The notes below the pieces were generated by a model, which saw only the letters and a program-made list of their open reading frames with translations, did not search any database and was not told the origin of the DNA. Shown here in pieces: positions 1-64,000 of a DNA stretch of 64,000 nucleotides (positions are counted from its first letter, which is position 1; every line of letters begins with the position of its first letter). A program made the translations under genes and the position numbers. Source of the stretch: Planosporangium mesophilum. Lineage in GTDB: Bacteria; Actinomycetota; Actinomycetes; Mycobacteriales; Micromonosporaceae. Location of the stretch: positions 1-64,000 of the forward strand of contig NZ_BOON01000010.1 in the NCBI RefSeq assembly GCF_016863255.1, written 5' to 3'.

Positions 1-971
1 TCGTCGTGGACGGCTACGAGCTGCTGGTACAGGCCAGCATCGGGGTCACCGAGGCGGGCACCGGCGACGACCCGGAGTCGCTGCTGCGCAAGGCCGACAT
101 CGCGATGTACGCGGCCAAGGAGAGCGGCAAGGACAGCTTCGCCCGGTACCAGCCGGGCATGGGTGCCGACATCCTCGACCACGCCCAGCTCGGCGCCCAG
201 CTTCGCCAGGCGCTCGACGGCGGCCAACTGACGGTGCGGTACCAGCCGGTGGTCCGACTGGCGGACCGCCGGATCATCGGCATGGAGGCGCTGGTGCGCT
301 GGCGTCACCCCGAACGGGGTGAGATTTCGCCGGGTGACTTCATCCCGACGGCGGAGCGCACCGGCCTCATCGTGCCCCTCGGCCGCTGGGTGCTGCGCGA
401 GGCGTGCCGGCAGAAGGCCGCGTGGCGCGAGGCGTACGGGGACAGCTCGCCGTCGACCATCGGGGTCAACGTGTCGGGGCGGCAGTTGCTCCAGCCGGGC
501 TTCGCCGACGAAGTCGCCGACGCGGTGCACGAGGCCGGGCTGGAGCCGCACCACCTCGTCCTGGAGGTGACCGAGAACGCCGTCCTCACCGGCGGCCAGG
601 CGTTCGATACGCTGCACGCCCTGCGCGCCTTCGGGGTGAAGATCGCGCTGGACGACTTCGGCACCGGCCAGTCGTCGCTGCGCCTGATCCGCACCTGCCC
701 GGTCCACATCCTGAAGCTCGACAAGTCGTTCGTCCTGGCCGCCGCCACCACCGGTACCCAGGCGCGGCGGCAGGCGGCGGTCGCGTCGGCCGTGCTGCGC
801 ATCGCGGAGGACCTCGAGCTGGATGCGGTGGCCGAGGGCATCGAGAACGCCGAGCACGCGGACCGGATGGCCGCGCTGGGCTACCGGCTGGGCCAGGGTT
901 ACCACCTGGTCCGGCCGCTGCCGGCGGGCGAGATCGGGGCGCTGCTGGCACGGGAGGTGGCGCCACGGTAG
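1..971 (+). CDS. GGDEF-EAL cyclic-di-GMP protein, 5' end outside window
   Basis: C-terminal part of a diguanylate cyclase/phosphodiesterase. The reading frame is already open at the window edge (first complete codon at base 3), so the GTG at 6 is not the real start. The first ~50 residues match the end of a GGDEF domain (ADIAMYAAKESGKDSF). An EAL domain then runs from about residue 60 to the end, counting from base 6. The EAL metal and catalytic residues all look present: EALVRW near residue 94, NVSGRQL, EVTEN, DDFGTG, KLDKSF, AEGIE and GQGY. Breakdown of cyclic di-GMP to pGpG is therefore plausible. The state of the GGDEF active site and any sensory domain cannot be judged because they lie upstream. 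Confidence 0.93.
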   Translation, partial: VVDGYELLVQASIGVTEAGTGDDPESLLRKADIAMYAAKESGKDSFARYQPGMGADILDHAQLGAQLRQALDGGQLTVRYQPVVRLADRRIIGMEALVRWRHPERGEISPGDFIPTAERTGLIVPLGRWVLREACRQKAAWREAYGDSSPSTIGVNVSGRQLLQPGFADEVADAVHEAGLEPHHLVLEVTENAVLTGGQAFDTLHALRAFGVKIALDDFGTGQSSLRLIRTCPVHILKLDKSFVLAAATTGTQARRQAAVASAVLRIAEDLELDAVAEGIENAEHADRMAALGYRLGQGYHLVRPLPAGEIGALLAREVAPR

Positions 972-1014
972 GCGGGCGGGCACCGGTCCGCGGTACCCGC
1001 CCGGGTTGATCCGA

Positions 1015-2361
1015 TCAGCCCTGGCTGATCAGGACGAACTTCTCTGCCGCGCCGATGGTGTCGGACTCGGCGACGAGGTCCGCGCCGGATCCGCTGAGCG
1101 ACGCGAGACCGAGGTAGCGCCCGTTCTGGTGGCACAGCACGCTGACCGTGCCGTCGGTGTTGTGGACGGGGGTGAACGTGAGAGGAGTGGTGCCGCCGCC
1201 GTTTCGCAGGCGGAGCCCGATGCCGGCGACCGGCTCGCCGTTGACCGGCGTACCGGCGGCGTCCGTGAGCGTCATGGTTCCATCGGTGGCGAACGAGAAC
1301 CTGAGCCCTAGTGCCCCCGCCGCGGAGGTGCCGTCGGCGGCCAGGGGCGACCCGGGCGGACCGGCCGTGACGTAGCCGGCGTTGAGGTTGGACTTCAGTG
1401 CAGCGTTCTGAGGTGACGGAAATCCGCGCAGGGTGAACCGCTGTGGTGAGTTGGGTCCCGCGGCGATCGTCGGACCGCTCGGGGTCAGCGGGCCCATGTT
1501 GCCGGGCCCGGTGGCGGTCACGTACATGTTGTTGACGAGCGCTCGCAGGCTGATCGTGCCGTCGTCGTTGTAGACGAGTGTGAACTTCTCCCACAGGCCG
1601 ATCGTGCTGCGGTCGGCCACCAGCGGCACGTTGCCGTTGGTGTCCGCGGAGACGAAGCCCTTGCTGCCCTCCGACCGCAGCGCGTACAGGCCGTCGCCCG
1701 CGTCGAAGAGGACGAATCGCTCGGTCAGGCGGGTGTTGTCGTTCGCGGTCGCGGAGATGCGGCGCGTGTTGCGGTCGACGGTGACGTTGGTGCCGTTGGC
1801 CTGGGCGGTGAGGATGGACGCCACCGGCATGGCGGCCCGGTAGAAGTGCGTCTGGGCAGTGGCGTGACCGGCGTTGTTCGCGACCAGCGGTCCGGTGCCG
1901 CCGGCCTGGGTGGTGGTGACGAACAGGCCGTTGACGACGGCCTGGAGGCTGATCGTGCCGTCGTCGTTGGGGACGAGGAGAAACTCCTCCCACAGCCCGA
2001 CGGCGGTGCGGTCGGCGATGAGCGGGTTGGCGCCCCCGTTGTTGGTGACGAGCTTGCCGTTGACGTTGGCCCTCAGGCTGACGGTGCCGTCGGCGTTGCC
2101 GACGAGGGTGAACTGCTCCCACGGGCCGAGCCGGGTCCGGTTGGACAGCAGCTGCGAGCTGCCGGCGTTGTCGGCGGTGACGAATTCGCTGTTGGCCTTC
2201 GACACGAGGCTGAACGGCGTGACCGGATCGGTGACGAAGGCGGCCGGCGGCCCGCTGCCCTCGGCGGACGCTGGGCCAGCGGCGGCGACCCCGACGGCGG
2301 CGGCCATGGTGACCGTGACGCCGAGCGCCGCCCAGGCTCTGGGCACATGATGCTTGATCAA
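1015..2361 (-). CDS. secreted fascin-like beta-trefoil protein (copy 1)
   Basis: 448-aa exported protein. It has an N-terminal signal (MIKHHVPRAW, a hydrophobic Ala/Val stretch, then AGPASA near residue 33). The rest consists of ~45-residue repeats of the fascin/trefoil type: a buried hydrophobic strand, 'NGxFVTADNAG..PL.ANRT.IG.WE.F.LV', then 'NDDGTISL'. Such repeats form beta-trefoils that often bind carbohydrate or act as structural lectin-like modules. No catalytic domain is seen. It is a tandem paralogue of the gene at 2506-3867, which lies immediately upstream in the same direction. The two share signal peptide style, repeat order and similar C-terminal units. The biological ligand is unknown. 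Confidence 0.8.
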   Translation of the reverse strand: MIKHHVPRAWAALGVTVTMAAAVGVAAAGPASAEGSGPPAAFVTDPVTPFSLVSKANSEFVTADNAGSSQLLSNRTRLGPWEQFTLVGNADGTVSLRANVNGKLVTNNGGANPLIADRTAVGLWEEFLLVPNDDGTISLQAVVNGLFVTTTQAGGTGPLVANNAGHATAQTHFYRAAMPVASILTAQANGTNVTVDRNTRRISATANDNTRLTERFVLFDAGDGLYALRSEGSKGFVSADTNGNVPLVADRSTIGLWEKFTLVYNDDGTISLRALVNNMYVTATGPGNMGPLTPSGPTIAAGPNSPQRFTLRGFPSPQNAALKSNLNAGYVTAGPPGSPLAADGTSAAGALGLRFSFATDGTMTLTDAAGTPVNGEPVAGIGLRLRNGGGTTPLTFTPVHNTDGTVSVLCHQNGRYLGLASLSGSGADLVAESDTIGAAEKFVLISQG

Positions 2362-2505
2362 AATTCCCCCTCCAAGAGGACCGATAAGGACGTACAGGTA
2401 CGCGGATGGGCGAGCCGGGCCGGCGCCTGGTGGTAGGTGCCGGCCCGGCCGCGTGACGCGACGCCGCTGGAGAAGAAGAGCGAGGTGAGGGTGGCGTAGG
2501 CCCGA

Positions 2506-3867
2506 TCACGACAGCTGGATGAACCCGAACTTCTCGGTCTGGCCGATGGTGGATGAGCGGGCGACGAGCTCGTCGCCGCCGGAACCCGAGCTGGCCAGAC
2601 CGACGTAGAGCCCGTTGTTGACGCACAGCAGGCTGATGGTGCCGTCGATGTGGTTGACGATCCGGAAGGCGAGGCTGGTGTCCCCGTTGCCGTGGAGCAG
2701 CCTGATACCGCCGCCGGGGACGGCCTGGCCGTTGATCGGCACGTTCTGGGTGTCGACCAACGTCACCGTCCCGGCCTCCGTGAACGTGAGCCTGAGCCCG
2801 ATCGGGCCGGTGACCGTGGTGCCGCTGGCGATCATGCGTGTGTCGGGGAAGATGCGGGTGACGAAGCCGCCGTTGGCGTTCGACCTCAGACCGGCGGCCT
2901 GCGTGCGCGGGAAGCCGACCATGGCGAACCGCTGCGGCGAGCGGCCGAAGGGCGCGTTGCCGGCGCTGTTGGCGATGAGCGGGCCGGTGTTGTTGGGGCT
3001 GGTGCTGCTCACCCACTGGTTGTTGACGATGGCGCGCAGGCTGATGCTGTTGTCGTCGTTCGTGACGAGGTCGAACGTCTCCCAGGGGCCGATCGCGGTG
3101 CGGTTGGCGACTAGTGGCGAGGCGCCCGCGTTCTCGGCGCTGACGAAGAACTTCGTACTGGCGGCGCGCAGGGCGTACCGTCCGTTGCCGGCGTCGAACA
3201 GGGAGAACTGTTCCGACCGGGTGGTCGCCGTCCCGCCGGTGGCGGTCAGTTGACTGGTGGCGGGGGAGACGGTGACGTTCTCGTCGTTCGCCCGCGACGT
3301 GACGACGGACGTCACCGGTTGAGCGGCCCGGTAGAACCGCGTGGTGGCGCTGCTGGTGTCGGTGTTGCTGGCCACGAGCAGACCGGTTTCACTGTTGAAG
3401 GCGACGAACTTGTTGTTGGCCCTCGACCTCAGGCTGAAGGCGCCGGGGTCGCCCGGTACGGCGGCGAGGTCGAACTTCTCCCACAGGCGGATCGCGGTGC
3501 GGTTGGCGATCAGCGGAGCGTTGCCCCCGTCCTCCGCGGTGACGAACCCGCCGCCGGCCCTGGCCTGGAAGCTGGTGGTGCCGTCGTCGTTGTCGATGAG
3601 CTTGAACAGCTCCCACTGGCCGATCAGGCTGCGGTTGGCGACCAGCGGCGAGGCGCCGGCGTTCTCGGCGGTGACGAAGCCGCTGCTGGCCTTGGACAGC
3701 ATGCTGAACGGCCGGGTCGCGAACCGGTCGTCCACGGCGCTCGGACCGACAGCGCCGACCGGCGAGGCGAGTGCCGGGCCACCGGTGGCGGCCCCGACCG
3801 CGGCGACCATGGCGGCGGCCGTGACGCCGATCGCCGTCCAGGTCCCGGGTCCACGATTCTTGATCAA
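2506..3867 (-). CDS. secreted fascin-like beta-trefoil protein (copy 2)
   Basis: 453-aa paralogue of the downstream neighbour, beginning MIKNRGPGTW with an Ala-rich signal peptide (cleavage probably after GGPALA). Repeats such as 'SGFVTAENAGASPLVANRS' and 'NNKFVA', each followed by 'IGxWExF.LV.NDD', mark at least two trefoil-like halves. A linker around residues 180-210 (RFYRAAQPVTSVVT) separates them and is also present in copy 1 (HFYRAAMPVASILT). The upstream sequences of both copies share a C-rich tract just before the start codon, consistent with duplication of the whole transcription unit. It probably acts outside the cell as a binding or matrix protein; the function is not known from sequence. 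Confidence 0.8.
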   Translation of the reverse strand: MIKNRGPGTWTAIGVTAAAMVAAVGAATGGPALASPVGAVGPSAVDDRFATRPFSMLSKASSGFVTAENAGASPLVANRSLIGQWELFKLIDNDDGTTSFQARAGGGFVTAEDGGNAPLIANRTAIRLWEKFDLAAVPGDPGAFSLRSRANNKFVAFNSETGLLVASNTDTSSATTRFYRAAQPVTSVVTSRANDENVTVSPATSQLTATGGTATTRSEQFSLFDAGNGRYALRAASTKFFVSAENAGASPLVANRTAIGPWETFDLVTNDDNSISLRAIVNNQWVSSTSPNNTGPLIANSAGNAPFGRSPQRFAMVGFPRTQAAGLRSNANGGFVTRIFPDTRMIASGTTVTGPIGLRLTFTEAGTVTLVDTQNVPINGQAVPGGGIRLLHGNGDTSLAFRIVNHIDGTISLLCVNNGLYVGLASSGSGGDELVARSSTIGQTEKFGFIQLS

Positions 3868-4419
3868 AGTTTCCCCCCAAGAGACGGTCGAGTACCGGAC
3901 TTTCGGACTCGATCAGATATCCAAAGTGGACCCGCTGCAACTGGATCACAGTGCAGGCGCGCCGCCGTCGCGCGGCGTCGATCTCTCGTCGGCCGTCGCG
4001 GCGAATACGGCGCTCCGGCCGGTGGGGCAGGACCGTACGCACCGTTCGCCGCCGTCCACGAGCGACACCGCCGGCTCGGCCATGTCGAGGCCGAGCCCGT
4101 TCCGCCGGCGCAGCCGGTGCTCCGGTTCGTGCTCGCAGACCACGTACTGGTCGATCGAGGGTTGCAGGTGGCCCAGCGCCTCCAGGGGCTCGGAGTCCGC
4201 GGCGGTCCTGTCGGAGACCACGCCGACCACCTCCACCGACGGCGCGCCCAGCCGCTCCAGCGCGCGGATCAGGTCGTACTCGCGCTCGGCCGGTCACACG
4301 CACGCCTGACGAGCAGGCCGGGAATCGGGCGGGGCGCGAGTACCCGCGCCGGTTTGAGCGCACAGATGTCGGGAAGCTCCACCCATCGCCGGACACCCCA
4401 CCCGAGAAGCAGGTGAATC
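3868..4419. other. 552-bp intergenic region between fascin-like gene and SRPBCC-like gene
   Basis: This stretch should hold the promoters of the leftward fascin-like gene (at its left end) and of the rightward gene starting at 4420. Inside it is one leftward open frame at 3946-4236 (listed separately) with coding-like third-position GC but no recognisable domain. I see no tRNA, strong terminator or clear operator here. Confidence 0.5.
3946..4236 (-). CDS. possible small hypothetical protein or 5'-truncated gene remnant
   Basis: 96 codons from a GTG. The frame stays open a further six or so codons upstream before a TGA. Third positions are almost all G or C, as in real genes of this genome, and the predicted peptide has a sensible composition (…VEVVGVVSDRTAADSEPLEALGHLQ…). 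It contains a C-x-H-x3-H stretch (CEHEPEH) and a later C-x3-C (CVRSC) that could bind a metal. The frame upstream of the GTG also looks coding-like (ERERYDLIRALERLGAPS style), so the gene may have lost its 5' end. No ribosome-binding site or family was recognised. It could be a chance open frame. Confidence 0.3.
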   Translation of the reverse strand: MEVVGVVSDRTAADSEPLEALGHLQPSIDQYVVCEHEPEHRLRRRNGLGLDMAEPAVSLVDGGERCVRSCPTGRSAVFAATADERSTPRDGGAPAL

Positions 4420-4911
4420 ATGAGGCGGATCACGATGGGCACCGCGGTCGGGGCAGCGGTCGCCGGGGTCGTCGTCAACCGGATCCTGACCGCACGCCGA
4501 CGCAACCTCTGGCCGATGTCCACCGTCACCCAGGACGGGCGCAGGCCCCGCTGGCACGTCGTCACGGTGAACCGACCACCCGAGGAGGTCGCACCCGGCG
4601 GCAGGCTGCCCGAGCCCCTCGCCAAGCTCGGCGACCAGGTCGAGGTACAGGTCAACCGCGCGGTGGGTGACCGCGGAACGGCGCTGGCCGCCCGGCTGCG
4701 CCACGAACCGACCGGGGTCGTCGGCACCGCCGCGCGGGTCGCCGGCACCGATCCCCGCCAGCAGGTCCGGCTCGCACTGCGGGAGTCGAAGATGCTGCTG
4801 GAGACCGGCGAGATCCTCCAGCCCGACAAGCCGGGGACGGTCAAGCACACGATCACCGGCAAGCCACTGGACCTGGCGATCAGCCGAGCTCGCGGGGAGG
4901 GGCGACTGTGA
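4420..4911 (+). CDS. SRPBCC (cyclase/dehydrase-like) protein
   Basis: 163 aa. An N-terminal hydrophobic stretch (TMGTAVGAAVAGVVVNRIL) may anchor it to the membrane. The remainder (WHVVTVNRPPEEV…LGDQVEVQVNRAVGDRGTALAARLR…ALRESKMLLETGEIL) resembles the C-terminal part of actinobacterial SRPBCC-like proteins. These are often encoded beside zinc alcohol dehydrogenases. The stop overlaps the start of the next gene by 4 bp (GTGA type), so the two are translationally coupled. The family assignment comes from the conserved 'GDRGT' and 'LLETGEIL' segments and is moderate. The ligand is unknown. Confidence 0.65.
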   Translation: MRRITMGTAVGAAVAGVVVNRILTARRRNLWPMSTVTQDGRRPRWHVVTVNRPPEEVAPGGRLPEPLAKLGDQVEVQVNRAVGDRGTALAARLRHEPTGVVGTAARVAGTDPRQQVRLALRESKMLLETGEILQPDKPGTVKHTITGKPLDLAISRARGEGRL

Positions 4912-6110
4912 GGGCACTCTGCTGGGAAGGCGTCAACGAACTGGCGGTCGAGGAGGTCCCCGACCCGCAGCTCCAGAACAAGCAAGACATGATCATCAAG
5001 GTCAAGCTCAGTGCGACCTGCGGCTCCGACCTCCACCTGGTCGACGGGTACATCCCGGCCATGCGCGCGGGCGACGTGATCGGCCACGAGTTCCTCGGCG
5101 AGGTCGTCGAGACCGGACCGGAGGTCCGTAAGCACCGCGTCGGCGACCGGGTGGTGGTCTGCTCGGTCATCGCCTGTGGTCGCTGCTGGTTCTGCGAACA
5201 GGGGCTCTTCTCCTGCTGCGACAACGGCAACACCAACCCCGGTATCCCCGAAATGATGTGGGGGCAGAGCCCTGCTGGCATCTTCGGGTACTCGCACGCG
5301 ATGGGCGGGTTCAAGGGCAGCCACGCGGAGTACGTCCGGGTGCCGTACGCCGACCGAGGCGCGTTCACCGTCCCGGACGGGGTCGACGACGCGACCGCCC
5401 TGTTCGCGTCCGACGCGGCGCCGACCGGCTACATGGGCGCCGACCTCGGTGAGGTCAAGGCAGGCGACGTGGTGGCGGTCTGGGGCGCCGGGGGAGTCGG
5501 CCAGATGGCCGCCCAGTCGGCGATGCTCAAGGGCGCCGCGCGGGTCATCGTCATCGACCGGTTCGACTACCGGCTCGACATGGCCGCGCACCACCTCGGC
5601 GTCGAGACCCTCAACTACGAGGAGACCGACATCGACGGCGAACTGCGCGAGCGCAGCGACGGGCGCGGGCCCGACGTCTGCATCGAGGCGGTCGGGATGG
5701 AGGCACACACCCCCAACCCGGTGGCGTACCGCTGGGAACAGCTCAAGCAGCAGACCCGCGTCCTGGAGCTCGACCGGCCGCACGCGCTGCGCCAGGCCAT
5801 CATGGTCTGCCGCAAGGGCGGCATGGTGTACGTGCTGGGCGTGTTCGCCGGCTGGATCGACAAGTTCCCGATGGGCGCGCTGATGAACAAGGGCCTGACC
5901 ATGCGCTCGGCCCAGCAGCACGGGGAGCGCTACATCCCCATGCTGCTGGAGCGGATGTCGCGGGGCGAGTTCAAGACCGCCCACCTGATGACCCACCCGA
6001 TGCCGCTGTCCGAAGGCGCGCGCGGCTACGACCTGTTCAAGCACAAGAAGGACGGCTGCGTACGCGCGGTCTTCTACCCGGACGGGGACGGCCGGGTCAC
6101 CAGAGGCTGA
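4908..6110 (+). CDS. zinc-dependent alcohol dehydrogenase, MDR family
   Basis: 400-aa medium-chain dehydrogenase of the glutathione-independent formaldehyde dehydrogenase-like type. Catalytic zinc ligands are in 'TCGSDLH' and 'GHEFLGEVV'. The structural zinc lobe has four cysteines in CSVIACGRCWFCEQGLFSCC. The Rossmann motif is GAGGVGQMAA, near residue 190. It should oxidise an alcohol or aldehyde hydrate using NAD(P). The GTG start overlaps the SRPBCC-like gene, and the coding end overlaps the convergent transhydrogenase gene by 14 bp. The physiological substrate cannot be read from the sequence. Confidence 0.88.
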   Translation: MRALCWEGVNELAVEEVPDPQLQNKQDMIIKVKLSATCGSDLHLVDGYIPAMRAGDVIGHEFLGEVVETGPEVRKHRVGDRVVVCSVIACGRCWFCEQGLFSCCDNGNTNPGIPEMMWGQSPAGIFGYSHAMGGFKGSHAEYVRVPYADRGAFTVPDGVDDATALFASDAAPTGYMGADLGEVKAGDVVAVWGAGGVGQMAAQSAMLKGAARVIVIDRFDYRLDMAAHHLGVETLNYEETDIDGELRERSDGRGPDVCIEAVGMEAHTPNPVAYRWEQLKQQTRVLELDRPHALRQAIMVCRKGGMVYVLGVFAGWIDKFPMGALMNKGLTMRSAQQHGERYIPMLLERMSRGEFKTAHLMTHPMPLSEGARGYDLFKHKKDGCVRAVFYPDGDGRVTRG

Positions 6111-7365
6111 GCGACCGTACGAAAATCCCGGCGATGTCGTCGGCCGTCGCCGGCCGGGGCGCGGTCGCCAGCAGGCGCTGCTGTTTCATCGTGCCGGCGA
6201 CGAGGTTGTCCACGTCCGCCTCGGAGTAGCCGACCGCGCCCACCCCGTTCGGGATCCCGATGTCGCGCATCAGCGCGATGAGCGCGGTCGGCAGCGACTC
6301 GGCCGGGTCGTCGGCCCGGATACCCGGAGCCAGCAGCCCGGCGGCCCGGACATGGCGGTCGGGACAGGCGGGGAACGTGAACCGGAACGCCTCCGGGGCG
6401 GTCAGCGCGACGGCCATGCCGTGCGGCACCAGCGGCTCGGCGTCCGGGTAGCCGTCCGGGCGGTACTCGCGTACCCCGCCGGCGATGGGGTACGCGTTGG
6501 CGTGCGGGATGTGCACGCCCGCGTTGCCGAAGCCCATGCCGGCGAAGGTCGCCGCGAGCGCCATGTCGGTACGCGCGGCCACGTCGTCGCCGTCTGCCAC
6601 CGCGGCCCGGAACGACCGGGCCAGCAGCTCGATGGCCTTCTCCGACCACATGTCGGCGACCGGGTTCGCGCCGCAGTACGGCACCCGCTGCTCCGGCCTC
6701 TTGCGTTCGAAGGCGGTGTAGGGCATCGCCGTGTAGCTCTCGAGCGCGTGGCAGAGGATGTCCATGCCGCACGCGGCCGTGACGATCGCCGGCTGGGTCA
6801 TGGTCAGCAGCGGGTCGACGACGGCGAGGGTGGGCCGCAGCCGGACATGGCTGATGCCGGTCTTGACCTTGAGGTCGAGCACGTCGAGGACGCAGATGGT
6901 GGTGCTCTCCGAGCCGGTACCGGTGGTGGTCGGTACGGCGACCAGCGGCTTCAGTGGCTGTGACGGCCCCCGCCCGCCCCCGACCGGCGCGTTGACGTAG
7001 TCCATCAGGTCGCCCGGGTTCGTCGTGAGCAGGTTGACCGCCTTCGCGGTGTCGATGCTGGACCCGCCGCCGACCGCCACGAACGCGTCCCACGGCCCGC
7101 TCTGCCGGGCGGCGTCGACGGCGTGCCGCAGCGAGGCGTCGGTCGGCTCGACGTGGACGTCGGTGAAGATCTCGGCCTCGATGCCGTACCCGCGGATCGC
7201 GTCGGCGACCCGCTGCGGTGACCCGGTGGCCGCGACGCCTGCGTCGGTGACGACCAGAACCCGGCGCACGCCGTACCGGCCCAGGTCGAAGCCGATCTCG
7301 TCGGCGGCGCCGGCGCCGAACTTCAGGTCGGGCGTACCGTACGTGAACACCGTCTCCGCGGTCAT
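6097..7365 (-). CDS. iron-containing alcohol dehydrogenase, hydroxyacid-oxoacid transhydrogenase-like
   Basis: 422 aa from the ATG at 7365. The open frame extends further upstream, but the sequence there belongs to the thioesterase gene. The start forms an ATGA overlap with the thioesterase stop and is preceded by a GGAGGAG-type ribosome site. Family features are the NAD loop GGGSSIDTAKAVNLL, the metal-binding segment AACGMDILCHALES, and the histidines in IPHANAYP and PHGMAVAL. The insert ERKRPEQRVPYCGANPVAD is typical of the ADHFE1/HOT branch, which couples 4-hydroxybutyrate oxidation to 2-oxoglutarate reduction. The exact substrate is inferred from family only. Confidence 0.85.
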   Translation of the reverse strand: MTAETVFTYGTPDLKFGAGAADEIGFDLGRYGVRRVLVVTDAGVAATGSPQRVADAIRGYGIEAEIFTDVHVEPTDASLRHAVDAARQSGPWDAFVAVGGGSSIDTAKAVNLLTTNPGDLMDYVNAPVGGGRGPSQPLKPLVAVPTTTGTGSESTTICVLDVLDLKVKTGISHVRLRPTLAVVDPLLTMTQPAIVTAACGMDILCHALESYTAMPYTAFERKRPEQRVPYCGANPVADMWSEKAIELLARSFRAAVADGDDVAARTDMALAATFAGMGFGNAGVHIPHANAYPIAGGVREYRPDGYPDAEPLVPHGMAVALTAPEAFRFTFPACPDRHVRAAGLLAPGIRADDPAESLPTALIALMRDIGIPNGVGAVGYSEADVDNLVAGTMKQQRLLATAPRPATADDIAGIFVRSLSLW

Positions 7366-7805
7366 GAGATCTCCTCCAGGGCCTTGCGGATCTCGTCGGG
7401 TACGGGCACCGGACGGCGGGTCGCCGCGTCGACGTACACGTGCACGAAGCGGCCGACGGCGGCCGGCTCCTCGCTGCCCGGCCCGAACAGGGCCAGCCGG
7501 TAGACCACGCTCGACGTGCCCAGCCGCTCCAGGGCGATCCCGGCGGTCACCACGTCGGGGAAGCGTAGCTCCGAGAAGTACCGGCAGGAGGTCTCGACCA
7601 CGAGCCCGACCGCCGGCAGCCGCCGGATGTCGGTGCCGGTCGCTTCGATGAGCCACCCGTTGACCGCGGTGTCGAACATCAGGTAGTGGACCACGTTGTT
7701 GACGTGACCGTAGACGTCCTCGTCCGACCACCGGGTCGGCTGGTCCCGCAGGACGGGGAAGTCCTCCCGGCGCAGCCGGCGCGGTTCGTCGTCGCTGGAA
7801 TCCAT
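7362..7805 (-). CDS. acyl-CoA thioesterase, 4HBT hotdog family
   Basis: 147 aa. The YbgC/4-hydroxybenzoyl-CoA thioesterase signature is WSDEDVYGHVNNVVHYLMFD, with a conserved Asp region and HVNN near residue 34. This is followed by the hotdog strands (VETSCRYFSELRFPDVV and SVVYRLALF). It should hydrolyse acyl-CoA thioesters in the cytoplasm. It is the first gene of a two-gene leftward operon with the transhydrogenase (ATGA overlap), suggesting release or recycling of a hydroxyacyl or short-chain acid product. Its promoter must lie in the 165-bp divergent region shared with the multicopper oxidase gene. Confidence 0.88.
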   Translation of the reverse strand: MDSSDDEPRRLRREDFPVLRDQPTRWSDEDVYGHVNNVVHYLMFDTAVNGWLIEATGTDIRRLPAVGLVVETSCRYFSELRFPDVVTAGIALERLGTSSVVYRLALFGPGSEEPAAVGRFVHVYVDAATRRPVPVPDEIRKALEEIS

Positions 7806-7970
7806 TCCCGCAGCTTAGGTCTCCTGATGATCGTCAATGACCGGGGTACCGCACCGTCCGAAGTGGACAGCGCCCACACCGCTCTCTGTTTCGTCCGCCG
7901 GCCTCGGGGCAGCAGCCGCCGCACCTACGTCACGGCACCGACGCCGACGAGGCGGTAGAAGGCGGGAGAA

Positions 7971-10046
7971 ATGGTCACGCGAAGGCAACTCCTCACAGCG
8001 GGGGCCGTCGGGGCCGCTGCCCTGGTGCTTCCACAAGGTACCCGACGAGGCTGGGCGCACAGCCGCGTCGCCGCTCCACTTCAGCCAACGGCGATCCCCA
8101 AGTACGTCACCGAGCTGGTGGTCCCGCCGGTGATGCCGCCGGTCGCGGGCTCGTCGACCCGGCCGGTCGACCGGTACGTCATCGCCGTCCGGCAGTTCAG
8201 CCAGCAGATCCTGCCCTCCGGCCTGCCCAGGACGGCCATCTGGGGGTACGGCGTGCAGGGGCGCACCGAGACGTTCAGCTATCCGTCGTTCACCATGGAG
8301 GCCAAGGTGGACCGTCCGGTGGGGGTCACCTGGGTCAACGAGCTCGTCGACTCCGACGGCAACTACCTGCCCCACCTGGTACCGGTCGACCCGACGCTGC
8401 ACTGGGCGAACCCGCCGGGCGGGACGTCCGGCCGGGACTCCATGCCGATGTTCACCGCGACACCGGGGCCGTACACCGGGCCGGTACCGTTCGTCACCCA
8501 CCTGCACGGCGCGCACACGAGCGAGGACAGCGACGGCTACCCGGAGGCGTGGTACCTGCCGAACGCGAAGAACGTCCCCGACGGCTACGCCAGGGTCGGC
8601 TCGTACTACGACCGGTTCCGGGACGAGTTCGCCGCCCGGCACGGTGGGGTGCAGTGGGCACCGGGTACGTCGGTCTTCCAGTACCCCAACCACCAGCAGG
8701 CGACCACGCTGTGGTTCCACGACCACACGCTGGGGATGACGCGGGTCAACGTGTACGCCGGACCGGCGGGGTTCTATCTGCTGCGCGGCGGCCCGTCCGA
8801 CCTGCCGCCGGGGGTGCTGCCCGGGCCGGCACCGGCCCTGAACGACCCGCCGGGCACCCGGTACTACGAGATCCCGCTGCTGATCCAGGACCGTACGTTC
8901 AACGCGGACGGCTCGCTGTTCTACCCGAACAACCGGGTGGCCCCCAACGGGTCCCCGATCCCGGTCATACCGCACAGTGACGTGCCGCCCATGTGGAACC
9001 CAGGGTTCTTCGGCAAGACGATGGTGGTCAACGGCCGGACCTGGCCGGTGCTGCAGGTGGAGCCGCGACGGTACCGGCTGCGCCTGCTCAACGCGTGCGA
9101 CTCCCGGTTCCTGCTGTTGAAGATCGTCGCGAAGCCGGACGAGACCCGACCGGCGAATCCGGTGCTGCCGTTCTGGCAGATCGGCGGCGACGGCGGATTC
9201 CTTCCTCGACCGCTCTGCCGGCAGCGGTTGTTCCTCGGCAACGCGGAGCGCGCCGATGTCATCGTCGACTTCACCGGGCTGCCCGCGTCCACCGAGCTGT
9301 ACCTCATCAACGAGGGCGCGGACGGGCCGAACCACCGTGGCGAGCCGGTCACCGATTACGCGCCGGCGGACCCGAACACCACCGGCCAGGTGATGAAGTT
9401 CGTGGTCGGCGAGCGGGTCGGCGCCGACATGAGCCTGCCGCCGCAGTTCCTGGCCCTGCCCGCGGCCACCCCGCTCGGCGCCGCGTCCGTCACCCGCCGG
9501 CTGTCGCTGACCGACCACCTCAAGGCCAACCTGGGGCCGATCGGGCACGAGCTCGGCACGGTGGACGCGGCCGGGAACGCGGTACCGATGGCCTGGCACG
9601 ACCCCGTCACCGAGAACCCCGCGGTGGGGGCGACCGAGATCTGGGAGTTCCACAACGCCAACCGGGACGCCCACCCCGTCCACATCCACGCGGTCCAGTT
9701 CCAGGTCGTCGGCCGCGGGGCCGACGGCAACGGGCCGCCGGACCCGGGCGAGGAGGGCCTCAAGGACACGGTCATGGTGTGGCCCAACGAGCTCACCCGG
9801 GTGAAGGCGCGGTTCGACCAGGCCGGGCGGTTCGTGTGGCACTGCCACATGATGTCGCACGAGGACCACGACATGATGCGGCCGTACCAGGTGGGTCCGT
9901 CCGGCGGGGTCGCCGCCGGCGACGGCGGGACCGCCGGCACGGACCCGGCCCTGGCCGCGACCGGCGCGGGCGTGCTGGCCACGGCCGCCGTCGGCGGTGC
10001 GGTGCTGGCGCGGCGGTACCTGGTCGACGCACCGCCGTCGCCGTGA
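7971..10046 (+). CDS. Tat-exported CotA-like multicopper oxidase with LAATG sorting signal
   Basis: 691 aa. The N-terminus MVTRRQLLTAG plus a hydrophobic stretch is a twin-arginine-type signal. Copper ligands are complete: HLHG (177-180), WFHDH (248-252), HPVHIH (568-573) and HCHMMSHEDHDMM (624 on). The last spacing matches the CotA/bilirubin oxidase branch, which oxidises phenols, bilirubin or metals with O2. The C-terminus reads LAATG at residues 661-665, a ~15-residue hydrophobic run, then RR. This is a class E-style LAXTG cell-wall sorting signal. The stop overlaps the start of a sortase gene by 4 bp, so the enzyme is probably attached to the wall by that sortase. The start has a GGGAGA site just upstream. 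Confidence 0.93.
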   Translation: MVTRRQLLTAGAVGAAALVLPQGTRRGWAHSRVAAPLQPTAIPKYVTELVVPPVMPPVAGSSTRPVDRYVIAVRQFSQQILPSGLPRTAIWGYGVQGRTETFSYPSFTMEAKVDRPVGVTWVNELVDSDGNYLPHLVPVDPTLHWANPPGGTSGRDSMPMFTATPGPYTGPVPFVTHLHGAHTSEDSDGYPEAWYLPNAKNVPDGYARVGSYYDRFRDEFAARHGGVQWAPGTSVFQYPNHQQATTLWFHDHTLGMTRVNVYAGPAGFYLLRGGPSDLPPGVLPGPAPALNDPPGTRYYEIPLLIQDRTFNADGSLFYPNNRVAPNGSPIPVIPHSDVPPMWNPGFFGKTMVVNGRTWPVLQVEPRRYRLRLLNACDSRFLLLKIVAKPDETRPANPVLPFWQIGGDGGFLPRPLCRQRLFLGNAERADVIVDFTGLPASTELYLINEGADGPNHRGEPVTDYAPADPNTTGQVMKFVVGERVGADMSLPPQFLALPAATPLGAASVTRRLSLTDHLKANLGPIGHELGTVDAAGNAVPMAWHDPVTENPAVGATEIWEFHNANRDAHPVHIHAVQFQVVGRGADGNGPPDPGEEGLKDTVMVWPNELTRVKARFDQAGRFVWHCHMMSHEDHDMMRPYQVGPSGGVAAGDGGTAGTDPALAATGAGVLATAAVGGAVLARRYLVDAPPSP

Positions 10047-10804
10047 CCGGAAAGGGCCGCGGCGGGCCGGCCACCGGCGTCATGCTGGCCGCCCTCGTCG
10101 TCGTGCTGGCCGGTGTCGGTACCGGCCTGCTCGTCGCCGCCTTCCACGCGCCGCCGCCGCGGCCGCCGCAGCCCGTCGCGCAGGCCCGGCCGGCGCGGCT
10201 GGCAGCGGCCGTACCGGCACCGGAACCGGCCTCGCCCACGCCGGCCGCACACCCGCCGGCCGCGGGAAGCGCGCCGACCGCGGGCACGCCGGATCCGCAG
10301 CCCGGCCTCGCGCGGTCGCAGCCGACCCGTATCACGATCCCGAAGATCGGGGTCGCGGCCCCGGTCGTGCCGGTCGGGCTGGACCGGGCCGGCGCGGTGC
10401 AGGCGCCGCCGTTGGCGCAGGCCCAGCTCGCGGGGTGGTACGAGCCGGGCCCGAGCCCGGGGGAGGACGGCAGCGCCGTCATCGTGGGGCACGTCGACTC
10501 CCGCCGGACCGGTCCGGGCGTCTTCTTCCGGCTCGGCGCACTGCGGCCCGGGGACACGATCGAAGTGACCCGCGCGGACGGGGCCACCGTGCGGTTCACA
10601 GTGGACGGCGTCGAGGCGTACCCGAAGGCCGCCTTCCCGGCCGGGCTCGTCTACGGCCCGGCCGGTCCGGTCGCGACGGCCGCCCTGCGCCTGGTGACCT
10701 GCGGCGGACGGTACGACGCCCGCGCGCACGCGTACCTCGACAACGTCATCGTGTTCGCCACGCTGTCACCGGGTCAGAGCACGAACGAGTCCGTCCACAG
10801 TTGA
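10043..10804 (+). CDS. sortase (class E/F-like), probably dedicated to the multicopper oxidase
   Basis: 253 aa from a GTG overlapping the oxidase stop (GTGA). One N-terminal membrane helix (residues 12-33) is followed by a Pro/Ala-rich linker to about residue 92. The sortase beta-barrel then carries catalytic His150 (VGHVDS), Cys220 (RLVTCGG) and a downstream Arg near 227 (YDARAHAYLDN). The domain resembles actinobacterial class F sortases. The only obvious substrate nearby is the oxidase with its LAATG tail. The last 31 bp overlap, tail to tail, the end of the dGTPase gene on the other strand. The recognition specificity (LPXTG or LAXTG) is inferred from the neighbour, not proved. Confidence 0.88.
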   Translation: MTGKGRGGPATGVMLAALVVVLAGVGTGLLVAAFHAPPPRPPQPVAQARPARLAAAVPAPEPASPTPAAHPPAAGSAPTAGTPDPQPGLARSQPTRITIPKIGVAAPVVPVGLDRAGAVQAPPLAQAQLAGWYEPGPSPGEDGSAVIVGHVDSRRTGPGVFFRLGALRPGDTIEVTRADGATVRFTVDGVEAYPKAAFPAGLVYGPAGPVATAALRLVTCGGRYDARAHAYLDNVIVFATLSPGQSTNESVHS

Positions 10805-12324
10805 CCGGAGCGGCCGGACAGCGCATCGAGCAGCGCCACCGCCTGGCCGTCGGTCAGCGAGGCGACGAAGTCGACGATGGCCCGGCCGCGCGCCATCGCG
10901 GCCAGCTCGGCCCGGGTCGGCCGGGCGATCAGGCCGAGCGTGGCCGGGTCGTCCGCCAGCCCGGCCAGCTCCGCCTCGGCCAGCTCCACCAGGTCGTGCA
11001 CCCGGCGGGGCAGCCGCGCGGTCTCTTCGGGGTCGACCATCCAGTCGTACAGCGCCTCCACCAGGGTGCCGATCAGCGCGGCCTGACCGCGCTGGTGCAG
11101 GGCCAGGTCCGGCCGGGCGAGCACGAACCTGTGGTGGACGAACTTGAGGACCTGTACCTCGTGCCACTGGCGTGGGCGCAGCAGTACGTGGCCGGAGCGC
11201 ACCGGCGGGTCGGGGCACACTTCGATCGCGTCGATGAGGCGGCGCGTCCAGCGCGCCGAGAATCGCGCCACGCTCTGCTCCGCCTCGACGGACCCGTCGA
11301 ACGGCGCGGCGAGCAGGCCGTCCACGAGCTCGTGCCGGACGTGCTCCACCGCCGCCCGGAACGCGTCGTCGCACGCGATCCAGCTGTCCTTGCGGTGCAG
11401 GTCGCGGCGCAGCTGCTCGGCCGACCGCCCGGGTCGGCGGACGGTCGCGGCGAGGGTCTCGGCGGGCAGCGACCGCAGCGCGTCGGCGTCGCGCTGCCAG
11501 GCCATCAGCTCGGTGGCGACCGACCCCTGCTGGAGGACGCCGACGCGGTGGAAGTCCTCCAGGTCGTGGATGGCGTACGCGATGTCGTCGGCGGTGTCCA
11601 TGACCGACGCCTCGACCGTCTGCTGCCAGTCGTCCACCCGCCCGGCGAACGGCTCCCGCGCCTGCCGCAGGTCGTCCAGCTCCGTCACGTACGCGCCGAA
11701 CTTGACCGATCCCCGGGTCGGGTCGGCGGGCGGTGGGGCGGCTCCGCGCGGCGGCGGGTCGAGGTACCGGACGTGGGGCTGGGGGTACGTGTGCCGCGTC
11801 CACGGGTACTTGAGCATGGCCGCGCGGACGGCGGCGGTGAGGTCCAGCCCGATGGTCTCGCCGCGGGTCTGGTTGCTGGTCACGATCCGGTACGACTGCG
11901 CGTTGCCCTCGAACCCGTCGGGAAGCGCGAACCGTTGGCGGGCAAGGGTGTCGAGGACCCGCTCGCCGAGGTGGCCGAACGGCGGGTGCCCGAGGTCGTG
12001 GGCGAGCGCCGCGGCCTCGACGACGTCCGCGTCGCAGCCGCCGAGCTTGTCCAGCAGGTCGCGGTACCGGGGATCGGCGGTCAGCCGCTCCGCGATGACG
12101 CGCGCCACCTGCGCCACCTTGAGGCTGTGCGTGAGTCGGTTGTGTACCAGCAGGCCGGACCCGCCCGGGCTGATCACCTGCGTGACACCGCCGAGCCGCG
12201 CGAAGTGCGGCGAGCTGACGATGCGGTCCCGGTCGACCCGGTACGGGCTCGCGGCCAGGTCTCCGGCTGCGATCATTCCCGCGCCCGAGAGGCGCAGGGC
12301 TCGCTGGTCAGCCGGCACATCCAT
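10774..12324 (-). CDS. dgt: deoxyguanosinetriphosphate triphosphohydrolase
   Basis: 516-aa HD-domain phosphohydrolase that splits dNTPs into nucleoside and triphosphate. Evidence is the N-terminal NRLTHSLKVAQVAR segment and the metal-binding motif ALAHDLGHPPFGHLGE, followed by the typical dGTPase core (SYRIVTSNQTRGETIGLDLT and DTADDIAYAIHDLEDF). The length fits the family. The ATG at 12324 is the longest in-frame start; an ATG about 17 codons later (MIAAGDLAAS) is an alternative. The 3' end overlaps the sortase gene by 31 bp in the convergent direction, so the two transcripts would be antisense to each other there. Confidence 0.92.
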   Translation of the reverse strand: MDVPADQRALRLSGAGMIAAGDLAASPYRVDRDRIVSSPHFARLGGVTQVISPGGSGLLVHNRLTHSLKVAQVARVIAERLTADPRYRDLLDKLGGCDADVVEAAALAHDLGHPPFGHLGERVLDTLARQRFALPDGFEGNAQSYRIVTSNQTRGETIGLDLTAAVRAAMLKYPWTRHTYPQPHVRYLDPPPRGAAPPPADPTRGSVKFGAYVTELDDLRQAREPFAGRVDDWQQTVEASVMDTADDIAYAIHDLEDFHRVGVLQQGSVATELMAWQRDADALRSLPAETLAATVRRPGRSAEQLRRDLHRKDSWIACDDAFRAAVEHVRHELVDGLLAAPFDGSVEAEQSVARFSARWTRRLIDAIEVCPDPPVRSGHVLLRPRQWHEVQVLKFVHHRFVLARPDLALHQRGQAALIGTLVEALYDWMVDPEETARLPRRVHDLVELAEAELAGLADDPATLGLIARPTRAELAAMARGRAIVDFVASLTDGQAVALLDALSGRSGQLWTDSFVL

Positions 12325-12383
12325 GATCCAACCCTAGTCGACGGCCGGCCATGATCATGGTGAGGGACGTCACCCCGGAGGCG

Positions 12384-13181
12384 TCAGGATGTGACGGAGA
12401 GATCGAGTTCCGCGACGACCGGGTAGTGGTCGGAGGCGGACTCCGTATCGCCGCCGCGGACGACCCGGCAGGACCGGACGAGCCGCGCGACGGGTTCGGT
12501 ACCGAGGATGTAGTCCAGCCGCATCCGGGAGAACTCGCCGCCGTTGCCGTGCGTGGTCGGCACGGTGTGGTCCGGGCCGGTCGTCCCGGCACGGCGGTAC
12601 AGGTCGACGAAGCCGGCGTCGGCGAGGGCCCGCACCGCGCGCGTGTCCACCTCACCGCCGGACCGCAGGTGCCGCGACCGGTGGTGCGCCGGCAGCGCGC
12701 GGATCCGCTCGGTGTGGTCGGTCCACGGATCCAGCGAGTTCAGGTCGCCCATGAGCAGCACCATGCGTCGGGAGTCGGCGCGGCTCGCCAGCCAGCGGGC
12801 CTCCCACAGCCGGCGTGCCCCGGAGAACGGGTACAGGTGGGTGCCGATCACCGTGAGCGGGCCGGCGTCGGTGCGCACGGTCACCTCGCCGGCCGCGTGG
12901 TGGAACGGGCGGCGGAGGTGCCGGGCGGAGATGACCGTGGCGGGCTCGGAGACCAGGACGGCGACCGGCTGGCCGCCCAACCGGGACCGGCTGAGGAAGG
13001 CGCGCGCGCCGGTGGCCTCGGCCAGCAGCCGGATCAGCCGCCCGCCGTGGCGGTGGTGGTGCTGAAGTTCCTGGAGGGCCAGGACGTCTGGCCGCTGCTC
13101 CTTGATGATCCGGGCGATCGCGTCCAGCCGGCCGCCCCGACCGCCGTTCTTGATGTTGTAGGTCATCACGGTCAGCCCCAT
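12384..13181 (-). CDS. endonuclease/exonuclease/phosphatase (EEP) family protein
   Basis: 265 aa. The EEP fold motifs occur in order: MTYNIKNGG at the N-terminus, ALQELQHH (metal-binding Glu), GDLNSLDPW in the middle and SDHYPVVAEL at the C-terminus. The last carries the Asp-His pair. Members are nucleases, sphingomyelinases or inositol phosphatases. No signal peptide is present, so a cytoplasmic role is likely, but the substrate cannot be assigned. It lies 59 bp upstream of the co-directional dGTPase gene, which could place both in one transcription unit. Confidence 0.85.
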   Translation of the reverse strand: MGLTVMTYNIKNGGRGGRLDAIARIIKEQRPDVLALQELQHHHRHGGRLIRLLAEATGARAFLSRSRLGGQPVAVLVSEPATVISARHLRRPFHHAAGEVTVRTDAGPLTVIGTHLYPFSGARRLWEARWLASRADSRRMVLLMGDLNSLDPWTDHTERIRALPAHHRSRHLRSGGEVDTRAVRALADAGFVDLYRRAGTTGPDHTVPTTHGNGGEFSRMRLDYILGTEPVARLVRSCRVVRGGDTESASDHYPVVAELDLSVTS

Positions 13182-13241
13182 GACCGCCAGTCTCCGCCCC
13201 GGCGCCGCGACCGTCCCATGTTTCAGTGGCCCGGCGCGCCT

Positions 13242-13265
13242 GTTTGTGGTGCGGGCGCCTGGGTA
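13242..13265 (+). promoter_or_regulatory. SigB/SigF-type promoter (GTTT-N15-GGGTA)
   Basis: GTTT at 13242-13245, a 15-nt spacer and GGGTA at 13261-13265. This matches the consensus of the general-stress sigma factors of actinobacteria (Streptomyces SigB, mycobacterial SigF). It ends 30 bp before the ATG of the DUF2267 gene and points towards it. Confidence 0.55.
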
Positions 13266-13294
13266 GCGACGGCACGCGGCCGGAGGGGGCGGGC

Positions 13295-13696
13295 ATGAAG
13301 TACAACGAGTTCATCGAGGCGGTCGCCGGGCGCGTGGGCGGATCGCAGGACGAGGCCGCGGTCCTCGCGGTCGCCGTACTCGCGACCCTGGCGGAACGGC
13401 TGACCGCCGACGAGGCCCACGACCTGTCCTCGGAGTTGCCGAAGGCGCTACAGGGTCCGCTGCGCGGACGGCGCAGCCGACCGGCCGAAGCGTTCGGGGT
13501 CGACGAGTTCGTCCGCCGGGTGGCAGAACGCGCCGGGGTGGGCCCGGATCGGGCGAGGGTCGGGACCCGCGCGGTGTTCGCAACCCTGCACGAGGCGGTC
13601 AGCGGCGGCGAGTTCCGCGACGTCGTGGCCCAGCTTCCGCCGGAGTTCGCGGACCTGATCGAGACGGTTCCGCGACACACCCGGGCGCCCGGCTGA
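13295..13696 (+). CDS. DUF2267 domain protein
   Basis: 133 aa from ATG 13295, chosen because GGAGGGGGC lies just upstream and homology-like sequence begins here (MKYNEFIEAVAGRVGG). The two helical halves (…EAAVLAVAVLATLAERLTADEAHDLSSELP… and …VDEFVRRVAERAGVGPDRARVGTRAVFATLHEAVSGGEFRDVVAQLP…) repeat the same motif. This is usual for DUF2267, a small helical family common in stress regulons. A SigB/SigF-like promoter sits immediately upstream, in keeping with stress induction. The molecular function is unknown. Confidence 0.85.
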   Translation: MKYNEFIEAVAGRVGGSQDEAAVLAVAVLATLAERLTADEAHDLSSELPKALQGPLRGRRSRPAEAFGVDEFVRRVAERAGVGPDRARVGTRAVFATLHEAVSGGEFRDVVAQLPPEFADLIETVPRHTRAPG

Positions 13697-13704
13697 TCCG
13701 ATGC

Positions 13705-14850
13705 TCAGGCGATCGTCTGCCACCAGCCGTCGACGCTCGGCGGGTCGTCGACGTCGACGCGCTCGCCCGGGCGGGGTACGGCCAGCCGGACCCCGCGCGC
13801 CTTCGCCTCGCGCCACAGGCGGTCCGCCGGCTCGCCCCAGTCGTGGAAGGCGAGGTTGAAGGTGGCCCAGTGCAGCGGGATGAGCAGGTCCCCGCGCAGG
13901 TCGAGGTGGGCGGTGACGCCCTCTTCCGGTGTCATGTGGATGTCCGGCCAGGCGGCGCTGTACGCGCCGATCTGCATCAGCGTCACGTCGAAGGGGCCGT
14001 GCTCGGCGCCGACGGCGGCGTAGCCGTCGAAGTACCCGGAGTCGCCGCTGTAGAAGACCCGCCGGGTCGGACCGGTCAGTACCCACGAGGCCCAGAGGCT
14101 CTTGTCCCGGGAGAACGCGCGTCCGGAGAAGTGGCGGGCGGCGGCCGCGGTGAGTCGGAGGCCTCCGACGGTGACCGTCTCGTCCCAGTCCAGCTCGACG
14201 ATCCGCTCCGCAGGGACGCCCCAGCGCTCGAGGTGCGCGCCGACGCCCAGGGGCACCACGAACGGCGCGGACTGGGTACGCGTCAGCGCGCGTACCGTGG
14301 CCATGTCGAGGTGGTCGTAGTGGTCGTGGGAGGCGACGATCGCGTCCAGCCGGGGCAGCTGGTCCAGCGGTACCGGTGCCGGGTGCAGCCGCAGCGGCCC
14401 TACCCGCGGCGACGGGGAGCAGCGCTCGCTCCACACCGGGTCGAACAGCACCCGCTGACCCTCGATCTCGACCAGGGCGGAGGAGTGGCCGTACCAGATC
14501 ACGTGCAGCCCGTCGGCGGTCGGCTGCGCGTCCCCCGGGGTGACCAGCGGTACCGGGATCGACGGTCGGCGCCGGTGCCGGTCCGTCATCAGGTCGCGCA
14601 GCAACTTCCGGGTCGCGCCGGGAGGCATCACGCGGGCCGGGACCGAGTTGTGGAAGACGCCCTCGCGGTACTGCGGCGATCGCCGTATCCGGTCGGCCCG
14701 CTCGCCGGACGGCGGTGACCCCAGGGCGGCCCGGACGTCGCGCAGCGCCCAGGCGGCGGCACCGCCGACGACCGCGGCTGCGGTGAGCCGACTTGCCCAC
14801 CCGTGGCGCGTCGATGACCTCGCGGAGCAGCCGCGTGCTGTCTTCGGCAT
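13705..14850 (-). CDS. MBL-fold metallo-hydrolase, NAPE-PLD-like
   Basis: 381 aa. An N-terminal hydrophobic stretch near residues 20-36 suggests membrane association. The zinc motif is SHDHYDHLD, followed by DSGYFDGY and a C-terminal HW (IPLHWATFNLAFHDWGEP). The segment VIWYGHSSALVEIEGQRVLFDPVW is typical of the N-acyl-phosphatidylethanolamine phospholipase D/UlaG-like branch of the beta-lactamase superfamily. The substrate is probably a phosphodiester, perhaps lipid, but this is inferred. It is convergent with the DUF2267 gene, with only 8 bp between them. Confidence 0.85.
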   Translation of the reverse strand: MPKTARGCSARSSTRHGWASRLTAAAVVGGAAAWALRDVRAALGSPPSGERADRIRRSPQYREGVFHNSVPARVMPPGATRKLLRDLMTDRHRRRPSIPVPLVTPGDAQPTADGLHVIWYGHSSALVEIEGQRVLFDPVWSERCSPSPRVGPLRLHPAPVPLDQLPRLDAIVASHDHYDHLDMATVRALTRTQSAPFVVPLGVGAHLERWGVPAERIVELDWDETVTVGGLRLTAAAARHFSGRAFSRDKSLWASWVLTGPTRRVFYSGDSGYFDGYAAVGAEHGPFDVTLMQIGAYSAAWPDIHMTPEEGVTAHLDLRGDLLIPLHWATFNLAFHDWGEPADRLWREAKARGVRLAVPRPGERVDVDDPPSVDGWWQTIA

Positions 14851-15017
14851 GTCGGGCCCACCTCACGTCGGTACCGGGGACCCTTCAGTGTGTCGGACTG
14901 AGGGATCATCGCACCAGTCGCCGACCCGGGATCGCTCGGTCGAACCGTTCCGGACGTCTCCACGTACCTCTGGTTGACGCCCGCGCCGGTCCGCATCCCC
15001 GGGCCGGCGCGGCCGCC

Positions 15018-15055
15018 GCCCTTCCCGGTGGCGTGCCCCCGCCGCCGGGAAGGGC
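15018..15055 (-). terminator. hairpin terminator downstream of L,D-transpeptidase
   Basis: Perfect 11-bp inverted repeat: GCCCTTCCCGG at 15018-15028 and its complement at 15045-15055, loop 16 nt. It lies 45 bp beyond the stop of the leftward transpeptidase gene. It has no clear U tract, as is common in actinomycetes. Confidence 0.55.
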
Positions 15056-15099
15056 CCATTACGCGAGCCGGGGCGGGCCTGTCACGCCGGGGCGCGGGG

Positions 15100-16326
15100 T
15101 CAGGAGGCCGACGGCGCGGGCGTCGGGCTGGGGGACTCGCCGGGAGCCGGCAGCGCGCTGCCCTTCACGAAGTCGTCCCACGACATGTTCCACGCGGTCC
15201 AGCCGTTGCCCGCCGAGAGGTTGTGCTCGGTGCCCTTGACGACCACCGGGTCGCCCACCTTGACCCAGCTGTAGATCCACTGGCCGTTCTCGGTGGAGAC
15301 GTTGACGCAGCCGTGCGACACGTTGGTGTGCCCCTGCTGGGCCACCGACCAGGGCGCGGCATGGATGAACTGCCCGTCCCAGGTCAGCCGCTCCGCGAAC
15401 TGCACGTCGGTGCGGTACCCCTCGGGCGAGTTGACCGGGGTCCCGTACGTCGAGGAGTCGAACGTGGTCTTGTCCAGCCGCTCCATGATCACCATGGTGC
15501 CGTAGAACGAGGGGTGCTGAGGGCTGCCCAGGCTGACCGGCATCGTCTTGACGACCTGGTCGTCCTGGAGGGCGGTCAGCTGCTTGGTCGCGTTGTCGAC
15601 CCGGATGACGCGCCTCGTGTTGTCGATGGTCGCGCCGATCGTGATGTCCTGCTGACCGTACCGGCCGCCGCCGACCGGCAGACCGCCCAGCGCGAAGCGC
15701 CCGTGAATCTTGGTCCCCGGCTGCCAGTACTCCTTCGGCCGGTACTCGACCTGACTGTTGCTGTCCCAGTGCCACGCGCCGGGCTGCGCCGGCTCGCTGG
15801 TGACGAAGAGGCGACGCTCGACGGCGGCGCGGTCGGCCGGCGCGACGCCGCCCTGCTTGAATTCGATCACGATCGGCATGGCCTGGCCGTACGTCGCGTG
15901 GTCGCTCATGTACAGGTGGGCGTCCATACGGTTGGCCGGCCGCTTCATCGTGGTGAACTTCGTCGTCTGGTCGATCGTCTTGCCCGTGGCCGACCTTGCG
16001 GTGACGGTGACCGTGTAGCCGGTGTCGTAGTCCAGCGGCTCGTCGGGCACCCATGAGCTGGCGTCGTCGCGGAGCTTGCCGCCGACGGATTTGTCGTGGG
16101 CGTCGGTGAGCTTGACGCGGGTGAGCGTGTCGGTGCCGCCCTGGAGCGCCACCTCGGCGGAGACGGGGACGTCGGTGGCGTCTTTCGCGGGGGTCACGGC
16201 CAGGACGGGGCCGGCCGGTTTCGACGCGCCCGGTTGGACGAATCTGTTGCCGGCCGCGTTGCAGCCGGCCAGAGCGAACACGGCGACCAGCGCCATGATC
16301 AGCGCAGCGCGCCGTTGTGGTTTCAT
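15100..16326 (-). CDS. lipoprotein L,D-transpeptidase (YkuD) with Ig-like domains
   Basis: 408 aa from ATG 16326; the open frame continues further upstream but the signal sequence begins here. The N-terminus MKPQRRAALIMALVAVFALAGC is a lipoprotein signal with the modified Cys at the lipobox LAGC. Two Ig-like regions (residues ~40-230) precede the YkuD catalytic domain. The active-site motif SHGCVNVS carries Cys near residue 340. The architecture matches the mycobacterial LdtB/LppS type, which makes 3-3 cross-links in peptidoglycan and is carbapenem-sensitive. A Pro/Ser tail ends the protein. It should act on the outer face of the membrane. Confidence 0.92.
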   Translation of the reverse strand: MKPQRRAALIMALVAVFALAGCNAAGNRFVQPGASKPAGPVLAVTPAKDATDVPVSAEVALQGGTDTLTRVKLTDAHDKSVGGKLRDDASSWVPDEPLDYDTGYTVTVTARSATGKTIDQTTKFTTMKRPANRMDAHLYMSDHATYGQAMPIVIEFKQGGVAPADRAAVERRLFVTSEPAQPGAWHWDSNSQVEYRPKEYWQPGTKIHGRFALGGLPVGGGRYGQQDITIGATIDNTRRVIRVDNATKQLTALQDDQVVKTMPVSLGSPQHPSFYGTMVIMERLDKTTFDSSTYGTPVNSPEGYRTDVQFAERLTWDGQFIHAAPWSVAQQGHTNVSHGCVNVSTENGQWIYSWVKVGDPVVVKGTEHNLSAGNGWTAWNMSWDDFVKGSALPAPGESPSPTPAPSAS

Positions 16327-16454
16327 GATCCCTCGCCCGTCTCCCGTCGGCCACTCCCTGTGTAGCAGGTGAACGCACAAGATCCAGGCGTTTGCCGGCG
16401 GCGTCCCGCCGGCAACGGGTCGAAATGGCTGAAAGTACGGCGGCCGCCTCCCCC

Positions 16455-16487
16455 ATGATCGTGAAGAGCCCGCGTCTTCACGATCAT
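16455..16487 (-). terminator. hairpin terminator downstream of small membrane protein
   Basis: Perfect 13-bp inverted repeat, ATGATCGTGAAGA (16455-16467) and its complement (16475-16487), loop 7 nt. It sits 28 bp beyond the stop of the leftward gene ending at 16515. Confidence 0.6.
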
Positions 16488-16514
16488 CGGGAAGTGGCGT
16501 CGCCGGGCCGACCG

Positions 16515-16721
16515 TCACTGGGACGGCTGCGGCACCTGACAGTTGATCTTCGGGTTGACGCCGGCGTAGTTGAGCGGTCCGGCCAGGATCGTGACGGCGG
16601 TGGTGCCCGCCTTGGCGCAGTTGTCCTGGGAACTGCTGTAGTAGCCGCGCTGACCGGCCGCCAGAACGCCGATGAGCAGCCAGATGAGGACGATTACTCC
16701 GCCTATGCCTCCGGTACGCAC
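16515..16721 (-). CDS. small single-pass membrane protein, function unknown
   Basis: 68 aa from a GTG at 16721. The start is set by a GGAGG ribosome site 7 nt upstream; longer in-frame extensions run into low-quality Arg/His/Gln-rich sequence. The peptide begins MRTGGIGGVIVLIWLLIGVLAAGQ, one membrane helix. A ~45-residue tail follows with two cysteines (DNCAKAG and INCQVPQ), which could form a disulfide if the tail is extracytoplasmic. A hairpin terminator follows the gene. I do not recognise a named family. It is divergent from the FUSC-type gene. Confidence 0.7.
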   Translation of the reverse strand: MRTGGIGGVIVLIWLLIGVLAAGQRGYYSSSQDNCAKAGTTAVTILAGPLNYAGVNPKINCQVPQPSQ

Positions 16722-16928
16722 CGTATGCCTCCAGGTCGCGAGATCCAGATGTGGGGGGTGCCGGCGGTTGGTCGGGGGACCCTCCGCTGGGCGGCAGGTT
16801 GATACCCATCGGTCATCAATGTCTAAACGGCGCCGCAGTGGCGCCGCCCGACCCCCTGGATGGGCACCGCGGTACGCCGTGGCTACCTTCGAAGTGGGCG
16901 GCGCTACCGAGGATGGGTCGGGAGCGGA

Positions 16929-18317
16929 ATGGGTTGGATGCCTCGGCGGTGGGCTCGGCCGGTCCGCGCCCCGTCCGCCGGGTTGGTCAGGCGGGGTCAG
17001 GAGTTCGGGCTTCGGACGGCGAAGACGACCCTGGCCGCGGTGTTGTCGTACATCGTGGCCGATTACCTGCACACCAGTCCGCAGCCGGTGCTCGCGCCGC
17101 TGACCGCGCTGCTGGTGGTCCAGCTGACCATGTACGAGACCGTGGAGCACGGGCTGGAGCGGGTCCTGAGCGTGGTGGCGGGTGTGCTGGTCGCCGTCGC
17201 CGTCGCCACCTTCGTCGGCCTCACCTGGTGGAGCCTGGGTGCCCTGATCGCCCTGTCGCTGATCGTCGGCGAGCTGGTACGGCTCGGGCCCCACCTGTTG
17301 GAGGTGCCGATCACCGCGATGTTGATCCTCGCAGTCGGCGGCGCCGAGGTGGCCGCGCTCGGGCGGGTGTACGAGACGCTCATCGGCGCAGCTGCGGGGA
17401 TCCTGGTCAACGCACTGATCGTGCCGCCGCTGCACGTGCGTCCGGCCAGTGACGCCATCGGCGACCTGGCCGACCGGATGGCCCGGTACCTGTGCGGGCT
17501 CGCCGCGCAGCTGCGGGAGGGATGGTCACCGGAGGCGGCCGAGCACTGGCTGGCCGAGTCGCGTGCGCTCGGCACCGAGGTGCTGCGTGCCGACCAGTCA
17601 CTGGCCCGCGCCGAGCAGAGCGCCCGGCTCAACCCGCGCGGCGGGGCGGCGCAGGAGGCGCTGTCCCGGCTGCGGACGGCGTTGACCGGCCTGGAGCACT
17701 GCTACGTGTCGCTGCGCCAGCTGTCCCGGGGGCTGTACGAGCGCACCACCATGGTCGCCGGCACCGAGGACGCGGAGCCGTACGGTCCGGAGGCCCGCGC
17801 CGTGCTCGCGGACATGTTGGAGCGGGCCGCCGAGGCGCTGACCGGCGTGGTCGGGGTGGCCTGCGGATCCACCCCTGCGGAGGCGGCCCGCGCGCGGGTC
17901 GCGGCGCAGACGGCCGAGCTGCACCGGCTGCGCCACCGGCTCAGTGAGCTGCTGCTGGTCGATCCGCACACCGACCAGGGGGCGTGGCAGCAGCACGGCG
18001 CGCTGTTGGCGGCGATCGACCGGGTACGGATCGAGGTGCAGTCGGCGGTCCGGCCGGCGCGGGTACCGTGGCGCCCCCACCTGGAGCCGGAGCGCCAGCG
18101 GCAGGCGGTACGGCGGGTCATGGACGCGGCGGCGCAGGCGGCCGTCGAGCTGCGGCCCATCCTGCCCAGTACCCGGATCGGCACCCTGGCCGGCCGGCGC
18201 CGGCTGCTCAGGAGGCAGGCGATCGCGCGGCAGCAGGCTCCCCGCCGTAGCGCTCCCCGGCGGCTCTTCCGGGACGTGATCGCGCGACTGCCCGGTCGGC
18301 CGGGCGCCCGCCACTGA
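16929..18317 (+). CDS. FUSC/aromatic acid exporter-like membrane protein
   Basis: 462 aa from ATG 16929, just after a GGAG site. The N-terminal half has five or six membrane helices (TTLAAVLSYIVADYL, PLTALLVVQLTMYETVEHGLERVLSVVAGVLVAVAVATF, LGALIALSLIVGEL, ITAMLILAVGGAEVA and AAAGILVNALIVPPL). The sequence PLTALLVVQLT…G.ERV…G is typical of the FUSC/ArAE family of proton-driven exporters of aromatic carboxylic acids. The C-terminal half is soluble and helical and ends in an Arg-rich tail. The exported compound is unknown. Confidence 0.78.
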   Translation: MGWMPRRWARPVRAPSAGLVRRGQEFGLRTAKTTLAAVLSYIVADYLHTSPQPVLAPLTALLVVQLTMYETVEHGLERVLSVVAGVLVAVAVATFVGLTWWSLGALIALSLIVGELVRLGPHLLEVPITAMLILAVGGAEVAALGRVYETLIGAAAGILVNALIVPPLHVRPASDAIGDLADRMARYLCGLAAQLREGWSPEAAEHWLAESRALGTEVLRADQSLARAEQSARLNPRGGAAQEALSRLRTALTGLEHCYVSLRQLSRGLYERTTMVAGTEDAEPYGPEARAVLADMLERAAEALTGVVGVACGSTPAEAARARVAAQTAELHRLRHRLSELLLVDPHTDQGAWQQHGALLAAIDRVRIEVQSAVRPARVPWRPHLEPERQRQAVRRVMDAAAQAAVELRPILPSTRIGTLAGRRRLLRRQAIARQQAPRRSAPRRLFRDVIARLPGRPGARH

Positions 18318-18426
18318 TCGTGGGTACGCAGGCATGTGCACGATCGGCCAGGCACCGCGGTGGCCCGTCGCCTACCGTGGAACAGAGGGGACGGCCGTCC
18401 GCCGCCGAGCGCACCCTGGAGCCGCC

Positions 18427-19437
18427 ATGACCACCCCGACCAACCGGGAGATCCACCTCGCCAGTCGCCCGGAGGGGTGGCCCACCGCCGAGAACTTCCG
18501 GCTGGTGGAGGTGCCGGTGCCCGAGCCAGGCCCGGGTCAGGTGGTGGTGCGTAACCGGGTGATGTCGGTCGACCCGTACATGCGGGGCCGGATGAACGCC
18601 GGGGAGTCGTACATCCCGTCCTTCCGGGTGGGGGAGGCCATGGACGGCGGGGCCGTCGGCGAGGTGGTCGCCTCGGCCAGCCCCGGCCTCGCCGTCGGCG
18701 ACACGGTCCTGCACGGCCTCGGCTGGCGCGAGTACGCGCGGCTCGACGCGGACAAGGCGCGCAAGGTCGACACCACCGCCGCGCCGCTCTCGGCCTACCT
18801 CGGGGCGCTGGGCATGGTGGGGTTGACCGCGTACGTCGGGCTGCTCGACATCGCCGCGATGCGACCGCGCGACACGGTCTTCGTCTCCGGCGCGGCCGGC
18901 GCGGTGGGCAGCATCGCGGGGCAGATCGCGAAGCTGCGCGGGTCGCCCCGGGTGATCGGCAGCGCCGGCTCGGCGGCCAAGGTCGAGTACGTCACCCGCG
19001 AGCTCGGCTTCGACGCGGCGTTCAACTACCACGACGGCCCGGTCGCCGAGCAGCTCAAGGCGGCCGCGCCGGACGGCATCGACGTGTACTTCGACAACGT
19101 GGGCGGCGACCACCTCGAGGCGGCGATCGACTCGCTGAACCTGCACGGGAGGGTCGCGCTGTGCGGGGCGATCTCGCAGTACAACGCCGAGGAGGCGGCC
19201 CCGGGGCCGCGCAACCTCTTCCTGGCCGTCGGCAAGCGGCTCACGCTGCGCGGCTTCCTCGTCGGCGACCACGCCGACCGGATGCCGGACTTCGTGGCCG
19301 AGGTCGGCGCGTGGCTGCGCGAAGGTCGGCTGCGGGTCGACGAGACCGTCGTCGAGGGGATCGAGAACGCCCCGGAGGCGTTTCTCAGCATGCTGCGTGG
19401 CGCGAACCGCGGCAAGATGCTCGTCCGCCTGGCCTGA
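18427..19437 (+). CDS. NADP-dependent MDR oxidoreductase, CurA/PTGR-like
   Basis: 336 aa from ATG 18427. A zinc-free medium-chain reductase: it lacks the catalytic Cys/His ligands. It has the NADP motif SGAAGAVGSIAGQIAKL and the PTGR/CurA segments VDPYMRGRM, FNYHDGP and DVYFDNVGGDHLEAAI. Relatives reduce the double bond of alpha,beta-unsaturated ketones and aldehydes. It ends 9 bp before the convergent chemoreceptor gene. The upstream 109 bp hold its promoter; only a weak GATCGTG/CACGATC repeat is seen there. Confidence 0.88.
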   Translation: MTTPTNREIHLASRPEGWPTAENFRLVEVPVPEPGPGQVVVRNRVMSVDPYMRGRMNAGESYIPSFRVGEAMDGGAVGEVVASASPGLAVGDTVLHGLGWREYARLDADKARKVDTTAAPLSAYLGALGMVGLTAYVGLLDIAAMRPRDTVFVSGAAGAVGSIAGQIAKLRGSPRVIGSAGSAAKVEYVTRELGFDAAFNYHDGPVAEQLKAAAPDGIDVYFDNVGGDHLEAAIDSLNLHGRVALCGAISQYNAEEAAPGPRNLFLAVGKRLTLRGFLVGDHADRMPDFVAEVGAWLREGRLRVDETVVEGIENAPEAFLSMLRGANRGKMLVRLA

Positions 19438-19446
19438 GCGGACCGT

Positions 19447-21072
19447 TCAGTAGCGGAACGCGCTGACGACCCGCTGCAGGTGCGCTGACATCTCGGCGAG
19501 GTTCCGGGCGGCGGCGTTCGCCTCGCCGACGCCGGCCGCGGCCGTCTGTACCGCCGTCGCCAGCCCGGCCATGCTCTCCGCGGCATCGTTGCCGATGGTC
19601 GCGGCCTCGTGAACGTTGCGACTCATCTCGGAGGTCGTGGCCGTCTGCTCCTCGACGGCCGACGCGACCATGGTCTGGAAATCGTTGATCTGGCTGATGA
19701 TGTGGGCGATCTCTGCGATCGCCGAGACCGCGCTCGCGGTGTCGCTCTGAATGGCCTCGACGCGCCGGCTGATGTCCTCGGTGGCGCGGGCGGTCTCCTG
19801 GGCCAGGTCCTTGACCTCGCCGGCGACGACGGCGAAGCCCTTGCCGGCGTCGCCGGCCCGGGCGGCCTCGATGGTGGCGTTGAGGGCGAGCAGGTTGGTC
19901 TGCTCCGCGATCGAGGTGATCAGCTTGACCACGTTGCCGATCTCGGCCGAGGACTCGCCCAGACGGGCGACCACGGTGTTGGTGGATTCCGCCACGGTCA
20001 CCGCCTTGCCGGCGATGTCGACGGCCTGGTTGACGTTCTGGCCGATCTCGCGGATCGAAAGGCCCATCTCCTCGGCGCCGGCCGAAACGGCGGTGACATT
20101 GCGGGAGGTTTCCTCGCTCGACTGCGAGACCGAGGCGGCGCGCTCCGCAGCTTCGGACACGCTGTCGTTGATGCTGGCGCTGGTGATCGACAGCTCCTCG
20201 GACGACGCTGCCAGCGCCCCGCTGGCCTCGCTGAGCGCCTGGACCGTCTCGCGCAGGCTCTCGGTCGCCGTGCCCAGCGCCGTCGCCATCTCGCCGGCCT
20301 CGTCGCGCTGACGTACCACGACGGTCTGGGTCAGGTCGCCGTCGGCCACGGCGCGCAGAACCTGGGCGACCCGCCGCAGCGGCAGAACCACCAGGCGGCC
20401 GACGTAGATCGCGACCGTCAGGGCGATCACCAGGCCGATCCCGATCAGGACCAGCACGTCGACCTGCGCGCCGGTGACGATGGTCTCGAAGTCCTCGGCC
20501 GCTACCAGCGCCTTGCTGGCGCGGTCGATCTCGGCCGTCAGTAACGTCTCGTACGCCTTGCGCAGGTCACGATTGGGGCCGTACCCGGCCTTGACCGCGT
20601 CGGCCCGGCGGCCGCTGTCGAAGAGGGCGAACTCGGCCTTGACCGCGTCGAACCAGCCGTCGATCTTGCCGCGGATCTCGTCGACCTTGGCTACCTCGGC
20701 CGGTGTCCTGGCCGATGTACGGGCCTGTTGCAGGGCGGCGTCGGCCACCGGCTGACGGCCCAGGAACTCGGACTTGTACTTGGCGTCACCGGCCGCGAGG
20801 TAGCCGCGCTCGTCGGTTGCGGCGGCCTTGGTCGCCAGGGCGGCGTTGCTCAGCCCGAGGATGTACGGGACCGCCTGACCGACCTCGCTCCGGCGGTATT
20901 CGCGCAGATCACCGATGCGGATGAGCGCGAGCGTGCCGACCAGGATGGACAGGATGATGCCGGTGGCCGTGGCGGCCAGGATCTTGGTGCCGATCCGCCG
21001 ATCAGCGAACCAGCTCAATGGGCCCCGTCGGGTCCGGCCCTGGGCGGCCCCGGCATGTCCGTGCGACGACAT
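19447..21072 (-). CDS. methyl-accepting chemotaxis protein
   Basis: 541 aa from ATG 21072, preferred over the ATG at 21081 because GGGAG lies 8 nt upstream. Layout: a basic N-terminus ([16 protein letters not shown]); membrane helix 1 ([22 protein letters not shown]); a ~150-residue extracytoplasmic four-helix sensor; helix 2 ([23 protein letters not shown]); HAMP; and a methyl-accepting signalling domain. The tip sequence [41 protein letters not shown] is nearly invariant in the family. It should signal to CheA/CheW. No chemotaxis genes are nearby and the ligand is unknown. Confidence 0.95.
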
Positions 21073-21351
21073 CCCCCGCATCTCCCTCGCGCCCGGTGGG
21101 TCTCCGGCGGCCCACCCCTGTCCTCCCAATCGACCGGGGGATCCGGTACTCGATGAAAAAGACCGATATTTCCTCCGAGGGTAGTTGTTTCTATCTGAGC
21201 GGTATATTCCGGTCAGTCGTGATGTTACATATTTCGATTTCTGCCCAAATGTGATGTACGCAACGATTGCTATCTCTGTCGGTCGGGTACACCCCGGCCA
21301 CGGCGCGAGCCGTGATCAACCGCGCGTAACCCGATGCCGACAGGGGTGATA
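21073..21351. promoter_or_regulatory. AT-rich divergent promoter region (chemoreceptor / osmoprotectant importer)
   Basis: Bases about 21151-21277 are much richer in A and T than the surroundings (for example gttacatatttcgatttctg). They probably hold the promoters of the leftward chemoreceptor and the rightward importer. No clean operator palindrome was found. Confidence 0.5.
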
Positions 21352-22098
21352 ATGACCTTCCCCGAGTACCTGGAGAGCCGGCGCGACCTGCTGCTGGCCC
21401 AGACCCTGGAGCACGCGTACATCGTGCTGGTCTCGGTCGCGCTCGCGACCGTCGTGGGGGTCGGAATCGGCGTCGCCACGTACCGCCGTCGACGGGCCCG
21501 GGCCATCGCGGTCGCGATCGCCGCGGCGATCCTGACCATCCCGTCGTTCGCGCTGCTCGGCCTCTTGATCGCCCCGCTGGGCCTGGGGTACCTGCCCGCG
21601 CTGGTGGCGCTGAGCCTGTACGCGTTGCTGCCGATCATCCGCAACACGGTCGTCGGCCTGACCGGGATCGACCCGGGGCTGGTCGAGTCGGCCCGGGGGA
21701 TCGGGATGGGCCGGCTGCGGTCCCTGGCGACCGTGGAGCTACCGCTGGCCTGGCCGGTCATCCTCACCGGGATCCGGATCTCCGCCCAGATGACGGTGGG
21801 GATCGCCGCGATCGCCGCGTACGTCGGCGGTCCGGGCCTGGGCAACCAGATCTTCTCCGGCCTGGCCAACCTCGGCGGGGTCAACTCGCTGAACAACGCG
21901 CTGGTCGGCACGCTCGGCGTGGTCGTTCTCGCCCTCGTCCTCGACGGGTGCCTGGCCCTTCTGGGTGTGCTGACCCGACCCGGGCGTGCGGCCGGGTCGA
22001 CCGCGTCCGGTCGGCCGCGCCGGGCGTCGGGTGCGCGGCCGCCGACCGTCTCCGCGGAGCCGGCTGCCCTTGTCTCCACCACCCAGGGAGGTCACTGA
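21352..22098 (+). CDS. osmoprotectant ABC transporter permease
   Basis: 248 aa from ATG 21352, chosen over the ATG at 21334 because AGGGGTGAT sits directly upstream. It has five or six membrane helices and the permease loop GIDPGLVESARGIGMGRLRSLATVELPLAWPVILTGIR, typical of OpuCB/ProW-type glycine betaine/choline/carnitine importers. The stop overlaps the start of the ATPase gene. It is the first gene of a permease-ATPase-permease-binding protein operon and should import compatible solutes during osmotic stress. Confidence 0.9.
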   Translation: MTFPEYLESRRDLLLAQTLEHAYIVLVSVALATVVGVGIGVATYRRRRARAIAVAIAAAILTIPSFALLGLLIAPLGLGYLPALVALSLYALLPIIRNTVVGLTGIDPGLVESARGIGMGRLRSLATVELPLAWPVILTGIRISAQMTVGIAAIAAYVGGPGLGNQIFSGLANLGGVNSLNNALVGTLGVVVLALVLDGCLALLGVLTRPGRAAGSTASGRPRRASGARPPTVSAEPAALVSTTQGGH

Positions 22099-23294
22099 TG
22101 ACCGATGATGTGATGATCAGCCTCGAGAACGTGAGCAAGACCTACCGGGGGCAGAAGGCGCCGGCCGTGGAGAACGTCTCGATGACGATCCACCGGGGCG
22201 AGATCGTGGTGCTGGTGGGCCCGTCGGGCTGCGGCAAGACGACCACCATGAAGATGATCAACAGGCTGATCGAGCCGAGCGGCGGTCGGATCCTGGTCGA
22301 CGGTGAGGACGTCACCGCTCTCGACGGCACCCAGCTGCGCCGCCGCATCGGGTACGTCATCCAGCAGGGCGGGCTGTTCCCGCACATGAGCGTGGCGACC
22401 AACATCGGGCTGGTACCCAAGATGCTCGGGTGGAAGCGGGGCCGGATCGAGGAACGGGTCGACGAACTGCTGCACCTGGTCGGCCTGGAGCCGGGCCAGT
22501 ACCGCGACCGGCTTCCCCGCCAGCTGTCGGGCGGGCAGCAGCAGCGCGTCGGCGTTGCCCGGGCGCTGGCCGCCGATCCGCCGGTGATGCTGATGGACGA
22601 GCCGTTCGGCGCCACCGACCCGCTGACGCGCGACCGGCTGCAGAACGAGTTCCTGCGCCTGCAGGAGAAGCTGCAGAAGACGATCGTGTTCGTCACCCAC
22701 GACTTCGACGAGGCGATCAAGATGGGGACGCGGATCGCGGTCCTGGGAGAGCGGTCGCGCATCCGCCAGTTCGACACCCCGGAGCAGCTGCTGGCCGCTC
22801 CCGCCGACGAGACCGTCGGCCAGTTCATCGGCGCCGGCGCCGCCCTCAAGCGGCTCAACCTGCGACGGATCGACTCGGTCGAGTGCGGCGACGCCGAGCT
22901 GATGGGCGTCGAGGAGTCACCCACCGCGGTGCTGCGACGGCTGGACTCCTGCGACGCCGACGCCGTCCTCACCGTCGACGGGCAGCGCCGGCCGCTGCGC
23001 TGGGTCGGCGTGCGCGACCTGGGGCCGGACCAGGCCGACCTGCGGGGGATCGGCCTGCCGGTCACCGTGGTGGAGTCGCGGGCGACCCTGCACGACGCGC
23101 TGGACCAGATGCTGACGTCGAACTGCGGCTCAGTCGTCGTGGTCGACGACGACGGCCGGTACTGCGGTGTGGTGAACATCGAGTGCCTGATGCGCGCGAT
23201 CAGCGAGATGCGGGAGGCGGCGCGTGAGCGCGACCGCGGCGTGATCGAGGCGTCGCCGGGCACGCCCGCGCAGGCCGTCAGGGGGCGGCGATGA
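22098..23294 (+). CDS. osmoprotectant ABC transporter ATPase with CBS domains
   Basis: 398 aa from ATG 22098, which overlaps the previous stop (TGATG) and is preceded by AGGGAGG. Walker A is GPSGCGKTT, the signature is LSGGQQQR, Walker B is VMLMDEP, then the switch His in VTHD. The C-terminal ~130 residues contain CBS-type sequence (VESRATLHDALDQMLTSNCGSVVVVDDDGRYCGVVN). In OpuA/OpuC-type ATPases such domains sense ionic strength or nucleotides. It energises the two flanking permeases. Confidence 0.93.
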   Translation: MTDDVMISLENVSKTYRGQKAPAVENVSMTIHRGEIVVLVGPSGCGKTTTMKMINRLIEPSGGRILVDGEDVTALDGTQLRRRIGYVIQQGGLFPHMSVATNIGLVPKMLGWKRGRIEERVDELLHLVGLEPGQYRDRLPRQLSGGQQQRVGVARALAADPPVMLMDEPFGATDPLTRDRLQNEFLRLQEKLQKTIVFVTHDFDEAIKMGTRIAVLGERSRIRQFDTPEQLLAAPADETVGQFIGAGAALKRLNLRRIDSVECGDAELMGVEESPTAVLRRLDSCDADAVLTVDGQRRPLRWVGVRDLGPDQADLRGIGLPVTVVESRATLHDALDQMLTSNCGSVVVVDDDGRYCGVVNIECLMRAISEMREAARERDRGVIEASPGTPAQAVRGRR

Positions 23295-24079
23295 GCGCGG
23301 GTACCGTCGCGGGCGGCCCTGCGTCCATCGCCGCGCCGCCGCGCCGGCGCGGGCGCGGCCTGCTGCGCCGTCACTCGGCCATGCCGGTGGTCCTCGCGGC
23401 GGCGCTGCTCGGCACCTACCTGTGGGTGCGGTCCAGCCCGTTGGACGACATCGAGCGACGCTCCCTCAATGCCGACACCCTGCTGCGGCTACTCGGCCGG
23501 CACCTCGAACTCACCGCCGTCACCGCGGTGGTCGTGGTGGTGCTCGCGGTCGGCGCCGGGATCCTGCTGACCCGTCCGGCGCTGCGCTGGCTCGCCCCGG
23601 CCGCCACCTCGCTGGCGAACATCGGGCAGGCCACCCCGGCCATCGGGCTGCTGGTACTGCTCAGCATCTGGTTGGGCATCGGCTTCACGACGGCGGTGAT
23701 CGGGCTGATCGCGTACGCCGTGCTGCCCGTTCTGCAGAACACGATCGTCGGCATCAACCAGGTCGACCGGAGCCTCGTGCAGGCAGGCAAGGGCATCGGC
23801 ATGACACCGCTGGCCGTCCTGGTGCGCGTAGAGCTACCGCTGGCGGTGCCGGTCATCCTCGCCGGCATCCGTACCGCGCTGGTCCTCGCGGTGGGCGTGG
23901 CGACGCTGGCCGCGTTCATCGACGTCGGCGGCCTCGGTGAGCTGATCGTGACCGGCATCAAGCTGCAGCGGACCTCGGTGCTGGTCACCGGCGCCGTCCT
24001 CACCGCCGCGCTGGCGCTGGTACTGGACTGGCTCGGCGGCGTGGTCTCGGACCTGCTGCAGCCACGCGGACTCGACTGA
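23291..24079 (+). CDS. osmoprotectant ABC transporter permease, second subunit
   Basis: 262 aa, ATGA overlap with the ATPase gene. Five or six membrane helices follow an Arg-rich cytoplasmic N-terminus. The permease loop is INQVDRSLVQAGKGIGMTPLAVLVRVELPLAVPVILAGIR. It is homologous to the first permease of the operon, so the importer probably uses a heterodimeric channel, as in OpuCB/OpuCD systems. Confidence 0.9.
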   Translation: MSAGTVAGGPASIAAPPRRRGRGLLRRHSAMPVVLAAALLGTYLWVRSSPLDDIERRSLNADTLLRLLGRHLELTAVTAVVVVVLAVGAGILLTRPALRWLAPAATSLANIGQATPAIGLLVLLSIWLGIGFTTAVIGLIAYAVLPVLQNTIVGINQVDRSLVQAGKGIGMTPLAVLVRVELPLAVPVILAGIRTALVLAVGVATLAAFIDVGGLGELIVTGIKLQRTSVLVTGAVLTAALALVLDWLGGVVSDLLQPRGLD

Positions 24080-24094
24080 GCCAGGAGGAAGTAC

Positions 24095-25069
24095 ATGCTC
24101 GGCAGGAAACTGGTAGCCGGCGCCGCGATCGTCGCCACGGCGCTGTTGGCGGGTTGTTCGGTGACGACGGAGAACGCCGCCGCCAAGGTGGCCGTCGGGT
24201 CGGGCTCGATCAAGCGGAACCCGGCGCTGGCCGGCCGCACGATCGCGGTCGGCTCCAAGGACTTCACCGAGAACATCCTCCTCGGACACCTCACGATGAT
24301 CGCGCTCCAGGCGGCCGGCGCGAAGGTCGACAACCGCATCAACATCAAGGGCTCGGTCAACTCGCGCAAGGCGCTCGTCTCCGGCGACATCGACGTGTCC
24401 TGGGAGTACACCGGAACGGCCTGGATCACCTACCTCAACCACACCGATCCGATCCCCGAGTCCCGCCAGCAGTACGAGGCGGTGGTCGCGGAAGACAAGC
24501 AGCGCAACAACGTGGTCTGGGCGGCTCCGGCGCCGGCCAACAACACCTACGCCCTCGCGGTCCGCGAGGAGAAGGCCAAGGAGTGGGGCCTGCGGACGCT
24601 GTCCGACCTGGCCGCGTTCGCCCGTACCCACCCGGCCGAGGCCACCTTCTGCCTGGAGAGCGAGTTCGCCAGCCGCAACGACGGCTGGCCCGGCATGGCC
24701 AAGGCGTACGGCCTGAACGCGCCGCCGAGCAGCATCAGGACCGTCGACACCGGCGTCGTCTACACCGAGACGAAGAAGGGCACGTCCTGCAACTTCGGCG
24801 AGGTGTTCACCACCGACGGCCGGATCAGCAACCTCAAGCTGGTCCCGCTGGAGGACGACCGCAAGTTCTTCCCGATCTACAACCCGGCACTCACGATCAA
24901 CGGCGCGACCGCGGCCAAGTACCCGGATCTGGTGAAGCTGCTCGACCCGGTCGCTGCCAGGCTCGACAACGACACCCTGCGCCGGCTCAACGAGGAGGTC
25001 GACGTCAAGGGTGAGCTGGCCTCCACGGTGGCCGAGAACTGGATGCGGCAGCAGGGCTTCATCCGCTGA
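24095..25069 (+). CDS. osmoprotectant-binding lipoprotein of ABC importer
   Basis: 324 aa. A lipoprotein signal ends at LLAGCS (Cys near residue 23). The mature part starts the OpuAC/ProX fold with TIAVGSKDFTENILLGHLTMIALQAAGAKVDNR, then SGDIDVSWEYTGTAW and EDDRKFFPIYNPALTI. The family binds glycine betaine, choline or carnitine through aromatic boxes. It has its own AGGAGG site 10 bp after the permease stop. It is the last gene of the four-gene importer operon. Confidence 0.92.
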   Translation: MLGRKLVAGAAIVATALLAGCSVTTENAAAKVAVGSGSIKRNPALAGRTIAVGSKDFTENILLGHLTMIALQAAGAKVDNRINIKGSVNSRKALVSGDIDVSWEYTGTAWITYLNHTDPIPESRQQYEAVVAEDKQRNNVVWAAPAPANNTYALAVREEKAKEWGLRTLSDLAAFARTHPAEATFCLESEFASRNDGWPGMAKAYGLNAPPSSIRTVDTGVVYTETKKGTSCNFGEVFTTDGRISNLKLVPLEDDRKFFPIYNPALTINGATAAKYPDLVKLLDPVAARLDNDTLRRLNEEVDVKGELASTVAENWMRQQGFIR

Positions 25070-25096
25070 CCGAGCAGGCAAGGGCGTCCTCCCGCC

Positions 25097-26878
25097 CTAC
25101 CGGCGCGCCCCGGGCCGCCGTGCCGCGCGGCGCCCCGCCGTACCGGCGGGCACCAGCCGTTCCCGCTTGGCCTCGATGAACTCCCGCAGCCGGTCCAGCG
25201 GCCAGGTGTTGATGACGTCGTCCGGGGTCAACCAGCCCCGCTGCGCCGTACCCACGCCGTACCGGAGGTTGTCCAGGTGCGCCACCGCGTGCGCGTCGGT
25301 GCTGATGGCGAACTTCACGCCGTACTGCTTGGCGCGCAGGATCTCCTCGTCGGGCAGGTCGAGCCGGTCCGGGAAGCTGTTGACCTCCATCGCGGTACCG
25401 GTGCGGGCGGCGGCCTCGAACACCGCGTCGAAGTCGGCGTTGACCGGCGGGCGCTGGTTGAGCCTGCGGGTCGTCGGGTGGCCGATGATGTTCACGTACG
25501 GGTTGTGGCAGGCGCGTACCAGCCGGCGGGTCATCGCCTTGCGTGGCTGGCCGAAGCGCGAGTGGACGGAGGCCACCCGCAGGTCGAACCCGGCGAGGAA
25601 CTCCTCGTCCCAGTCGACCTCGCCGTCCGGGTCGATGTTGAGCTCGGTGCCGTGCAGTACCTCCAGTTCGACGGTGCCGGCCAGCATGCGCAGCCGCTCG
25701 CGCTGGTTGAGCATCTTCTCGTCGGTCATGCGCTGCATCGGCATGTTCTTCGCGTGGTCGGTGACGGCGTAGTAGTGGTAGCCGCGCGCCACCGCCGCGG
25801 TGAGCATGTCCACAAGAGACGCCGTGCCGTCGGTGAGGTCGGTGTGGGTGTGCAGGTCACCCCGGATGTCGGCGATGGTGACCAGCTGCGGCAGGTCGCC
25901 GCGGCGGGCCGCCTCGAGCTCGCCCCGGTCCTCGCGCAGCGTGGGCGGGATCCACGCCAGGTCCAGGCTCGCGTACACCTCCTCCTCGGTCTCGGACACG
26001 ACCAGCGAGTTGTCTTCGACGCGGAACAGCCCGTACTCCGACAGCTTCAGTCCCTTGCGGACCGCGATCTCGCGTACCCGGATGTTGTGCTCCTTGGAGC
26101 CGGTGAAGTACTGCAGCGCGGCGCCCCACGACTGCGGCGGCACGACGCGCAGGTCGACCTGGAGGCCGGCGGTGGTGCGTACCGAGGTCTTGGTCGGGCC
26201 GTGCGCGATGACCTCGGTGACGAGGGGAAGGCGGGTGAAGGCGAGCATCAACGGGACCGGCGCGCTGGAGGCGGCGAGCACGTCCACGTCGCCGACGGTC
26301 TCCCGCATCCGGCGCAGCGACCCGGCGTACGCGCAGGTGAGGCAGCCGGGTTCGGCGGAGAGGGCGTGGACGATCTCCTCGGCCACCGCCATCGCGTCGC
26401 TGACCAGCGCCCGCCCCTGGCTCCGCGCCAGCAGTTCGATGCCGTGCAGCAGGTTCGCGGCGGTCTTGGGACCGAAGCCGTGCTGCTCCTCCAGCATGCC
26501 GGAGTGGATCGCGTCCTCCAGCTGCTCGACCGAGGAGATCCCCAGGTCGGTGTAGAGGGTCATCGCCCGTCTCGGCCCGAGCGTCGGAATCGTGGTCAGC
26601 TCGCGTACCCCGGCCGGGATCTGCTCGCGCAGCTCCTCGAGCGACGCGACCCGGCCGGTGCTGAAGTGCTCGATGATCTTCTCGGCGATCGACCGCCCCA
26701 CGTTGGGGATCTCCCGGAGGCTCTCCAGGTCGAGATGGGACACGTCGGCGGGGTAGCCGGCGATGGTCCGGGCGGCGTTCTCGTACGCGCGGATGCGGTA
26801 GGGGTCGCCGTCCGTGATCGACAGCAGGTCGGCGAACTCCTGAAGCAGCGCCTCGACGGCCTCGTTCGGCCGGCTCAT
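25097..26878 (-). CDS. polX: family X DNA polymerase with PHP 3'-5' exonuclease domain
   Basis: 593 aa from ATG 26878; the frame continues upstream into the next gene's region, but PolX homology starts at MSRPNEAVEALLQEFADLL. Two helix-hairpin-helix regions (REIPNVGRSIAEKI and TIPTLGPRRAMTLY) precede the palm. The three catalytic aspartates are in GDVDVL and QVDLRV. The C-terminal PHP domain has DLHTHTDLTDGT, SVHSRFG, GHPTTR and STDAHAV. Bacterial PolX acts in base-excision and gap repair. It is convergent with the importer operon, with 27 bp between them. Confidence 0.95.
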   Translation of the reverse strand: MSRPNEAVEALLQEFADLLSITDGDPYRIRAYENAARTIAGYPADVSHLDLESLREIPNVGRSIAEKIIEHFSTGRVASLEELREQIPAGVRELTTIPTLGPRRAMTLYTDLGISSVEQLEDAIHSGMLEEQHGFGPKTAANLLHGIELLARSQGRALVSDAMAVAEEIVHALSAEPGCLTCAYAGSLRRMRETVGDVDVLAASSAPVPLMLAFTRLPLVTEVIAHGPTKTSVRTTAGLQVDLRVVPPQSWGAALQYFTGSKEHNIRVREIAVRKGLKLSEYGLFRVEDNSLVVSETEEEVYASLDLAWIPPTLREDRGELEAARRGDLPQLVTIADIRGDLHTHTDLTDGTASLVDMLTAAVARGYHYYAVTDHAKNMPMQRMTDEKMLNQRERLRMLAGTVELEVLHGTELNIDPDGEVDWDEEFLAGFDLRVASVHSRFGQPRKAMTRRLVRACHNPYVNIIGHPTTRRLNQRPPVNADFDAVFEAAARTGTAMEVNSFPDRLDLPDEEILRAKQYGVKFAISTDAHAVAHLDNLRYGVGTAQRGWLTPDDVINTWPLDRLREFIEAKRERLVPAGTAGRRAARRPGARR

Positions 26879-26922
26879 AGTCGCCAGTGTAGGTCGGCCG
26901 CGGCCCTGATCCGGTCGCCCGC

Positions 26923-27690
26923 TCAGGCGCCTCGGCGGATCCGGCCAGCGTAGCGCGCCTCGAGCTGGTTGTTGTGCTCGTCCCCGCCGGGGACGTTCAT
27001 GGACAGGTACACCGGCGGCGCCTCGCCGGCCTCGATCAGGCGCCCGACCACCTCGGTGACGATCATCTGCGCCAGCGCGGCCCCGGTGACCGAGGAGACC
27101 GCGCCGGTGGCGCCGCCGCCCGGCAGGGGCAGCGCGGCATCCCCGTACGGCGCGCCGTTGTCGACGACGACGTCGGCCAGGTCGCACAGCCGCTTCCCGG
27201 ACGGGTGGCGGGGCTCGACCCGGCCGGTGTGGTCCAGCGACGTGATCGCGATCAGGCCGTGGCCACGCTCCTTGACCAGGCGGGCCAGCTCGACGACCAC
27301 GCCGTTGACCCCCGAGCTGGAGGCGATGACGAACACGTCGCCGTCCCGGACCGGTGCGAGCGCGAGGACGCGCTCCGCCACCGAGGGGTCGCGCTCCAGC
27401 CGTACGTCGTCCAGGACGCTCGCCGGCTCGCCGCCGTACAGCACGATGTCGCGCAGCGAGAGCCGGTTGGTCGGCACCAGCCCGCCGGCCCGACCGGCGA
27501 TCTCCATGGCGAGTGCCTGCGAGTGCCCCGAGCCGAAGGCGTGCACCACCCCGTCCGCCCGGATCGCCTCGGTGATCAGGTCGGCCGCCCTGGACACCTG
27601 GGGCGCCTGCTCCCGCATCACGCGGGGGAGCAGGTCGGAGATGGCCTCGGCATACGTCTGGCTGTTGATGCTCATCTCTCCGAAGGTCAC
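26923..27690 (-). CDS. SIS-domain sugar isomerase-like protein
   Basis: 255 aa from a GTG at 27690; an ATG five codons later (MSINSQTY) is an alternative start with GGAGAG very close upstream. The sugar isomerase fold shows as VHAFGSGHSQALAMEIAGRAGG and VFVIASSSGVNGVVVELARLVKERGHGLIAITS. This matches the UPF0309/phosphosugar-binding type related to GmhA and MurQ. It should bind a phosphorylated sugar or amino sugar in the cytoplasm. It may be co-transcribed with polX, 44 bp downstream. Confidence 0.85.
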   Translation of the reverse strand: MTFGEMSINSQTYAEAISDLLPRVMREQAPQVSRAADLITEAIRADGVVHAFGSGHSQALAMEIAGRAGGLVPTNRLSLRDIVLYGGEPASVLDDVRLERDPSVAERVLALAPVRDGDVFVIASSSGVNGVVVELARLVKERGHGLIAITSLDHTGRVEPRHPSGKRLCDLADVVVDNGAPYGDAALPLPGGGATGAVSSVTGAALAQMIVTEVVGRLIEAGEAPPVYLSMNVPGGDEHNNQLEARYAGRIRRGA

Positions 27691-27838
27691 CCACCCATCC
27701 TGCCCGGCAGTGCCGGTGTCGAGCTACGTCAGATCCTGGGCTAGTCATGATCGCTATCAGTGAGGGTTAGGGCGGCTAAATCGGCCCAAACTCCTACCGA
27801 TCGTCAGGAAATATAGCTCTCCGTGGTCGATTCGAAAC

Positions 27839-27852
27839 TGGGAGCGCTACCA
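27839..27852 (+). promoter_or_regulatory. CebR-like operator upstream of GH9 cellulase
   Basis: TGGGAGCGCTACCA differs at one position from the Streptomyces CebR box TGGGAGCGCTCCCA. It lies 36 bp before the cellulase start. CebR is a LacI-family repressor released by cellobiose, so the box suggests cellulase induction by cello-oligosaccharides. No cebR gene is in the window. Confidence 0.6.
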
Positions 27853-27888
27853 TGGGCGACCCCCCGTCATCGACCCCCAGGAGAGCAC

Positions 27889-29829
27889 GTGATCATCAGT
27901 AGGCGCCGTTGGTCGGCGCGTATGCGCGCGGCGGTGACTGCGGCCACCGCGCTCACCGCAACCGGACTCCTCGCCATCGGACCCGGCGCGACCGCGTTCG
28001 CGGCCGAGCCCACCAACCCGTCCGGCCTCAGCGCGAACGCGCAGCCCGGCGCGGTGCCCGAGATGTACAAGTCGGGTACCGGTCCCAAGGTCCGTGTCAA
28101 CCAGGTCGGGTACCTGACCAACGGCCCGAAGAACGCGACCCTCACCACCGGCGCCGAGACGGGTCTGCCGTGGCAGCTCAAGGACGCCAAGGGCAAGGTC
28201 GTGGCCACTGGCACGACCACGCCGCGGGGCCTGGACGGCGCCTCGGCGCACAATGTCCACTCGATCGACTTCAGCAAGTACGCGACTCCCGGCAAGGGGT
28301 ACAAGCTGGTCGTCGACGGTGAGGCGAGCCACCCGTTCGCCATCGGCGACAACCTGTACGAGACCCTTCGCCAGGACGCGCTGAAGTTCTACTACACCCA
28401 GCGCAGCGGCATCGCCGTCGACGACAAGCTGCGGCCCGGCTACGGCCGGCCGGCCGGCCACGTGTCGCAGGACGAGACCGGCGACCTCGCCGTGGGCTGC
28501 CTCAACAACGGCTGTGACTACAAGCTCAACGTCAAGGGCGGTTGGTACGACGCCGGCGACCAGGGCAAGTACGTGGTCAACGGCGGCATCTCGGTCTTCC
28601 AGCTGATGAACCAGTTCGAGCGCTCGAAGACGGCCAAGACGGCCGACGCCAAGAAGATGGGCGACGGCACGCTGGCCATCCCGGAGAGCCGCAACAAGGT
28701 GCCGGACATCCTCGACGAGGCGCGCTGGGAGCAGGAGTTCCTGCTCAGCATGCAGGTGCCGGACGGCAAGACCAACGCCGGCATGGCCCACCACAAGATC
28801 CACGACGAGAGCTGGACCGGGCTACCGACGCTGCCGCACCAGGACACCAAGAAGCGGGTGCTGCACCCGCCGTCGACCGCCGCGACGCTCAACCTCGCCG
28901 CCACCGGTGCCCAGGCGGCCCGGGTGTTCGCCCCCTACGACAAGAAGTTCGCCGAGAAGAACCTCGTCGCGGCGAAGAAGGCGTGGGCCGCGGCCAAGGC
29001 CAACCCGAACATGATGGCGTCGGGGGACAGCGGCTCCGGCGGTGGTGGCTACGGCGACTGGAACCTCGCCGACGAGTTCTACTGGGCCGCCGCCGAGCTG
29101 TACCTGACCACCGGCGACAAGGAGTTCGCCGACTACATCCAGAATTCGTCGCTGCACAAGGACGACATCTGGAACGAGCGTGGCTTCTCCTGGGACCGCG
29201 TCGCCGCGCTCGGCCGGCTCGACCTGGCCACCGTGCCCAGCAACCTGCCCGACCGGGAGCGGATCCGCGAGTCGGTCGTGACGGGTGCCGACAAGTACCT
29301 GGCCGCGCTGCAGAAGAACCCGTGGGGCATGCCCTACTCCCCGTCGGACAACCGGTACGACTGGGGCTCCAACAGCCTGATCCTCAACAACATGGTGGTG
29401 ATGGCGACCGCGTTCGACATCACCGGCGAGACCAAGTACCGCGACGGCGTGCTGCAGGGCATGGACTACATCCTCGGCCGCAACGTCCTGAACCGGTCGT
29501 ACGTGACGGGGTACGGGTCGTCGTACTCGGTCAACCAGCACTCCCGTTGGTACGCACACCAGCTGGACAAGAAGCTGCCGCCGCCGCCTGCGGGCACCAT
29601 CGCCGGTGGTCCCAACGGTGGCAACGAGGACGACCTGGCGAAGAAGCAGCTCGCCGGCTGCGTCGGTCAGTTCTGCTACATGGACGACATCATGGCGTTC
29701 GCGAGCAACGAGCTGACCATCAACTGGAACGCGCCGCTGTCCTGGGTCACGGCGTTCGTCTCTGACCAGAAGGGCTCGTCGGCCCCGAAGCCGGCTCCGG
29801 CTCCGGCCGACCCGGCCGCGCAGAAGTAA
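27889..29829 (+). CDS. secreted glycoside hydrolase family 9 cellulase
   Basis: 646 aa from GTG 27889, preceded by CAGGAGAG. The signal peptide has a basic start ([12 protein letters not shown]) and ends near AFAAEP. An N-terminal Ig-like domain ([19 protein letters not shown]…[17 protein letters not shown]) precedes the GH9 catalytic domain. Catalytic and cleft motifs are [12 protein letters not shown] (catalytic Asp pair), the His-containing [13 protein letters not shown], and [13 protein letters not shown] with the proton-donor Glu. It should cleave beta-1,4-glucan outside the cell. There is no carbohydrate-binding module; a Pro/Ala tail ends it. A CebR-like box lies upstream. Confidence 0.93.
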
Positions 29830-29840
29830 CCCTCGAAAAC

Positions 29841-29880
29841 GAAACCGCCGGCCAGCCCGTGGGGGCTGGCCGGCGGTTTC
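29841..29880. terminator. strong bidirectional terminator
   Basis: Perfect 18-bp stem, GAAACCGCCGGCCAGCCC at 29841-29858 and its complement at 29863-29880, with a GTGG loop. It sits between the cellulase and the convergent TetR gene and should end transcription from both sides. Confidence 0.85.
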
Positions 29881-29891
29881 GTCTGTGCCCC

Positions 29892-30533
29892 TCACCGGCG
29901 CGGCAGCAGCGCCTCGAGGCCGGTCAGGACGATGTCCAGGCCGGCCTCGAACTCGTTCCCCGGGTCCTGGTTGGACAGCTCCGGGCCGACCTCGGCGACG
30001 GACGGCAGCAGCCGGTCGGTCGTCACGTGGTCCAGCGTGGCTGGCGTGGCGCCGGCCGCCGGATGTGCCGCGAAGTAGTCGCCCAGCTCGATCTGCGCCG
30101 TCCCGAGCGAGTACGCGACGAGCGTCCGGTACGCCTGCGCCGTGGTCTTCGGGTCGAACCCGGCGGCCCGGAACGACCGGAAGCCGGCCTCGACGAAGGC
30201 CAGTGAGTCGGGCGTACGGGGTGGGAACCGGGCGATCAGCGGCGCGGCGTGCGGGTGGCGCAGCCCGACCGCGCGGGCCGAGCGCATGATCCGACGGGCC
30301 GTCTCCTGCCAGCTCGTACCCGCCGGGGGCGCCTCGATCTCGGCCAGGATGAGCTGCGTGACCGCCTCCAGCACCGCCTCCTTGTCCGGGAAGTGGTTGT
30401 AGAGCGCCATCGGTGACGTGCCGAGCTCGGCGGCCAGGCGGCGCATCGTGAGTGCCTCGATCCCCGCGGCGTCGAGGACGGCGAGGGCGGCCGCGGCGAT
30501 GGCCCGCTCGGTAAGGCGTGCCTGTCTGGGCAC
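29892..30533 (-). CDS. TetR family regulator
   Basis: 213 aa. The N-terminal DNA-binding domain is LTERAIAAAALAVLDAAGIEALTMRRLAAELGTSPMALYNHFPDKEAVLEAV. The C-terminal ligand domain has the TetR_C-like pattern (SSWQETARRIMRSARAVGLRHPHAAPLI). It is divergent from the ABC exporter gene pair, and inverted repeats occupy the 108-bp gap. It is therefore probably an autoregulated repressor of the exporter. The inducing ligand is unknown. Confidence 0.9.
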   Translation of the reverse strand: MPRQARLTERAIAAAALAVLDAAGIEALTMRRLAAELGTSPMALYNHFPDKEAVLEAVTQLILAEIEAPPAGTSWQETARRIMRSARAVGLRHPHAAPLIARFPPRTPDSLAFVEAGFRSFRAAGFDPKTTAQAYRTLVAYSLGTAQIELGDYFAAHPAAGATPATLDHVTTDRLLPSVAEVGPELSNQDPGNEFEAGLDIVLTGLEALLPRR

Positions 30534-30577
30534 CTCTTACTCCTTCGTTCGTATGACGTCTACCCGACTGCCCCACT

Positions 30578-30622
30578 CGTTATCGGTAACAGCGTACGTC
30601 AATCAGATAACGCTGTAGATAA
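30578..30622. promoter_or_regulatory. inverted repeats between TetR gene and ABC exporter (candidate operator)
   Basis: CGTTATC (30578-30584) is mirrored by GATAACG (30606-30612). Inside and beside it, ACAGCGT (30589-30595) is mirrored by ACGCTGT (30610-30616). The overlapping half-sites lie in the divergent promoter region, where a TetR dimer would act. The exact operator is not certain. Confidence 0.45.
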
Positions 30623-30641
30623 ATTGAAGGGTAGCGCTGAA

Positions 30642-31394
30642 ATGTCCATGGTCAAGTCCCCGTCGGGTGTGCGCACCGCGGCGCGGGTGGTCAACGCCAC
30701 GAAGCTGTACGGTCGGGCGGACTCCGCGGTACGCGCGCTCGACAACGTGAGCGTGGAGTTCCAGGGTGCCGCCTTCACCGCCATCATGGGGCCGTCCGGC
30801 TCCGGCAAGTCCACCCTGCTGCACTGCCTCGCGGGCCTCGACACGCTGACCGAGGGTCAGGTCCTCATCGGCGACACCGACGTCTCCCGGCTCAACGACG
30901 CCGACCTCACGCTGCTGCGCCGCAACCGGCTCGGCTTCATCTTCCAGAGCTACAACCTGGTACCGACGCTGACCGCCGAGGAGAACATCGTGCTGCCGCT
31001 GCGCCTCGGCGGCCGCAAGGCCGACCCGCAGTGGCTGGCCCAGGTCGTGACCGCCGTCGGGCTCGCCGACCGGCTCCACCACACGCCCGCCGAGCTCTCC
31101 GGCGGCCAGCAGCAGCGGGTGGCCGCCGCCCGCGCGCTGATCAGCCGGCCCGAGATCGTCTTCGCCGACGAGCCCACCGGTGCGCTCGACTCCCGCTCCA
31201 GCGCCGATCTGCTGCGGTTCCTGCGCCACGCGGTGGACGAGTACGGGCAGACGATCGTCATGGTCACCCACGACGCGGTCGCCGCCGGCTACGCCGACCG
31301 GGTGCTGTTCCTCCGGGACGGCCGGGTGGTCGACGAGATGACCGAGCCGACCGCCGACCGGATCCTCGACGCGATGAAGGGTCTCGGTGAGTGA
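30642..31394 (+). CDS. ABC exporter ATPase (MacB/LolD-like)
   Basis: 250 aa from ATG 30642 (a TTG at 30624 is the longest option). Walker A is GPSGSGKST, followed by LGFIFQSYNLVPTLTAEEN, the signature ELSGGQQQR, Walker B IVFADEPTGALDS and the switch VTHD. This matches the MacB/LolD/SalX subfamily, which powers FtsX-type permeases. Its stop shares a base with the permease start (TGATG), showing a tight pair. It is probably repressed by the divergent TetR protein. Confidence 0.93.
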   Translation: MSMVKSPSGVRTAARVVNATKLYGRADSAVRALDNVSVEFQGAAFTAIMGPSGSGKSTLLHCLAGLDTLTEGQVLIGDTDVSRLNDADLTLLRRNRLGFIFQSYNLVPTLTAEENIVLPLRLGGRKADPQWLAQVVTAVGLADRLHHTPAELSGGQQQRVAAARALISRPEIVFADEPTGALDSRSSADLLRFLRHAVDEYGQTIVMVTHDAVAAGYADRVLFLRDGRVVDEMTEPTADRILDAMKGLGE

Positions 31395-33931
31395 TGTTCG
31401 GGCTCACCCTCAAGGGGCTGCTCGCCCGTAAGGTGCGGCTGCTGCTCACCGCGGTCTCGGTCATGCTCGGCGTGGCCTTCGTGACCGGCTCCCTCGTGCT
31501 CACCGACACCGTGAACGCGGCGTTCGACCAGCTCTACGCCGGGCTGACCAAGGGTACCGACGTCAGCGTGCGATCCAAGGCGGCGTTCACCGACACCGCC
31601 ACGATGGGCTCGCCCAAGCCGTTCGACGCCAAGGTCGTCGACCAGATTCGCAAGGTCGACGGCGTGGCCGCCGCCGAGGGCTCGCTGACCGGGTTCGCGC
31701 TGATGCTCGACAAGTCCGGCAAGCCGATCCAGCCCGGCGGCGCGCCGACCCTCGCCGCCGGCTTTCAGACCGACCGGGAGCTGGCCGGCGGGTTCAGCAT
31801 GCGCAAGGGTCGGGGCCCGGAGGCTCCGACCGAGGTGGTCATCGACGCGGGCACCGCCCGCAAGCAGGGATTCACCCCCGGTGATCCGATCAAGATCATG
31901 TTCGAGACGGGCGGTCAGCGGCAGTTCACGGTCGTCGGCATCGCCGGCTTCGGTGAGGCCGACAACCTGGCCGGTGCGACCCTGGCCACGTTCCAGATGT
32001 CGACCGCCCAGGAACTGCTCGGCCGGAGCGGCCAGTTCGACACGATCGACGTGCGGGGCAAGACCGGGATCAAGCCCGACGAACTGCGCTCGCGGATCGC
32101 GCGCGTGCTGCCGACCGGGCTGGAGGCGGTGACCAGCGAGACCGTGTCCAGCGAGGCCAGCAAGTCCGTCAGCGACGCGCTCAGCATCTTCACCAAGATC
32201 TTCCTGGGCTTCGCGGCGGTCTCGCTGCTGGTCGGCTCGTTCATCATCTGGAACACGTTCTCGATCCTGGTCACCCAGCGCTCGCGTGAGCACGCGTTGC
32301 TGCGCGCGATCGGCGCCGGTCGCCGGCAGATCCTCGGCAGCGTCCTGGCCGAGGCGGTCGTCGTCGGCCTGGTCGCCTCCGGCCTCGGCCTCGGCGTCGG
32401 GCTGGCGGTGGCGGGCGGCCTGCGCGGGCTGATGTCCGTGATCGGCATGGAGCTGCCGAGCGCGTCCCTGCAGCTTCATCTCCGTACGGTGGTCGCCGCC
32501 TTCGCGGTCGGCGTCGGCATCACGGTGGTGGCGGCGCTCGCGCCGGCGTGGAAGGCCACGCGTACGCCGCCGATCGCGGCGCTGCGCGACGCGGCGACCC
32601 CCGCGAAGGGGGTGTCGCGCTGGCGCCTGGCCGTCGGTGGCCTCCTGTTCGTCGGCGGGGTCGCGGGGCTGATCCGGGCGATGAGCGCGGACTCCCAGGT
32701 GGCCGCGGCAGGTGCCGGGGCGCTGGCCACCTTCTTCGGGCTCACGATGCTGGCCCCGGTCGCGGTCCGGCCACTGGTCCGGGTACTCGGCGCGCCGATC
32801 GCCGGCAGCGTCACCGGCGGCATGGGCCGGCTCAACGCGGCGCGCTCCCCGCGTCGTACCGCCTCCACCGCGACGGCGCTCGTCATCGGGCTCGCGCTCG
32901 TCGTGGGCATCACCGTGGTGGCGTCGTCGGTCAAGGCGTCGGTCGGGGACGTGGTCGACCGGGCGAACAAGGCGGACCTGATCCTCAAGTCCGCCAGTCA
33001 GTTCGCGCCGGGCTTCCCGTCCGGGGTCGCCGACAAGCTGCGCAGGGTGCCCGAGGTGGGCACGGTGTCGGAGATGCGCTTCGGGGTGGCGCAGATCGAC
33101 GGCGCGACGACGTACGTCGCCGGGGTGGACCCCGCCACGGTTGACAGGATGGCCAACCTCGGCGTCGAGTCGGGCTCGCTCGCCGCGCTCGGTACCGACG
33201 GCGTGCTGGTCAACACCGACGTCGCGACGCTCAAGGGCCTGCGGGTGGGCTCGCCGTTCCCGGTGAAGTTCGCGCAGAGCGGCGACCGGAAGCTGCGGGT
33301 GGCCGGCACGTTCACCGACAAGACCCTGGTCGGCTCCAGCTACCTGGTCAGCCTCGACACCTACAACGCCAACTTCTCAGAGCGGCTCGACATCGCGGTA
33401 CTGGTGGGCGCCCGCAAGGGCGTCACCACGGAGCAGGTCAAGCAGGCGGCGAAGGCGGCCCTGACCGAGTACCCGAACGTCGCGATCTCCGACAGCGCCG
33501 AACTGAAGAAGACCCAGAACGACAGCGTCGACCAGCTGCTCGGCATGGTGTACGTGATGCTCCTGCTGGCCGTGGTGATCGCCCTGCTCGGCGTGGTCAA
33601 CACGCTCGCGCTGTCGGTGCTGGAGCGCACCCGGGAGCTCGGCCTGCTGCGGGCCGTCGGCATGACCCGCACGCAGGTCCGCTCGGCGGTCCGCTGGGAG
33701 GCGGTACTGATCGCGGCCGTCGGCGCGCTCCTGGGGCTGGGGCTGGGCCTGGCCTTCGGTGCGGCGTTCTCGCGGTCGCTGGCGTCCATCGGCATCGTCA
33801 CCGTCGCCGTGCCCATCGTGCAGCCGCTGGTGTGCGCGGTGATCGCGGCGCTGGCCGGCGTCGTCGCCGCGATCTTCCCGGCGCGCCGGGCCGCGAAGGT
33901 CGACATCCTGCGGGCGGTCGTCACGGAGTGA
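31394..33931 (+). CDS. FtsX-type ABC exporter permease
   Basis: 845 aa. Helix 1 is at the N-terminus (LLLTAVSVMLGVAFVTGSLVLTDTV), followed by a MacB-type extracytoplasmic domain. Three further helices follow (FLGFAAVSLLVGSFIIWNTFSILV and on), with the FtsX sequence SREHALLRAIGAGRRQILGSVL. A second extracytoplasmic domain (KADLILKSASQFAPGF…) is followed by a second FtsX repeat (VLERTRELGLLRAVGMTRTQVRSAVRWEAVLIA). This double-FtsX layout is standard for actinobacterial exporters that move peptides, lipids or drugs. The substrate is unknown. Confidence 0.92.
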   Translation: MFGLTLKGLLARKVRLLLTAVSVMLGVAFVTGSLVLTDTVNAAFDQLYAGLTKGTDVSVRSKAAFTDTATMGSPKPFDAKVVDQIRKVDGVAAAEGSLTGFALMLDKSGKPIQPGGAPTLAAGFQTDRELAGGFSMRKGRGPEAPTEVVIDAGTARKQGFTPGDPIKIMFETGGQRQFTVVGIAGFGEADNLAGATLATFQMSTAQELLGRSGQFDTIDVRGKTGIKPDELRSRIARVLPTGLEAVTSETVSSEASKSVSDALSIFTKIFLGFAAVSLLVGSFIIWNTFSILVTQRSREHALLRAIGAGRRQILGSVLAEAVVVGLVASGLGLGVGLAVAGGLRGLMSVIGMELPSASLQLHLRTVVAAFAVGVGITVVAALAPAWKATRTPPIAALRDAATPAKGVSRWRLAVGGLLFVGGVAGLIRAMSADSQVAAAGAGALATFFGLTMLAPVAVRPLVRVLGAPIAGSVTGGMGRLNAARSPRRTASTATALVIGLALVVGITVVASSVKASVGDVVDRANKADLILKSASQFAPGFPSGVADKLRRVPEVGTVSEMRFGVAQIDGATTYVAGVDPATVDRMANLGVESGSLAALGTDGVLVNTDVATLKGLRVGSPFPVKFAQSGDRKLRVAGTFTDKTLVGSSYLVSLDTYNANFSERLDIAVLVGARKGVTTEQVKQAAKAALTEYPNVAISDSAELKKTQNDSVDQLLGMVYVMLLLAVVIALLGVVNTLALSVLERTRELGLLRAVGMTRTQVRSAVRWEAVLIAAVGALLGLGLGLAFGAAFSRSLASIGIVTVAVPIVQPLVCAVIAALAGVVAAIFPARRAAKVDILRAVVTE

Positions 33932-33937
33932 CCCGCG

Positions 33938-33983
33938 CTCCGTACCCCGTGGGCGGGTCAACGCCCGCTCACGGGGTACGGAG
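33938..33983 (+). terminator. long hairpin after ABC exporter, overlapping next gene's ribosome site
   Basis: Arms of 20 bp (33938-33957 and 33964-33983) pair with one mismatch around a 6-nt loop (TCAACG), starting 6 bp after the permease stop. The last bases of the right arm (GGAG) are also the only ribosome-binding-like sequence before the ATG at 33990. Confidence 0.7.
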
Positions 33984-33989
33984 CCATCC

Positions 33990-34253
33990 ATGCCTATCGG
34001 AGCGCAACCCAGGGGAGCCCGTGGAACGGTCGGGCACCCCTACAGTGCGTTGAACCTGCGTCTGGCGTTCGCCGGCTTCGGCCTGGTCACCTGTGCCCTG
34101 CTCGCGGTCGGCCTGGCGGTGGTCGGCGCCCGTGCCCTGGCCGTGGTCGCCGCCGTACTGGCGGTCGTCGCGCTCGTCGACGTCGTCGTCATCCAGCTGC
34201 GGCGACGGCACGCGGGCCGGGCCGGCCCCGGCAGGCGCTCGCTCTTCAGCTGA
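33990..34253 (+). CDS. small two-helix membrane protein, DUF6343-like
   Basis: 87 aa from ATG 33990. The sequence GAQPRGARGTVGHPYSALNLR leads into two membrane helices (LAFAGFGLVTCALLAVGLAVVG and ALAVVAAVLAVVALVDVVVIQLRRR) and a basic tail. The pattern resembles the short actinobacterial DUF6343 family; I am not certain of this. No function is known. The ribosome site (GGAG, 6 nt before ATG) is part of the hairpin that follows the exporter operon, so expression may depend on that hairpin or on a second promoter. Confidence 0.6.
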   Translation: MPIGAQPRGARGTVGHPYSALNLRLAFAGFGLVTCALLAVGLAVVGARALAVVAAVLAVVALVDVVVIQLRRRHAGRAGPGRRSLFS

Positions 34254-34275
34254 GGTTCGCCGGCACCGCGCGGGC

Positions 34276-34533
34276 TCAGCCCGGCGGCGCTCCGACGGCG
34301 TCGCGGACCTGATCGCCCTTTGCGAGCCCGCTGTTGCGGGCGCAGTTCGCGCAGCAGAAGAACCGGCCGTCGACCTCGACGCCGTGCCCGACGATCTTGA
34401 CCTGGCAGTACTCGCAGACGGGCGCGAGCCGGTGGATGGCGCACTCGAACGAGTCGAACACGTGGACGGCGCCGGCTGCATGGATCTCGAACGACATCCG
34501 GTAGTCGTTGTGACAGACTTCGCAAACGGCCAT
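34276..34533 (-). CDS. small cysteine-rich metal-binding protein
   Basis: 85 aa from ATG 34533; longer in-frame starts add unrelated sequence. Cysteine pairs CEVC (N-terminal), CEYC (middle) and CCANC (C-terminal), with nearby His residues, suggest one or two zinc sites. The core 'NDYRMSFEIHAAGAVHVFDSFECAIHRLAPVCEYCQVKIVGHGVEVDGRFFCCANCA' resembles small prokaryotic metal-binding proteins that look like rubredoxin/zinc-ribbon units. The role is unknown. It is divergent from the FKBP gene. Confidence 0.7.
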   Translation of the reverse strand: MAVCEVCHNDYRMSFEIHAAGAVHVFDSFECAIHRLAPVCEYCQVKIVGHGVEVDGRFFCCANCARNSGLAKGDQVRDAVGAPPG

Positions 34534-34638
34534 GCTTCCGAGGGTGCGCCCTGCGGGCTGGGGCGGCAACCGGAGGACGGGCGCCCGCCCGCCCCCGGGT
34601 GCCGGCGTTCGACGCGCTCGTGATCTAGGGTGGGCGGT

Positions 34639-35013
34639 ATGACCGCAAGCAAACCGACCGTCGAGTTCCCCGAGGGCGACGCCCCGACCGAGCTGCAGAT
34701 CAAGGACCTCGTCGAAGGCGAGGGCGCCGAAGCGAAGGCCGGCGACCAGGTGGTGGTGCACTACGTGGGCGTGGCCCACTCGACCGGTGAGCAGTTCGAC
34801 GCGTCGTGGGACCGCGGCTCGCCGTTCACCTTCCCGCTCGGCGGCGGCCGGGTCATCGCCGGCTGGGACCAGGGCGTACAGGGCATGAGGGTCGGCGGCC
34901 GCCGTCAGCTGACCATCCCGCCGCAGCTCGGCTACGGCGACCGCGGCGCCGGTGGCGTCATCAAGCCGGGGGAGACCCTGATCTTCGTCGTCGACCTGCT
35001 CGACGTGCGCTGA
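34639..35013 (+). CDS. FKBP-type peptidyl-prolyl cis-trans isomerase
   Basis: 124 aa from ATG 34639 (a GTG three codons earlier is possible). A single FKBP domain: LQIKDLVEGEGAEAKAGDQVVVHYVGV, then GEQFDASWDRGSPFTFPLGGGRVIAGWDQGVQGMRVGGRRQLTIPP and LGYGDRGAGGVIKPGETLIFVVDLLDV. The drug/substrate-pocket residues (Tyr, Phe, Asp, Trp, Tyr, Phe) are in their usual places. There is no signal peptide, so it is a cytoplasmic folding catalyst. Confidence 0.95.
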   Translation: MTASKPTVEFPEGDAPTELQIKDLVEGEGAEAKAGDQVVVHYVGVAHSTGEQFDASWDRGSPFTFPLGGGRVIAGWDQGVQGMRVGGRRQLTIPPQLGYGDRGAGGVIKPGETLIFVVDLLDVR

Positions 35014-35102
35014 CCTGATCCTCCGGCGCGGGGGGCACGCTGGCGCGCCGCCCGTACGCGGTCGGGGCGCCCGGTCAGGTGGCCTGAGCAGGGGAGGTGG
35101 CG

Positions 35103-35966
35103 TTGCGTATCCGTACGGTCGTCGTGGTCCTGCTCGTCACGGTCGTTGTGATCGGGCTGGGCTGCTACGGCGCGCTGCGCCTGCTCATGCCCGCGGCGCT
35201 GCAGCCGTCACCGCCGCAGCCCGTGTGCGTGGCACGGGCCGACGGTGAGGCGAGGCTCGAGCCCGAACAGATGGCGAACGCGGCGACGATCGCGGCGGTC
35301 GGGATGCGCCGCCGGCTGCCGGTACGCGCGGTGCAGATCGCCCTCGCCACCGCGATGCAGGAGTCGCACCTGCGCAACCTCGCGGGCGGTGACCGCGACT
35401 CGATCGGCCTGTTCCAGCAGCGGCCGAGCCAGGGTTGGGGCAGGCCCGAGCAGCTGGCCGACCCCCGCTTCGCGGCCGGGGCCTTCTACGGCGCGCTGGT
35501 GAAGCTGCGCGGCTGGCAGCAGATGGACATGGGCGACGCGGCGCAGGCCGTCCAGCGCAGCGCCTTCCCGGACGCGTACGACCAGTGGGTCGAATCGTCG
35601 GGAGTGCTGGCCCGCGCCCTGTACGGGGCGGGCGACGGGGCCGTCGCCTGTACGGTCACCGCCGGTTCGCAGCCGCGCGGTCCGGCGGCGGTCGACGCGC
35701 TCACCGCCGCGCTGCGGGCCGACTGGGGCGAGGTGGGGCTGACCGCCGGACCGGCCGCGACCGAGCTCACCGTGCGACCGGCGGACGCGGTGGCCGCCTG
35801 GCGGTACGCGTACTGGATCGTGTCGCACGCGCAGGAGCACGGCGTCGAGGAGGTTCGCGTCGGCGGCCTGGTGTGGCAGGCCACCGCCGGCCGGTGGAGC
35901 GGGCCGTCGGCCGCGCCGCCGCCGACCACGGGGGCGTCGGTGGTGGCGCGGCTGCACCGCGGGTAG
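35103..35966 (+). CDS. membrane-anchored lytic transglycosylase-like protein
   Basis: 287 aa from TTG 35103, chosen because AGGGGAGG lies 5 nt upstream; the GTG at 35097 sits right on the ribosome site. One N-terminal membrane helix (TVVVVLLVTVVVIGLGCYGALRLLM) is followed by an extracytoplasmic domain with IALATAMQESHLRNLAGGDRDSIGLFQQRPSQGWG. The Glu in MQESH matches the catalytic Glu of lysozyme-like transglycosylase folds seen in actinobacterial wall hydrolases. The C-terminal ~100 residues (DWGEVGLTAGPAATELTVRP…) are of unknown fold. Peptidoglycan cleavage is inferred. Confidence 0.72.
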   Translation: MRIRTVVVVLLVTVVVIGLGCYGALRLLMPAALQPSPPQPVCVARADGEARLEPEQMANAATIAAVGMRRRLPVRAVQIALATAMQESHLRNLAGGDRDSIGLFQQRPSQGWGRPEQLADPRFAAGAFYGALVKLRGWQQMDMGDAAQAVQRSAFPDAYDQWVESSGVLARALYGAGDGAVACTVTAGSQPRGPAAVDALTAALRADWGEVGLTAGPAATELTVRPADAVAAWRYAYWIVSHAQEHGVEEVRVGGLVWQATAGRWSGPSAAPPPTTGASVVARLHRG

Positions 35967-35969
35967 TGC

Positions 35970-37412
35970 CTACAGGTCGAGGCCGGTCAGCACCATGACC
36001 CGCTCGTACGTGTAGTCCTCCATCGCGTACCGCACGCCCTCCCGGCCCACGCCGGACTCCTTCACGCCGCCGTACGGCATCTGGTCGGCGCGGAAGCTGG
36101 GGACGTCGCCGATGACGACGCCGCCCACCTCGAGCTCGCGGTGGGCGCGGAACGCGGTGGGCAGGTCCCGGGTGAACACCCCGGCCTGCAGCCCGTACCG
36201 GGAGGCGTTGACCCGCGCGAACGCCTCGTCGACGCCGTCCACCGCGTCGAGGACCAGGACCGGGCCGAAGACCTCCTCGCAGGAGACCTTGGCGTCCGCC
36301 GGCACGTCGACCAGCACCGTCGGCGCGACGGTGGCGCCGTCCCGGGTACCGCCGGTGAGGACCTTCGCACCGGCCGCGACGGCCTCGCGGATCCACTCCT
36401 CGACCCGGCGCGCGGCGGCCTCGTCGATGAGCGGGCCGACCTCGGTGGCGTCGTCCCACGGGTCACCGGTCCGCGCACCGGCGACGGCGGTCGTGATCCG
36501 CTCGGCGAGGGCGTCGAAGACGGACCGGTCGGCGAAGACGCGCTGTACCGAGATGCAGGACTGACCGGCCTGGTAGTTGGCGAACGTGGCGATCCGGGCG
36601 GCGGCGACGTCGAGATCGGCTTCGCTCGACCAGTCCGGGCAGACCACGGCGGCCGCGTTGCCGCCGAGCTCGAGCGTGACGTGCTTGTGCGGCACCGCCT
36701 GCTTGATGCCCCAGCCGACCGGGCCGGAGCCGGTGAACGAGACCACCGGCAGGCGGGGGTCGGCCACCAGCGCGGCGGTCTCCTCGTTGAGCAGGGGCAG
36801 CACCGACCACATGCCCGCCGGCAGGTCGCACTCGGCGAGCAGTTCGCCGAGCAGCAGCGCTGACAGGGGCGTCTTCGGTGCGGGCTTGATGAGGACCGGC
36901 GCGCCGACGGCGATCGCCGGAGCGACCTTGTGGGCGACGAGGTTGAGCGGGAAGTTGAACGGCGCGATCGCCAGTACCGGCCCGCGCGGGAAGCGACGGG
37001 TGACCGCGATCCGGCCGGCGGCGCCCGCGTCGGTGTCCAGCCGCTGGAGCTCGCCGGACCAGCGCCGCGCCTCCTCGGAGGCCCAGCGGAAGGTGGAGAC
37101 CGCGCGGGCCACCTCGCCGCGGGCCCACGTCAGCGGCTTGCCGTTCTCCGCCGTGATGAGCCGGGCGACCTCCTCGGCCCGCTCGGCCAGCCGGCGCGCC
37201 ACGTGCGCGAGGGCCTCGGCCCGGGCGTACGCGGGCAGCGCCGCGGCCTCGGCCGCCACCGCCTGCGCCGCCGTGACCGCCTCCTCGACCTGCGCGGCCG
37301 TCGGCACCGACACCGACGCCACCGTCCGCCCGTCGTACGGGTGCCGCACCTCGAAGGCCTGCTCGCCCGTAGCGGGCCGCCCGGCCACCCAGAACCTGCG
37401 TGCGTCGCTCAT
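35970..37412 (-). CDS. NAD(P)-dependent aldehyde dehydrogenase
   Basis: 480 aa from ATG 37412, with AGGAGG about 12 nt upstream. It has the aldehyde dehydrogenase motifs: cofactor-binding PFNFPLNLVAHKVAPAI and FTGSGPVGWGI, general-base Glu in LELGGNAAAVV, and nucleophile Cys in AGQSCISVQRVF. Length and spacing are normal. It resembles the lactaldehyde/glyceraldehyde-3-phosphate (non-phosphorylating) group. A strong terminator separates it from the ABC importer genes upstream, so it is a separate transcription unit, though its product may still take part in the same pathway. Confidence 0.92.
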   Translation of the reverse strand: MSDARRFWVAGRPATGEQAFEVRHPYDGRTVASVSVPTAAQVEEAVTAAQAVAAEAAALPAYARAEALAHVARRLAERAEEVARLITAENGKPLTWARGEVARAVSTFRWASEEARRWSGELQRLDTDAGAAGRIAVTRRFPRGPVLAIAPFNFPLNLVAHKVAPAIAVGAPVLIKPAPKTPLSALLLGELLAECDLPAGMWSVLPLLNEETAALVADPRLPVVSFTGSGPVGWGIKQAVPHKHVTLELGGNAAAVVCPDWSSEADLDVAAARIATFANYQAGQSCISVQRVFADRSVFDALAERITTAVAGARTGDPWDDATEVGPLIDEAAARRVEEWIREAVAAGAKVLTGGTRDGATVAPTVLVDVPADAKVSCEEVFGPVLVLDAVDGVDEAFARVNASRYGLQAGVFTRDLPTAFRAHRELEVGGVVIGDVPSFRADQMPYGGVKESGVGREGVRYAMEDYTYERVMVLTGLDL

Positions 37413-37445
37413 CGCCTCGCGACTCCTCCTTCCATGGTCCAAAAC

Positions 37446-37488
37446 ACGACTGACCGGGCCGGTGCTGGTGCACGGCCCGGTCAGTCGT
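37446..37488 (-). terminator. terminator of the sugar-type ABC importer operon
   Basis: Perfect 16-bp stem (37446-37461 with 37473-37488), loop of 11 nt, 4 bp beyond the stop of the leftward permease gene. It insulates the aldehyde dehydrogenase gene further left. Confidence 0.8.
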
Positions 37489-37491
37489 CGG

Positions 37492-38544
37492 TCAGCGGGT
37501 GGCCCGCCGCCGCAGCCGGTCGATGACGACGGCCGCGACCAGCAGCACGCCGAGGACGACCTGCTGCGTGTAGCTGGAGACCCGGATCAGGTTCATCCCG
37601 TTGGAGAGCACCACCAGGAACAGCGCGCCGATGGCGACCATGCTCAGGCGGCCCTCACCGCCGAAGAACGAGGTGCCACCCAGGACCGCGGCCGCGATCG
37701 AGAGGATCACGTACTGGCCACCGAGGTTCGGCTCGCCGGACGAGACCCGGGCGGTGAGCAGGATGCCGGCCAGCGACGTCAGCGTGCTGCACAGCACGAA
37801 GGCGAGCACCTTGCTGCGGAAGACCGGCACGCCGACCAGCCGTGCCGCGTTCTCACCGCCGCCCACGGCGTAGAAGTACCGCCCGAGGGTGGTCCAGTTC
37901 AGCAGCAGGTACAGCACGCCGAAGACGGCGAGCGCGATCACCAGGGAGAGCGGCACCGTGCCGATGCTGGAGTTACCCAGCGCCGTGGTGAAGGCCCTGG
38001 GCAGGCCGGTCACCGGGCTTCCGCTGGAGATGATCAGCGCGAGGCCGAAGGCGACCGCGCCGCTGCCGATGGTGACGATGAAGGACGGTACCCGGAACTT
38101 CGCCACGACGACGCCGTTGACCAGCCCGATCACGAGGCCGAGCGCGAGGCCGGCGAGCATGCCGGCGAGGACCGGGGTGAACCCGTCACCGCCGACCTTC
38201 ACCATCACGGTGCTGGAGACGACGCTCGTCAACGCGATGGTCGAGCCGACCGACATGTCGATCTCGGCGACGACGAGGACGAGCATCTGCGCCATCGTGA
38301 TGATGAGTAGGAACGACAGCTGCCGTCCGATGTTCGTGCCGTTGAGCGGGGTCAGGAACCGCGGCTCGATCGACGCGAAGACCACGACCCCGGCGATGAG
38401 CAGGACGGGGAGCAGGCCGACGCGCAGCAGCGCGCTGACGATCCGCGACGGCCCCGACCGCCCGGCGGCCTCGGCCGGCTTGCCGACCACCGCCCCGTCT
38501 CCCGGCTTGGACGACCGCGCGTCCAGATCAAGCGGACTGGTCAC
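37492..38544 (-). CDS. sugar-type ABC transporter permease (RbsC family)
   Basis: 350 aa from GTG 38544, preceded by AGGGAG at 8 nt; it overlaps the ATPase gene end by 17 bp. It has eight to ten membrane helices and the RbsC/XylH hallmarks EIDMSVGSTIALTSVVSS, GTVPLSLVIALAVFGVLYLLLNWTTLGRYFYAVGGGENAARLVGVPV and AAAVLGGTSFFGGEGRLSMVAIGALFLVVLSNGMNL. It is the last gene of the leftward monooxygenase-binding protein-ATPase-permease operon. Confidence 0.92.
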   Translation of the reverse strand: MTSPLDLDARSSKPGDGAVVGKPAEAAGRSGPSRIVSALLRVGLLPVLLIAGVVVFASIEPRFLTPLNGTNIGRQLSFLLIITMAQMLVLVVAEIDMSVGSTIALTSVVSSTVMVKVGGDGFTPVLAGMLAGLALGLVIGLVNGVVVAKFRVPSFIVTIGSGAVAFGLALIISSGSPVTGLPRAFTTALGNSSIGTVPLSLVIALAVFGVLYLLLNWTTLGRYFYAVGGGENAARLVGVPVFRSKVLAFVLCSTLTSLAGILLTARVSSGEPNLGGQYVILSIAAAVLGGTSFFGGEGRLSMVAIGALFLVVLSNGMNLIRVSSYTQQVVLGVLLVAAVVIDRLRRRATR

Positions 38545-40075
38545 GGTCCACACTCCCTGAAGTGACAGAAGCGTCGCGCGAACCGAAGAACGCGCGAACA
38601 ACGTTTTCCTCGTTCAGTTCGTCACCGCGCAGGTCGGCCACGACCCGCCCCTCACGAACTGCGTAAATCCGGTGGGACATGCCGAGGATCTCCTCGGTGT
38701 CCGACGAGATGAGCACCACCGCGGCGCCCTGCTCGCACAGCTTGTTCATGTACTCGTACACGTCGGACTTGGCGCCGATGTCGATGCCGACCGTCGGCTC
38801 GTCGAAGACGTGTACCGGGAAGCTCTTGGCGAACGACCGCGCCAGCAGCGCCTTCTGCTGGTTCCCGCCCGAGAAGCCCAGGATCGAACGTCCCGGGTCG
38901 GCCGGCTTGATGGAGAGCGCCTTGACCACCTCGTTGGTCCGCGCCGTACCCTCGCGCCGGTTGACGATGCCGAACCGGGACATCGTGCCGGCGGCGACCG
39001 AGGGCAGCGTGATGTTGTCGCGCAGCGACGCGGTGGTCACCAGGCCTTCGGCGTGCCGGTCGGCGGGGTAGTAGATCATCCCGTGGCCCATCGCCCGCTT
39101 CGGACTCGGCTTGGCCAGCACCTTGCCGTCGATCTCCACGGTGCCGGTGTCGAGGGGCTCGAGGCCGAAGCAGGCGCGGCCGATCTCCGACTTGCCCGAT
39201 CCGACCAGCCCGGCCAGGCCGACGATCTCGCCGGCCGCCACCTCGAACGACACGTCCTTGAGCAGGGGGCCGCGCAGCCCGGAGACGCGCAGCCGCACCT
39301 TGCCGGGCCGCGCGGAGATCCGCGGGTACAGCTTCTCCAGGGTCCGGCCGGACATCATCTCGACGAGCCGGTCGTCGGTGACGCCGGTGGCGGCGATCGT
39401 GCCGATCTTCTGGCCGTCGCGCAGCACGGTGACCCGGTCCGCCAGCTCCTTGATCTCGGCGAGCCGGTGGGAGATGTAGATGATGCCGATGCCCTGGTCG
39501 CGCAGCCCCGTGATGATCTCGAAGAGCCGCCGCGCCTCGCCGGCGCTCAGCGACGCGGTGGGCTCGTCCAGGATCAGGATGTCGGACCTGCGGTGCAGCA
39601 CCCGGGCGATCTCGACCAGCTGCATCTGCGCCCGGGACAGCCCGGCGACCCGGGTACGCGGGTCGAGGTCGACGCCGATGCGGTTGAGCGCCTCGGTCGC
39701 GCCGGCGAGCATCCGCCGCTTGTCGAGCAGGCCCATCCGGCGCTGCTCGTGGCCCAGGAAGATGTTCTCGGCGATGGACAGGGCGCCGACCAGGCTCATC
39801 TCCTGGAACACCGTGCCCACGCCGTGGGCGGCGGCGCTGGTGGGGGTCAACGCCCCCAGCTCGCGACCGTCGATGAAGATGCTGCCCTCGTCCTGGCGTA
39901 CCGATCCGGAGATCGTCTTGATCAGCGTCGACTTTCCGGCGCCGTTCTCACCGAGAAGGGCGTGGATCTCGCCTCGGCGCAGGTCGAAGGAGACCTGGTC
40001 GAGTGCCTTGACACCCAGGTACCGTTTCGTGATCCGTTCGGCGCGGAGAACCACGCCCTTCTCGTGATCGCTCAT
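38528..40075 (-). CDS. sugar-type ABC transporter ATPase (RbsA family, two nucleotide domains)
   Basis: 515 aa from ATG 40075 (a second ATG lies directly upstream); an AAGGA site precedes it. The first domain has GENGAGKST, LSRAQMQLVEIA and ILILDEPTASLS. The second has a degenerate Walker A (GLVGSGKSE) and the signature FSGGNQQKALLA with VHVFDEPTVGID. This tandem arrangement is typical of the carbohydrate uptake CUT2 family. It powers the RbsC-like permease downstream. Confidence 0.93.
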   Translation of the reverse strand: MSDHEKGVVLRAERITKRYLGVKALDQVSFDLRRGEIHALLGENGAGKSTLIKTISGSVRQDEGSIFIDGRELGALTPTSAAAHGVGTVFQEMSLVGALSIAENIFLGHEQRRMGLLDKRRMLAGATEALNRIGVDLDPRTRVAGLSRAQMQLVEIARVLHRRSDILILDEPTASLSAGEARRLFEIITGLRDQGIGIIYISHRLAEIKELADRVTVLRDGQKIGTIAATGVTDDRLVEMMSGRTLEKLYPRISARPGKVRLRVSGLRGPLLKDVSFEVAAGEIVGLAGLVGSGKSEIGRACFGLEPLDTGTVEIDGKVLAKPSPKRAMGHGMIYYPADRHAEGLVTTASLRDNITLPSVAAGTMSRFGIVNRREGTARTNEVVKALSIKPADPGRSILGFSGGNQQKALLARSFAKSFPVHVFDEPTVGIDIGAKSDVYEYMNKLCEQGAAVVLISSDTEEILGMSHRIYAVREGRVVADLRGDELNEENVVRAFFGSRDASVTSGSVDRDQSA

Positions 40076-40091
40076 CATTCCTTCTTGACGC

Positions 40092-41315
40092 TCACTTGCC
40101 GCTGACGCGGAAGACCGGCTTGAAGTCGGCGGGCGCGAAGGTCGTCTCCGGGATGAAGGAGTCGAGGTTCGCGTCGGGGCCGGCAGCCGGCCCGCAGACC
40201 AGGATCGGCGCGGGGAACGCCCGGCCCTTCTGGTCGTCCAGCGGGATCTTCTCCAGCAGGCGGACGGCCATGTCGACGGCCATCCGGGCCTGGATGACCG
40301 GCTGGTCGGAGACGCCACAGGTGACCTTGCCGCTCTTGATCTCGTCGAACGTCGACGGGATCAGGTAGTCGGCGAAGATCTTGGTCTTGCCGCCGCCCAC
40401 GTTGCCGGCCACGGCCGCGTCGGCCGTCACGGCGGTACCGGCGACCACCGTGATGCTCGGGTCGGACTGCAGGGTGTCCTCCACGAGCTTGAGCTGTACC
40501 TCCTTCGAGGTGTCGCCGTACTTGGTGGCCGCGATGTTGGCCGGGCTGCCGTTGACCGCGTCCTTGAAGCCGCTGTTGGCGTCCTCGGCCCAACCGGCGC
40601 CGGGCGGGCCGGGGAACCAGGCGATCTTCTCGCTCTTGTTCTGCTTCTTGAGGTAGTCGCCGACCGCGGCGCCCATCTCGCGCCAGTTCAGTACGGCCCG
40701 GGCGCTGACCTTCGGGTTCGAGATGCCGTTGAGCCCGTCGATCACGACGATGCCCTGGTCGACCAGCTGCTGGACCTTGGCGTCCAGGCCGTTGAAGCTG
40801 ATCGCGCCGATCACGATCGCCTCGGCGCCGGCGGAGACGCAGTCGTCGATCTGGTTGAGCTGCTTGGACAGCTCGGTGTAGCCGCCGGCCTCGTACACGT
40901 CGAGGTCGACGCCGAGCCGCTTGGCCTCCTGGACTGCGCCGAAGTCGGCGGCCACCCAGTACGGATCGGACACGTGCGGTACCGCGAAGCAGATCTTCCA
41001 CTTCTTCGAGACCAGGTCGGAGGGGATCGCGTTGTACACGCCCTCGGTCCGCTGCCCGTTGCAGCCCTCGGCCTTGGTCGCGGAGTCCTTGCAGTCCACG
41101 AACAGCGTGGGGTACCACCAGGCGTCGCTCTTCAGCGACTCCCGGATCTCCGCCGCGGATGCCTTGAAGCTGCCCTTGTCCGAGCCCGGGATCGGCTTGG
41201 AGGGGTCGTACTTGCTGCCCCCGCCGCCGCTGTCCGGCCCGGTGCTGCAGGCGCCGAGCAGGAGCGCGGACGCCGCGGCCAGTACCGCTAACGCCTTCGC
41301 CTTACGGTTGCGCAT
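40092..41315 (-). CDS. ABC importer substrate-binding lipoprotein, TorT-like
   Basis: 407 aa from ATG 41315, set by GGAG 6 nt upstream. The lipobox LLGACS carries the lipid-modified Cys. The periplasmic-binding fold of type I (LacI/RbsB-like) shows in SKKWKICFAVPHVSDPYWVAADFGAVQEAKRLGVDLDVYEAGGYTELSKQLNQIDDCVSAGAEAIVIGAISFNGL. This pattern is closest to TorT-like binding proteins, which in other bacteria bind TMAO for a sensor kinase. Here the gene sits in an import operon, so it probably delivers a small polar ligand. The identity of that ligand is unknown. Confidence 0.85.
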   Translation of the reverse strand: MRNRKAKALAVLAAASALLLGACSTGPDSGGGGSKYDPSKPIPGSDKGSFKASAAEIRESLKSDAWWYPTLFVDCKDSATKAEGCNGQRTEGVYNAIPSDLVSKKWKICFAVPHVSDPYWVAADFGAVQEAKRLGVDLDVYEAGGYTELSKQLNQIDDCVSAGAEAIVIGAISFNGLDAKVQQLVDQGIVVIDGLNGISNPKVSARAVLNWREMGAAVGDYLKKQNKSEKIAWFPGPPGAGWAEDANSGFKDAVNGSPANIAATKYGDTSKEVQLKLVEDTLQSDPSITVVAGTAVTADAAVAGNVGGGKTKIFADYLIPSTFDEIKSGKVTCGVSDQPVIQARMAVDMAVRLLEKIPLDDQKGRAFPAPILVCGPAAGPDANLDSFIPETTFAPADFKPVFRVSGK

Positions 41316-41380
41316 TCTTGTCTCCATCATGCGGGTCCTGCGCCTGGCGGCAGGAGTAGTCATCGATCGGTAGGGGAGGT

Positions 41381-42541
41381 TCAGTCGGTGTTCTTGCGGG
41401 GGGCCTTGCCGACCAGCTCGGCGCCCTGGTGCGCGGCGACGTTGACCTTCGCCTGCCACGGCCGCGACTTGCCGGCGGCCCAGACCAGTGCGGAGCGCAC
41501 GTCGGCGAGCTGCCGCGGCCAGCGGGTGCCGACCTTGCCGTAGAGGCGCGAGTACTTCTGCGTCGCGTCGGTGACGGGGCGCTGGCGCGCCTCCCAGCCC
41601 AGCAGGGCCGACTCGACGTTGGTGGTGCCCTCGAGCATCATCGCGAGGGTGTAGCCGTTGGTCATCGCGAGGCAGGCGGCCTGGCCCAGGTTGGGCGACA
41701 TCGCGCTCGCGGCGTCACCGATCAGCGCGACCCGGCCCTTGACCCAGCCGTGGCAGCGCACGTCCGAGAACGACGCCCAGCGGGAGACGTTCGGGATGCG
41801 GTCGAAGAAGTGGCGCAGGTGCGGGAACGACGCGCTCCACGACTCCACGTTGAACGGGCGCTCGCGGCCGGCCAGGTCGGTCGCGGGGCAGCAGGTGTAG
41901 ATGTAGACCTGCTCGTCGGAGACGGGCGTGATGCCGACGCGGCGGCCGCCGTTCCAGTACTCCAGCGCGTGGTTGACCGGGTCGTGCGGCAGCCTCGGGA
42001 CCAGGTGCCGGCTGCAGCCGTCCATCAGATCCTTGACCACGATGTTCAGCCCGACGGAGTTCCGCACCGCGGAGCCCACGCCGTCGGCGCCGACGATCAG
42101 GTCCGCCTTGTGCGAGGTGCCGTTCTCCAGGAACAGCTCGCCGTCCTCGGAGGCGCCCGCGACGAGTGAGTTCGTGACGATCTCGACGCCCGCGCGTTTC
42201 GCGGCGTTGCCGAGCGCCCGGTGCAGGTCGGTGCGCAGCACGGTGTAGAGGCGGACGTCGTCGGACTTCATCCAGTCGTCCTGGATGGGGCGCTGGCGCT
42301 CGTCGAACAGCCGCCAGCTCTCGATGCGCTCGGCGCGACCGAGCGCCTCGTCGAAGGCGCCGATGTGCTCGAGGACGCGGACCGCGTTTTCCCACATGAA
42401 GATGCCGGCGCCGATCTCGCGCAGCTCGCTGCCGCGTTCGTGGAGGCGCACGCTCCAACCGCGCTGCGCGAGTGCGGTAGCGACGGTCAACCCGCCGAGG
42501 CCGCCGCCTGCGACCTCTGCGTGACGCACCTCAGATGGCAT
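41381..42541 (-). CDS. FAD-dependent aromatic-type monooxygenase
   Basis: 386 aa. FAD-binding motifs of the p-hydroxybenzoate/salicylate hydroxylase class: GGGLGGLTVATALAQRGWSVRLHER at the N-terminus, the middle DG motif ADLIVGADGVGSAVR, and GDAASAMSPNLGQAACLAMTNGYTLA. Relatives hydroxylate aromatic or N-heteroaromatic acids with NAD(P)H and O2. It is the first gene of the leftward operon that continues with the binding protein and importer, 65 bp upstream of the binding protein start. The imported compound or a derivative of it is therefore a likely substrate. Confidence 0.88.
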   Translation of the reverse strand: MPSEVRHAEVAGGGLGGLTVATALAQRGWSVRLHERGSELREIGAGIFMWENAVRVLEHIGAFDEALGRAERIESWRLFDERQRPIQDDWMKSDDVRLYTVLRTDLHRALGNAAKRAGVEIVTNSLVAGASEDGELFLENGTSHKADLIVGADGVGSAVRNSVGLNIVVKDLMDGCSRHLVPRLPHDPVNHALEYWNGGRRVGITPVSDEQVYIYTCCPATDLAGRERPFNVESWSASFPHLRHFFDRIPNVSRWASFSDVRCHGWVKGRVALIGDAASAMSPNLGQAACLAMTNGYTLAMMLEGTTNVESALLGWEARQRPVTDATQKYSRLYGKVGTRWPRQLADVRSALVWAAGKSRPWQAKVNVAAHQGAELVGKAPRKNTD

Positions 42542-42969
42542 GTGAAACGCCCTTCCACTGACCGGGACATGGTGAGAACTGCGGCGACTGCGCCGCGGTC
42601 CGGCTTAGCCGATGACAAGAAGTGAGACCCCGCTCACTCCAACGTCGGGGGTAGAACGTAAACAGTCAGATGATCGCCTGTCAAGGACCGAAATCGTCTG
42701 ATCGTGTCTCTCGATGGCTGGATATCGGACAGGCGGACCGGAGATCACCCAACTGATGCCCGCCAACCCTCCTAGAGGGCTGGAATCAGTCGACATAAAC
42801 CGTCCTTCGTCCGGATTTCGTGATTGACTGCGCATGCTTGGCCGGTTAGCGTCATATTCCCGCACTGGACGGTCATGAGTGACCCGGAGGTTCGGTACGT
42901 GGGGCGAGGTGGGGAGCCGACGCCCCCGGCGGACCCCTTTCGTTGCGAACCTCGAGGAGGACAGCCGGT
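42542..42969. promoter_or_regulatory. 428-bp divergent control region of the catabolic locus
   Basis: Non-coding gap between the leftward monooxygenase operon and the rightward amidohydrolase-Lrp genes. It should contain both promoters. A 9-bp-arm palindrome at 42763-42783 is the clearest regulatory-looking element. No open frame with coding-like composition was found. Confidence 0.55.
42763..42783. promoter_or_regulatory. palindrome, candidate operator
   Basis: CCA-A-CCCTC-CTA-GAGGG-C-TGG: arms of nine with one mismatch around CTA, near the middle of the divergent region. The nearby double Lrp/AsnC regulator is the obvious candidate to bind it. Confidence 0.4.
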
Positions 42970-44643
42970 ATGGAACGCGCCGCGGATCTCGTGTTGGTCT
43001 CGAACCGGGTCATCTGGATGACCGACGGGGACCCCGTGACGCCCGGCTTCGTCGCCGTGCGCGACGGCGTCATCGTGGCCACCGGTCCCCGCGAGGAGGC
43101 CGACCGGTACGTCGGCGCCGGCACCGTCCTGCGCGACGTCGGGAACTCGCCGATCATGCCGGGCTTCGTCGACGTGCACGCGCACATGGAGGTGGCCGCC
43201 CGGACCGCGTACCAGACCGTCGACTGCCGGGCTCCGAGCTGCCGCGACATCCCGGCGGTGCTGGACAAGCTGCGCGCCCACCTCCAAGACGCCGTGGACG
43301 GCTGGCTTGTCTGCCAGTCCAACCTCTTCTTCGACCAGAAGCTGGCGGAGAAGCGGCTGCCGACCCGCGCTGAACTGGACTCGGTCAGCACCGAGATCGC
43401 GATCGCGATCCGCGCGGGCGGCCACGTCAGCGTGCTCAACACCCGCGCGCTGGAGCTGGCCGGCATCGACCGGACCTACCAGGAGGCCGACTACAGCATC
43501 ACCGGCATGCCCACGGTCGAGCGCGACGAGCACGGCGAGCCGACCGGCGTGGTGAAGGAGATGGACAACCTCCTTCCGCTGCCGAAGCTGTCCGGCCCGG
43601 CGCTGCGCGCGGCCATCCGCGAGGGCGTACACGACCTCTTCACCGCCAACGGCGTCACCACCATCGGCGAGATCTCGGAGACCGTCGAGGGCCTGCGCGA
43701 GATGGACGGCCTGCACCGCGACGGCGAACTCGGCGCGCGGCTACGGGTCTACCTGTGGGCGCCCGGCACGGTCAGCCTCGACCAGGCGTGCGCCCACCGG
43801 GACTGGCTGGGGCTGACCGTGCCCGAGGAGCTGATGCGCATCCACGGGGTCAAGATGTTCTCCGACGGCGGCTACTCCGCGGCCAGCGCCGCGGTGAAGC
43901 AGCCGTACGTCCTCGATGGACACCACCACTGCGGCGAGGTCGCGCTGTCCGCCGACCAGATCGGCGACGCGCTGCGCCGGACCGCCGCCGCCGGGCTCCA
44001 GTTGGCGGTCCACGCCAACGGCGACCGGGCGCAGGAGGAGGTGTGCGCGGCCATCGAGGCGGCGGGCGGCCCGCAGCCCGGTGCTCCCGCACCCCGCGTC
44101 GAGCACGCCGGCAACTTCCTGCCCGAGCCCGAGGCGACCGAGCTGTGGCGGCGCGCCGGCATCATCCCGGTGCCCCAGCCGGTCTTCCTCTACACGTTCG
44201 GCGACTTCTTCCCGACCTACCTCGGCGACTACGGAAAGCTGGGTCGGTTCCCGATGCGCCGGCTGCTGGACGAGGGCTGGGCCATCACCGGCAGCTCCGA
44301 CGTGTGGATCGGCTCGGAGGAGAAGGCCACCAACCCGTTCTTCAGCATCTGGTGCTGCCTGCGCCGGCAGTCGTTCCTGGGTGAGACCCTCGACGCCGAC
44401 CAGACGATCACGCTCGTCGAGGCGCTGCGGATGCACACCGTCAACGGCGCGCACACCCTGGGCGAGGGGGACCGGTACGGGTCGCTCGAACCCGGCAAGT
44501 ACGCGGACGTCATCGTCCTGGACCGGGACCCGTTCGCCTGCACCACCGACGAACTGCTCGACGTCCGGGTCGACGCGGTCTTCCTCGGCGGTCGCCCCGT
44601 CCACGACCGGCTGGATGAGGTGACCGGTCATCGCGGCGCCTAG
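42970..44643 (+). CDS. amidohydrolase family protein, YtcJ-like
   Basis: 557 aa from ATG 42970, with GAGGAGG 9 nt upstream. Metal-dependent hydrolase features: PGFVDVHAHMEV (HxH on strand 1), HGVKMFSDGGYS (in place of the usual Lys/Asp segment), QLAVHANGDRAQEE, RVEHAGNF and GSSDVWIGS (final Asp region). The ends fold as the usual composite domain (ADLVLVSNRVIWMTDG…GKYADVIVLDRDPFA). YtcJ-like enzymes hydrolyse amide or cyclic amide bonds; the substrate here is unknown. The gene is divergent from the monooxygenase-importer operon and followed after 25 bp by the Lrp gene. Confidence 0.88.
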   Translation: MERAADLVLVSNRVIWMTDGDPVTPGFVAVRDGVIVATGPREEADRYVGAGTVLRDVGNSPIMPGFVDVHAHMEVAARTAYQTVDCRAPSCRDIPAVLDKLRAHLQDAVDGWLVCQSNLFFDQKLAEKRLPTRAELDSVSTEIAIAIRAGGHVSVLNTRALELAGIDRTYQEADYSITGMPTVERDEHGEPTGVVKEMDNLLPLPKLSGPALRAAIREGVHDLFTANGVTTIGEISETVEGLREMDGLHRDGELGARLRVYLWAPGTVSLDQACAHRDWLGLTVPEELMRIHGVKMFSDGGYSAASAAVKQPYVLDGHHHCGEVALSADQIGDALRRTAAAGLQLAVHANGDRAQEEVCAAIEAAGGPQPGAPAPRVEHAGNFLPEPEATELWRRAGIIPVPQPVFLYTFGDFFPTYLGDYGKLGRFPMRRLLDEGWAITGSSDVWIGSEEKATNPFFSIWCCLRRQSFLGETLDADQTITLVEALRMHTVNGAHTLGEGDRYGSLEPGKYADVIVLDRDPFACTTDELLDVRVDAVFLGGRPVHDRLDEVTGHRGA

Positions 44644-44668
44644 AGCGGTACGCGACCACCCAGCGGCT

Positions 44669-45706
44669 ATGTTGACTGCCATGCACGGATCGGAGTACCT
44701 CGTGTCCGGCTTCCTGGGTGCGACCTTCGCGGCGTCCGGTGACGCCGGCAGCGGCGTGCGGCTCTCCGAGCTCGACCGGTCGCTGATCCGGCTGCTGCAG
44801 CTCGACGGCCGGCAGTCCTTCGCCGCCATCTCGCGCGAGCTGCGGGTCCCGGAGAAGACCATCCGCCGGCGGGTGAACGAGCTGCTGGAGAGCCGGGTCA
44901 TCCAGATCACCACGGTGGCCGACCCGGCGGTGCTCGGGTACAAGGTCGCCGCGATGGTCGGGGTGCGCGTCGACGGCAGGCGCGGCATCAAGCCGCTGGT
45001 CGAGTCGATGGCGACGCTGCCGTCGGTCGACTACGCAGTGATCACCACGGGCCGGTACGACGCCCTGGTCGAGGTGCTGTGCCGGGACACCGCGGAGCTG
45101 TTGACCGTGGTCGACGAGTCGATCGTCCGCGCGCCGGGGGTACGGTCGGCTGAGGTCTTCCCGTACCTGCAACTGCACTACCAGGAGCCGGCCTGGGACG
45201 TCGGCCAGCACAAGGGCGAGCACGGCCAGGCGGAGGAGCGCGAGCCGCTCGACGCGACGGACCGGCGGATCGTGGCCGAGTTGAGCACCGACGGACGGCT
45301 GCCGTTCGGGCTCGTCGGCGAGCGGCTCGGGATCTCCGAGTCGCAGGTACGCAAGCGCGTCACCCGCATGCTCCAGGAGAAGACGATCCGCATCTCGGCC
45401 ATCGCCAACCCGCGCAGCCTCGGCTTCAACATGCAGGCGTGGGTGGGGATCAGGTGCGCGCCGGGGCACAGCATCACCGACCTCGCGCAGACCCTGACCA
45501 AGCTGCCGTCGATCAAGTACGTGGTGGCCTGCGCCGGGCGCTTCGACGTCTTCGCCGAGGCGGTCTGCCGCGACTCGCTGGACCTGATGCGGCTGGTGGA
45601 CTCGGAGATCCGCACCCTCACCGGGGTGGCCGGTACCGAGGTCCTGCTCTGCCTCGAGCTGTACTACCGCGCGGTCCAGCCGCTCGCGCCGGACGATCGG
45701 GCCTGA
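44669..45706 (+). CDS. Lrp/AsnC family regulator with two complete units
   Basis: 345 aa. Two tandem Lrp-type units. Unit 1: helix-turn-helix LSELDRSLIRLLQLDGRQSFAAISRELRVPEKTIRRRVNELLES, then a RAM-like domain to about residue 165. Unit 2: LDATDRRIVAELSTDGRLPFGLVGERLGISESQVRKRVTRMLQEK and a second ligand domain. A single chain could therefore mimic the usual homodimer. No ribosome site precedes either the ATG at 44669 or the one at 44681, so the start is uncertain or leaderless. It probably controls the catabolic locus it closes. Confidence 0.88.
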   Translation: MLTAMHGSEYLVSGFLGATFAASGDAGSGVRLSELDRSLIRLLQLDGRQSFAAISRELRVPEKTIRRRVNELLESRVIQITTVADPAVLGYKVAAMVGVRVDGRRGIKPLVESMATLPSVDYAVITTGRYDALVEVLCRDTAELLTVVDESIVRAPGVRSAEVFPYLQLHYQEPAWDVGQHKGEHGQAEEREPLDATDRRIVAELSTDGRLPFGLVGERLGISESQVRKRVTRMLQEKTIRISAIANPRSLGFNMQAWVGIRCAPGHSITDLAQTLTKLPSIKYVVACAGRFDVFAEAVCRDSLDLMRLVDSEIRTLTGVAGTEVLLCLELYYRAVQPLAPDDRA

Positions 45707-45806
45707 GGCGTCGGCGCGCGAAGTTCACCCGCGGGCCACTTGCCAATCAGAGTCCGGATCACTGTTACTACAAAGGTGTAGGGAAACCATCCGCACTGGA
45801 GGAACA

Positions 45807-47414
45807 GTGTCCAAAAACCTTGCCAACCGGCTGTCGGGGCCGCGGCCGCGCCGCCGGGCCGCCGCGCTCGCCGGCCTGGCGGTCGCCGGCGTCGGGCTCG
45901 CCGCGGCGGCACCCGGCTTCGCCGCCGACCCGGAGCGCGCCGATGGCTCCACCGCCACGCCGGTCCAGCACGTCGTGGTGATCTTCCAGGAGAACGTGTC
46001 GTTCGACCACTACTTCGGCACGTACCCCAACGCGGCGAACACCGACGGCACCCGCTTCACCGCCAAGCCCGGCACTCCGAGCGTCAACGGCCTCACGGGT
46101 GCGCTGCTGACCGCCAACCCCAACACCGCAAACCCGCAGCGGATCCCGTCGACCATGCCGCTGACCTGCGACCAGGGCCACGGGTACACCCAGGAGCAGC
46201 AGGCGTTCGACGGTGGGCTGATGGACGCGTTCGTCGAGCACACCGACGTCGAGTCCTGCGCCGCGCCGGACAAGAGCATGCCCGGTCTGGTCATGAACTA
46301 CTACGACGGCAACACCGTCACCGGGCTGTGGAACTACGCCCAGCACTACGCGATGAGCGACAACTCCTTCGGTACCGTGTTCGGTCCGTCCACGCCCGGT
46401 GCGATCAACCTGGTCTCCGGCCAGACCCACGGCGGGTACGCCGTGAAGCCGGACGGTACGAAGACCAGTGACTCGTACGTGGTGGCGTCCCCGGACGCGA
46501 ACGGCGTGGGTACGGTGATCAACGATCCGGACCCGGCCTTCGATGACTGCGCCAACACCCGCAACCACCTGGCGATGCAGGGCAAGAACATCGGTGACCT
46601 GCTCAACGCCAAGAACGTCAGCTGGGGCTGGTTCCAGGGCGGCTTCCGGCCCACCTCGACGGTGAACGGCAAGGCGGTCTGCGGTTCCCAGCACGCCAAC
46701 GTCGGCGGCGCGACGCAGACCGACTACAACCCGCACCACCAGCCGTTCCAGTACTACGAGTCGACGGCCAACCCGCACCACCTGCCGCCGTCGTCGCCCG
46801 CCGCGATCGGCCACACCGACCAGGCCAAGCACCAGTACGACCTGGCCGACTTCGACACGGCGCTGGCCAAGGGCAACCTGCCGGCGGTCAGCTTCCTCAA
46901 GGCGGCCAACTACCAGGACGGCCACGCCGGCTACTCCGACCCGATCGACGAGCAGCACTTCGTCGTGAACACGATCAACGCGCTACAGAAGTCCAAGGAC
47001 TGGAAGTCCACCGCAGTGGTCATCGCGTACGACGACTCGGACGGCTGGTACGACCACGCGATGCCGCCGATCCTCAACGCCTCGAACACGAACCTCGACG
47101 CGCTGAACGGTCCCGGCACGTGCGGCAGCGCCAACCACGCGCCGCTCGGCGGCTACGCCAACCGGTGCGGGTACGGGCCGCGCCAGCCGCTGCTGGTGGT
47201 CTCGCCGTACGCGAAGAGCAACTTCGTCGACCACACCACCACCGACCAGACCTCGATCCTGCGGTTCATCGAGGACAACTGGAAGACCGGTCGGATCGGT
47301 GACTCCTCGTTCGACACCCTGGCCGGCCCGCTGACCAACATGCTCGACTTCAACCGCCACGACGACAACAAGGTCATCCTCGATCCGAACACCGGGGCGG
47401 TGCTGCACAGCTGA
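45807..47414 (+). CDS. secreted phosphoesterase, phospholipase C/acid phosphatase type
   Basis: 535 aa from GTG 45807, with GGAGG 4 nt upstream. The Arg-rich N-region (RPRRRAAALAGLAVAG) and the AAAPGFA-A junction form a signal peptide, possibly Tat-dependent. Alkaline-phosphatase-superfamily features: VQHVVVIFQENVSFDHYFGTYP (metal ligand and nucleophile region), NSFGTVFGPSTPGAINLVSG, VIAYDDSDGWYDHAMPP and LLVVSPYAKSNFVDHTTTDQTSILRFIEDNW. Relatives include bacterial phospholipase C and AcpA. It should release phosphate or head groups outside the cell. A strong terminator follows. Confidence 0.9.
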   Translation: MSKNLANRLSGPRPRRRAAALAGLAVAGVGLAAAAPGFAADPERADGSTATPVQHVVVIFQENVSFDHYFGTYPNAANTDGTRFTAKPGTPSVNGLTGALLTANPNTANPQRIPSTMPLTCDQGHGYTQEQQAFDGGLMDAFVEHTDVESCAAPDKSMPGLVMNYYDGNTVTGLWNYAQHYAMSDNSFGTVFGPSTPGAINLVSGQTHGGYAVKPDGTKTSDSYVVASPDANGVGTVINDPDPAFDDCANTRNHLAMQGKNIGDLLNAKNVSWGWFQGGFRPTSTVNGKAVCGSQHANVGGATQTDYNPHHQPFQYYESTANPHHLPPSSPAAIGHTDQAKHQYDLADFDTALAKGNLPAVSFLKAANYQDGHAGYSDPIDEQHFVVNTINALQKSKDWKSTAVVIAYDDSDGWYDHAMPPILNASNTNLDALNGPGTCGSANHAPLGGYANRCGYGPRQPLLVVSPYAKSNFVDHTTTDQTSILRFIEDNWKTGRIGDSSFDTLAGPLTNMLDFNRHDDNKVILDPNTGAVLHS

Positions 47415-47424
47415 CCTGCCCGCC

Positions 47425-47459
47425 GCTGCCGCCGGTACGCGCCGCGTACCGGCGGCAGC
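47425..47459 (+). terminator. terminator after phosphoesterase
   Basis: Perfect 16-bp stem GCTGCCGCCGGTACGC (47425-47440) with its complement (47444-47459), loop GCC, 10 bp beyond the stop. Confidence 0.8.
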
Positions 47460-47526
47460 CCTATCTCGACCCCGATGGTGGCGCGCCAACGGTTTCGTCG
47501 CATATGCCCGCCCGACTACGGTCATT

Positions 47527-47540
47527 GGTCAACGTTGACC
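47527..47540. promoter_or_regulatory. 14-bp perfect palindrome before APC permease, candidate operator
   Basis: GGTCAACGTTGACC, ending a few bases before the GAAGGAG ribosome site and 13 bp before the ATG at 47554. A site here would overlap the 5' untranslated region or promoter. The binding protein is unknown. Confidence 0.4.
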
Positions 47541-47553
47541 GAAGGAGCGGGCG

Positions 47554-49041
47554 ATGAGCATCACCAGAGAGCAGTTCGCCGGCGGGTCCGGCGTCTTCCG
47601 GCGCAAGCCGATCGACCAGATCGCGGATGAGACCGAGGGAGGCCTGTCCCGGTCGTTGGGGCTGTGGCAGCTGACCGCGATCGGGGTCGGCGGCATCATC
47701 GGTGCGGGCATCTTCGCCCTCGCGGGTGCGGTGGCCAACGGGACGGCCGGCCCGGCCGTCCTCATCTCCTTCCTCATCGCAGGCATCGCCAGCGGCGCGG
47801 CGGCGCTGTCGTACGCGGAGTTCGCGGGGCTGATCCCGAAGGCCGGTTCGGCCTACACCTACGGGTACGCGGTGCTCGGCGAGATCGTCGGCTGGTTCAT
47901 CGGCTGGGACCTGCTGCTGGAGTACACGGCGGTGGTCTCGGTCGTGGCGATCGGCATCTCCGGATACTTCGGCTTCCTGGTCGGCCAGTTGGGCATCCAC
48001 CTGCCGCCCTGGATGCTCGGCGCACCGGGCACCGAGCCGCCCGGCGTGGCGGCCGGCAGCTACAAGGTCGACCTGTTCGCCGTGCTGCTGTGCCTGCTGA
48101 TCGCGTTCCTGCTGACCCGCGGCATCCGGACGGCCGCCCGGTTCGAGACCCTCGTCGTCGGCCTCAAGATCGTCATCGTGTTGATCGTGATCGCGGTCGG
48201 CGTCTTCTACATCAAGCCGGACAACTACTCGCCGTTCTTCCCCTTCGGCGTGGGCGGCGCGCTCACCGGCGCCGCCACGGTGTTCTTCGCCGTGTTCGGG
48301 TACGACGCGATGTCGACCGCCGCCGAGGAGTCCAGGGACGGCCGGAAGCACATGCCCAAGGCGATCATCTACTCGCTCGTGATCTCGATGGTGCTGTACG
48401 CGCTGGCCTGCCTGGTGCTGACCGGCATGCAGTCGTACCACGACATCAACCCCAAGAGCGGCTTCTCGTCGGCGTTCGCCTCGGTGGGCCTGTCCGGGCT
48501 GGCGTCCGTGATCGCGGCCGGCGCGGTCGTCGGCATCCTGACCGTGATGTTCACCTTCATGCTCGGCGCCACCCGGATCTGGTTCTCCATGAGCCGGGAC
48601 GGCCTACTGCCGCGCTGGTTCGCCAAGACCCACCCGGTGCGCCGGGTACCCACCCGGATCACGTGGATCACCGGTGTGGTGTCCGCCCTCATCGCCGGCT
48701 TCCTGCCGATCGCCGCGGCCGCCGAGCTGACCAACATCGGCATCCTGCTGGCCTTCGTCGTCGTCTGCGTCGCGGTGATCGTGCTCCGGTACCGTCGCCC
48801 CGACCTGCCGCGTACCTTCCGCACGCCCGGCATGCCGGTTGTGCCGATCGTCGGCGCACTGTTCTCGATCTGGCTGATCACGTTCCTCAAGCCGGAGACG
48901 TGGCTGCGCTTCGCGGTGTGGTTCGTCATCGGCATGGTCATCTACTTCGCGTACAGCCGGAGCCGGTCGGTACTGGCGCCCGGCAACGCGGACGGTGACG
49001 CCGCGCCGACGCAGCCCGGCAGTGACTCGCCGGCTCGCTGA
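47554..49041 (+). CDS. APC family amino acid permease, cationic amino acid transporter-like
   Basis: 495 aa from ATG 47554 with a GAAGGAGCGGG site. About 12 to 14 membrane helices. The family motif is [26 protein letters not shown] in helix 1, then [39 protein letters not shown] and [25 protein letters not shown]. This matches the CAT (cationic/branched amino acid) branch. The substrate is inferred from family. A palindrome lies just upstream of the ribosome site. Confidence 0.9.
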
Positions 49042-49093
49042 GGGCTTCGCCGCCGGCCGCTCGGAGGCGTGTGCAAGGCTTCAGAGCGGTACA

Positions 49094-49141
49094 CCGGCGA
49101 CCTCGACCTTGCCCCATCGGGGGCATCAGCGAGGTCGCCGG
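49094..49141 (+). promoter_or_regulatory. structured leader hairpin before second APC-type transporter
   Basis: A perfect 12-bp stem (CCGGCGACCTCG at 49094-49105 with its complement at 49130-49141) encloses a second 6-bp hairpin (TGCCCC 49110-49115 with GGGGCA 49120-49125, loop ATCG). CAAGG near 49074 can pair with CCTTG at 49142-49146 around the whole. It lies between two transporter genes, 28 bp before the next start. It could be a terminator, attenuator or riboswitch; no known class was recognised. Confidence 0.5.
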
Positions 49142-49169
49142 CCTTGGCGAGTCCGCGAAGAAGGAGCAC

Positions 49170-51149
49170 ATGAGTACAGCACGTGAGCTGGCTGTCCCCC
49201 GGCGGGTCGACAGCCCGGTGCGTCCTACGAGGCCCCGCACCGCGCTGGGTCGCTGGCTGCTCGAGCACCGGGTGCAGCCGGCCGGGCCGGTCGCCGACGA
49301 GGCGCACGCGAAGCCGCAGGCGTGGTGGAAGGTCATGTGCCTGACCGGCGTCGACTACTTCTCGACCCTGTCGTACCTGCCGGGCATCGCCGCACTCGCC
49401 GCCGGGGCGCTGTCGCCGCTGGCGACCCTGCTGATCGTCGCGCTCACGCTGCTGGGCATGCTGCCCATGTACCGCAGGGTGGCCAAGGAGAGCCCGCACG
49501 GCCAGGGCTCGGTGGCTATGCTGGAGCGGCTGCTGCCGTTCTGGCGCGGCAAGCTGTTCGTGCTCGTCCTGCTCGGGTTCGTCGCCACCTCGTGGATCAT
49601 CACGATCACCCTGTCGGCGGCGGACGCGAGCGTGCACCTGATCGAGAACCCGGTCACGCCCGGCTTGCTGCACGACCACGCCGTCGCGATCACCGTCGTG
49701 CTGCTGCTGGTCCTGGGTGGGGTGTTCCTGCTCGGCTTCAGCGAGGCCGTCGGGGTGGCCATCCCGCTGGTGGCCGCCTTCCTCGGGCTCAACGCGGTCA
49801 TCGTCGTCGTCGGCCTGGTCGAGGTCTTCACCACCGGCGGCGCGCTGTCGACCTGGACCTCCGCCCTCACGACCGGCCACGGTGGGTTCGGTGGCCTCGT
49901 CGGGCCCGCCGTCCTCGCGTTCCCGCTGCTCGTCCTGGGCCTGTCCGGGTTCGAGACCGGCGTGAGCATGATGCCGCTGGTCGCCACCGACGGCCGCGAC
50001 GACGAGCAGCGACTGCGCTCGCGCATCCACAACACCCGCAAGCTGCTGACGGCTGCCGCGGCCATCATGTCGGTCTATCTGATCGCGACGAGCTTCGTCA
50101 CCACCGTGCTCATCCCGGCGAAGGAGTTCCAGCCGGGTGGCGCGGCGAACGGGCGGGCCCTGGCGTATCTGGCCCACGAACACCTGGGTGAGGCGTTCGG
50201 CACCGTCTACGACCTCAGCAGCGTCCTGATCCTGTGGTTCGCCGGGGCGTCCGCGATGGCCGGGCTGATCAATATCGTCCCCCGGTACCTGCCCGGCTAC
50301 GGCATGGCGCCGGAGTGGGGCCGGGCGGTTCGCCCCGTGGTGCTCGTCTACACCGCGATCAGCATCGCCATCACCATCGCGTTCCGCGCCGACGTCAACG
50401 CGCAGGCCGGCGCGTACGCCACCGGCATCCTCGCCATGATGGTCTCCGGCGCGGTGGCCGTCACGATCTCCACCCTCCGCCGCCGGCAACGCGCCGCCAC
50501 CGCGGGGTTCGCGGTGCTCACCCTGGTCCTGCTGTACGCCCTCGGGGAGAACATTCGCGAGAAGCCCGACGGGATCGCGATCTCCGGGATGTTCATCGCC
50601 GGGATCATCGCGGTCTCGCTCGTCTCGCGGGTGTCGCGCACCACCGAACTGCGCGCCGAGTGCATCGAGTTCGACGAAGCGGCCCGCCGGTTCGTCACCG
50701 ACTCGCTGGCACACGACGGCGCCCTGAACCTGATCGCCAACCGCCGGCAGGCCGGCGACGTGGCCGAGTACCGGGCGAAGGAGGCAGACGTCCGCGGCAT
50801 CAACCCGGTACCCGGCACCGCGGACGTGCTCTTCCTGGAGATCGACGTCGTCGACCCGTCGGAGTTCAGCGACGCCCTGTGCGTACGCGGGGTCGACGTG
50901 GGCGGCTACCGGATCCTGCGCGCGCAGAGCCCGGCCGCGCCGAACGCCATCGCCGCGATCCTGCTGGCCCTGCGCGACGCTACCGGGCTGACGCCACACT
51001 GCCACTTCGAGTGGGCCGAGGGCAGCCCGCTGGTGCACCTGCTGCGGTACCTGATCCTCGGCCGCGGCGACACCGCCCCGGTGGTCCGGGAAATCATCCG
51101 GCAGAGCGAACCCGATGCCGACCGCCGACCCCGCATTCACGTCGGCTGA
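49170..51149 (+). CDS. APC-superfamily transporter with cytoplasmic C-terminal domain
   Basis: 659 aa from ATG 49170 (AAGGAG 4 nt upstream). About 12 membrane helices begin after residue 50 ([71 protein letters not shown]). This resembles the KimA/amino acid transporter-like group. A ~150-residue soluble tail follows ([40 protein letters not shown]…[35 protein letters not shown]). This is a cytoplasmic domain of the kind seen on regulated ion/amino acid permeases. The substrate is not certain; K+ is possible. Confidence 0.82.
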
Positions 51150-51275
51150 CGGACGCAGGTCCGCCAAGGGCGCGCGGTTCGTTTCGCACCATGCGCATGT
51201 CAATAGACAGGCGCGAATGCGATGTGGTCTTGTGGAGGTCAATCCAGCGAACCTAATCAACCCACGGGGGACGCG

Positions 51276-51797
51276 ATGGTTGCTCGCCTGGCTCGTAGGA
51301 CGCTGCTCAAAACCTCCGCCGCGACGGTCGGTGTCTCCGCGGCGGGAGTGCTCATCTTCAACGGGGAGGCGCAGGCCGCACCGGCCGCGCCGGTTCACTC
51401 AAGCATCGCCCGGGTGGTCCGCCATGAGGGGGACTCCGCGGTGCTGAACGTCGTGTCCGGGCGACTTCCGGCCGGTACGACCGTCACCGCACCGGTCCGC
51501 GGCTTTCCGCCCGGCTGGCGGCTGGACGAGGGTGACCTGGTGATGTTGAACGGTGACCGCGGCCTCGACCCCGACGCGGCCACCCCGCTGGTCACCCGGT
51601 TCATCGGTCGCGTGGAGGGCCAGACCTCCACCGAGATCGACATCGCCGGGGCGCGGGTGCGGACCACGGGGGCGACGCTCCGGCAGAGCCAGCCGGTCAT
51701 CGGCGCCAGCCGCGGCCAGCAGTTCTTGGCGCTGTGCGTGAAGAACGACCTGACCGGCGCGTACACGTGCTTCTCCCTGCGCCCCACCGCCGCCTGA
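51276..51797 (+). CDS. Tat-exported protein of mau-like cluster, copy A1
   Basis: 173 aa from ATG 51276, preceded by GGGGGAC. The signal MVARLARRTLLKTSAATVGV…GEAQA is twin-arginine type, cleaved probably before APAAP. The mature ~140 residues look all-beta (SIARVVRHEGDSAVLNVVSG, TVTAPVRGFPPGW, EGDLVMLNGD, TPLVTRFIGRVEGQT) and end with two cysteines spaced 11 apart (CVKNDLTGAYTC). No known family was recognised. Its paralogue A2 is 2.5 genes downstream. In the cluster it takes the place that the large subunit gene mauB holds in methylamine dehydrogenase operons. A short barrel-like partner or binding subunit is one guess; function unknown. Confidence 0.8.
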   Translation: MVARLARRTLLKTSAATVGVSAAGVLIFNGEAQAAPAAPVHSSIARVVRHEGDSAVLNVVSGRLPAGTTVTAPVRGFPPGWRLDEGDLVMLNGDRGLDPDAATPLVTRFIGRVEGQTSTEIDIAGARVRTTGATLRQSQPVIGASRGQQFLALCVKNDLTGAYTCFSLRPTAA

Positions 51798-51835
51798 CCA
51801 ACGGCGACGGATAGGGCCGCGCTGCTGACGCGGTC

Positions 51836-51962
51836 GCCCTGGTGATTCACGGCGGCCGAGTTTCTCACGGCACGACCGTGCCGGGAAGTCGGCCGAGTCG
51901 GTACTGCTGTCGGCCGCGTCCGCTTCCATGTTGTTGCCTGTGTCGAACGGGAGGGACCAGGA
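51836..51962 (+). pseudogene. 3' remnant of a mauD-like gene
   Basis: The sequence GCCCTGGTGATT…CACGGCACGACCGTGCCG matches in phase the end of the intact mauD-like gene (from about 53967). Then about 52 nt are missing relative to that gene, which shifts the frame. After this, GGAAGTCGGCCGAGTCGGTACTGCTGTCGG… again matches up to the B start. No start codon or upstream part is left; the first ~140 codons and the whole mauE-like gene are deleted. It is a scar from the cassette duplication. Confidence 0.85.
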
Positions 51963-52319
51963 ATGAGTACCACGGTGACGGATGGTCCGAGTACGTCCGT
52001 GAAGCGTCGGGGCCTGCTGCGCATGCTGAGCGTAGGCGGAATGGCCCTGGTCGGTGGGCTGGCCGGCGCGACCGCCTTGCCCAAGGCGGCCGCGGCGGAC
52101 TGCCAGGGCTCGCCATGCTGCTACCTGGCGTCCTGCACGAAGTGCAGCGGACGGTGCTGGGGCTGGACCTGCCCGAGCGGCTACTACCGGACCTACTGGT
52201 GGTGCATGGCCGGAACACGGCCAATCGTGTGTGGCGAGTGCGTGAAGAACAACACCGGTGGGTGCGGCAGCGGACCGTACGCCTGCTCGTACTGGTTTGA
52301 CGACAATGCCTGTAACTGA
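51963..52319 (+). CDS. Tat-exported 13-cysteine protein, MADH light chain-like, copy B1
   Basis: 118 aa from ATG 51963, with GGGAGGGACCAGGA upstream. Twin-arginine signal (SVKRRGLLRMLSVGGMALVGG…PKAAAA). The mature part is only ~73 residues and holds 13 Cys and 4 to 5 Trp. Key stretches are DCQGSPCCYLASCTKCSGRC, CWGWTC, CPSGYYRTYWWCMAG, IVCGEC and ACSYWFDDNACN. Cys density, the C-P-x-G…W-x-C segment and the Tat signal recall MauA, the methylamine dehydrogenase light chain, which has six disulfides and a Trp-derived cofactor. The protein is much shorter. Whether any Trp is modified is unknown. Oxidative folding by the MauE/MauD-like pair is the likely requirement. Confidence 0.82.
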   Translation: MSTTVTDGPSTSVKRRGLLRMLSVGGMALVGGLAGATALPKAAAADCQGSPCCYLASCTKCSGRCWGWTCPSGYYRTYWWCMAGTRPIVCGECVKNNTGGCGSGPYACSYWFDDNACN

Positions 52320-52436
52320 CCGGGTCTCTTGGTCGGTCCGATTGGCGTCATGACGAAAGTCAATCGAGAAATATCGATCTAGACTGCTCCTCTGATGGTC
52401 AAGTCAGCGAACCTCATCGAAACCACGGGGGACCCT

Positions 52437-52955
52437 ATGGTTGTTCGCCTAGCTCGTAGGACGCTGCTCAAAACCTCCGCCGCGACGGTCGGTGTCTCCG
52501 CGGCGGGAGTGCTGATGTTCAACGGGGAGGCGCAGGCCGCACCGGCCGCGCCGGTTCACTCAAGCATCGCCCGGGTGGTCCGCCATGAGGGGGACTCCGC
52601 GGTCCTGACGGTCGTGTCCGGGCTGCTGCCGGCCGGCGCGACCGTCACCGCGCCGGTCCGCGGTTTCCCGCCCGGCTGGCAGCTCAGTGAAGGTGACCTG
52701 GTGATGTTGACCAGTGAGCGCGCCGTTTACTCCAACGCGGCCACCCCGCTGGTCACCCGGCTCGTCGGGCGCGTGGAGGGCCAGACCTCCGCCGGGGTGG
52801 AGATCGCCGGTACGCGCGCGCGGACCACGGATGCGACGATCCGGCAGAGCCGGTCGGTGACCGGCGCCAGCCGCGGCCCGTTGTTCGAGGCGTACTGCGT
52901 GAAGAACGACATGAGCGGTACGTATTCGTGCCTCGCCCTACGCCCCGCCGCCTGA
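52437..52955 (+). CDS. Tat-exported protein of mau-like cluster, copy A2
   Basis: 172 aa from ATG 52437 after CACGGGGGACCCT. The signal (VVRLARRTLLKTSAATVGVSAAGVLMFNGEAQA) is nearly identical to that of A1. The mature part is also close (PVHSSIARVVRHEGDSAVLTVVSGLLPAGATVTAPVRGFPPGW) and diverges more in the second half. The C-terminal Cys pair is kept (CVKNDMSGTYSC). It lies 15 bp before the mauE-like gene and is the first gene of the intact cassette, so it is probably transcribed with mauE-mauD-B2. No enzymatic motif was found. Confidence 0.8.
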   Translation: MVVRLARRTLLKTSAATVGVSAAGVLMFNGEAQAAPAAPVHSSIARVVRHEGDSAVLTVVSGLLPAGATVTAPVRGFPPGWQLSEGDLVMLTSERAVYSNAATPLVTRLVGRVEGQTSAGVEIAGTRARTTDATIRQSRSVTGASRGPLFEAYCVKNDMSGTYSCLALRPAA

Positions 52956-52970
52956 GCGGCGACGACGGTT

Positions 52971-53540
52971 ATGACGGTATTGACGGGGGTGTTGTCCGCT
53001 GCCTTGGCCGCGCTTCTGGTCTGGGCCGCGGCGGAGAAACTTCGGGCGCGCCGGGAGTTTTCGGCGACGCTGACGGCGATTCGGTTGCCGTCGTGGTTGT
53101 CGGCGGCCGGTGTATACCTGGTCCCGATCGCGGAACTGGTCGTCGCGGCTGGATTGATCGTCGTCCCGGGCCAGGCCTGGCCGCGCATCGGGGTGTTCGT
53201 TCTCGGCCTGGTATTCGCCGCCGCGGGTGTGCTCGCGCTCAGGACGGGGGAGTCCGTCCGGTGCTCGTGCCTGGGCGTCACGCACGATGGCCGGCTCGGC
53301 GCGCGTCAGATCCTGCTTCTGCCTGCCTGGATCGTGGCCGCCGGCTGGTTGCAGCAGTGGCCCGGGCAGTGGGAGTGGCGGACCGGTCTGCAGTATCTCG
53401 CCGCGCTGGTGGTCGCGGTCGCGGCGGTACGGGGTGTTCAGGTGGCCAGGCTTGCCCAGGCCGCGGCGGGCTATCGGGCCGCTACGACCGAGGCCACCGT
53501 AGAGCTGGCGTCCATCGTCGATGTGAGGGGAACACGTTGA
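52971..53540 (+). CDS. MauE/DoxX-like redox membrane protein
   Basis: 189 aa with four membrane helices (LTGVLSAALAALLVWAAAEKL; SAAGVYLVPIAELVVAAGLIVV; IGVFVLGLVFAAAGVLAL; and one or two later). The loop ESVRCSCLGVTHDGRLG contains the CxC that characterises MauE-type proteins. MauE works with MauD to form the disulfides of the methylamine dehydrogenase light chain. Here the natural client is the 13-Cys B protein. The stop overlaps the TTG start of the mauD-like gene. Confidence 0.85.
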   Translation: MTVLTGVLSAALAALLVWAAAEKLRARREFSATLTAIRLPSWLSAAGVYLVPIAELVVAAGLIVVPGQAWPRIGVFVLGLVFAAAGVLALRTGESVRCSCLGVTHDGRLGARQILLLPAWIVAAGWLQQWPGQWEWRTGLQYLAALVVAVAAVRGVQVARLAQAAAGYRAATTEATVELASIVDVRGTR

Positions 53541-54148
53541 CCATTGCCCTGTCGGCCGCAGTCGTCGTACTCGGCGGCCTCGTGCTTCTGCTGTTGGGTT
53601 CGCAGGTCGAGATGTACCGCAGCCTTGCGCAGCTCCGTGAATATGCCGGTCTGGTCGACAACCCGTTGGCGTTGGAGATCGGCGACAACGCGGGCGCGGC
53701 ACCGGCCAGTCGTGGTCTGCCGGATGCACTGGACCGCGCCGAGAACGCGGTCGTGCTGTTCCTGTCCGACAAGTGCGGTACCTGCCGTTCCATCGCGTCC
53801 ACGCTGGACGGCCGGATGCCACCCGATCTCTGGGTGGTGCTCGACCCGGCGGATCCGACGGCCACCGCGGACATCGCGCTGACCTACCGGCTAGCCGAAG
53901 AGCGCCTGGTCATCGACAGTACCCGTGAGCTCAGCGCCACGCTGGCAATGCGGACCACGCCGGCCGCCCTGGTGATTCGTGACGGCCGCATCTCCCACGG
54001 TACGACCGTGCCGTCCTCGCGCAGCCTGGAGGCTCTGCTCGACGCGGTTCGGGCCGGCCGTGCCAGGAAGCCGGCCGAGTCGGTACCGCTGTCGGCCGCA
54101 TCCAGTTCCATGTTGTCGCCTGTGTCGAACGGGAGGGGCCAGGAATGA
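53537..54148 (+). CDS. MauD-like membrane-anchored thioredoxin-fold protein
   Basis: 203 aa from TTG 53537 (TTGA overlap; GAGGGGA 5 nt upstream). One N-terminal membrane helix (IALSAAVVVLGGLVLLLLGSQVEMY) is followed by a thioredoxin fold with active site CGTC at residues 80-83 (VVLFLSDKCGTCRSIASTL). TTPAALVIRDGRI contains the cis-Pro region (TTPA). Length and layout match MauD, which acts in disulfide formation or isomerisation outside the membrane. The stop overlaps the B2 start by 4 bp, which ties the pair to that client. A second, broken copy lies before B1. Confidence 0.88.
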   Translation: MTIALSAAVVVLGGLVLLLLGSQVEMYRSLAQLREYAGLVDNPLALEIGDNAGAAPASRGLPDALDRAENAVVLFLSDKCGTCRSIASTLDGRMPPDLWVVLDPADPTATADIALTYRLAEERLVIDSTRELSATLAMRTTPAALVIRDGRISHGTTVPSSRSLEALLDAVRAGRARKPAESVPLSAASSSMLSPVSNGRGQE

Positions 54149-54516
54149 GTACGACGGCAACGGAGCCCGGGTCGGTGACGGCCTTCGAGGGCACGCCCGC
54201 GAAGCGTCGAGGTCTGCTGCGCATGCTGGGTGTCGGAGGGATGGCCCTCGTCGGCGGTCTGGCCGGCGCGGCCGCGCTGCCGAAGGCGGCCGCGGCGGAC
54301 TGCCAGGGCTCGCCATGCTGCCACCTGGCGTCCTGCACGAAGTGCGGTGGACGGTGCTGGAACTGGACCTGCCCGAGCGGCTACCGCAAGCAGTCCTGGT
54401 TCTGCATGGCCGGGGTACGGCCGATCGTCTGCGCCGAGTGCACGACCAGTACCAGTTCATGCTGGAGCGGGACCTTCGCCTGCTCGTACTGGTTCGACGA
54501 CAATGCCTGCAACTGA
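54145..54516 (+). CDS. Tat-exported 13-cysteine protein, MADH light chain-like, copy B2
   Basis: 123 aa, ATGA overlap with the mauD-like gene. Signal AKRRGLLRMLGVGGMALVGGLAGAA with PKAAAA at the cleavage region. The mature ~73 residues keep every Cys of B1 (DCQGSPCCHLASCTKCGGRC, CWNWTC, CPSGYRKQSWFCMAG, IVCAEC, SSCWSG, ACSYWFDDNACN). Between B1 and B2 the changes fall in loops while Cys, the CW-W-TC motif, the W-x-C motif and the C-terminal SYWFDDNACN are fixed, so the fold is under constraint. Function unknown; a redox or binding mini-protein of the MauA lineage is the best guess. Confidence 0.85.
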   Translation: MSTTATEPGSVTAFEGTPAKRRGLLRMLGVGGMALVGGLAGAAALPKAAAADCQGSPCCHLASCTKCGGRCWNWTCPSGYRKQSWFCMAGVRPIVCAECTTSTSSCWSGTFACSYWFDDNACN

Positions 54517-54661
54517 TGTGATGAACGTGGCGGTGCCGGCGCTCGCCGTCACCGCTGGGTTCGCTCAGTTGTTCAGCCCTTGAGGCACCTCGTTCGTCGG
54601 GATGCTCCGGTCCCTCACCAAGGGGCCGGGCGTCCCTGACGGCCCTCTCGGCGAGGGGGAG

Positions 54662-55270
54662 ATGTCACGGCGTGCGATCGACGTACGCCCAGTCGGGTCG
54701 CTCGTCGGCGGGTTTCTGCTGTCCTCGTTCGCCGTTTTCGCTCTGGCGACCGGCGTCGGGCGGGCGGTCGGTGCCCCGCTGATTCCGGAGACCGGGCGCG
54801 CGGTCGCCGTCGCCCTCATCGGCGTGGTGCTGTGTGCGTACGACATCGCCGCACTCCGGGGCGGAAAGCTGTGCCGGCTCAGTTGGCGGCGGCAGACACC
54901 CAAAAACTGGATCTACCGGTACGGGTCGCGCCGGGGCCCGTTCCTGTGGGGCCTCGACACCGGACTCGCCGTCACCACGTTCCGCGTCTCCGCCGCGACC
55001 TGGGCGCTACTGGCGCTGTGCGCCGGCCAGTTCGCTCCGTGGTGGGTCGGGCTCGCGTTCGGCGGCGGTTTCGCCGCGGCACAGGTGGGGGCCATCGTCG
55101 TACCGCGGTGGCGGCCCGCCAGGCCGGACGGCACGGCTCAGGAGCCGACGTGGATCGTCCGGGCGCTGATGCGGGGCAGACCCGTCGGGCAGCTCGCCAG
55201 CCTCGCGGTGCTCGTCGCGGCGGTCGCCTCCGTCGCGGTCCTGGCCGCCTCGGGTCCCTCGCTACCGTGA
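54662..55270 (+). CDS. multi-pass membrane protein at end of mau-like cluster
   Basis: 202 aa from ATG 54662, directly after GAGGGGGAG; the frame is open further upstream without homology-like sequence. About five membrane helices (VGSLVGGFLLSSFAVFALATGVG; VAVALIGVVLCAYDIAAL; VSAATWALLALCAGQF; WVGLAFGGGFAAAQVGAIVV; LASLAVLVAAVASVAVLAAS). The central loop CRLSWRRQTPKNWIYRYGSRRGPFLWGLDTGLAVTTFR looks conserved in character. It follows B2 after 145 bp in the same direction and may be a further component, such as an electron-transfer or export partner. I do not recognise the family. Confidence 0.65.
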   Translation: MSRRAIDVRPVGSLVGGFLLSSFAVFALATGVGRAVGAPLIPETGRAVAVALIGVVLCAYDIAALRGGKLCRLSWRRQTPKNWIYRYGSRRGPFLWGLDTGLAVTTFRVSAATWALLALCAGQFAPWWVGLAFGGGFAAAQVGAIVVPRWRPARPDGTAQEPTWIVRALMRGRPVGQLASLAVLVAAVASVAVLAASGPSLP

Positions 55271-55333
55271 TCTTGGTCATCGACCAGGACGAGGTCCCGA
55301 CGCTGGCGCTGCCCGGCGCCGCGTGGGTATCGG

Positions 55334-55407
55334 TGCCCCCGGTGGGATTCGAACCCACACTGTCGGAGGTTTGAGCTCCGTTCCTCTGCCGGTTGGGATA
55401 CGGGGAC
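55334..55407 (-). tRNA. tRNA with CAA (Leu) anticodon, short variable loop
   Basis: 74-nt cloverleaf. The acceptor GTCCCCG pairs with CGGGGGC (one G-U), then discriminator A; CCA is not encoded. The T arm is GTGGG-TTCGAAT-CCCAC. The anticodon stem CGGAG/CTCCG closes the loop CTCAAAC, giving anticodon CAA. The variable region is only ACAGT. Bacterial tRNA-Leu normally has a long variable arm, so the identity is unusual (see findings). Confidence 0.85.
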
Positions 55408-55490
55408 CAGCACGCGGTCATAGGGTACCGACTACTCTGAGCGGGGCGGTAATCGCCGTCTGGGTTTCGAGGTCGATCGGAGTGTCGCGA

Positions 55491-56096
55491 GTGGCTGACG
55501 TACCGAGCCGTCGGGTGCTGATCGCGGAGGACGAGGCGCTCATCCGCTTGGACCTGCGCGAGATGCTCGTCGAGGAGGGCTACGACGTCGTCGGCGAGGC
55601 CGGCGACGGCGAGACCGCTGTGCGCCTGGCCGAGGACCTGCGCCCGGACCTGGTCATCCTCGACATCAAGATGCCGATCATGGATGGCCTGGCCGCCGCC
55701 GAGAAGATCGCCACTGCCAAGATCGCCCCGGTCGTCATCCTGACGGCGTTCAGCCAGCGCGACCTCGTGGAGCGGGCACGCGCCGCCGGGGCAATGGCCT
55801 ACCTGGTCAAACCGTTCCAGAAGAGTGACCTGGTGCCGGCGGTCGAGATCGCGCTGTCCCGGTGGTCCGAGGCCGCGGTGCTCGAGGCCGAGGTCGCCAC
55901 GCTGCACGAGCGGCTGGAGACGCGCAAAGCCATCGAGCGCGCCAAGGGCATGCTGATGACGGCGTACGAGATGACCGAGCCCCAGGCGTTCAAGTGGATC
56001 CAGCGCACCGCGATGGACCACCGCATGACGATGCGCCAAGTGGCCGACCGGATCCTCGCCGAGTCGCCCGCGAACCCCTCCGCAAAGCCGGCATAG
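55491..56096 (+). CDS. ANTAR-domain response regulator, PdtaR-like
   Basis: 201 aa from GTG 55491, with GGAG 8 nt upstream. The receiver domain has acidic residues in LIAEDEALIRLDLR, phospho-acceptor Asp in LVILDIKMPIMDGL, Thr in VILTAFS and Lys in YLVKPFQ. The C-terminal ANTAR helices (RLETRKAIERAKGMLMTAYEMTEPQAFKWIQRTAMDHRMTMRQVADRIL) bind tandem hairpins in RNA to prevent termination. It corresponds to mycobacterial PdtaR (Rv1626), whose partner kinase is encoded elsewhere. Confidence 0.95.
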   Translation: MADVPSRRVLIAEDEALIRLDLREMLVEEGYDVVGEAGDGETAVRLAEDLRPDLVILDIKMPIMDGLAAAEKIATAKIAPVVILTAFSQRDLVERARAAGAMAYLVKPFQKSDLVPAVEIALSRWSEAAVLEAEVATLHERLETRKAIERAKGMLMTAYEMTEPQAFKWIQRTAMDHRMTMRQVADRILAESPANPSAKPA

Positions 56097-56295
56097 AAGG
56101 CGATGTATTACACCGATCGGCGCATCGTGACGGTCGGATGTAACGGTTCAGTCAATCCCTCTGCCGGCCACTTACGGTCCCCTCCTCCGGTGCAATAGAG
56201 TCCCCGGCCAGACTGGACTGCGATTTTTGGGATCTCTGTCACATCCCAGCAGGTCACACGGGTTGCGCGGAGATCCATCGAATGGAGGAGGGATC

Positions 56296-57468
56296 GTGGC
56301 GTTGAGGCAGGGACTGACGCGCGCGCTGGGCGGGGTGGCCATCGTGGCGCTCGTCGCCGGCACGGCCGCTTGCAACAAGGGCAGCAGTGACAGCGGAACT
56401 TCGGCTGGCGGGAAGAACTGCGGCTACTCGATCGGTTACCTCGGGGCGTTGACCGGTCCGTCGGCGAACCTTGGCGTCAACATCGAGCAGGGTGCCGAGC
56501 TCGCGATCGAGCAGTACAACAAGAAGAACGGCAAGGACTGCATCACCATCAAGAAGTTCGACTCGCAGGGCAGCGCGGACGTAGCTCCCGGCCTGGCGCG
56601 TCAACTGGTGGCGGACAAGAAGATCATCGGCGTCGTCGGACTCCCGTTCTCCAGCGAGTCGCAGGCGGCCAACCCGATCCTCAACGACGCCAAGATCCCG
56701 AATATCACCCCGTCGGCGACCAACACGACGCTGTCGGAGAAGGGCTGGACCTACTTCCACCGGGCGGTCGCCAACGACAGCGCCCAGGGTCCGGCCGCGG
56801 GCAACTACATGAAGAGCGTCATGAAGGTGCAGAAGGCGTTCGTGGTCGACGACCAGTCCGCCTACGGCGTCGGCCTGGCCGACCAGGTCAAGGCCGTCCT
56901 CGGTTCGGCGGTCGTCGGCAGCGACAAGGTCGGCGGCGAGGGCAAGCAGACCGACTTCTCGGCCACGGTCACCAAGGTCGTCGCCAGCGGGGCGACCGCG
57001 CTCTTCTACGGCGGCTACTACCAGAACGCCGGCCTCTTCCGGAAGCAGCTGACCGCGGCCGGGTGGACGGGCGCCCTGGTCGCCGGCGACGGTGTCAACG
57101 ACAAGGGCTACATCCAGGCCGCCGGCAAGGAAGCCGCTGAGGGCACGATCCTCACCTGCCCCTGCGCTCCGGCGTCCAAGGCCAAGGGCAGCTTCGTCAC
57201 CGACTACAAGGCCCGCTGGAATGTCGACGCCGGTACGTACAGCGACGTCGCCTACGACGCGGCCAACATCTACCTCGAGGGCATCAGCAAGGGCAACACC
57301 ACGACGGAGAAGTTGAACGAGTACCTCAAGACGGTCAACTACACCGGTATCGCCAACACCTACAAGTTCACCGACAAGGGTGAACTGGACCCGACCAAGC
57401 TCATCGTCTGGGCCTTCAAGGTGTCGGGCGGCGAGGTCGTCCCCGACCAGGAGGCGCCCAAGGCGTGA
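56296..57468 (+). CDS. livJ: branched-chain amino acid ABC transporter binding protein
   Basis: 390 aa from GTG 56296 after GGAGGAGGG. A lipoprotein-type signal (TRALGGVAIVALVAGTAACNKG) puts a Cys near residue 26. The LivJ fold shows in YSIGYLGALTGPSANLGVNIEQGAELAIEQYNKKNG, VGLPFSSESQAANPILNDAKIPNITPSATNTTLS and FYGGYYQNAGLFRKQLTAAGW. It should capture leucine/isoleucine/valine or related amides. It is the first gene of a five-gene liv operon, with a hairpin before livH. Confidence 0.92.
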   Translation: MALRQGLTRALGGVAIVALVAGTAACNKGSSDSGTSAGGKNCGYSIGYLGALTGPSANLGVNIEQGAELAIEQYNKKNGKDCITIKKFDSQGSADVAPGLARQLVADKKIIGVVGLPFSSESQAANPILNDAKIPNITPSATNTTLSEKGWTYFHRAVANDSAQGPAAGNYMKSVMKVQKAFVVDDQSAYGVGLADQVKAVLGSAVVGSDKVGGEGKQTDFSATVTKVVASGATALFYGGYYQNAGLFRKQLTAAGWTGALVAGDGVNDKGYIQAAGKEAAEGTILTCPCAPASKAKGSFVTDYKARWNVDAGTYSDVAYDAANIYLEGISKGNTTTEKLNEYLKTVNYTGIANTYKFTDKGELDPTKLIVWAFKVSGGEVVPDQEAPKA

Positions 57469-57505
57469 GCGGCTGATTGCCGGTACTGCAGGTCAGTCGA
57501 CGGAT

Positions 57506-57539
57506 CGGTGCGGCCGGAGCGGAAGTTCCGGCCGCACCG
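57506..57539 (+). terminator. hairpin between livJ and livH (attenuating terminator)
   Basis: Perfect 13-bp stem CGGTGCGGCCGGA (57506-57518) with its complement (57527-57539), loop 8 nt. Located inside the operon, it probably lowers expression of the membrane and ATPase genes relative to the binding protein. Confidence 0.65.
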
Positions 57540-57566
57540 CCCTTATCCGCACCTTGGAGCCTTCGC

Positions 57567-58517
57567 GTGAATTTCTCGAATTTGTTCAGCCAGTTCGGTG
57601 AGCTCACCGTCACCGGGCTGGCCCAGGGGGCGATCATTGCGCTGTTCGCCCTCGGCTACACGCTCGTCTACGGCGTGCTCCGTTTGATCAACTTCGCCCA
57701 CTCCGAGGTGTTCACGGTCGGCGCGTTCACTGCCGTGCTCACCTGGGGCGCCTTCGGCCTCGACCAGGATTCGCGCACTCCTGGGCTGGGTGGGTTCGTC
57801 GGCTACCTGTTGATCGGTCTGCTGGTGGCCGCGGCGGCGTCCGCGGCCACCGCGGTCGTCATCGAACTCGTCGCCTACCGGCCGCTACGCCGCCGCAACG
57901 CGCCGCCGCTGGCGTTCCTCATCACGGCGATCGGCGCCTCCATCGCGATCTCCGAGTTCGTCGGCGTGCTCACTCACCGCAACAACAAGGGTGTGCCGCG
58001 GCTGCTCACCCAGGAGCCGGTGTTCCGGATCGCGGACGGGAGGGTGACCAACCTGCAGATCCTCATCGTCGTGGTCGCCCTCGCGATGATGATCGGGCTG
58101 GACTTCTTCATCAACCGCACGCGCCTGGGGCGCGGCATCCGCGCCGTCTCGCAGAACCCTGACAGTGCCGCCTTGATGGGCGTCAACAAGAACCGGGTGA
58201 TCTCGCTGGTCTTCCTGCTCGGTGGCTTGATGGCCGGCGTCGCCGCGATCATGTACCTGCTGAAGATCGGCAACGTGCGCTACGACAACGGCCTGTACCT
58301 CGGCGTCGAGGCGTTCTCGGCGGCGGTGCTCGGCGGCATCGGTAACCTGCGCGGTGCCCTGCTCGGCGGCTTCGTGCTCGGCGTCTTCGAAAACTACGTC
58401 TCGGGCCTGTTCGGTACGCAGTGGCACAGTGTCGGCGCCTTCGTCCTGCTGGTGGTGCTGCTCATGTTCCGCCCGACCGGCCTGCTGGGTGAGTCTCTCG
58501 GAAGGGCGAGGGCATGA
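57567..58517 (+). CDS. livH: branched-chain amino acid ABC permease
   Basis: 316 aa from GTG 57567, with GGAG 7 nt upstream. About eight membrane helices. LivH features are GLAQGAIIALFALGYTLVYGVLRLINFAHSEVFTVGAF at the N-terminus, the EAA-like loop GRGIRAVSQNPDSAALMGVNKNRVISLVFLLGG, and LGVEAFSAAVLGGIGNLRGALLGGFVLG. It forms the channel with LivM, whose start overlaps this stop. Confidence 0.93.
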   Translation: MNFSNLFSQFGELTVTGLAQGAIIALFALGYTLVYGVLRLINFAHSEVFTVGAFTAVLTWGAFGLDQDSRTPGLGGFVGYLLIGLLVAAAASAATAVVIELVAYRPLRRRNAPPLAFLITAIGASIAISEFVGVLTHRNNKGVPRLLTQEPVFRIADGRVTNLQILIVVVALAMMIGLDFFINRTRLGRGIRAVSQNPDSAALMGVNKNRVISLVFLLGGLMAGVAAIMYLLKIGNVRYDNGLYLGVEAFSAAVLGGIGNLRGALLGGFVLGVFENYVSGLFGTQWHSVGAFVLLVVLLMFRPTGLLGESLGRARA

Positions 58518-59656
58518 CGACCACCGCGGACACTCCTCAGACACCAGAAGCCACAGCCCCGTCTCAAGGGAAGCCGGGTGGGGGACTGCGCGGCAGGCTC
58601 GACAGCCTGCCGAAGCCGGTGCGCTGGGCGGTTCTCGCCCTCCTGGTGGCCGGCGCGTACCTGCTGCCGTACGCCGCCGACGTGCCGGTCCTCGGCCCAC
58701 AGTTGGTCACCGAGGGGATCGACTGGGCCAGCGCGCTGTTCAACGTCTCGTACTTCGTGCTGCTCGCCCTCGGCCTCAACGTGGTCGTCGGGTTCGCCGG
58801 ACTGCTCGATCTGGGCTATGTCGGGTTCTACGCCGTCGGTGCCTATACGGTGGCGCTGCTCGCCTCGGGCGACAGCGTGTTCGGTACGAAGTGGACGTGG
58901 CTGGCCACTATCCCGATCGCGATCGCGATCGCCCTGTTCAGCGGCCTCATCCTCGGCTGGCCGACGCTTCGGCTACGAGGTGACTACCTGGCGATCGTCA
59001 CGCTCGGTTTCGCCGAGATCATCCGGATCACGGCCGACAGCACTCCCGACTTCCTGCGCGGTGACCAGGGCTTCACGGGCATCCCGCATCCGCCGGGGAC
59101 GTTCAGCGACGGCACACCGGTCTTCGGGGTACGCGACGCCACCCCGTACTTCTGGCTCGGCGTCACGATCATCATCATCGTCGTCCTCGCGCTGCGGAAC
59201 CTCGAGCGCAGCCGGGTCGGGCGGTCCTGGCTGGCGATCCGGGAGGACGAGGAGGCCGCCGAGGTGATGGGCGTGCGCACCGTCAAGTACAAGCTCTGGG
59301 CGTTCGCTATCGGCGCGTGCGTCGGCGGTCTGGGTGGTGTTCTCTTCGCCGGTCAGAACGGCTTCGTCAACTCGGCCATGTTCCAGTTGCAGCTCTCGAT
59401 CCTGGTGCTCGCCGGTGTGGTGATGGGCGGATCCGGCAACATGGCCGGCGCGATCCTGGGCGGCGCGCTCATCTCGTACATTCCCGACCGCCTCCGGGGG
59501 ACCCAGATCCTGGACCGGGACGCGTACGAGTACCGCTACCTGCTTTTCGGTGTGATCATCATCCTGATCATGATCTTCCGGCCGCAGGGGCTCATCCCGA
59601 GCCGTCGCCGGGCACTGGAGCTGAAGGACCGCGCCAGGGAGGTGGCACCCCAATGA
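58514..59656 (+). CDS. livM: branched-chain amino acid ABC permease
   Basis: 380 aa, ATGA overlaps on both sides. About ten membrane helices. LivM motifs are YFVLLALGLNVVVGFAGLLDLGYVGFYAVGAYTVALLAS, GWPTLRLRGDYLAIVTLGFAEIIRI, and RSWLAIREDEEAAEVMGVRTVKYKLWAFAIGACVGGLGGVLFA. It pairs with LivH. Confidence 0.93.
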   Translation: MTTTADTPQTPEATAPSQGKPGGGLRGRLDSLPKPVRWAVLALLVAGAYLLPYAADVPVLGPQLVTEGIDWASALFNVSYFVLLALGLNVVVGFAGLLDLGYVGFYAVGAYTVALLASGDSVFGTKWTWLATIPIAIAIALFSGLILGWPTLRLRGDYLAIVTLGFAEIIRITADSTPDFLRGDQGFTGIPHPPGTFSDGTPVFGVRDATPYFWLGVTIIIIVVLALRNLERSRVGRSWLAIREDEEAAEVMGVRTVKYKLWAFAIGACVGGLGGVLFAGQNGFVNSAMFQLQLSILVLAGVVMGGSGNMAGAILGGALISYIPDRLRGTQILDRDAYEYRYLLFGVIIILIMIFRPQGLIPSRRRALELKDRAREVAPQ

Positions 59657-60564
59657 GCGAGCCTCATACCGAGTCGACGGAGTGGGACGACGAGACCTCG
59701 CGGCAGCGGGTCGACGAGCCGATCCCGACCACGATCGGGGTGCCGCACGAGCGGTCCTCGGCCGGCGCCGGCCCTGCGCCGGTACCGGGCGGCGCGGCGC
59801 TGCTGGAGGTCGACAACGTCACGCTGCGGTTCGGAGGCGTCACCGCCCTCGACGGAGTGAGCTTCACCATCCGCCAAGGCGAGATCTTCGGTCTGATCGG
59901 GCCCAACGGTGCGGGGAAGACCACCTGCTTCAACGCGATGACGGGCATCTACCGGCCGACGGACGGCGAGATCCGGTTCACCGGGAAGCGGGTGACGGGC
60001 CTGCGCAAGTACGAGATCACCTCCATGGGCATCGCGCGCACCTTCCAGAACATCCGGCTCTTCCCGGAGATGACGGCGCTGGAGAACGTCATGGTGGGCG
60101 CCGACGCCCACCACAAGACCAGCGTGCTGGGTGCGCTGTTCCGTCTGCCGCGCCACCGCCGGGAGGAGGCCCAGGGCCGGGAGAAGTCCCTGCGGCTGCT
60201 GGAGTTCGTCGGTATCCGGCACCGCGCCGGGCACGTCGCCCGCAACCTCTCCTACGGCGAACAGCGCCGGCTGGAGATCGCCCGGGCGCTGGCCACCGAC
60301 CCGAAGCTGCTGTGCCTGGACGAGCCGGCGGCCGGGTTCAATCCCGCGGAGAAGGAGGACCTGCTCCAGCTCATCCGCAGGGTCCGGGACACCGGGGTGA
60401 CGGTGCTGCTCATCGAGCATGACATGCGGTTGGTCATGGGCGTCACCGACCGGATCGCGGTGCTGGAGTTCGGCAGGAAAATTGCGGAGGGTACGCCGGC
60501 GGAGGTCCGTGACGACCCCAAGGTGATCGCGGCGTACCTGGGGGTGCCGGCAGATGCTGCTTGA
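59653..60564 (+). CDS. livG: branched-chain amino acid ABC ATPase
   Basis: 303 aa from ATG 59653. A ~50-residue acidic/Pro-rich N-terminal extension precedes the ATPase. Walker A is GPNGAGKTT, the LivG-specific segment is RTFQNIRLFPEMTALENVMVG, the signature is LSYGEQRRLEIA, Walker B is LLCLDEPAAGFNP, and the switch is IEHDM. The N-terminal extension is longer than in Escherichia coli LivG. It overlaps livF by 11 bp. Confidence 0.93.
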   Translation: MSEPHTESTEWDDETSRQRVDEPIPTTIGVPHERSSAGAGPAPVPGGAALLEVDNVTLRFGGVTALDGVSFTIRQGEIFGLIGPNGAGKTTCFNAMTGIYRPTDGEIRFTGKRVTGLRKYEITSMGIARTFQNIRLFPEMTALENVMVGADAHHKTSVLGALFRLPRHRREEAQGREKSLRLLEFVGIRHRAGHVARNLSYGEQRRLEIARALATDPKLLCLDEPAAGFNPAEKEDLLQLIRRVRDTGVTVLLIEHDMRLVMGVTDRIAVLEFGRKIAEGTPAEVRDDPKVIAAYLGVPADAA

Positions 60565-61264
60565 GTTGGACAACGTAACGCTGCTGTACGGGCGGATCCA
60601 GGCCCTGCACGGCATCAGCCTGACGGTCGACGAGGGCGAGATCGTGGCGCTCATCGGGGCCAACGGCGCGGGCAAGACCACGACGATGCGCGCCATCTCC
60701 GGTCTGCGCCCCGTCGCGTCGGGCTCGATCCGCTTCAACGGCGAGGACATCACGCGCCTGCGTGCCGACCTGCGGGTGGTGCGGGGTCTGTGCCAGTCGC
60801 CCGAGGGTCGGGGCGTCTTCCCCGGCATGTCTGTCCTGGACAACCTCGACATGGGCGCCTACACGCGCAAGGATCGGGCCGGTATCGCCGCCGACCTGGA
60901 GCGGGTGCTGACCCTCTTCCCGCGCCTGAAGGAGCGGGCCAAGCAGGCGGGCGGCACGCTGTCCGGCGGTGAGCAGCAGATGCTCGCCGTGGGCCGGGCC
61001 CTGATGAGCCGGCCGAAGCTGCTGCTGCTCGACGAGCCGTCGATGGGGCTGGCGCCGATGCTGATCCAGCAGATCTTCGACATCATCACCGAGATCAACC
61101 AGCAGGGCACCACCATCCTCCTGGTCGAGCAGAACGCACAGCAGGCACTGTCCCGCGCGCACCGAGGGTACGTGTTGGAGACCGGGAACATCGTGCGCTC
61201 CGGCACCGGTACGGAACTGCTCCACGACCCAGCCGTCAAAGAGGCGTACCTCGGCGTGGCGTAG
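60554..61264 (+). CDS. livF: branched-chain amino acid ABC ATPase
   Basis: 236 aa. Walker A GANGAGKTT, LivF segment GLCQSPEGRGVFPGMSVLDNLDMGAYTRKD, signature LSGGEQQMLAVGRAL, Walker B LLLLDEPSMGLAP, then VEQNAQQALS. It completes the liv importer and is followed by a terminator hairpin. Confidence 0.94.
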   Translation: MLLELDNVTLLYGRIQALHGISLTVDEGEIVALIGANGAGKTTTMRAISGLRPVASGSIRFNGEDITRLRADLRVVRGLCQSPEGRGVFPGMSVLDNLDMGAYTRKDRAGIAADLERVLTLFPRLKERAKQAGGTLSGGEQQMLAVGRALMSRPKLLLLDEPSMGLAPMLIQQIFDIITEINQQGTTILLVEQNAQQALSRAHRGYVLETGNIVRSGTGTELLHDPAVKEAYLGVA

Positions 61265-61268
61265 GGTG

Positions 61269-61301
61269 GCGCCGACCCGTACCCGCTGGTCGGGTCGGCG
61301 C
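61269..61301 (+). terminator. terminator of the liv operon
   Basis: Perfect 11-bp stem GCGCCGACCCG (61269-61279) with its complement (61291-61301), loop 11 nt, starting 5 bp after the livF stop. Confidence 0.75.
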
Positions 61302-61342
61302 TGCCCCAGCGAGTCACATCAGTACAGGAGGGTTTGCAAACG

Positions 61343-62281
61343 ATGTTTCTCCCCAACCGCGGCAAGGGTGCCGCCCTGACGCTGGCGGCCGCCGCCGTCA
61401 CGCTGTCGATGGCGGCATGCGGTGGCAGTGGTGGCTCCGGTACCGGCGGCACGACCAACACGACCGTCGACAAGGCGCTGGCCGACAAGGTGCCGGCCGC
61501 GATCAAGGCTGACGGCAAGATCCTCGTCGGCAGCGACACCACGTACGCGCCGAGTGAGTTCCTCGGCCCGGACGGCAAGACGGCCCAGGGCTTCGACGTC
61601 GACCTGTTCAAGGCCGTGGCGGAGAAGCTCGGCCTCAAGGCCGAGTTCCAGACCGCGACGTTCGGCGACATCATCCCGGGCGTGACCGAGTCGGGTAAGT
61701 ACGAGATCGGCGTCTCGTCGTTCACTGTCAACCCCGAGCGGCTGGCCAAGGCCAACATGGTGACCTACTACTCGGCCGGTACGCACTGGCTGACCAAGAA
61801 GGGCAACCCGGCGGGCATCAAGCCCGACGAGGCCTGCGGCAAGAAGATCGCGGTCCAGAAGGACACGGTGCAGGTCGACGACATCACCGCCCGCTCGAAG
61901 GCGTGCACGGACGCCGGCAAGCCGGCGATCACGATCGACCCGTACCCGGCGCAGGACTCGGCGACGAACGCCGTGGTCACCGGCAAGGACGACGCGATGC
62001 TGGCCGACTCGCCGGTCATCGCGTACGCCGTGAAGCAGACCAACGGCCAGTTGGAGACGCTCGGCGCCATCTACGACTCGGCGCCCTACGGGTACGTGAT
62101 CAAGAAGGACCAGACCGCCTTCGCGGAGGCGGTCCGTGACGCGGTGAAGGCGCTCATCGCGGACGGCAGCTACAAGAAGATCCTGGAGCAGTGGAACGTG
62201 CAGGCGGGGGCGATCTCGAACCCCGAGCTGAACCCGAGCGCCGACGGGGGAGCGGCCCCCAGCCCCAGCGCCAGCAGCTGA
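61343..62281 (+). CDS. polar amino acid ABC transporter binding lipoprotein
   Basis: 312 aa from ATG 61343, with AGGAGGG 10 nt upstream (a TTG at 61334 lies too close to that site). The lipobox is MAAC. The type II binding fold of the Glu/Gln/Arg group shows in KILVGSDTTYAPSEFLGPDGKTAQGFDVDLFKAVAEKLGLKAEFQTATFGDIIPGVTESGKYEIGVSSFTVNPERL. It has two extra cysteines (EACGKKIA and SKACTDAG). It is the first gene of a three-gene importer; the ligand may be glutamate, glutamine or another polar amino acid. Confidence 0.9.
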   Translation: MFLPNRGKGAALTLAAAAVTLSMAACGGSGGSGTGGTTNTTVDKALADKVPAAIKADGKILVGSDTTYAPSEFLGPDGKTAQGFDVDLFKAVAEKLGLKAEFQTATFGDIIPGVTESGKYEIGVSSFTVNPERLAKANMVTYYSAGTHWLTKKGNPAGIKPDEACGKKIAVQKDTVQVDDITARSKACTDAGKPAITIDPYPAQDSATNAVVTGKDDAMLADSPVIAYAVKQTNGQLETLGAIYDSAPYGYVIKKDQTAFAEAVRDAVKALIADGSYKKILEQWNVQAGAISNPELNPSADGGAAPSPSASS

Positions 62282-62283
62282 TC

Positions 62284-63261
62284 ATGGCAACTGACATCAC
62301 CGACGTGCGGGCACGGCCTGAACCCATCAAGGCCGTACCCGTGCGGCACCCCGGCCGATGGGTGAGTGTCGCCGTCCTCGCCGTACTGGCCGCGATGTTC
62401 GTCCACGTGCTCGTCACGAACCCGGCGTTCCAGTGGTCGTTCATGTTCACGAGCATGTTCAACCCGCCGATCATCGACGGCGTGCTGCGCGGCACGCTCG
62501 GCATGACGATCTGCGCGATGCTTCTCGGCGTGACGCTCGGGGTCGTCGTCGCGGTCATGCGTCTCTCCGACAACCCGATCCTCCGGGTGGTCGCCTGGCT
62601 CTACACCTGGTTCTTCCGCGCGGTGCCCCGCGTGGTGCTGCTGGTGCTGTTCGGCAACCTCGGCATCCTGTGGAGCCGGCTGGAACTCGGCGTGCCGTTC
62701 GACACCCAGCTCGGCACGCTGTTCGGCCTCTCCAACCTGCACCTGCGCATCGGCGGGCTGGACTCGCGGGACCTCCTCTCCGGGTTCCTGGCCGGTCTGC
62801 TGGCGCTCTTCCTGTCCGAGGCGGCCTACATGGCCGAGATCGTGCGCGCCGGTATCCAGTCGGTGGATCCGGGCCAGGGCGAGGCGGCCGCGGCGCTCGG
62901 GTTGAGCAAGGGGCAGATCCTGCGCCGGATCGTCCTGCCGCAGGCCATGCGCGTCATCGTGCCGCCGACGGGCAACGAGACGATCGCGATGCTCAAGGAC
63001 ACCGCTCTGCTGATCAACGTACCGGTGATCTACGAGCTGTTCTTCCAGTTGGACGCGATCGGCAAGCGGACGTTCCAGACCTTCCCGATGCTCGTCGCGG
63101 CGTGCCTGTGGTACCTGGCGCTCACCAGCGTGCTGCTGGTCGGGCAGTACTTCCTCGAGCGGCACTTCTCTCGCGGGTACGGCCAGCCGGCGCGGGCCAG
63201 GTTGAAGCTGCGCGGGCTCGCCGCCGAGCAGGGCGGCGGCGGACAGGGGGTGGCGGGGTGA
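62284..63261 (+). CDS. polar amino acid ABC transporter permease
   Basis: 325 aa from ATG 62284, two bases after the binding-protein stop. About five to six membrane helices. The HisM/GlnP family shows in [102 protein letters not shown] single permease probably forms a homodimer. It overlaps the ATPase start by 4 bp. Confidence 0.92.
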
Positions 63262-64000
63262 GCGGCCAGCCGATGGTCAAGGCCGAGAACGTCCACAAGT
63301 CCTTCGGCCGCCTGGAGGTGCTCCGGGGCATCGACCTGGAGGTACGCCAGGGCGAGGTGTGCTGCGTGATCGGCCCCTCCGGGTCGGGCAAGTCCACGTT
63401 CCTGCGCTGCATCAACCACCTGGAGAAGGTCAACGCCGGACGGATCTGGGTGGACGGCGACCTGATCGGCTACCGCGAGCGCGGCGGCAAGCTGTACGAG
63501 CTGCGCGAGAAGGACGTCGCCGCCCAGCGACGCGGGATCGGCATGGTCTTCCAGCGGTTCAACCTGTTCCCGCACATGACCGTGCTGGAGAACGTCATGG
63601 AGGCGCCGCTGCGGGTACGCGGGGAGTCCAAGGCGGAGGTGCGGGAGCGGGCCCTGCGGCTGCTCGACCGGGTCGGGCTGTCCGCCAAGGTCGACACGTA
63701 CCCGGGGCAGTGCTCCGGCGGTCAGCAGCAGCGGGTGGCGATCGCCCGCGCGCTCGCGATGCGGCCGAAGCTGATGCTGTTCGACGAGCCGACCAGCGCC
63801 CTCGACCCCGAGCTGGTGGGGGAGGTCCTCGACGTGATGAAGGACCTGGCCGCCGAGGGCATGACCATGATCGTCGTCACGCACGAGATCGGGTTCGCCC
63901 GGGAGGTCGGGGACTCGCTGGTCTTCATGGACGGCGGCGTGGTGGTCGAGTCCGGCGGACCGCGCGACGTGATCGCCAATCCGCGGCACGAGCGGACCCG
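63258..64000 (+). CDS. polar amino acid ABC transporter ATPase, 3' end outside window
   Basis: Begins at GTG 63258 (GTGA overlap with the permease stop) and is still open at the window edge after about 247 codons, close to full GlnQ length. Walker A is [10 protein letters not shown], the Q-loop is [17 protein letters not shown], the signature is [12 protein letters not shown], Walker B is [13 protein letters not shown] and the switch is VVTHEIGFA. The insert [25 protein letters not shown] is common in actinobacterial members. It energises the permease upstream. Confidence 0.93.

Follow-up and report, generated by a model that had tools for sequence, protein, structure and literature searches.

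As a rule, MauE, MauD and MauF are regarded as assembly factors that belong to a single enzyme, and a locus of Planosporangium mesophilum raises the question of what such proteins might do beside exported proteins of another kind. The locus lies in the window, by which is meant the whole stretch of 64,000 nucleotides that was analysed, and it reads A1-B1-A2-MauE-MauD-B2-F over positions 51276-55270, with every gene on the + strand (Table 1). The reading frames of E and D overlap by 4 nt and those of D and B by another 4 nt, and a tRNA-Leu follows F on the opposite strand (55332-55407). An earlier note had described the order A-mauE-mauD-B, with tight overlaps and a membrane protein behind, and each of these genes was found in its place, as were the proteins with 13 Cys (13 in mature B1 and 13 in mature B2). 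The genes it took for a single A and a single B are indeed present, but its count did not hold, since A1/A2 and B1/B2 are duplicates, and the membrane protein F counts as a member of the unit. The reading preferred here, to which we give a probability of roughly 0.6, is that of a self-contained maturation operon, in which a thiol-redox relay of the MauE/MauD/MauF type would fold a Cys-rich exported protein of a new type together with its partner.

Table 1. Features of the locus and their positions in the window
Feature	Position	Strand	Description	Basis
A1	51276..51797	+	exported protein (173 aa), paralogue of A2, with a twin-arginine leader	ORF
mauD-like 3' end remnant	51831..51962	+	83-88% identical to 53961-54164	
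B1	51963..52319	+	118-aa exported protein with 13 Cys in its mature part; paralogue of B2	ORF
A2	52437..52955	+	172-aa exported protein; predicted tandem OB-like barrels and Cys-bearing C-terminal hairpin	
E	52971..53540	+	MauE-family membrane protein with CxC (RCSCLG)	PF07291
D	53537..54148	+	MauD-like membrane-anchored thioredoxin-like protein (CGTC), TTG start	
B2	54145..54516	+	exported Cys-rich protein (123 aa) whose 74 mature residues include 13 Cys	
F	54602..55270	+	MauF-like membrane protein lacking the N-terminal WSPCG stretch	

At the DNA level, A1 and A2 are 91% identical over 300 nt (51259-51558 against 52420-52719) and the B1 and B2 regions are 85% identical (51993-52241 against 54193-54441), with 76% identity between the two B proteins. 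Together with the remnant of a D gene between A1 and B1, these identities point to duplication of an A-E-D-B cassette, from one copy of which E and the greater part of D later disappeared. The B1/B2 pair has kept 13/13 Cys at a dN/dS of about 0.38, a value derived from small numbers, and looks to be under purifying selection. In A1 and A2, the first half is conserved and the second half (51560-51797 against 52721-52955) gives a dN/dS of about 1.2, again from small numbers, a hint that selection on the second barrel is either diversifying or relaxed. Since the duplicate kept only A and B, with apparent purifying selection on the latter, the arrangement fits one in which A and B are the product and E, D and F the shared machinery.

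The kinship of that machinery with mau assembly factors was assessed by model searches and by profile-profile comparison with hhalign. E matches the Pfam MauE model (PF07291) with E 7.7e-19, aligns with proteobacterial MauE at 96.7% (E 3.3e-10), above the controls, and retains the CxC of MauE. D aligns with MauD at 93.8% (E 1.6e-7, against E 0.14-0.22 for reversed controls) and possesses a thioredoxin CxxC (CGTC) and one transmembrane helix; it gave no match to the TIGR02661 MauD equivalog model. A second MauE-family gene occurs elsewhere in the same genome (L090; G000:C53:29965-30363), where it adjoins genes for a DsbA-like thioredoxin-fold protein and a peroxiredoxin.

For F, the connection runs through full-length relatives. 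Searches with F alone, covering 397 and 249 actinobacterial genomes, recovered loci with MauE and/or MauD nearby in nearly all cases and often with a gene for a Tat Cys-rich protein, and several of these relatives, forming a deep-branching full-length family, carry the MauF motif WSPCG. Window-type F matches this family at 97.7% (E 1.8e-12, 170 columns), and the family in turn matches Paracoccus-type MauF at 98.7% (E 1.7e-16, 198 columns), with reversed controls for both comparisons at E 0.04-0.25. Another relative, in locus L055, matches DsbD_2 (PF13386, E 7.6e-11); its neighbours on either side are MauB and a MauA-like gene, all within a genuine mau cluster. On sequence comparison, then, F is a MauF relative, linked through its full-length WSPCG-bearing homologues. 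A cation-efflux identity (PF01545, E 7e-4, below the cut-off) was matched by only one of nine members, and MauF was preferred. With E, D and F matching MauE, MauD and MauF, the unit includes three factors of mau assembly, and the earlier note was mistaken in listing MauF as missing from the window.

Searches by tblastn and with profiles placed the A-E-D-B-F unit in at least 11 other loci, in Micromonosporaceae, Fodinicola, Embleya and one distant actinobacterium (G406). The carriers include Actinoplanes flavus, Amorphoplanes auranticolor, strain KJ-029, further Micromonosporaceae genomes and an Embleya megaplasmid, and Fodinicola feengrottensis holds three clusters, one of them (L023) without an adjacent A. 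The order is A-B-E-D-F in two loci (L019 and L056) and A-E-D-B-F elsewhere. Comparison of the flanks across loci revealed no consistent common neighbour, bar generic ABC ATPases and scattered pairs, and because the unit returns at unrelated loci whose flanks are not conserved, its gene order is far above chance; the repeated presence of F makes it a full member. B occurs in 7 of 301 sampled family genomes (about 2%), a patchy distribution, and the only two B genes of the P. mesophilum genome are both within the window. The A-E-D-B order is therefore kept across actinomycetes, and the proposal that the locus is a distinct exported system using the mau disulfide-folding pair is supported.

The Cys-rich product itself is small, with 70-82 mature residues in the homologue set. 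When 14 B homologues are aligned, nine Cys, one Trp and one Glu are invariant (14/14), namely C58, C59, C67, C76, W85, C87, C96, E98, C99, C106 and C113 in B2 numbering. Of the variable Cys, 53 covaries with 64, and 71 or 88 with 122, in 14/14 sequences (p 0.001 and 0.0003, respectively, by a shuffle that ignores relatedness), so that these pairs appear to covary as disulfides. The total is odd in 14/14 B (11 or 13) and even in nearly all MauA and deep-family proteins, which means that one invariant Cys should be without a partner inside B. An AlphaFold2 model of B2 has a three-stranded fold, predicted with confidence (pLDDT 88), and a fold search with it found no solved relative and no methylamine dehydrogenase (MADH) light chain among the matches. 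A bovine antibody knob domain, matched by the B profile in the PDB at E 0.41, was judged a chance hit.

The partner, A, matched no described family. Its leader carries an R7R8 pair that is invariant in 12 homologues, and the Tat leaders score below the curated cut-offs. The AlphaFold2 model of A2 consists of tandem OB-like barrels (pLDDT 83, pTM 0.75), with cold-shock/OB proteins as its best Foldseek matches (E 4.6e-4). A haemagglutinin assignment (PF18239) came from a single weakly matching member and was rejected. Exactly one Cys occurs in 9/12 A homologues, always in the final hairpin, on either strand of it. The window's A1 and A2 have two Cys each, occupying both hairpin positions. The joint retention of a single Cys in A and an unpaired one in B would be accounted for most simply by an A-B disulfide, and the two counts suggest a covalent A-B heterodimer or some other use of one Cys. 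The main difficulty for the A-B disulfide is that the hairpin Cys of the window's A1 and A2 could pair together. Also counting against the preferred reading are the Fodinicola cluster without an adjacent A and the sub-cut-off Tat scores.

In the mechanism that we propose, A and B would cross the membrane, probably by the Tat route. D, with its membrane-anchored CxxC thioredoxin fold, would make or correct the disulfides of B, the putative substrate of E, D and F; E would exchange electrons with D by way of its CxC, and F, which is DsbD/CcdA-like and lacks redox Cys, would assist. B would end as a small disulfide knot, and its conserved odd Cys would most likely pair with the single Cys in the last hairpin of A. 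Such a covalent heterodimer would make A a carrier or binding subunit, in the place that MauB has in the mau operon.

A first alternative is that B is a secreted, disulfide-rich peptide of the RiPP or bacteriocin kind, tailored by E, D and F, as was proposed for mauE/mauD clusters of Streptomyces. Literature searches yielded one relevant find, a remark in the decRiPPter survey that mauE/mauD homologues lie beside Cys-rich candidate precursors in Streptomyces, which were given no further study (PMC7794033); these searches turned up no description of the five-gene unit, the A family, the kinship of F with MauF or the rule of odd Cys totals. In the survey's families, as here, mauE (with mauD in one family) adjoins a predicted precursor of at least 8 Cys, and no other mau genes are present; the families differ in that no A, F or conserved operon is described for them, no mechanism is given and they are viewed as possible RiPPs (PMC7794033). 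The small size of B, its patchy distribution and the divergence of the paralogues, fastest in the second half of A, would all suit a peptide of this sort. However, conservation extends over all of mature B from genus to genus and leaves no hypervariable core, the partner A is conserved as well, and no protease, exporter or immunity gene common to the flanks was found, so that we consider a RiPP-like product rather unlikely. The claim that no described system has this composition was nearly right, the clusters in the survey being what it had overlooked. The locus is a real, recurrent operon, not found described, that joins a putative MauE-MauD-MauF thiol-redox folding module to an exported Cys-rich protein of a new type and the partner of that protein.

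A second set of alternatives starts from methylamine dehydrogenase. Like the mau cluster of Paracoccus denitrificans (mauR-FBEDACJG-napGH-like mauMN), the operon has MauE, MauD and MauF homologues, the order X-E-D-(Cys-rich), a Tat-type leader and a Cys-rich substrate. It differs in that MauF comes last and is shortened, MauB, MauG and amicyanin are missing, A is predicted to be OB-like rather than a beta-propeller, and B has some 74 residues, an odd Cys count and no second Trp of tryptophan tryptophylquinone (TTQ). The landmarks of MauA are CPPG-W57-C61-D76C77-C88-YHC121T, in the residue numbering of the Paracoccus enzyme. B has similar landmarks, beginning with CPxG and the invariant Trp, followed by a Cys paired with an acidic residue and by FxCS in the last strand (CPxG-W-C-[DE]C-FxCS), and a lineup made by eye keeps their order, minus the Trp108-Cys109 loop. 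At the level of motifs, this resemblance is no more than suggestive. B gave no match to PF02975 or TIGR02659 (Pfam and NCBIfam models), did no better than reversed controls against MauA in hhalign, and matched no MauA in a PDB profile search. The silence of Pfam is weak evidence, since PF02975 also misses the clear MauA of L055. An apparent bridge, formed by L060, L064 and L066 (all matched by the MauA profile, the last two also by the B profile), was dropped because the MauA match is mainly to the Tat leader; what is left is a modest match between B and the mature proteins of the deep family, with E 2e-5 in a search set of tiny size. The description of B as a shrunken MauA accordingly found no support as a statement of homology, which none of the tests run established, and B is read as working in a MauA-like setting rather than as a MauA.

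The cofactor question was approached in the same manner. B contains one invariant Trp and no invariant equivalent of the second TTQ residue, Trp108. MauG (PF03150, CCP_MauG) is absent from the nine operon-bearing genomes searched, with controls positive, and a protein search for MauB was negative in the same nine and positive in the genome that carries L055 (G598); the earlier note's view that both are missing was correct. PF06433 (MauB) gave no match in the P. mesophilum genome, its controls being likewise silent, and no cytochrome, copper protein or other such acceptor belongs to the operon. With no MauG, MauB, cytochrome or copper protein, a classical TTQ amine dehydrogenase is excluded, as far as the tools go.

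A miniature quinone enzyme, in which B carries a protein-derived quinone or another Cys-Trp modification, is a different matter. The parts of a CTQ-like site, resembling the Cys-Trp thioether quinone of enzymes such as the QHNDH gamma subunit and LodA-like proteins, would be on hand in the invariant Trp (like Trp57 of MauA), the invariant Glu (like Asp76) and one unpaired Cys, with Trp85, Glu98 and the nine Cys invariant in 14 sequences. Moreover, the lineup by eye pairs 8/9 invariant B Cys with MauA Cys and leaves Cys96 over, and the modelled hairpin (mature residues 32-40/43-51) would put Cys96 opposite Trp85 if its register is regular, a register taken from secondary structure only. MauE, MauD and MauF also serve a quinone enzyme elsewhere. 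Against this stand the lack of MauG, of MauB (nine genomes), of a Trp108 equivalent and of an acceptor in the operon, and the negative tests of B-MauA homology, and we regard such a modification as quite unlikely. Its fuller form, in which a very small protein makes its own CTQ-like cofactor free of MauG and is presented by an OB-like partner, would define a new class of secreted quinone enzyme and is improbable. It is very unlikely that B descends from the MADH light chain and has merely diverged, with A replacing MauB in a new kind of amine dehydrogenase, since operon position, maturation genes, shared motifs and a Pfam model that misses a clear MauA are outweighed by profile and fold searches devoid of MauA matches and by the lack of MauG, of a second Trp, of a heavy chain and of any electron acceptor.

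In several settings across Actinobacteriota, MauE, MauD and MauF accompany differing Cys-rich exported proteins, a pattern suggestive of an extracytoplasmic disulfide-folding pathway of general use. The presence of the mau folding machinery beside other exported proteins in several actinomycetes means that it probably serves other secreted proteins too. The individual roles of MauE, MauD and MauF are a question that the large mau clusters left open, and an operon of this small size, its Cys odd in number and in part covarying, would be a simple system in which to test them.

Several related loci deserve mention in their own right. Deep-branching Actinobacteriota clusters (L051, L054 and L060-L073) encode a MauE-MauD fusion, a full-length MauF and a Tat Cys-rich protein with a conserved [DQ]G[ASG]WYRCC...DCC. 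They are alike to the present operon in that the maturation trio adjoins a Tat Cys-rich protein, in their case with the conserved W...DCC, and differ in the even Cys count and long repeat-like insert of that protein, in the full-length MauF and in the lack of A. The L055 cluster (L055:2335-6465) is an actinobacterial mau cluster of the order MauD-MauA-MauF-MauB-MauE, and its MauA has both TTQ-type Trp and 22 Cys. In L052 (3827-5431) and L053 (3994-6102), Cys-rich proteins fused to LGFP repeats (PF08310) adjoin MauD and F, suggesting wall-associated substrates of the same MauD/F machinery. Finally, Tat Cys-rich proteins that look unrelated adjoin MauE-MauD-F in other actinobacteria (L078:5448-5885 and L077:3621-3971).

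Follow-up and report, generated by a model that had tools for sequence, protein, structure and literature searches.

A mau-like operon of Planosporangium mesophilum with small exported cysteine-rich proteins and a MauF homolog that is most likely a selenoprotein

The mau operon of Paracoccus denitrificans (L030) carries mauR, mauF, mauB, mauE, mauD, mauA, the amicyanin gene, mauJ and mauG, followed by genes annotated napG and napH. In MauA, two tryptophans form the TTQ cofactor with the assistance of MauG. MauF is required for methylamine dehydrogenase, and to our knowledge neither its biochemical role nor its mechanism has been established. Comparable gene sets are found on a plasmid of Thermomicrobium roseum (L038) and among the actinomycete RiPP candidates proposed with decRiPPter (PMC7794033).

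The locus analysed here lies in a stretch of 64,000 nucleotides of Planosporangium mesophilum DNA (contig NZ_BOON01000010.1), hereafter the window. Its features are as follows.

51222..51797, + strand: A1, exported protein with an RR leader, first copy (ORF list; alignment A7)
51831..51962 (limits approximate), + strand: D gene remnant (3' end) from a tandem duplication, near-identical to the D end, with an internal gap
51963..52319, + strand: B1, exported Cys-rich protein, 118 aa, 73 aa mature, 13 Cys
52395..52955, + strand: A2, exported all-beta protein with an RR leader, second copy (ORF list; alignment; predicted structure)
52971..53540, + strand: E, redox membrane protein of the MauE family (PF07291, E 7.7e-19)
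53537..54148, + strand: D, MauD-like, with a thioredoxin fold, N-terminal hydrophobic stretch, CGTC motif and TTG start (hhalign against MauD 78%, E 1.8e-5)
54145..54516, + strand: B2, exported Cys-rich protein, ATG start, 123 aa, 72 aa mature, 13 Cys
54521..55270, + strand: F, MauF homolog with an in-frame TGA read through, 249 residues, proposed selenocysteine (Sec) at residue 21
54581..54583, + strand: TGA proposed as a Sec codon (S-P-U-G), aligned with the Cys of the MauF S-P-C-G motif
54607..54629, + strand: SECIS-like hairpin of 9 bp with a 5-nt loop (z -3.41 for the surrounding 40-nt stretch)

The full unit has the gene order A2-E-D-B2-F. Since a shortened copy of the D end lies between A1 and B1, the two B genes are products of a tandem duplication; the first unit has lost E and most of D. 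The Pfam match identifies E as MauE with certainty and the profile comparison matches D to MauD, so the mau-like gene set of the original prediction stands. The order of partner, E, D and small subunit is that of mauB-E-D-A.

Like the P. denitrificans operon, the window places homologs of MauE, MauD and MauF next to a small protein that is rich in Cys and has an RR-type leader, and it keeps the order from partner to small subunit. It differs from that operon in that the MauF homolog has a proposed Sec for Cys and sits at the opposite end, the small protein has an odd number of Cys and shows no detectable relation to MauA, A replaces MauB, and no MauC, MauJ or MauG gene was recognised in the system. 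F itself shares with MauF the S-P-[C/U]-G and [W/Y]-G-x-x-x-G-L motifs and an overlapping profile match, whereas it is shorter (249 versus 277 residues), carries the proposed Sec and occurs in a genome without a match of the MauA family or the MauG type. The T. roseum cluster resembles the window in having MauE, a thioredoxin-like protein (sub-threshold Redoxin match) and a MauF gene with TGA at the Cys codon (TGA-type), and is unlike it in encoding MauA-like light chains, one annotated as such, and propeller-like proteins. The decRiPPter candidates likewise set MauE and MauD next to a small Cys-rich protein in actinomycetes, whereas their description, in the part of the paper available, mentions no MauF, Sec or A-type protein (PMC7794033).

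The explanation that we consider probable is that B1 and B2, small exported proteins rich in disulfides, would have their cysteines oxidised and sorted by a dedicated, co-encoded membrane apparatus of MauE, MauD and a MauF homolog, the last being a selenoprotein in which the TGA at 54581-54583 is read as Sec at the Cys position of S-P-C-G. MauD, with its thioredoxin fold facing the cell exterior, would make or correct the disulfides of B, while MauE and the Sec-containing MauF would pass electrons across the membrane and hold MauD in the redox state that it needs. The Sec may serve as a faster or more overoxidation-resistant redox residue, and A, which occupies the place of mauB in mau operons, would be the likely partner of B.

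The distribution of the genes is consistent with this scheme. Profile searches at the 12 loci that carry B (the window, L008-L011, L013, L014, L016-L019 and L027) found E, D and F in 12/12 and A in 11/12, and from this co-occurrence B is probably the client of the MauE/MauD/Sec-MauF apparatus and A its partner. A is missing and D is split in L010, A is split in L009, and L008 has a split E, D or F. The three copies in Fodinicola feengrottensis (G033), among them L008, have apparent frameshifts, the assembly being 74% complete. In L008 (6790-7152) no stop separates the B frame from that of the MauF homolog, so that the two may be naturally fused, and F seems frameshifted further on. In Sinosporangium (L017, 2979-7914) the order is E-D-A-D-B-F, with two D genes and, downstream, more F pieces, an arrangement that would suggest duplication of parts of the unit. 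The predicted structure of A (pLDDT 81) has eleven strands and one helix; Foldseek matched it best to a tandem of cold-shock domains, at E 1.1e-3 and TM 0.53, with no match at E 0.001, which gives a hint that A resembles small beta barrels.

Once made, A-B may act as a redox pair, or it may be released as a product rich in Cys, which the available part of PMC7794033 suggests for Streptomyces clusters with mauE and mauD. A released, RiPP- or bacteriocin-like disulfide-rich product would have B as its precursor, E, D and F as its maturation proteins and A as a carrier or immunity-type partner, a reading that is compatible with the preferred explanation and not exclusive of it. That part of the same paper describes three candidate families from Streptomyces that have mauE, in one case also mauD, and precursors of at least 8 Cys, the loops of B vary while the Cys are kept, and both B and A are duplicated in the window. 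Against such a product, no exporter, protease or immunity gene was recognised by eye in the ORFs around the operon, and we regard it as possible but doubtful. The neighbours, also judged by eye, are genes resembling amino acid permeases upstream, and regulator and branched-chain amino acid transport genes downstream.

The B proteins themselves have largely the build first ascribed to them. With cleavage assumed just before Asp, the mature parts measure 72 (B2) and 73 residues (B1), in agreement with the predicted 73 or so, and each contains 13 Cys and 5 Trp. The C-W-x-W-T-C and W-x-C motifs and the tail SYWFDDNACN are present in both, and the two do differ at many positions, being identical at 54 of 72 aligned mature residues (75%). 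This pattern is more than chance, because relatives of the same layout sit in the same type of operon in other actinomycetes. With B2 as query, four of 200 genomes from the same order matched at E <= 0.001, and the match was strong in two, namely the own genome and G033 with its three copies; a species-level collection yielded nine B loci, including those three, and one family member is encoded on an Embleya plasmid. Among 396 genomes of the phylum five matched at E <= 0.001, of which only the own genome and G306, a distant family member, were kept. Weak matches in G151, G087, G537, G224 and G365 were dropped. In L009 no start codon of the usual kind lies close to the B leader.

Across the 13 sequences used for family statistics (B1 and B2 counted in), the picture of 13 fixed cysteines was too broad: it applies to B1, B2 and one Fodinicola copy (3/13), which make up the nearest clade, whereas the other ten have 11. 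Eight positions (7, 8, 25, 36, 45, 48, 55 and 62 in mature B2) hold Cys in 13/13. The odd number of Cys, by contrast, extends to the whole family, every count being 11 or 13. Cys20 and Cys71 are both missing in 8/13 sequences and both present in 3/13, and may therefore pair with each other. Because the odd count has been kept through at least two changes of Cys positions, there is a hint, based on few independent events, that one Cys of B has a fate other than an intrachain disulfide. The claim of conserved tryptophans survives for Trp34 (13/13) and Trp65 (11/13) and falls away for Trp21 and Trp23 of C-W-x-W-T-C, which are found in only 3/13.

A MauA-type pair of TTQ tryptophans in B, raised by the original prediction, is not supported: B1 and B2 had no match above cut-off in Pfam or NCBIfam, the comparison with MauA profiles gave nothing significant, and the second Trp is missing in 2/13. 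In hhalign, B scored 1.5% against eight MauA rows (reversed B 1.2%), 2.5% against these plus two Thermomicrobium rows (reversed B 1.1%), and 11.8% against the two Thermomicrobium light chains alone, over merely 11 columns (reversed 0.2%), while the same two light chains, as a positive control, matched MauA at 98.5%. The comparison became no firmer when two Cys-rich proteins, from G252 and G282, were included. PDB sequences offered no credible relative (best E 1.6). PF02975 had no match in B1 or B2 and none in the own genome (0/1), but it also matched 0/14 controls, so that the genome search says little. The question of whether two Trp side chains face each other as in MauA was carried as far as a model: AlphaFold2 folded B2 with pLDDT 61.5 from an alignment of 10 of the 13 sequences (L010 and L020 excluded as the most divergent, L011 and L022 not included), and Foldseek returned nothing at E < 1. 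A model this weak does not place the tryptophans, and equating Trp34 and Trp65 with the two cofactor positions of MauA would take an alignment or a good model. Membership of B in the MauA family is not supported by these comparisons, and a MauA-like function would still be conceivable.

It is on this evidence that a bolder proposal has to be judged, in which B is a miniature MauA whose Trp pair becomes a TTQ-like cofactor without MauG and A is the partner subunit, the two forming a redox enzyme. The shared order A-E-D-B and mauB-E-D-A, the C-P-x-G..W..C pattern common to B and MauA, the retention of Trp34 and Trp65 in most of the family, and the Thermomicrobium cluster, where light chains resembling MauA are encoded together with MauE, a TGA-type MauF and a thioredoxin-like protein, would all fit. 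We nevertheless think it very unlikely, since the profile scores scarcely exceed their reversed controls, Trp65 is absent from two sequences, the fetched MauA rows have 10, 12 or 14 Cys where B has an odd number, and A, a small protein that is all-beta and has 138 residues in its mature form, is below the size of a MauB-type propeller. The absence of MauG noted originally also holds, PF03150 matching 0/1 in the own genome (98.55% complete) and 2/14 controls. A longer shot still is that a Sec-dependent MauE/MauD/MauF apparatus builds the disulfides of B and also, without MauG, oxidises a conserved Trp jointly with either a second Trp or the odd Cys. The 8-kDa B would then hold a new redox cofactor derived from its own residues, and A would be a partner subunit of a new kind.

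The main result concerns F, a MauF homolog downstream of B split by an in-frame TGA, which the original prediction had missed. In a first reading F started at 54602, and that shorter protein matched nothing above cut-off; an ORF for a very small conserved peptide, placed between B and F, was given up once the in-frame TGA was noticed. The likely start is at 54521, upstream of the TGA. A search with ten F sequences (alignment A4; the L008 copy was excluded from F alignments for its apparent frameshift) matched 8/396 genomes of the phylum at E <= 0.01, of which the own genome, G306, G309, G282 and G252 gave sound matches, and the weak matches L044, L045 and L046 were dropped as lacking the S-P-C/TGA-G motif. 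The G252 protein reads T-W-S-P-C-G as MauF does and matches MauF at 98.1%, and F matches this G252 homolog at 94.5%. Aligned with its distant relatives, F matches MauF at 96.5% (reversed 0.5%); without these intermediates and without the part gained by read-through the match is weak, at 9.2% (reversed 0.2%). With the Sec/Cys position masked, the score of the F core against MauF rises from 6.4% to 56.6% when the 26 residues upstream of the TGA are added (reversed 0.1%), and that of a wider F set rises from 95.4% to 97.5% on read-through, with the masked positions aligned. By these profile comparisons F is homologous to MauF over the membrane domain. In Pfam, read-through F gave sub-threshold matches to Cation_efflux (the window protein) and to DsbD_TM (2/5 proteins), and in NCBIfam 20 it had no match.

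At the site of the Cys of S-P-C-G, 15 of the 16 MauF-like loci scanned carry TGA and one, G252, carries TGC (Cys). The context is S-P-[TGA]-G, with S-L in one locus, and the in-frame sequence ahead of F at the 12 B loci reads A-G-F-[AV]-Q-L-F-S-[PL]-TGA-G-x-S-F. The 15 TGA loci come from 13 genomes, G033 contributing three. Sec machinery was searched in 12 genomes (11 TGA carriers and G252, the Embleya and Thermomicrobium carriers lying outside this set). Matches to selA above cut-off were found in 11/12 and in 1/14 controls, and matches to selB in the same 11/12 and in 2/14 controls, the exception in both cases being G252, where selA had no match at all. A tRNA-Sec above 60 bits was present in 11/12, again except G252, and ARAGORN found the anticodon TCA at 13/14 tRNA loci, the fourteenth, from G252, being a tRNA-Ser. 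Weaker selB matches, to other GTPases, occur in 12/12 genomes at E 0.001, and the tRNA-Sec gathering score is passed by 12/12, G252 included, as well as by 5/14 controls, so these two lines rest on score, cut-off and anticodon. In the own genome the selA and selB matches adjoin (G000:C24:115782-118087), with a tRNA-Sec at C24:68835-68926. Since the TGA carriers are related and selA is common in the phylum (above cut-off in 226/396 genomes), the association is strong without amounting to 11 independent events.

A further signal lies in the codons. Over eight B loci, codon identity at invariant residues from +1 to +15 after the TGA is 0.87 (0.45 expected from codon use), against 0.45 (expected 0.40) further downstream and 0.59 (expected 0.45) upstream of the TGA. 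The codons fixed after the TGA are GGA, CGC, GTG, CAA and GGG, GGA and CAA being fixed though they make up merely 14% and 12% of their kind, and they span from just before the hairpin to its end. Such freezing of synonymous codons is what a SECIS hairpin would require. The hairpin, CCCCUU-CGUGC-AAGGGG, occupies nt 30-46 counting from the U of UGA. Its six pairs are formed in 88.9% of cells over the 12 loci, against a shuffled mean of 81.0, with 1/500 shuffles as high, and slid versions of the pairing give 33-75%; three pairs have changes on both sides, a number reached by 39/500 shuffles. In the window the folding reaches z -3.41, with 0/500 synonymous shuffles as low, while among the 15 TGA loci only three (window, L008 and L010) fold with a clearly low energy downstream of the TGA (mean z of the 15, -0.64). 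The SECIS consensus has a G near the start of the loop, and the window loop, CACCA, is without one there. An Rfam scan of the TGA region returned no family at gathering score. A SECIS hairpin after the TGA is likely, not proven.

From the TGA at the MauF Cys in 15/16 loci, the Sec machinery that tracks TGA versus TGC and the frozen codons, we infer Sec insertion at 54581-54583, and F is most likely a selenoprotein. That the TGA is instead a true stop ending a short leader peptide, with F starting downstream and the conservation being regulatory, would agree with the standard code and with the ATG or GTG starts downstream at several loci, yet it is extremely improbable, given that the residues flanking the TGA align unbroken with MauF and with the TGC-bearing homolog, that codons upstream vary synonymously at invariant residues (identity 0.59), and that selA, selB and tRNA-Sec follow TGA versus TGC.

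F appears to be a membrane protein with selenium that has gone unrecognised because a UGA, normally read as stop, hides its frame. A 2026 review (PMC13188914) states coverage of 119 prokaryotic selenoprotein families or subfamilies; in its Table 1, where some rows give no motif, no family is named MauF and no S-P-U-G motif appears, and a word search found neither Mau nor methylamine in its text. The same words were not found in the available text of PMC12013277, PMC9312934 and PMC1794560, and among the papers listed as linking selenoprotein with MauF or methylamine utilization, or selenocysteine with methylamine dehydrogenase, none was relevant as judged by title. If the reading is right, actinomycetes and Thermomicrobia would have a further selenoprotein family, one that is split in two under the standard code, and a protein with 11-13 Cys would be exported by a route that depends on selenium. 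The natural swap of Cys for Sec at S-P-C/U-G, tracked by the Sec machinery, points to a catalytic redox residue in MauF, and would turn the open question of its mechanism into a one-residue experiment.

Divergent clusters show other combinations of these genes. MauE genes lie beside F in G309, G282 and G252, and thioredoxin-like MauD-type proteins are also present in G282 and, by eye, in G252. In G309 (L047, 6185-7440) the TGA-type MauF and MauE genes are near each other, and the B profile found nothing there. In the T. roseum cluster (L038, 693-9325) the two light chains used have 17 and 15 Cys and a third was seen by eye, one propeller-like protein is fused to MauE, and the annotated MauF CDS starts after the TGA. 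In G252 (L049, 6235-9166), a genome in which no Sec machinery was found, MauE is fused to an apparent MauD domain, a small Cys-rich protein is encoded, and the Cys-type MauF is fused to a long C-terminal part, maybe a propeller. In G282 (L048, 4627-6231), whose cluster includes MauE, a MauD-like gene and a TGA-type MauF, a Cys-rich region follows an RR leader and is fused to a long tail of what we take to be LGFP repeats.
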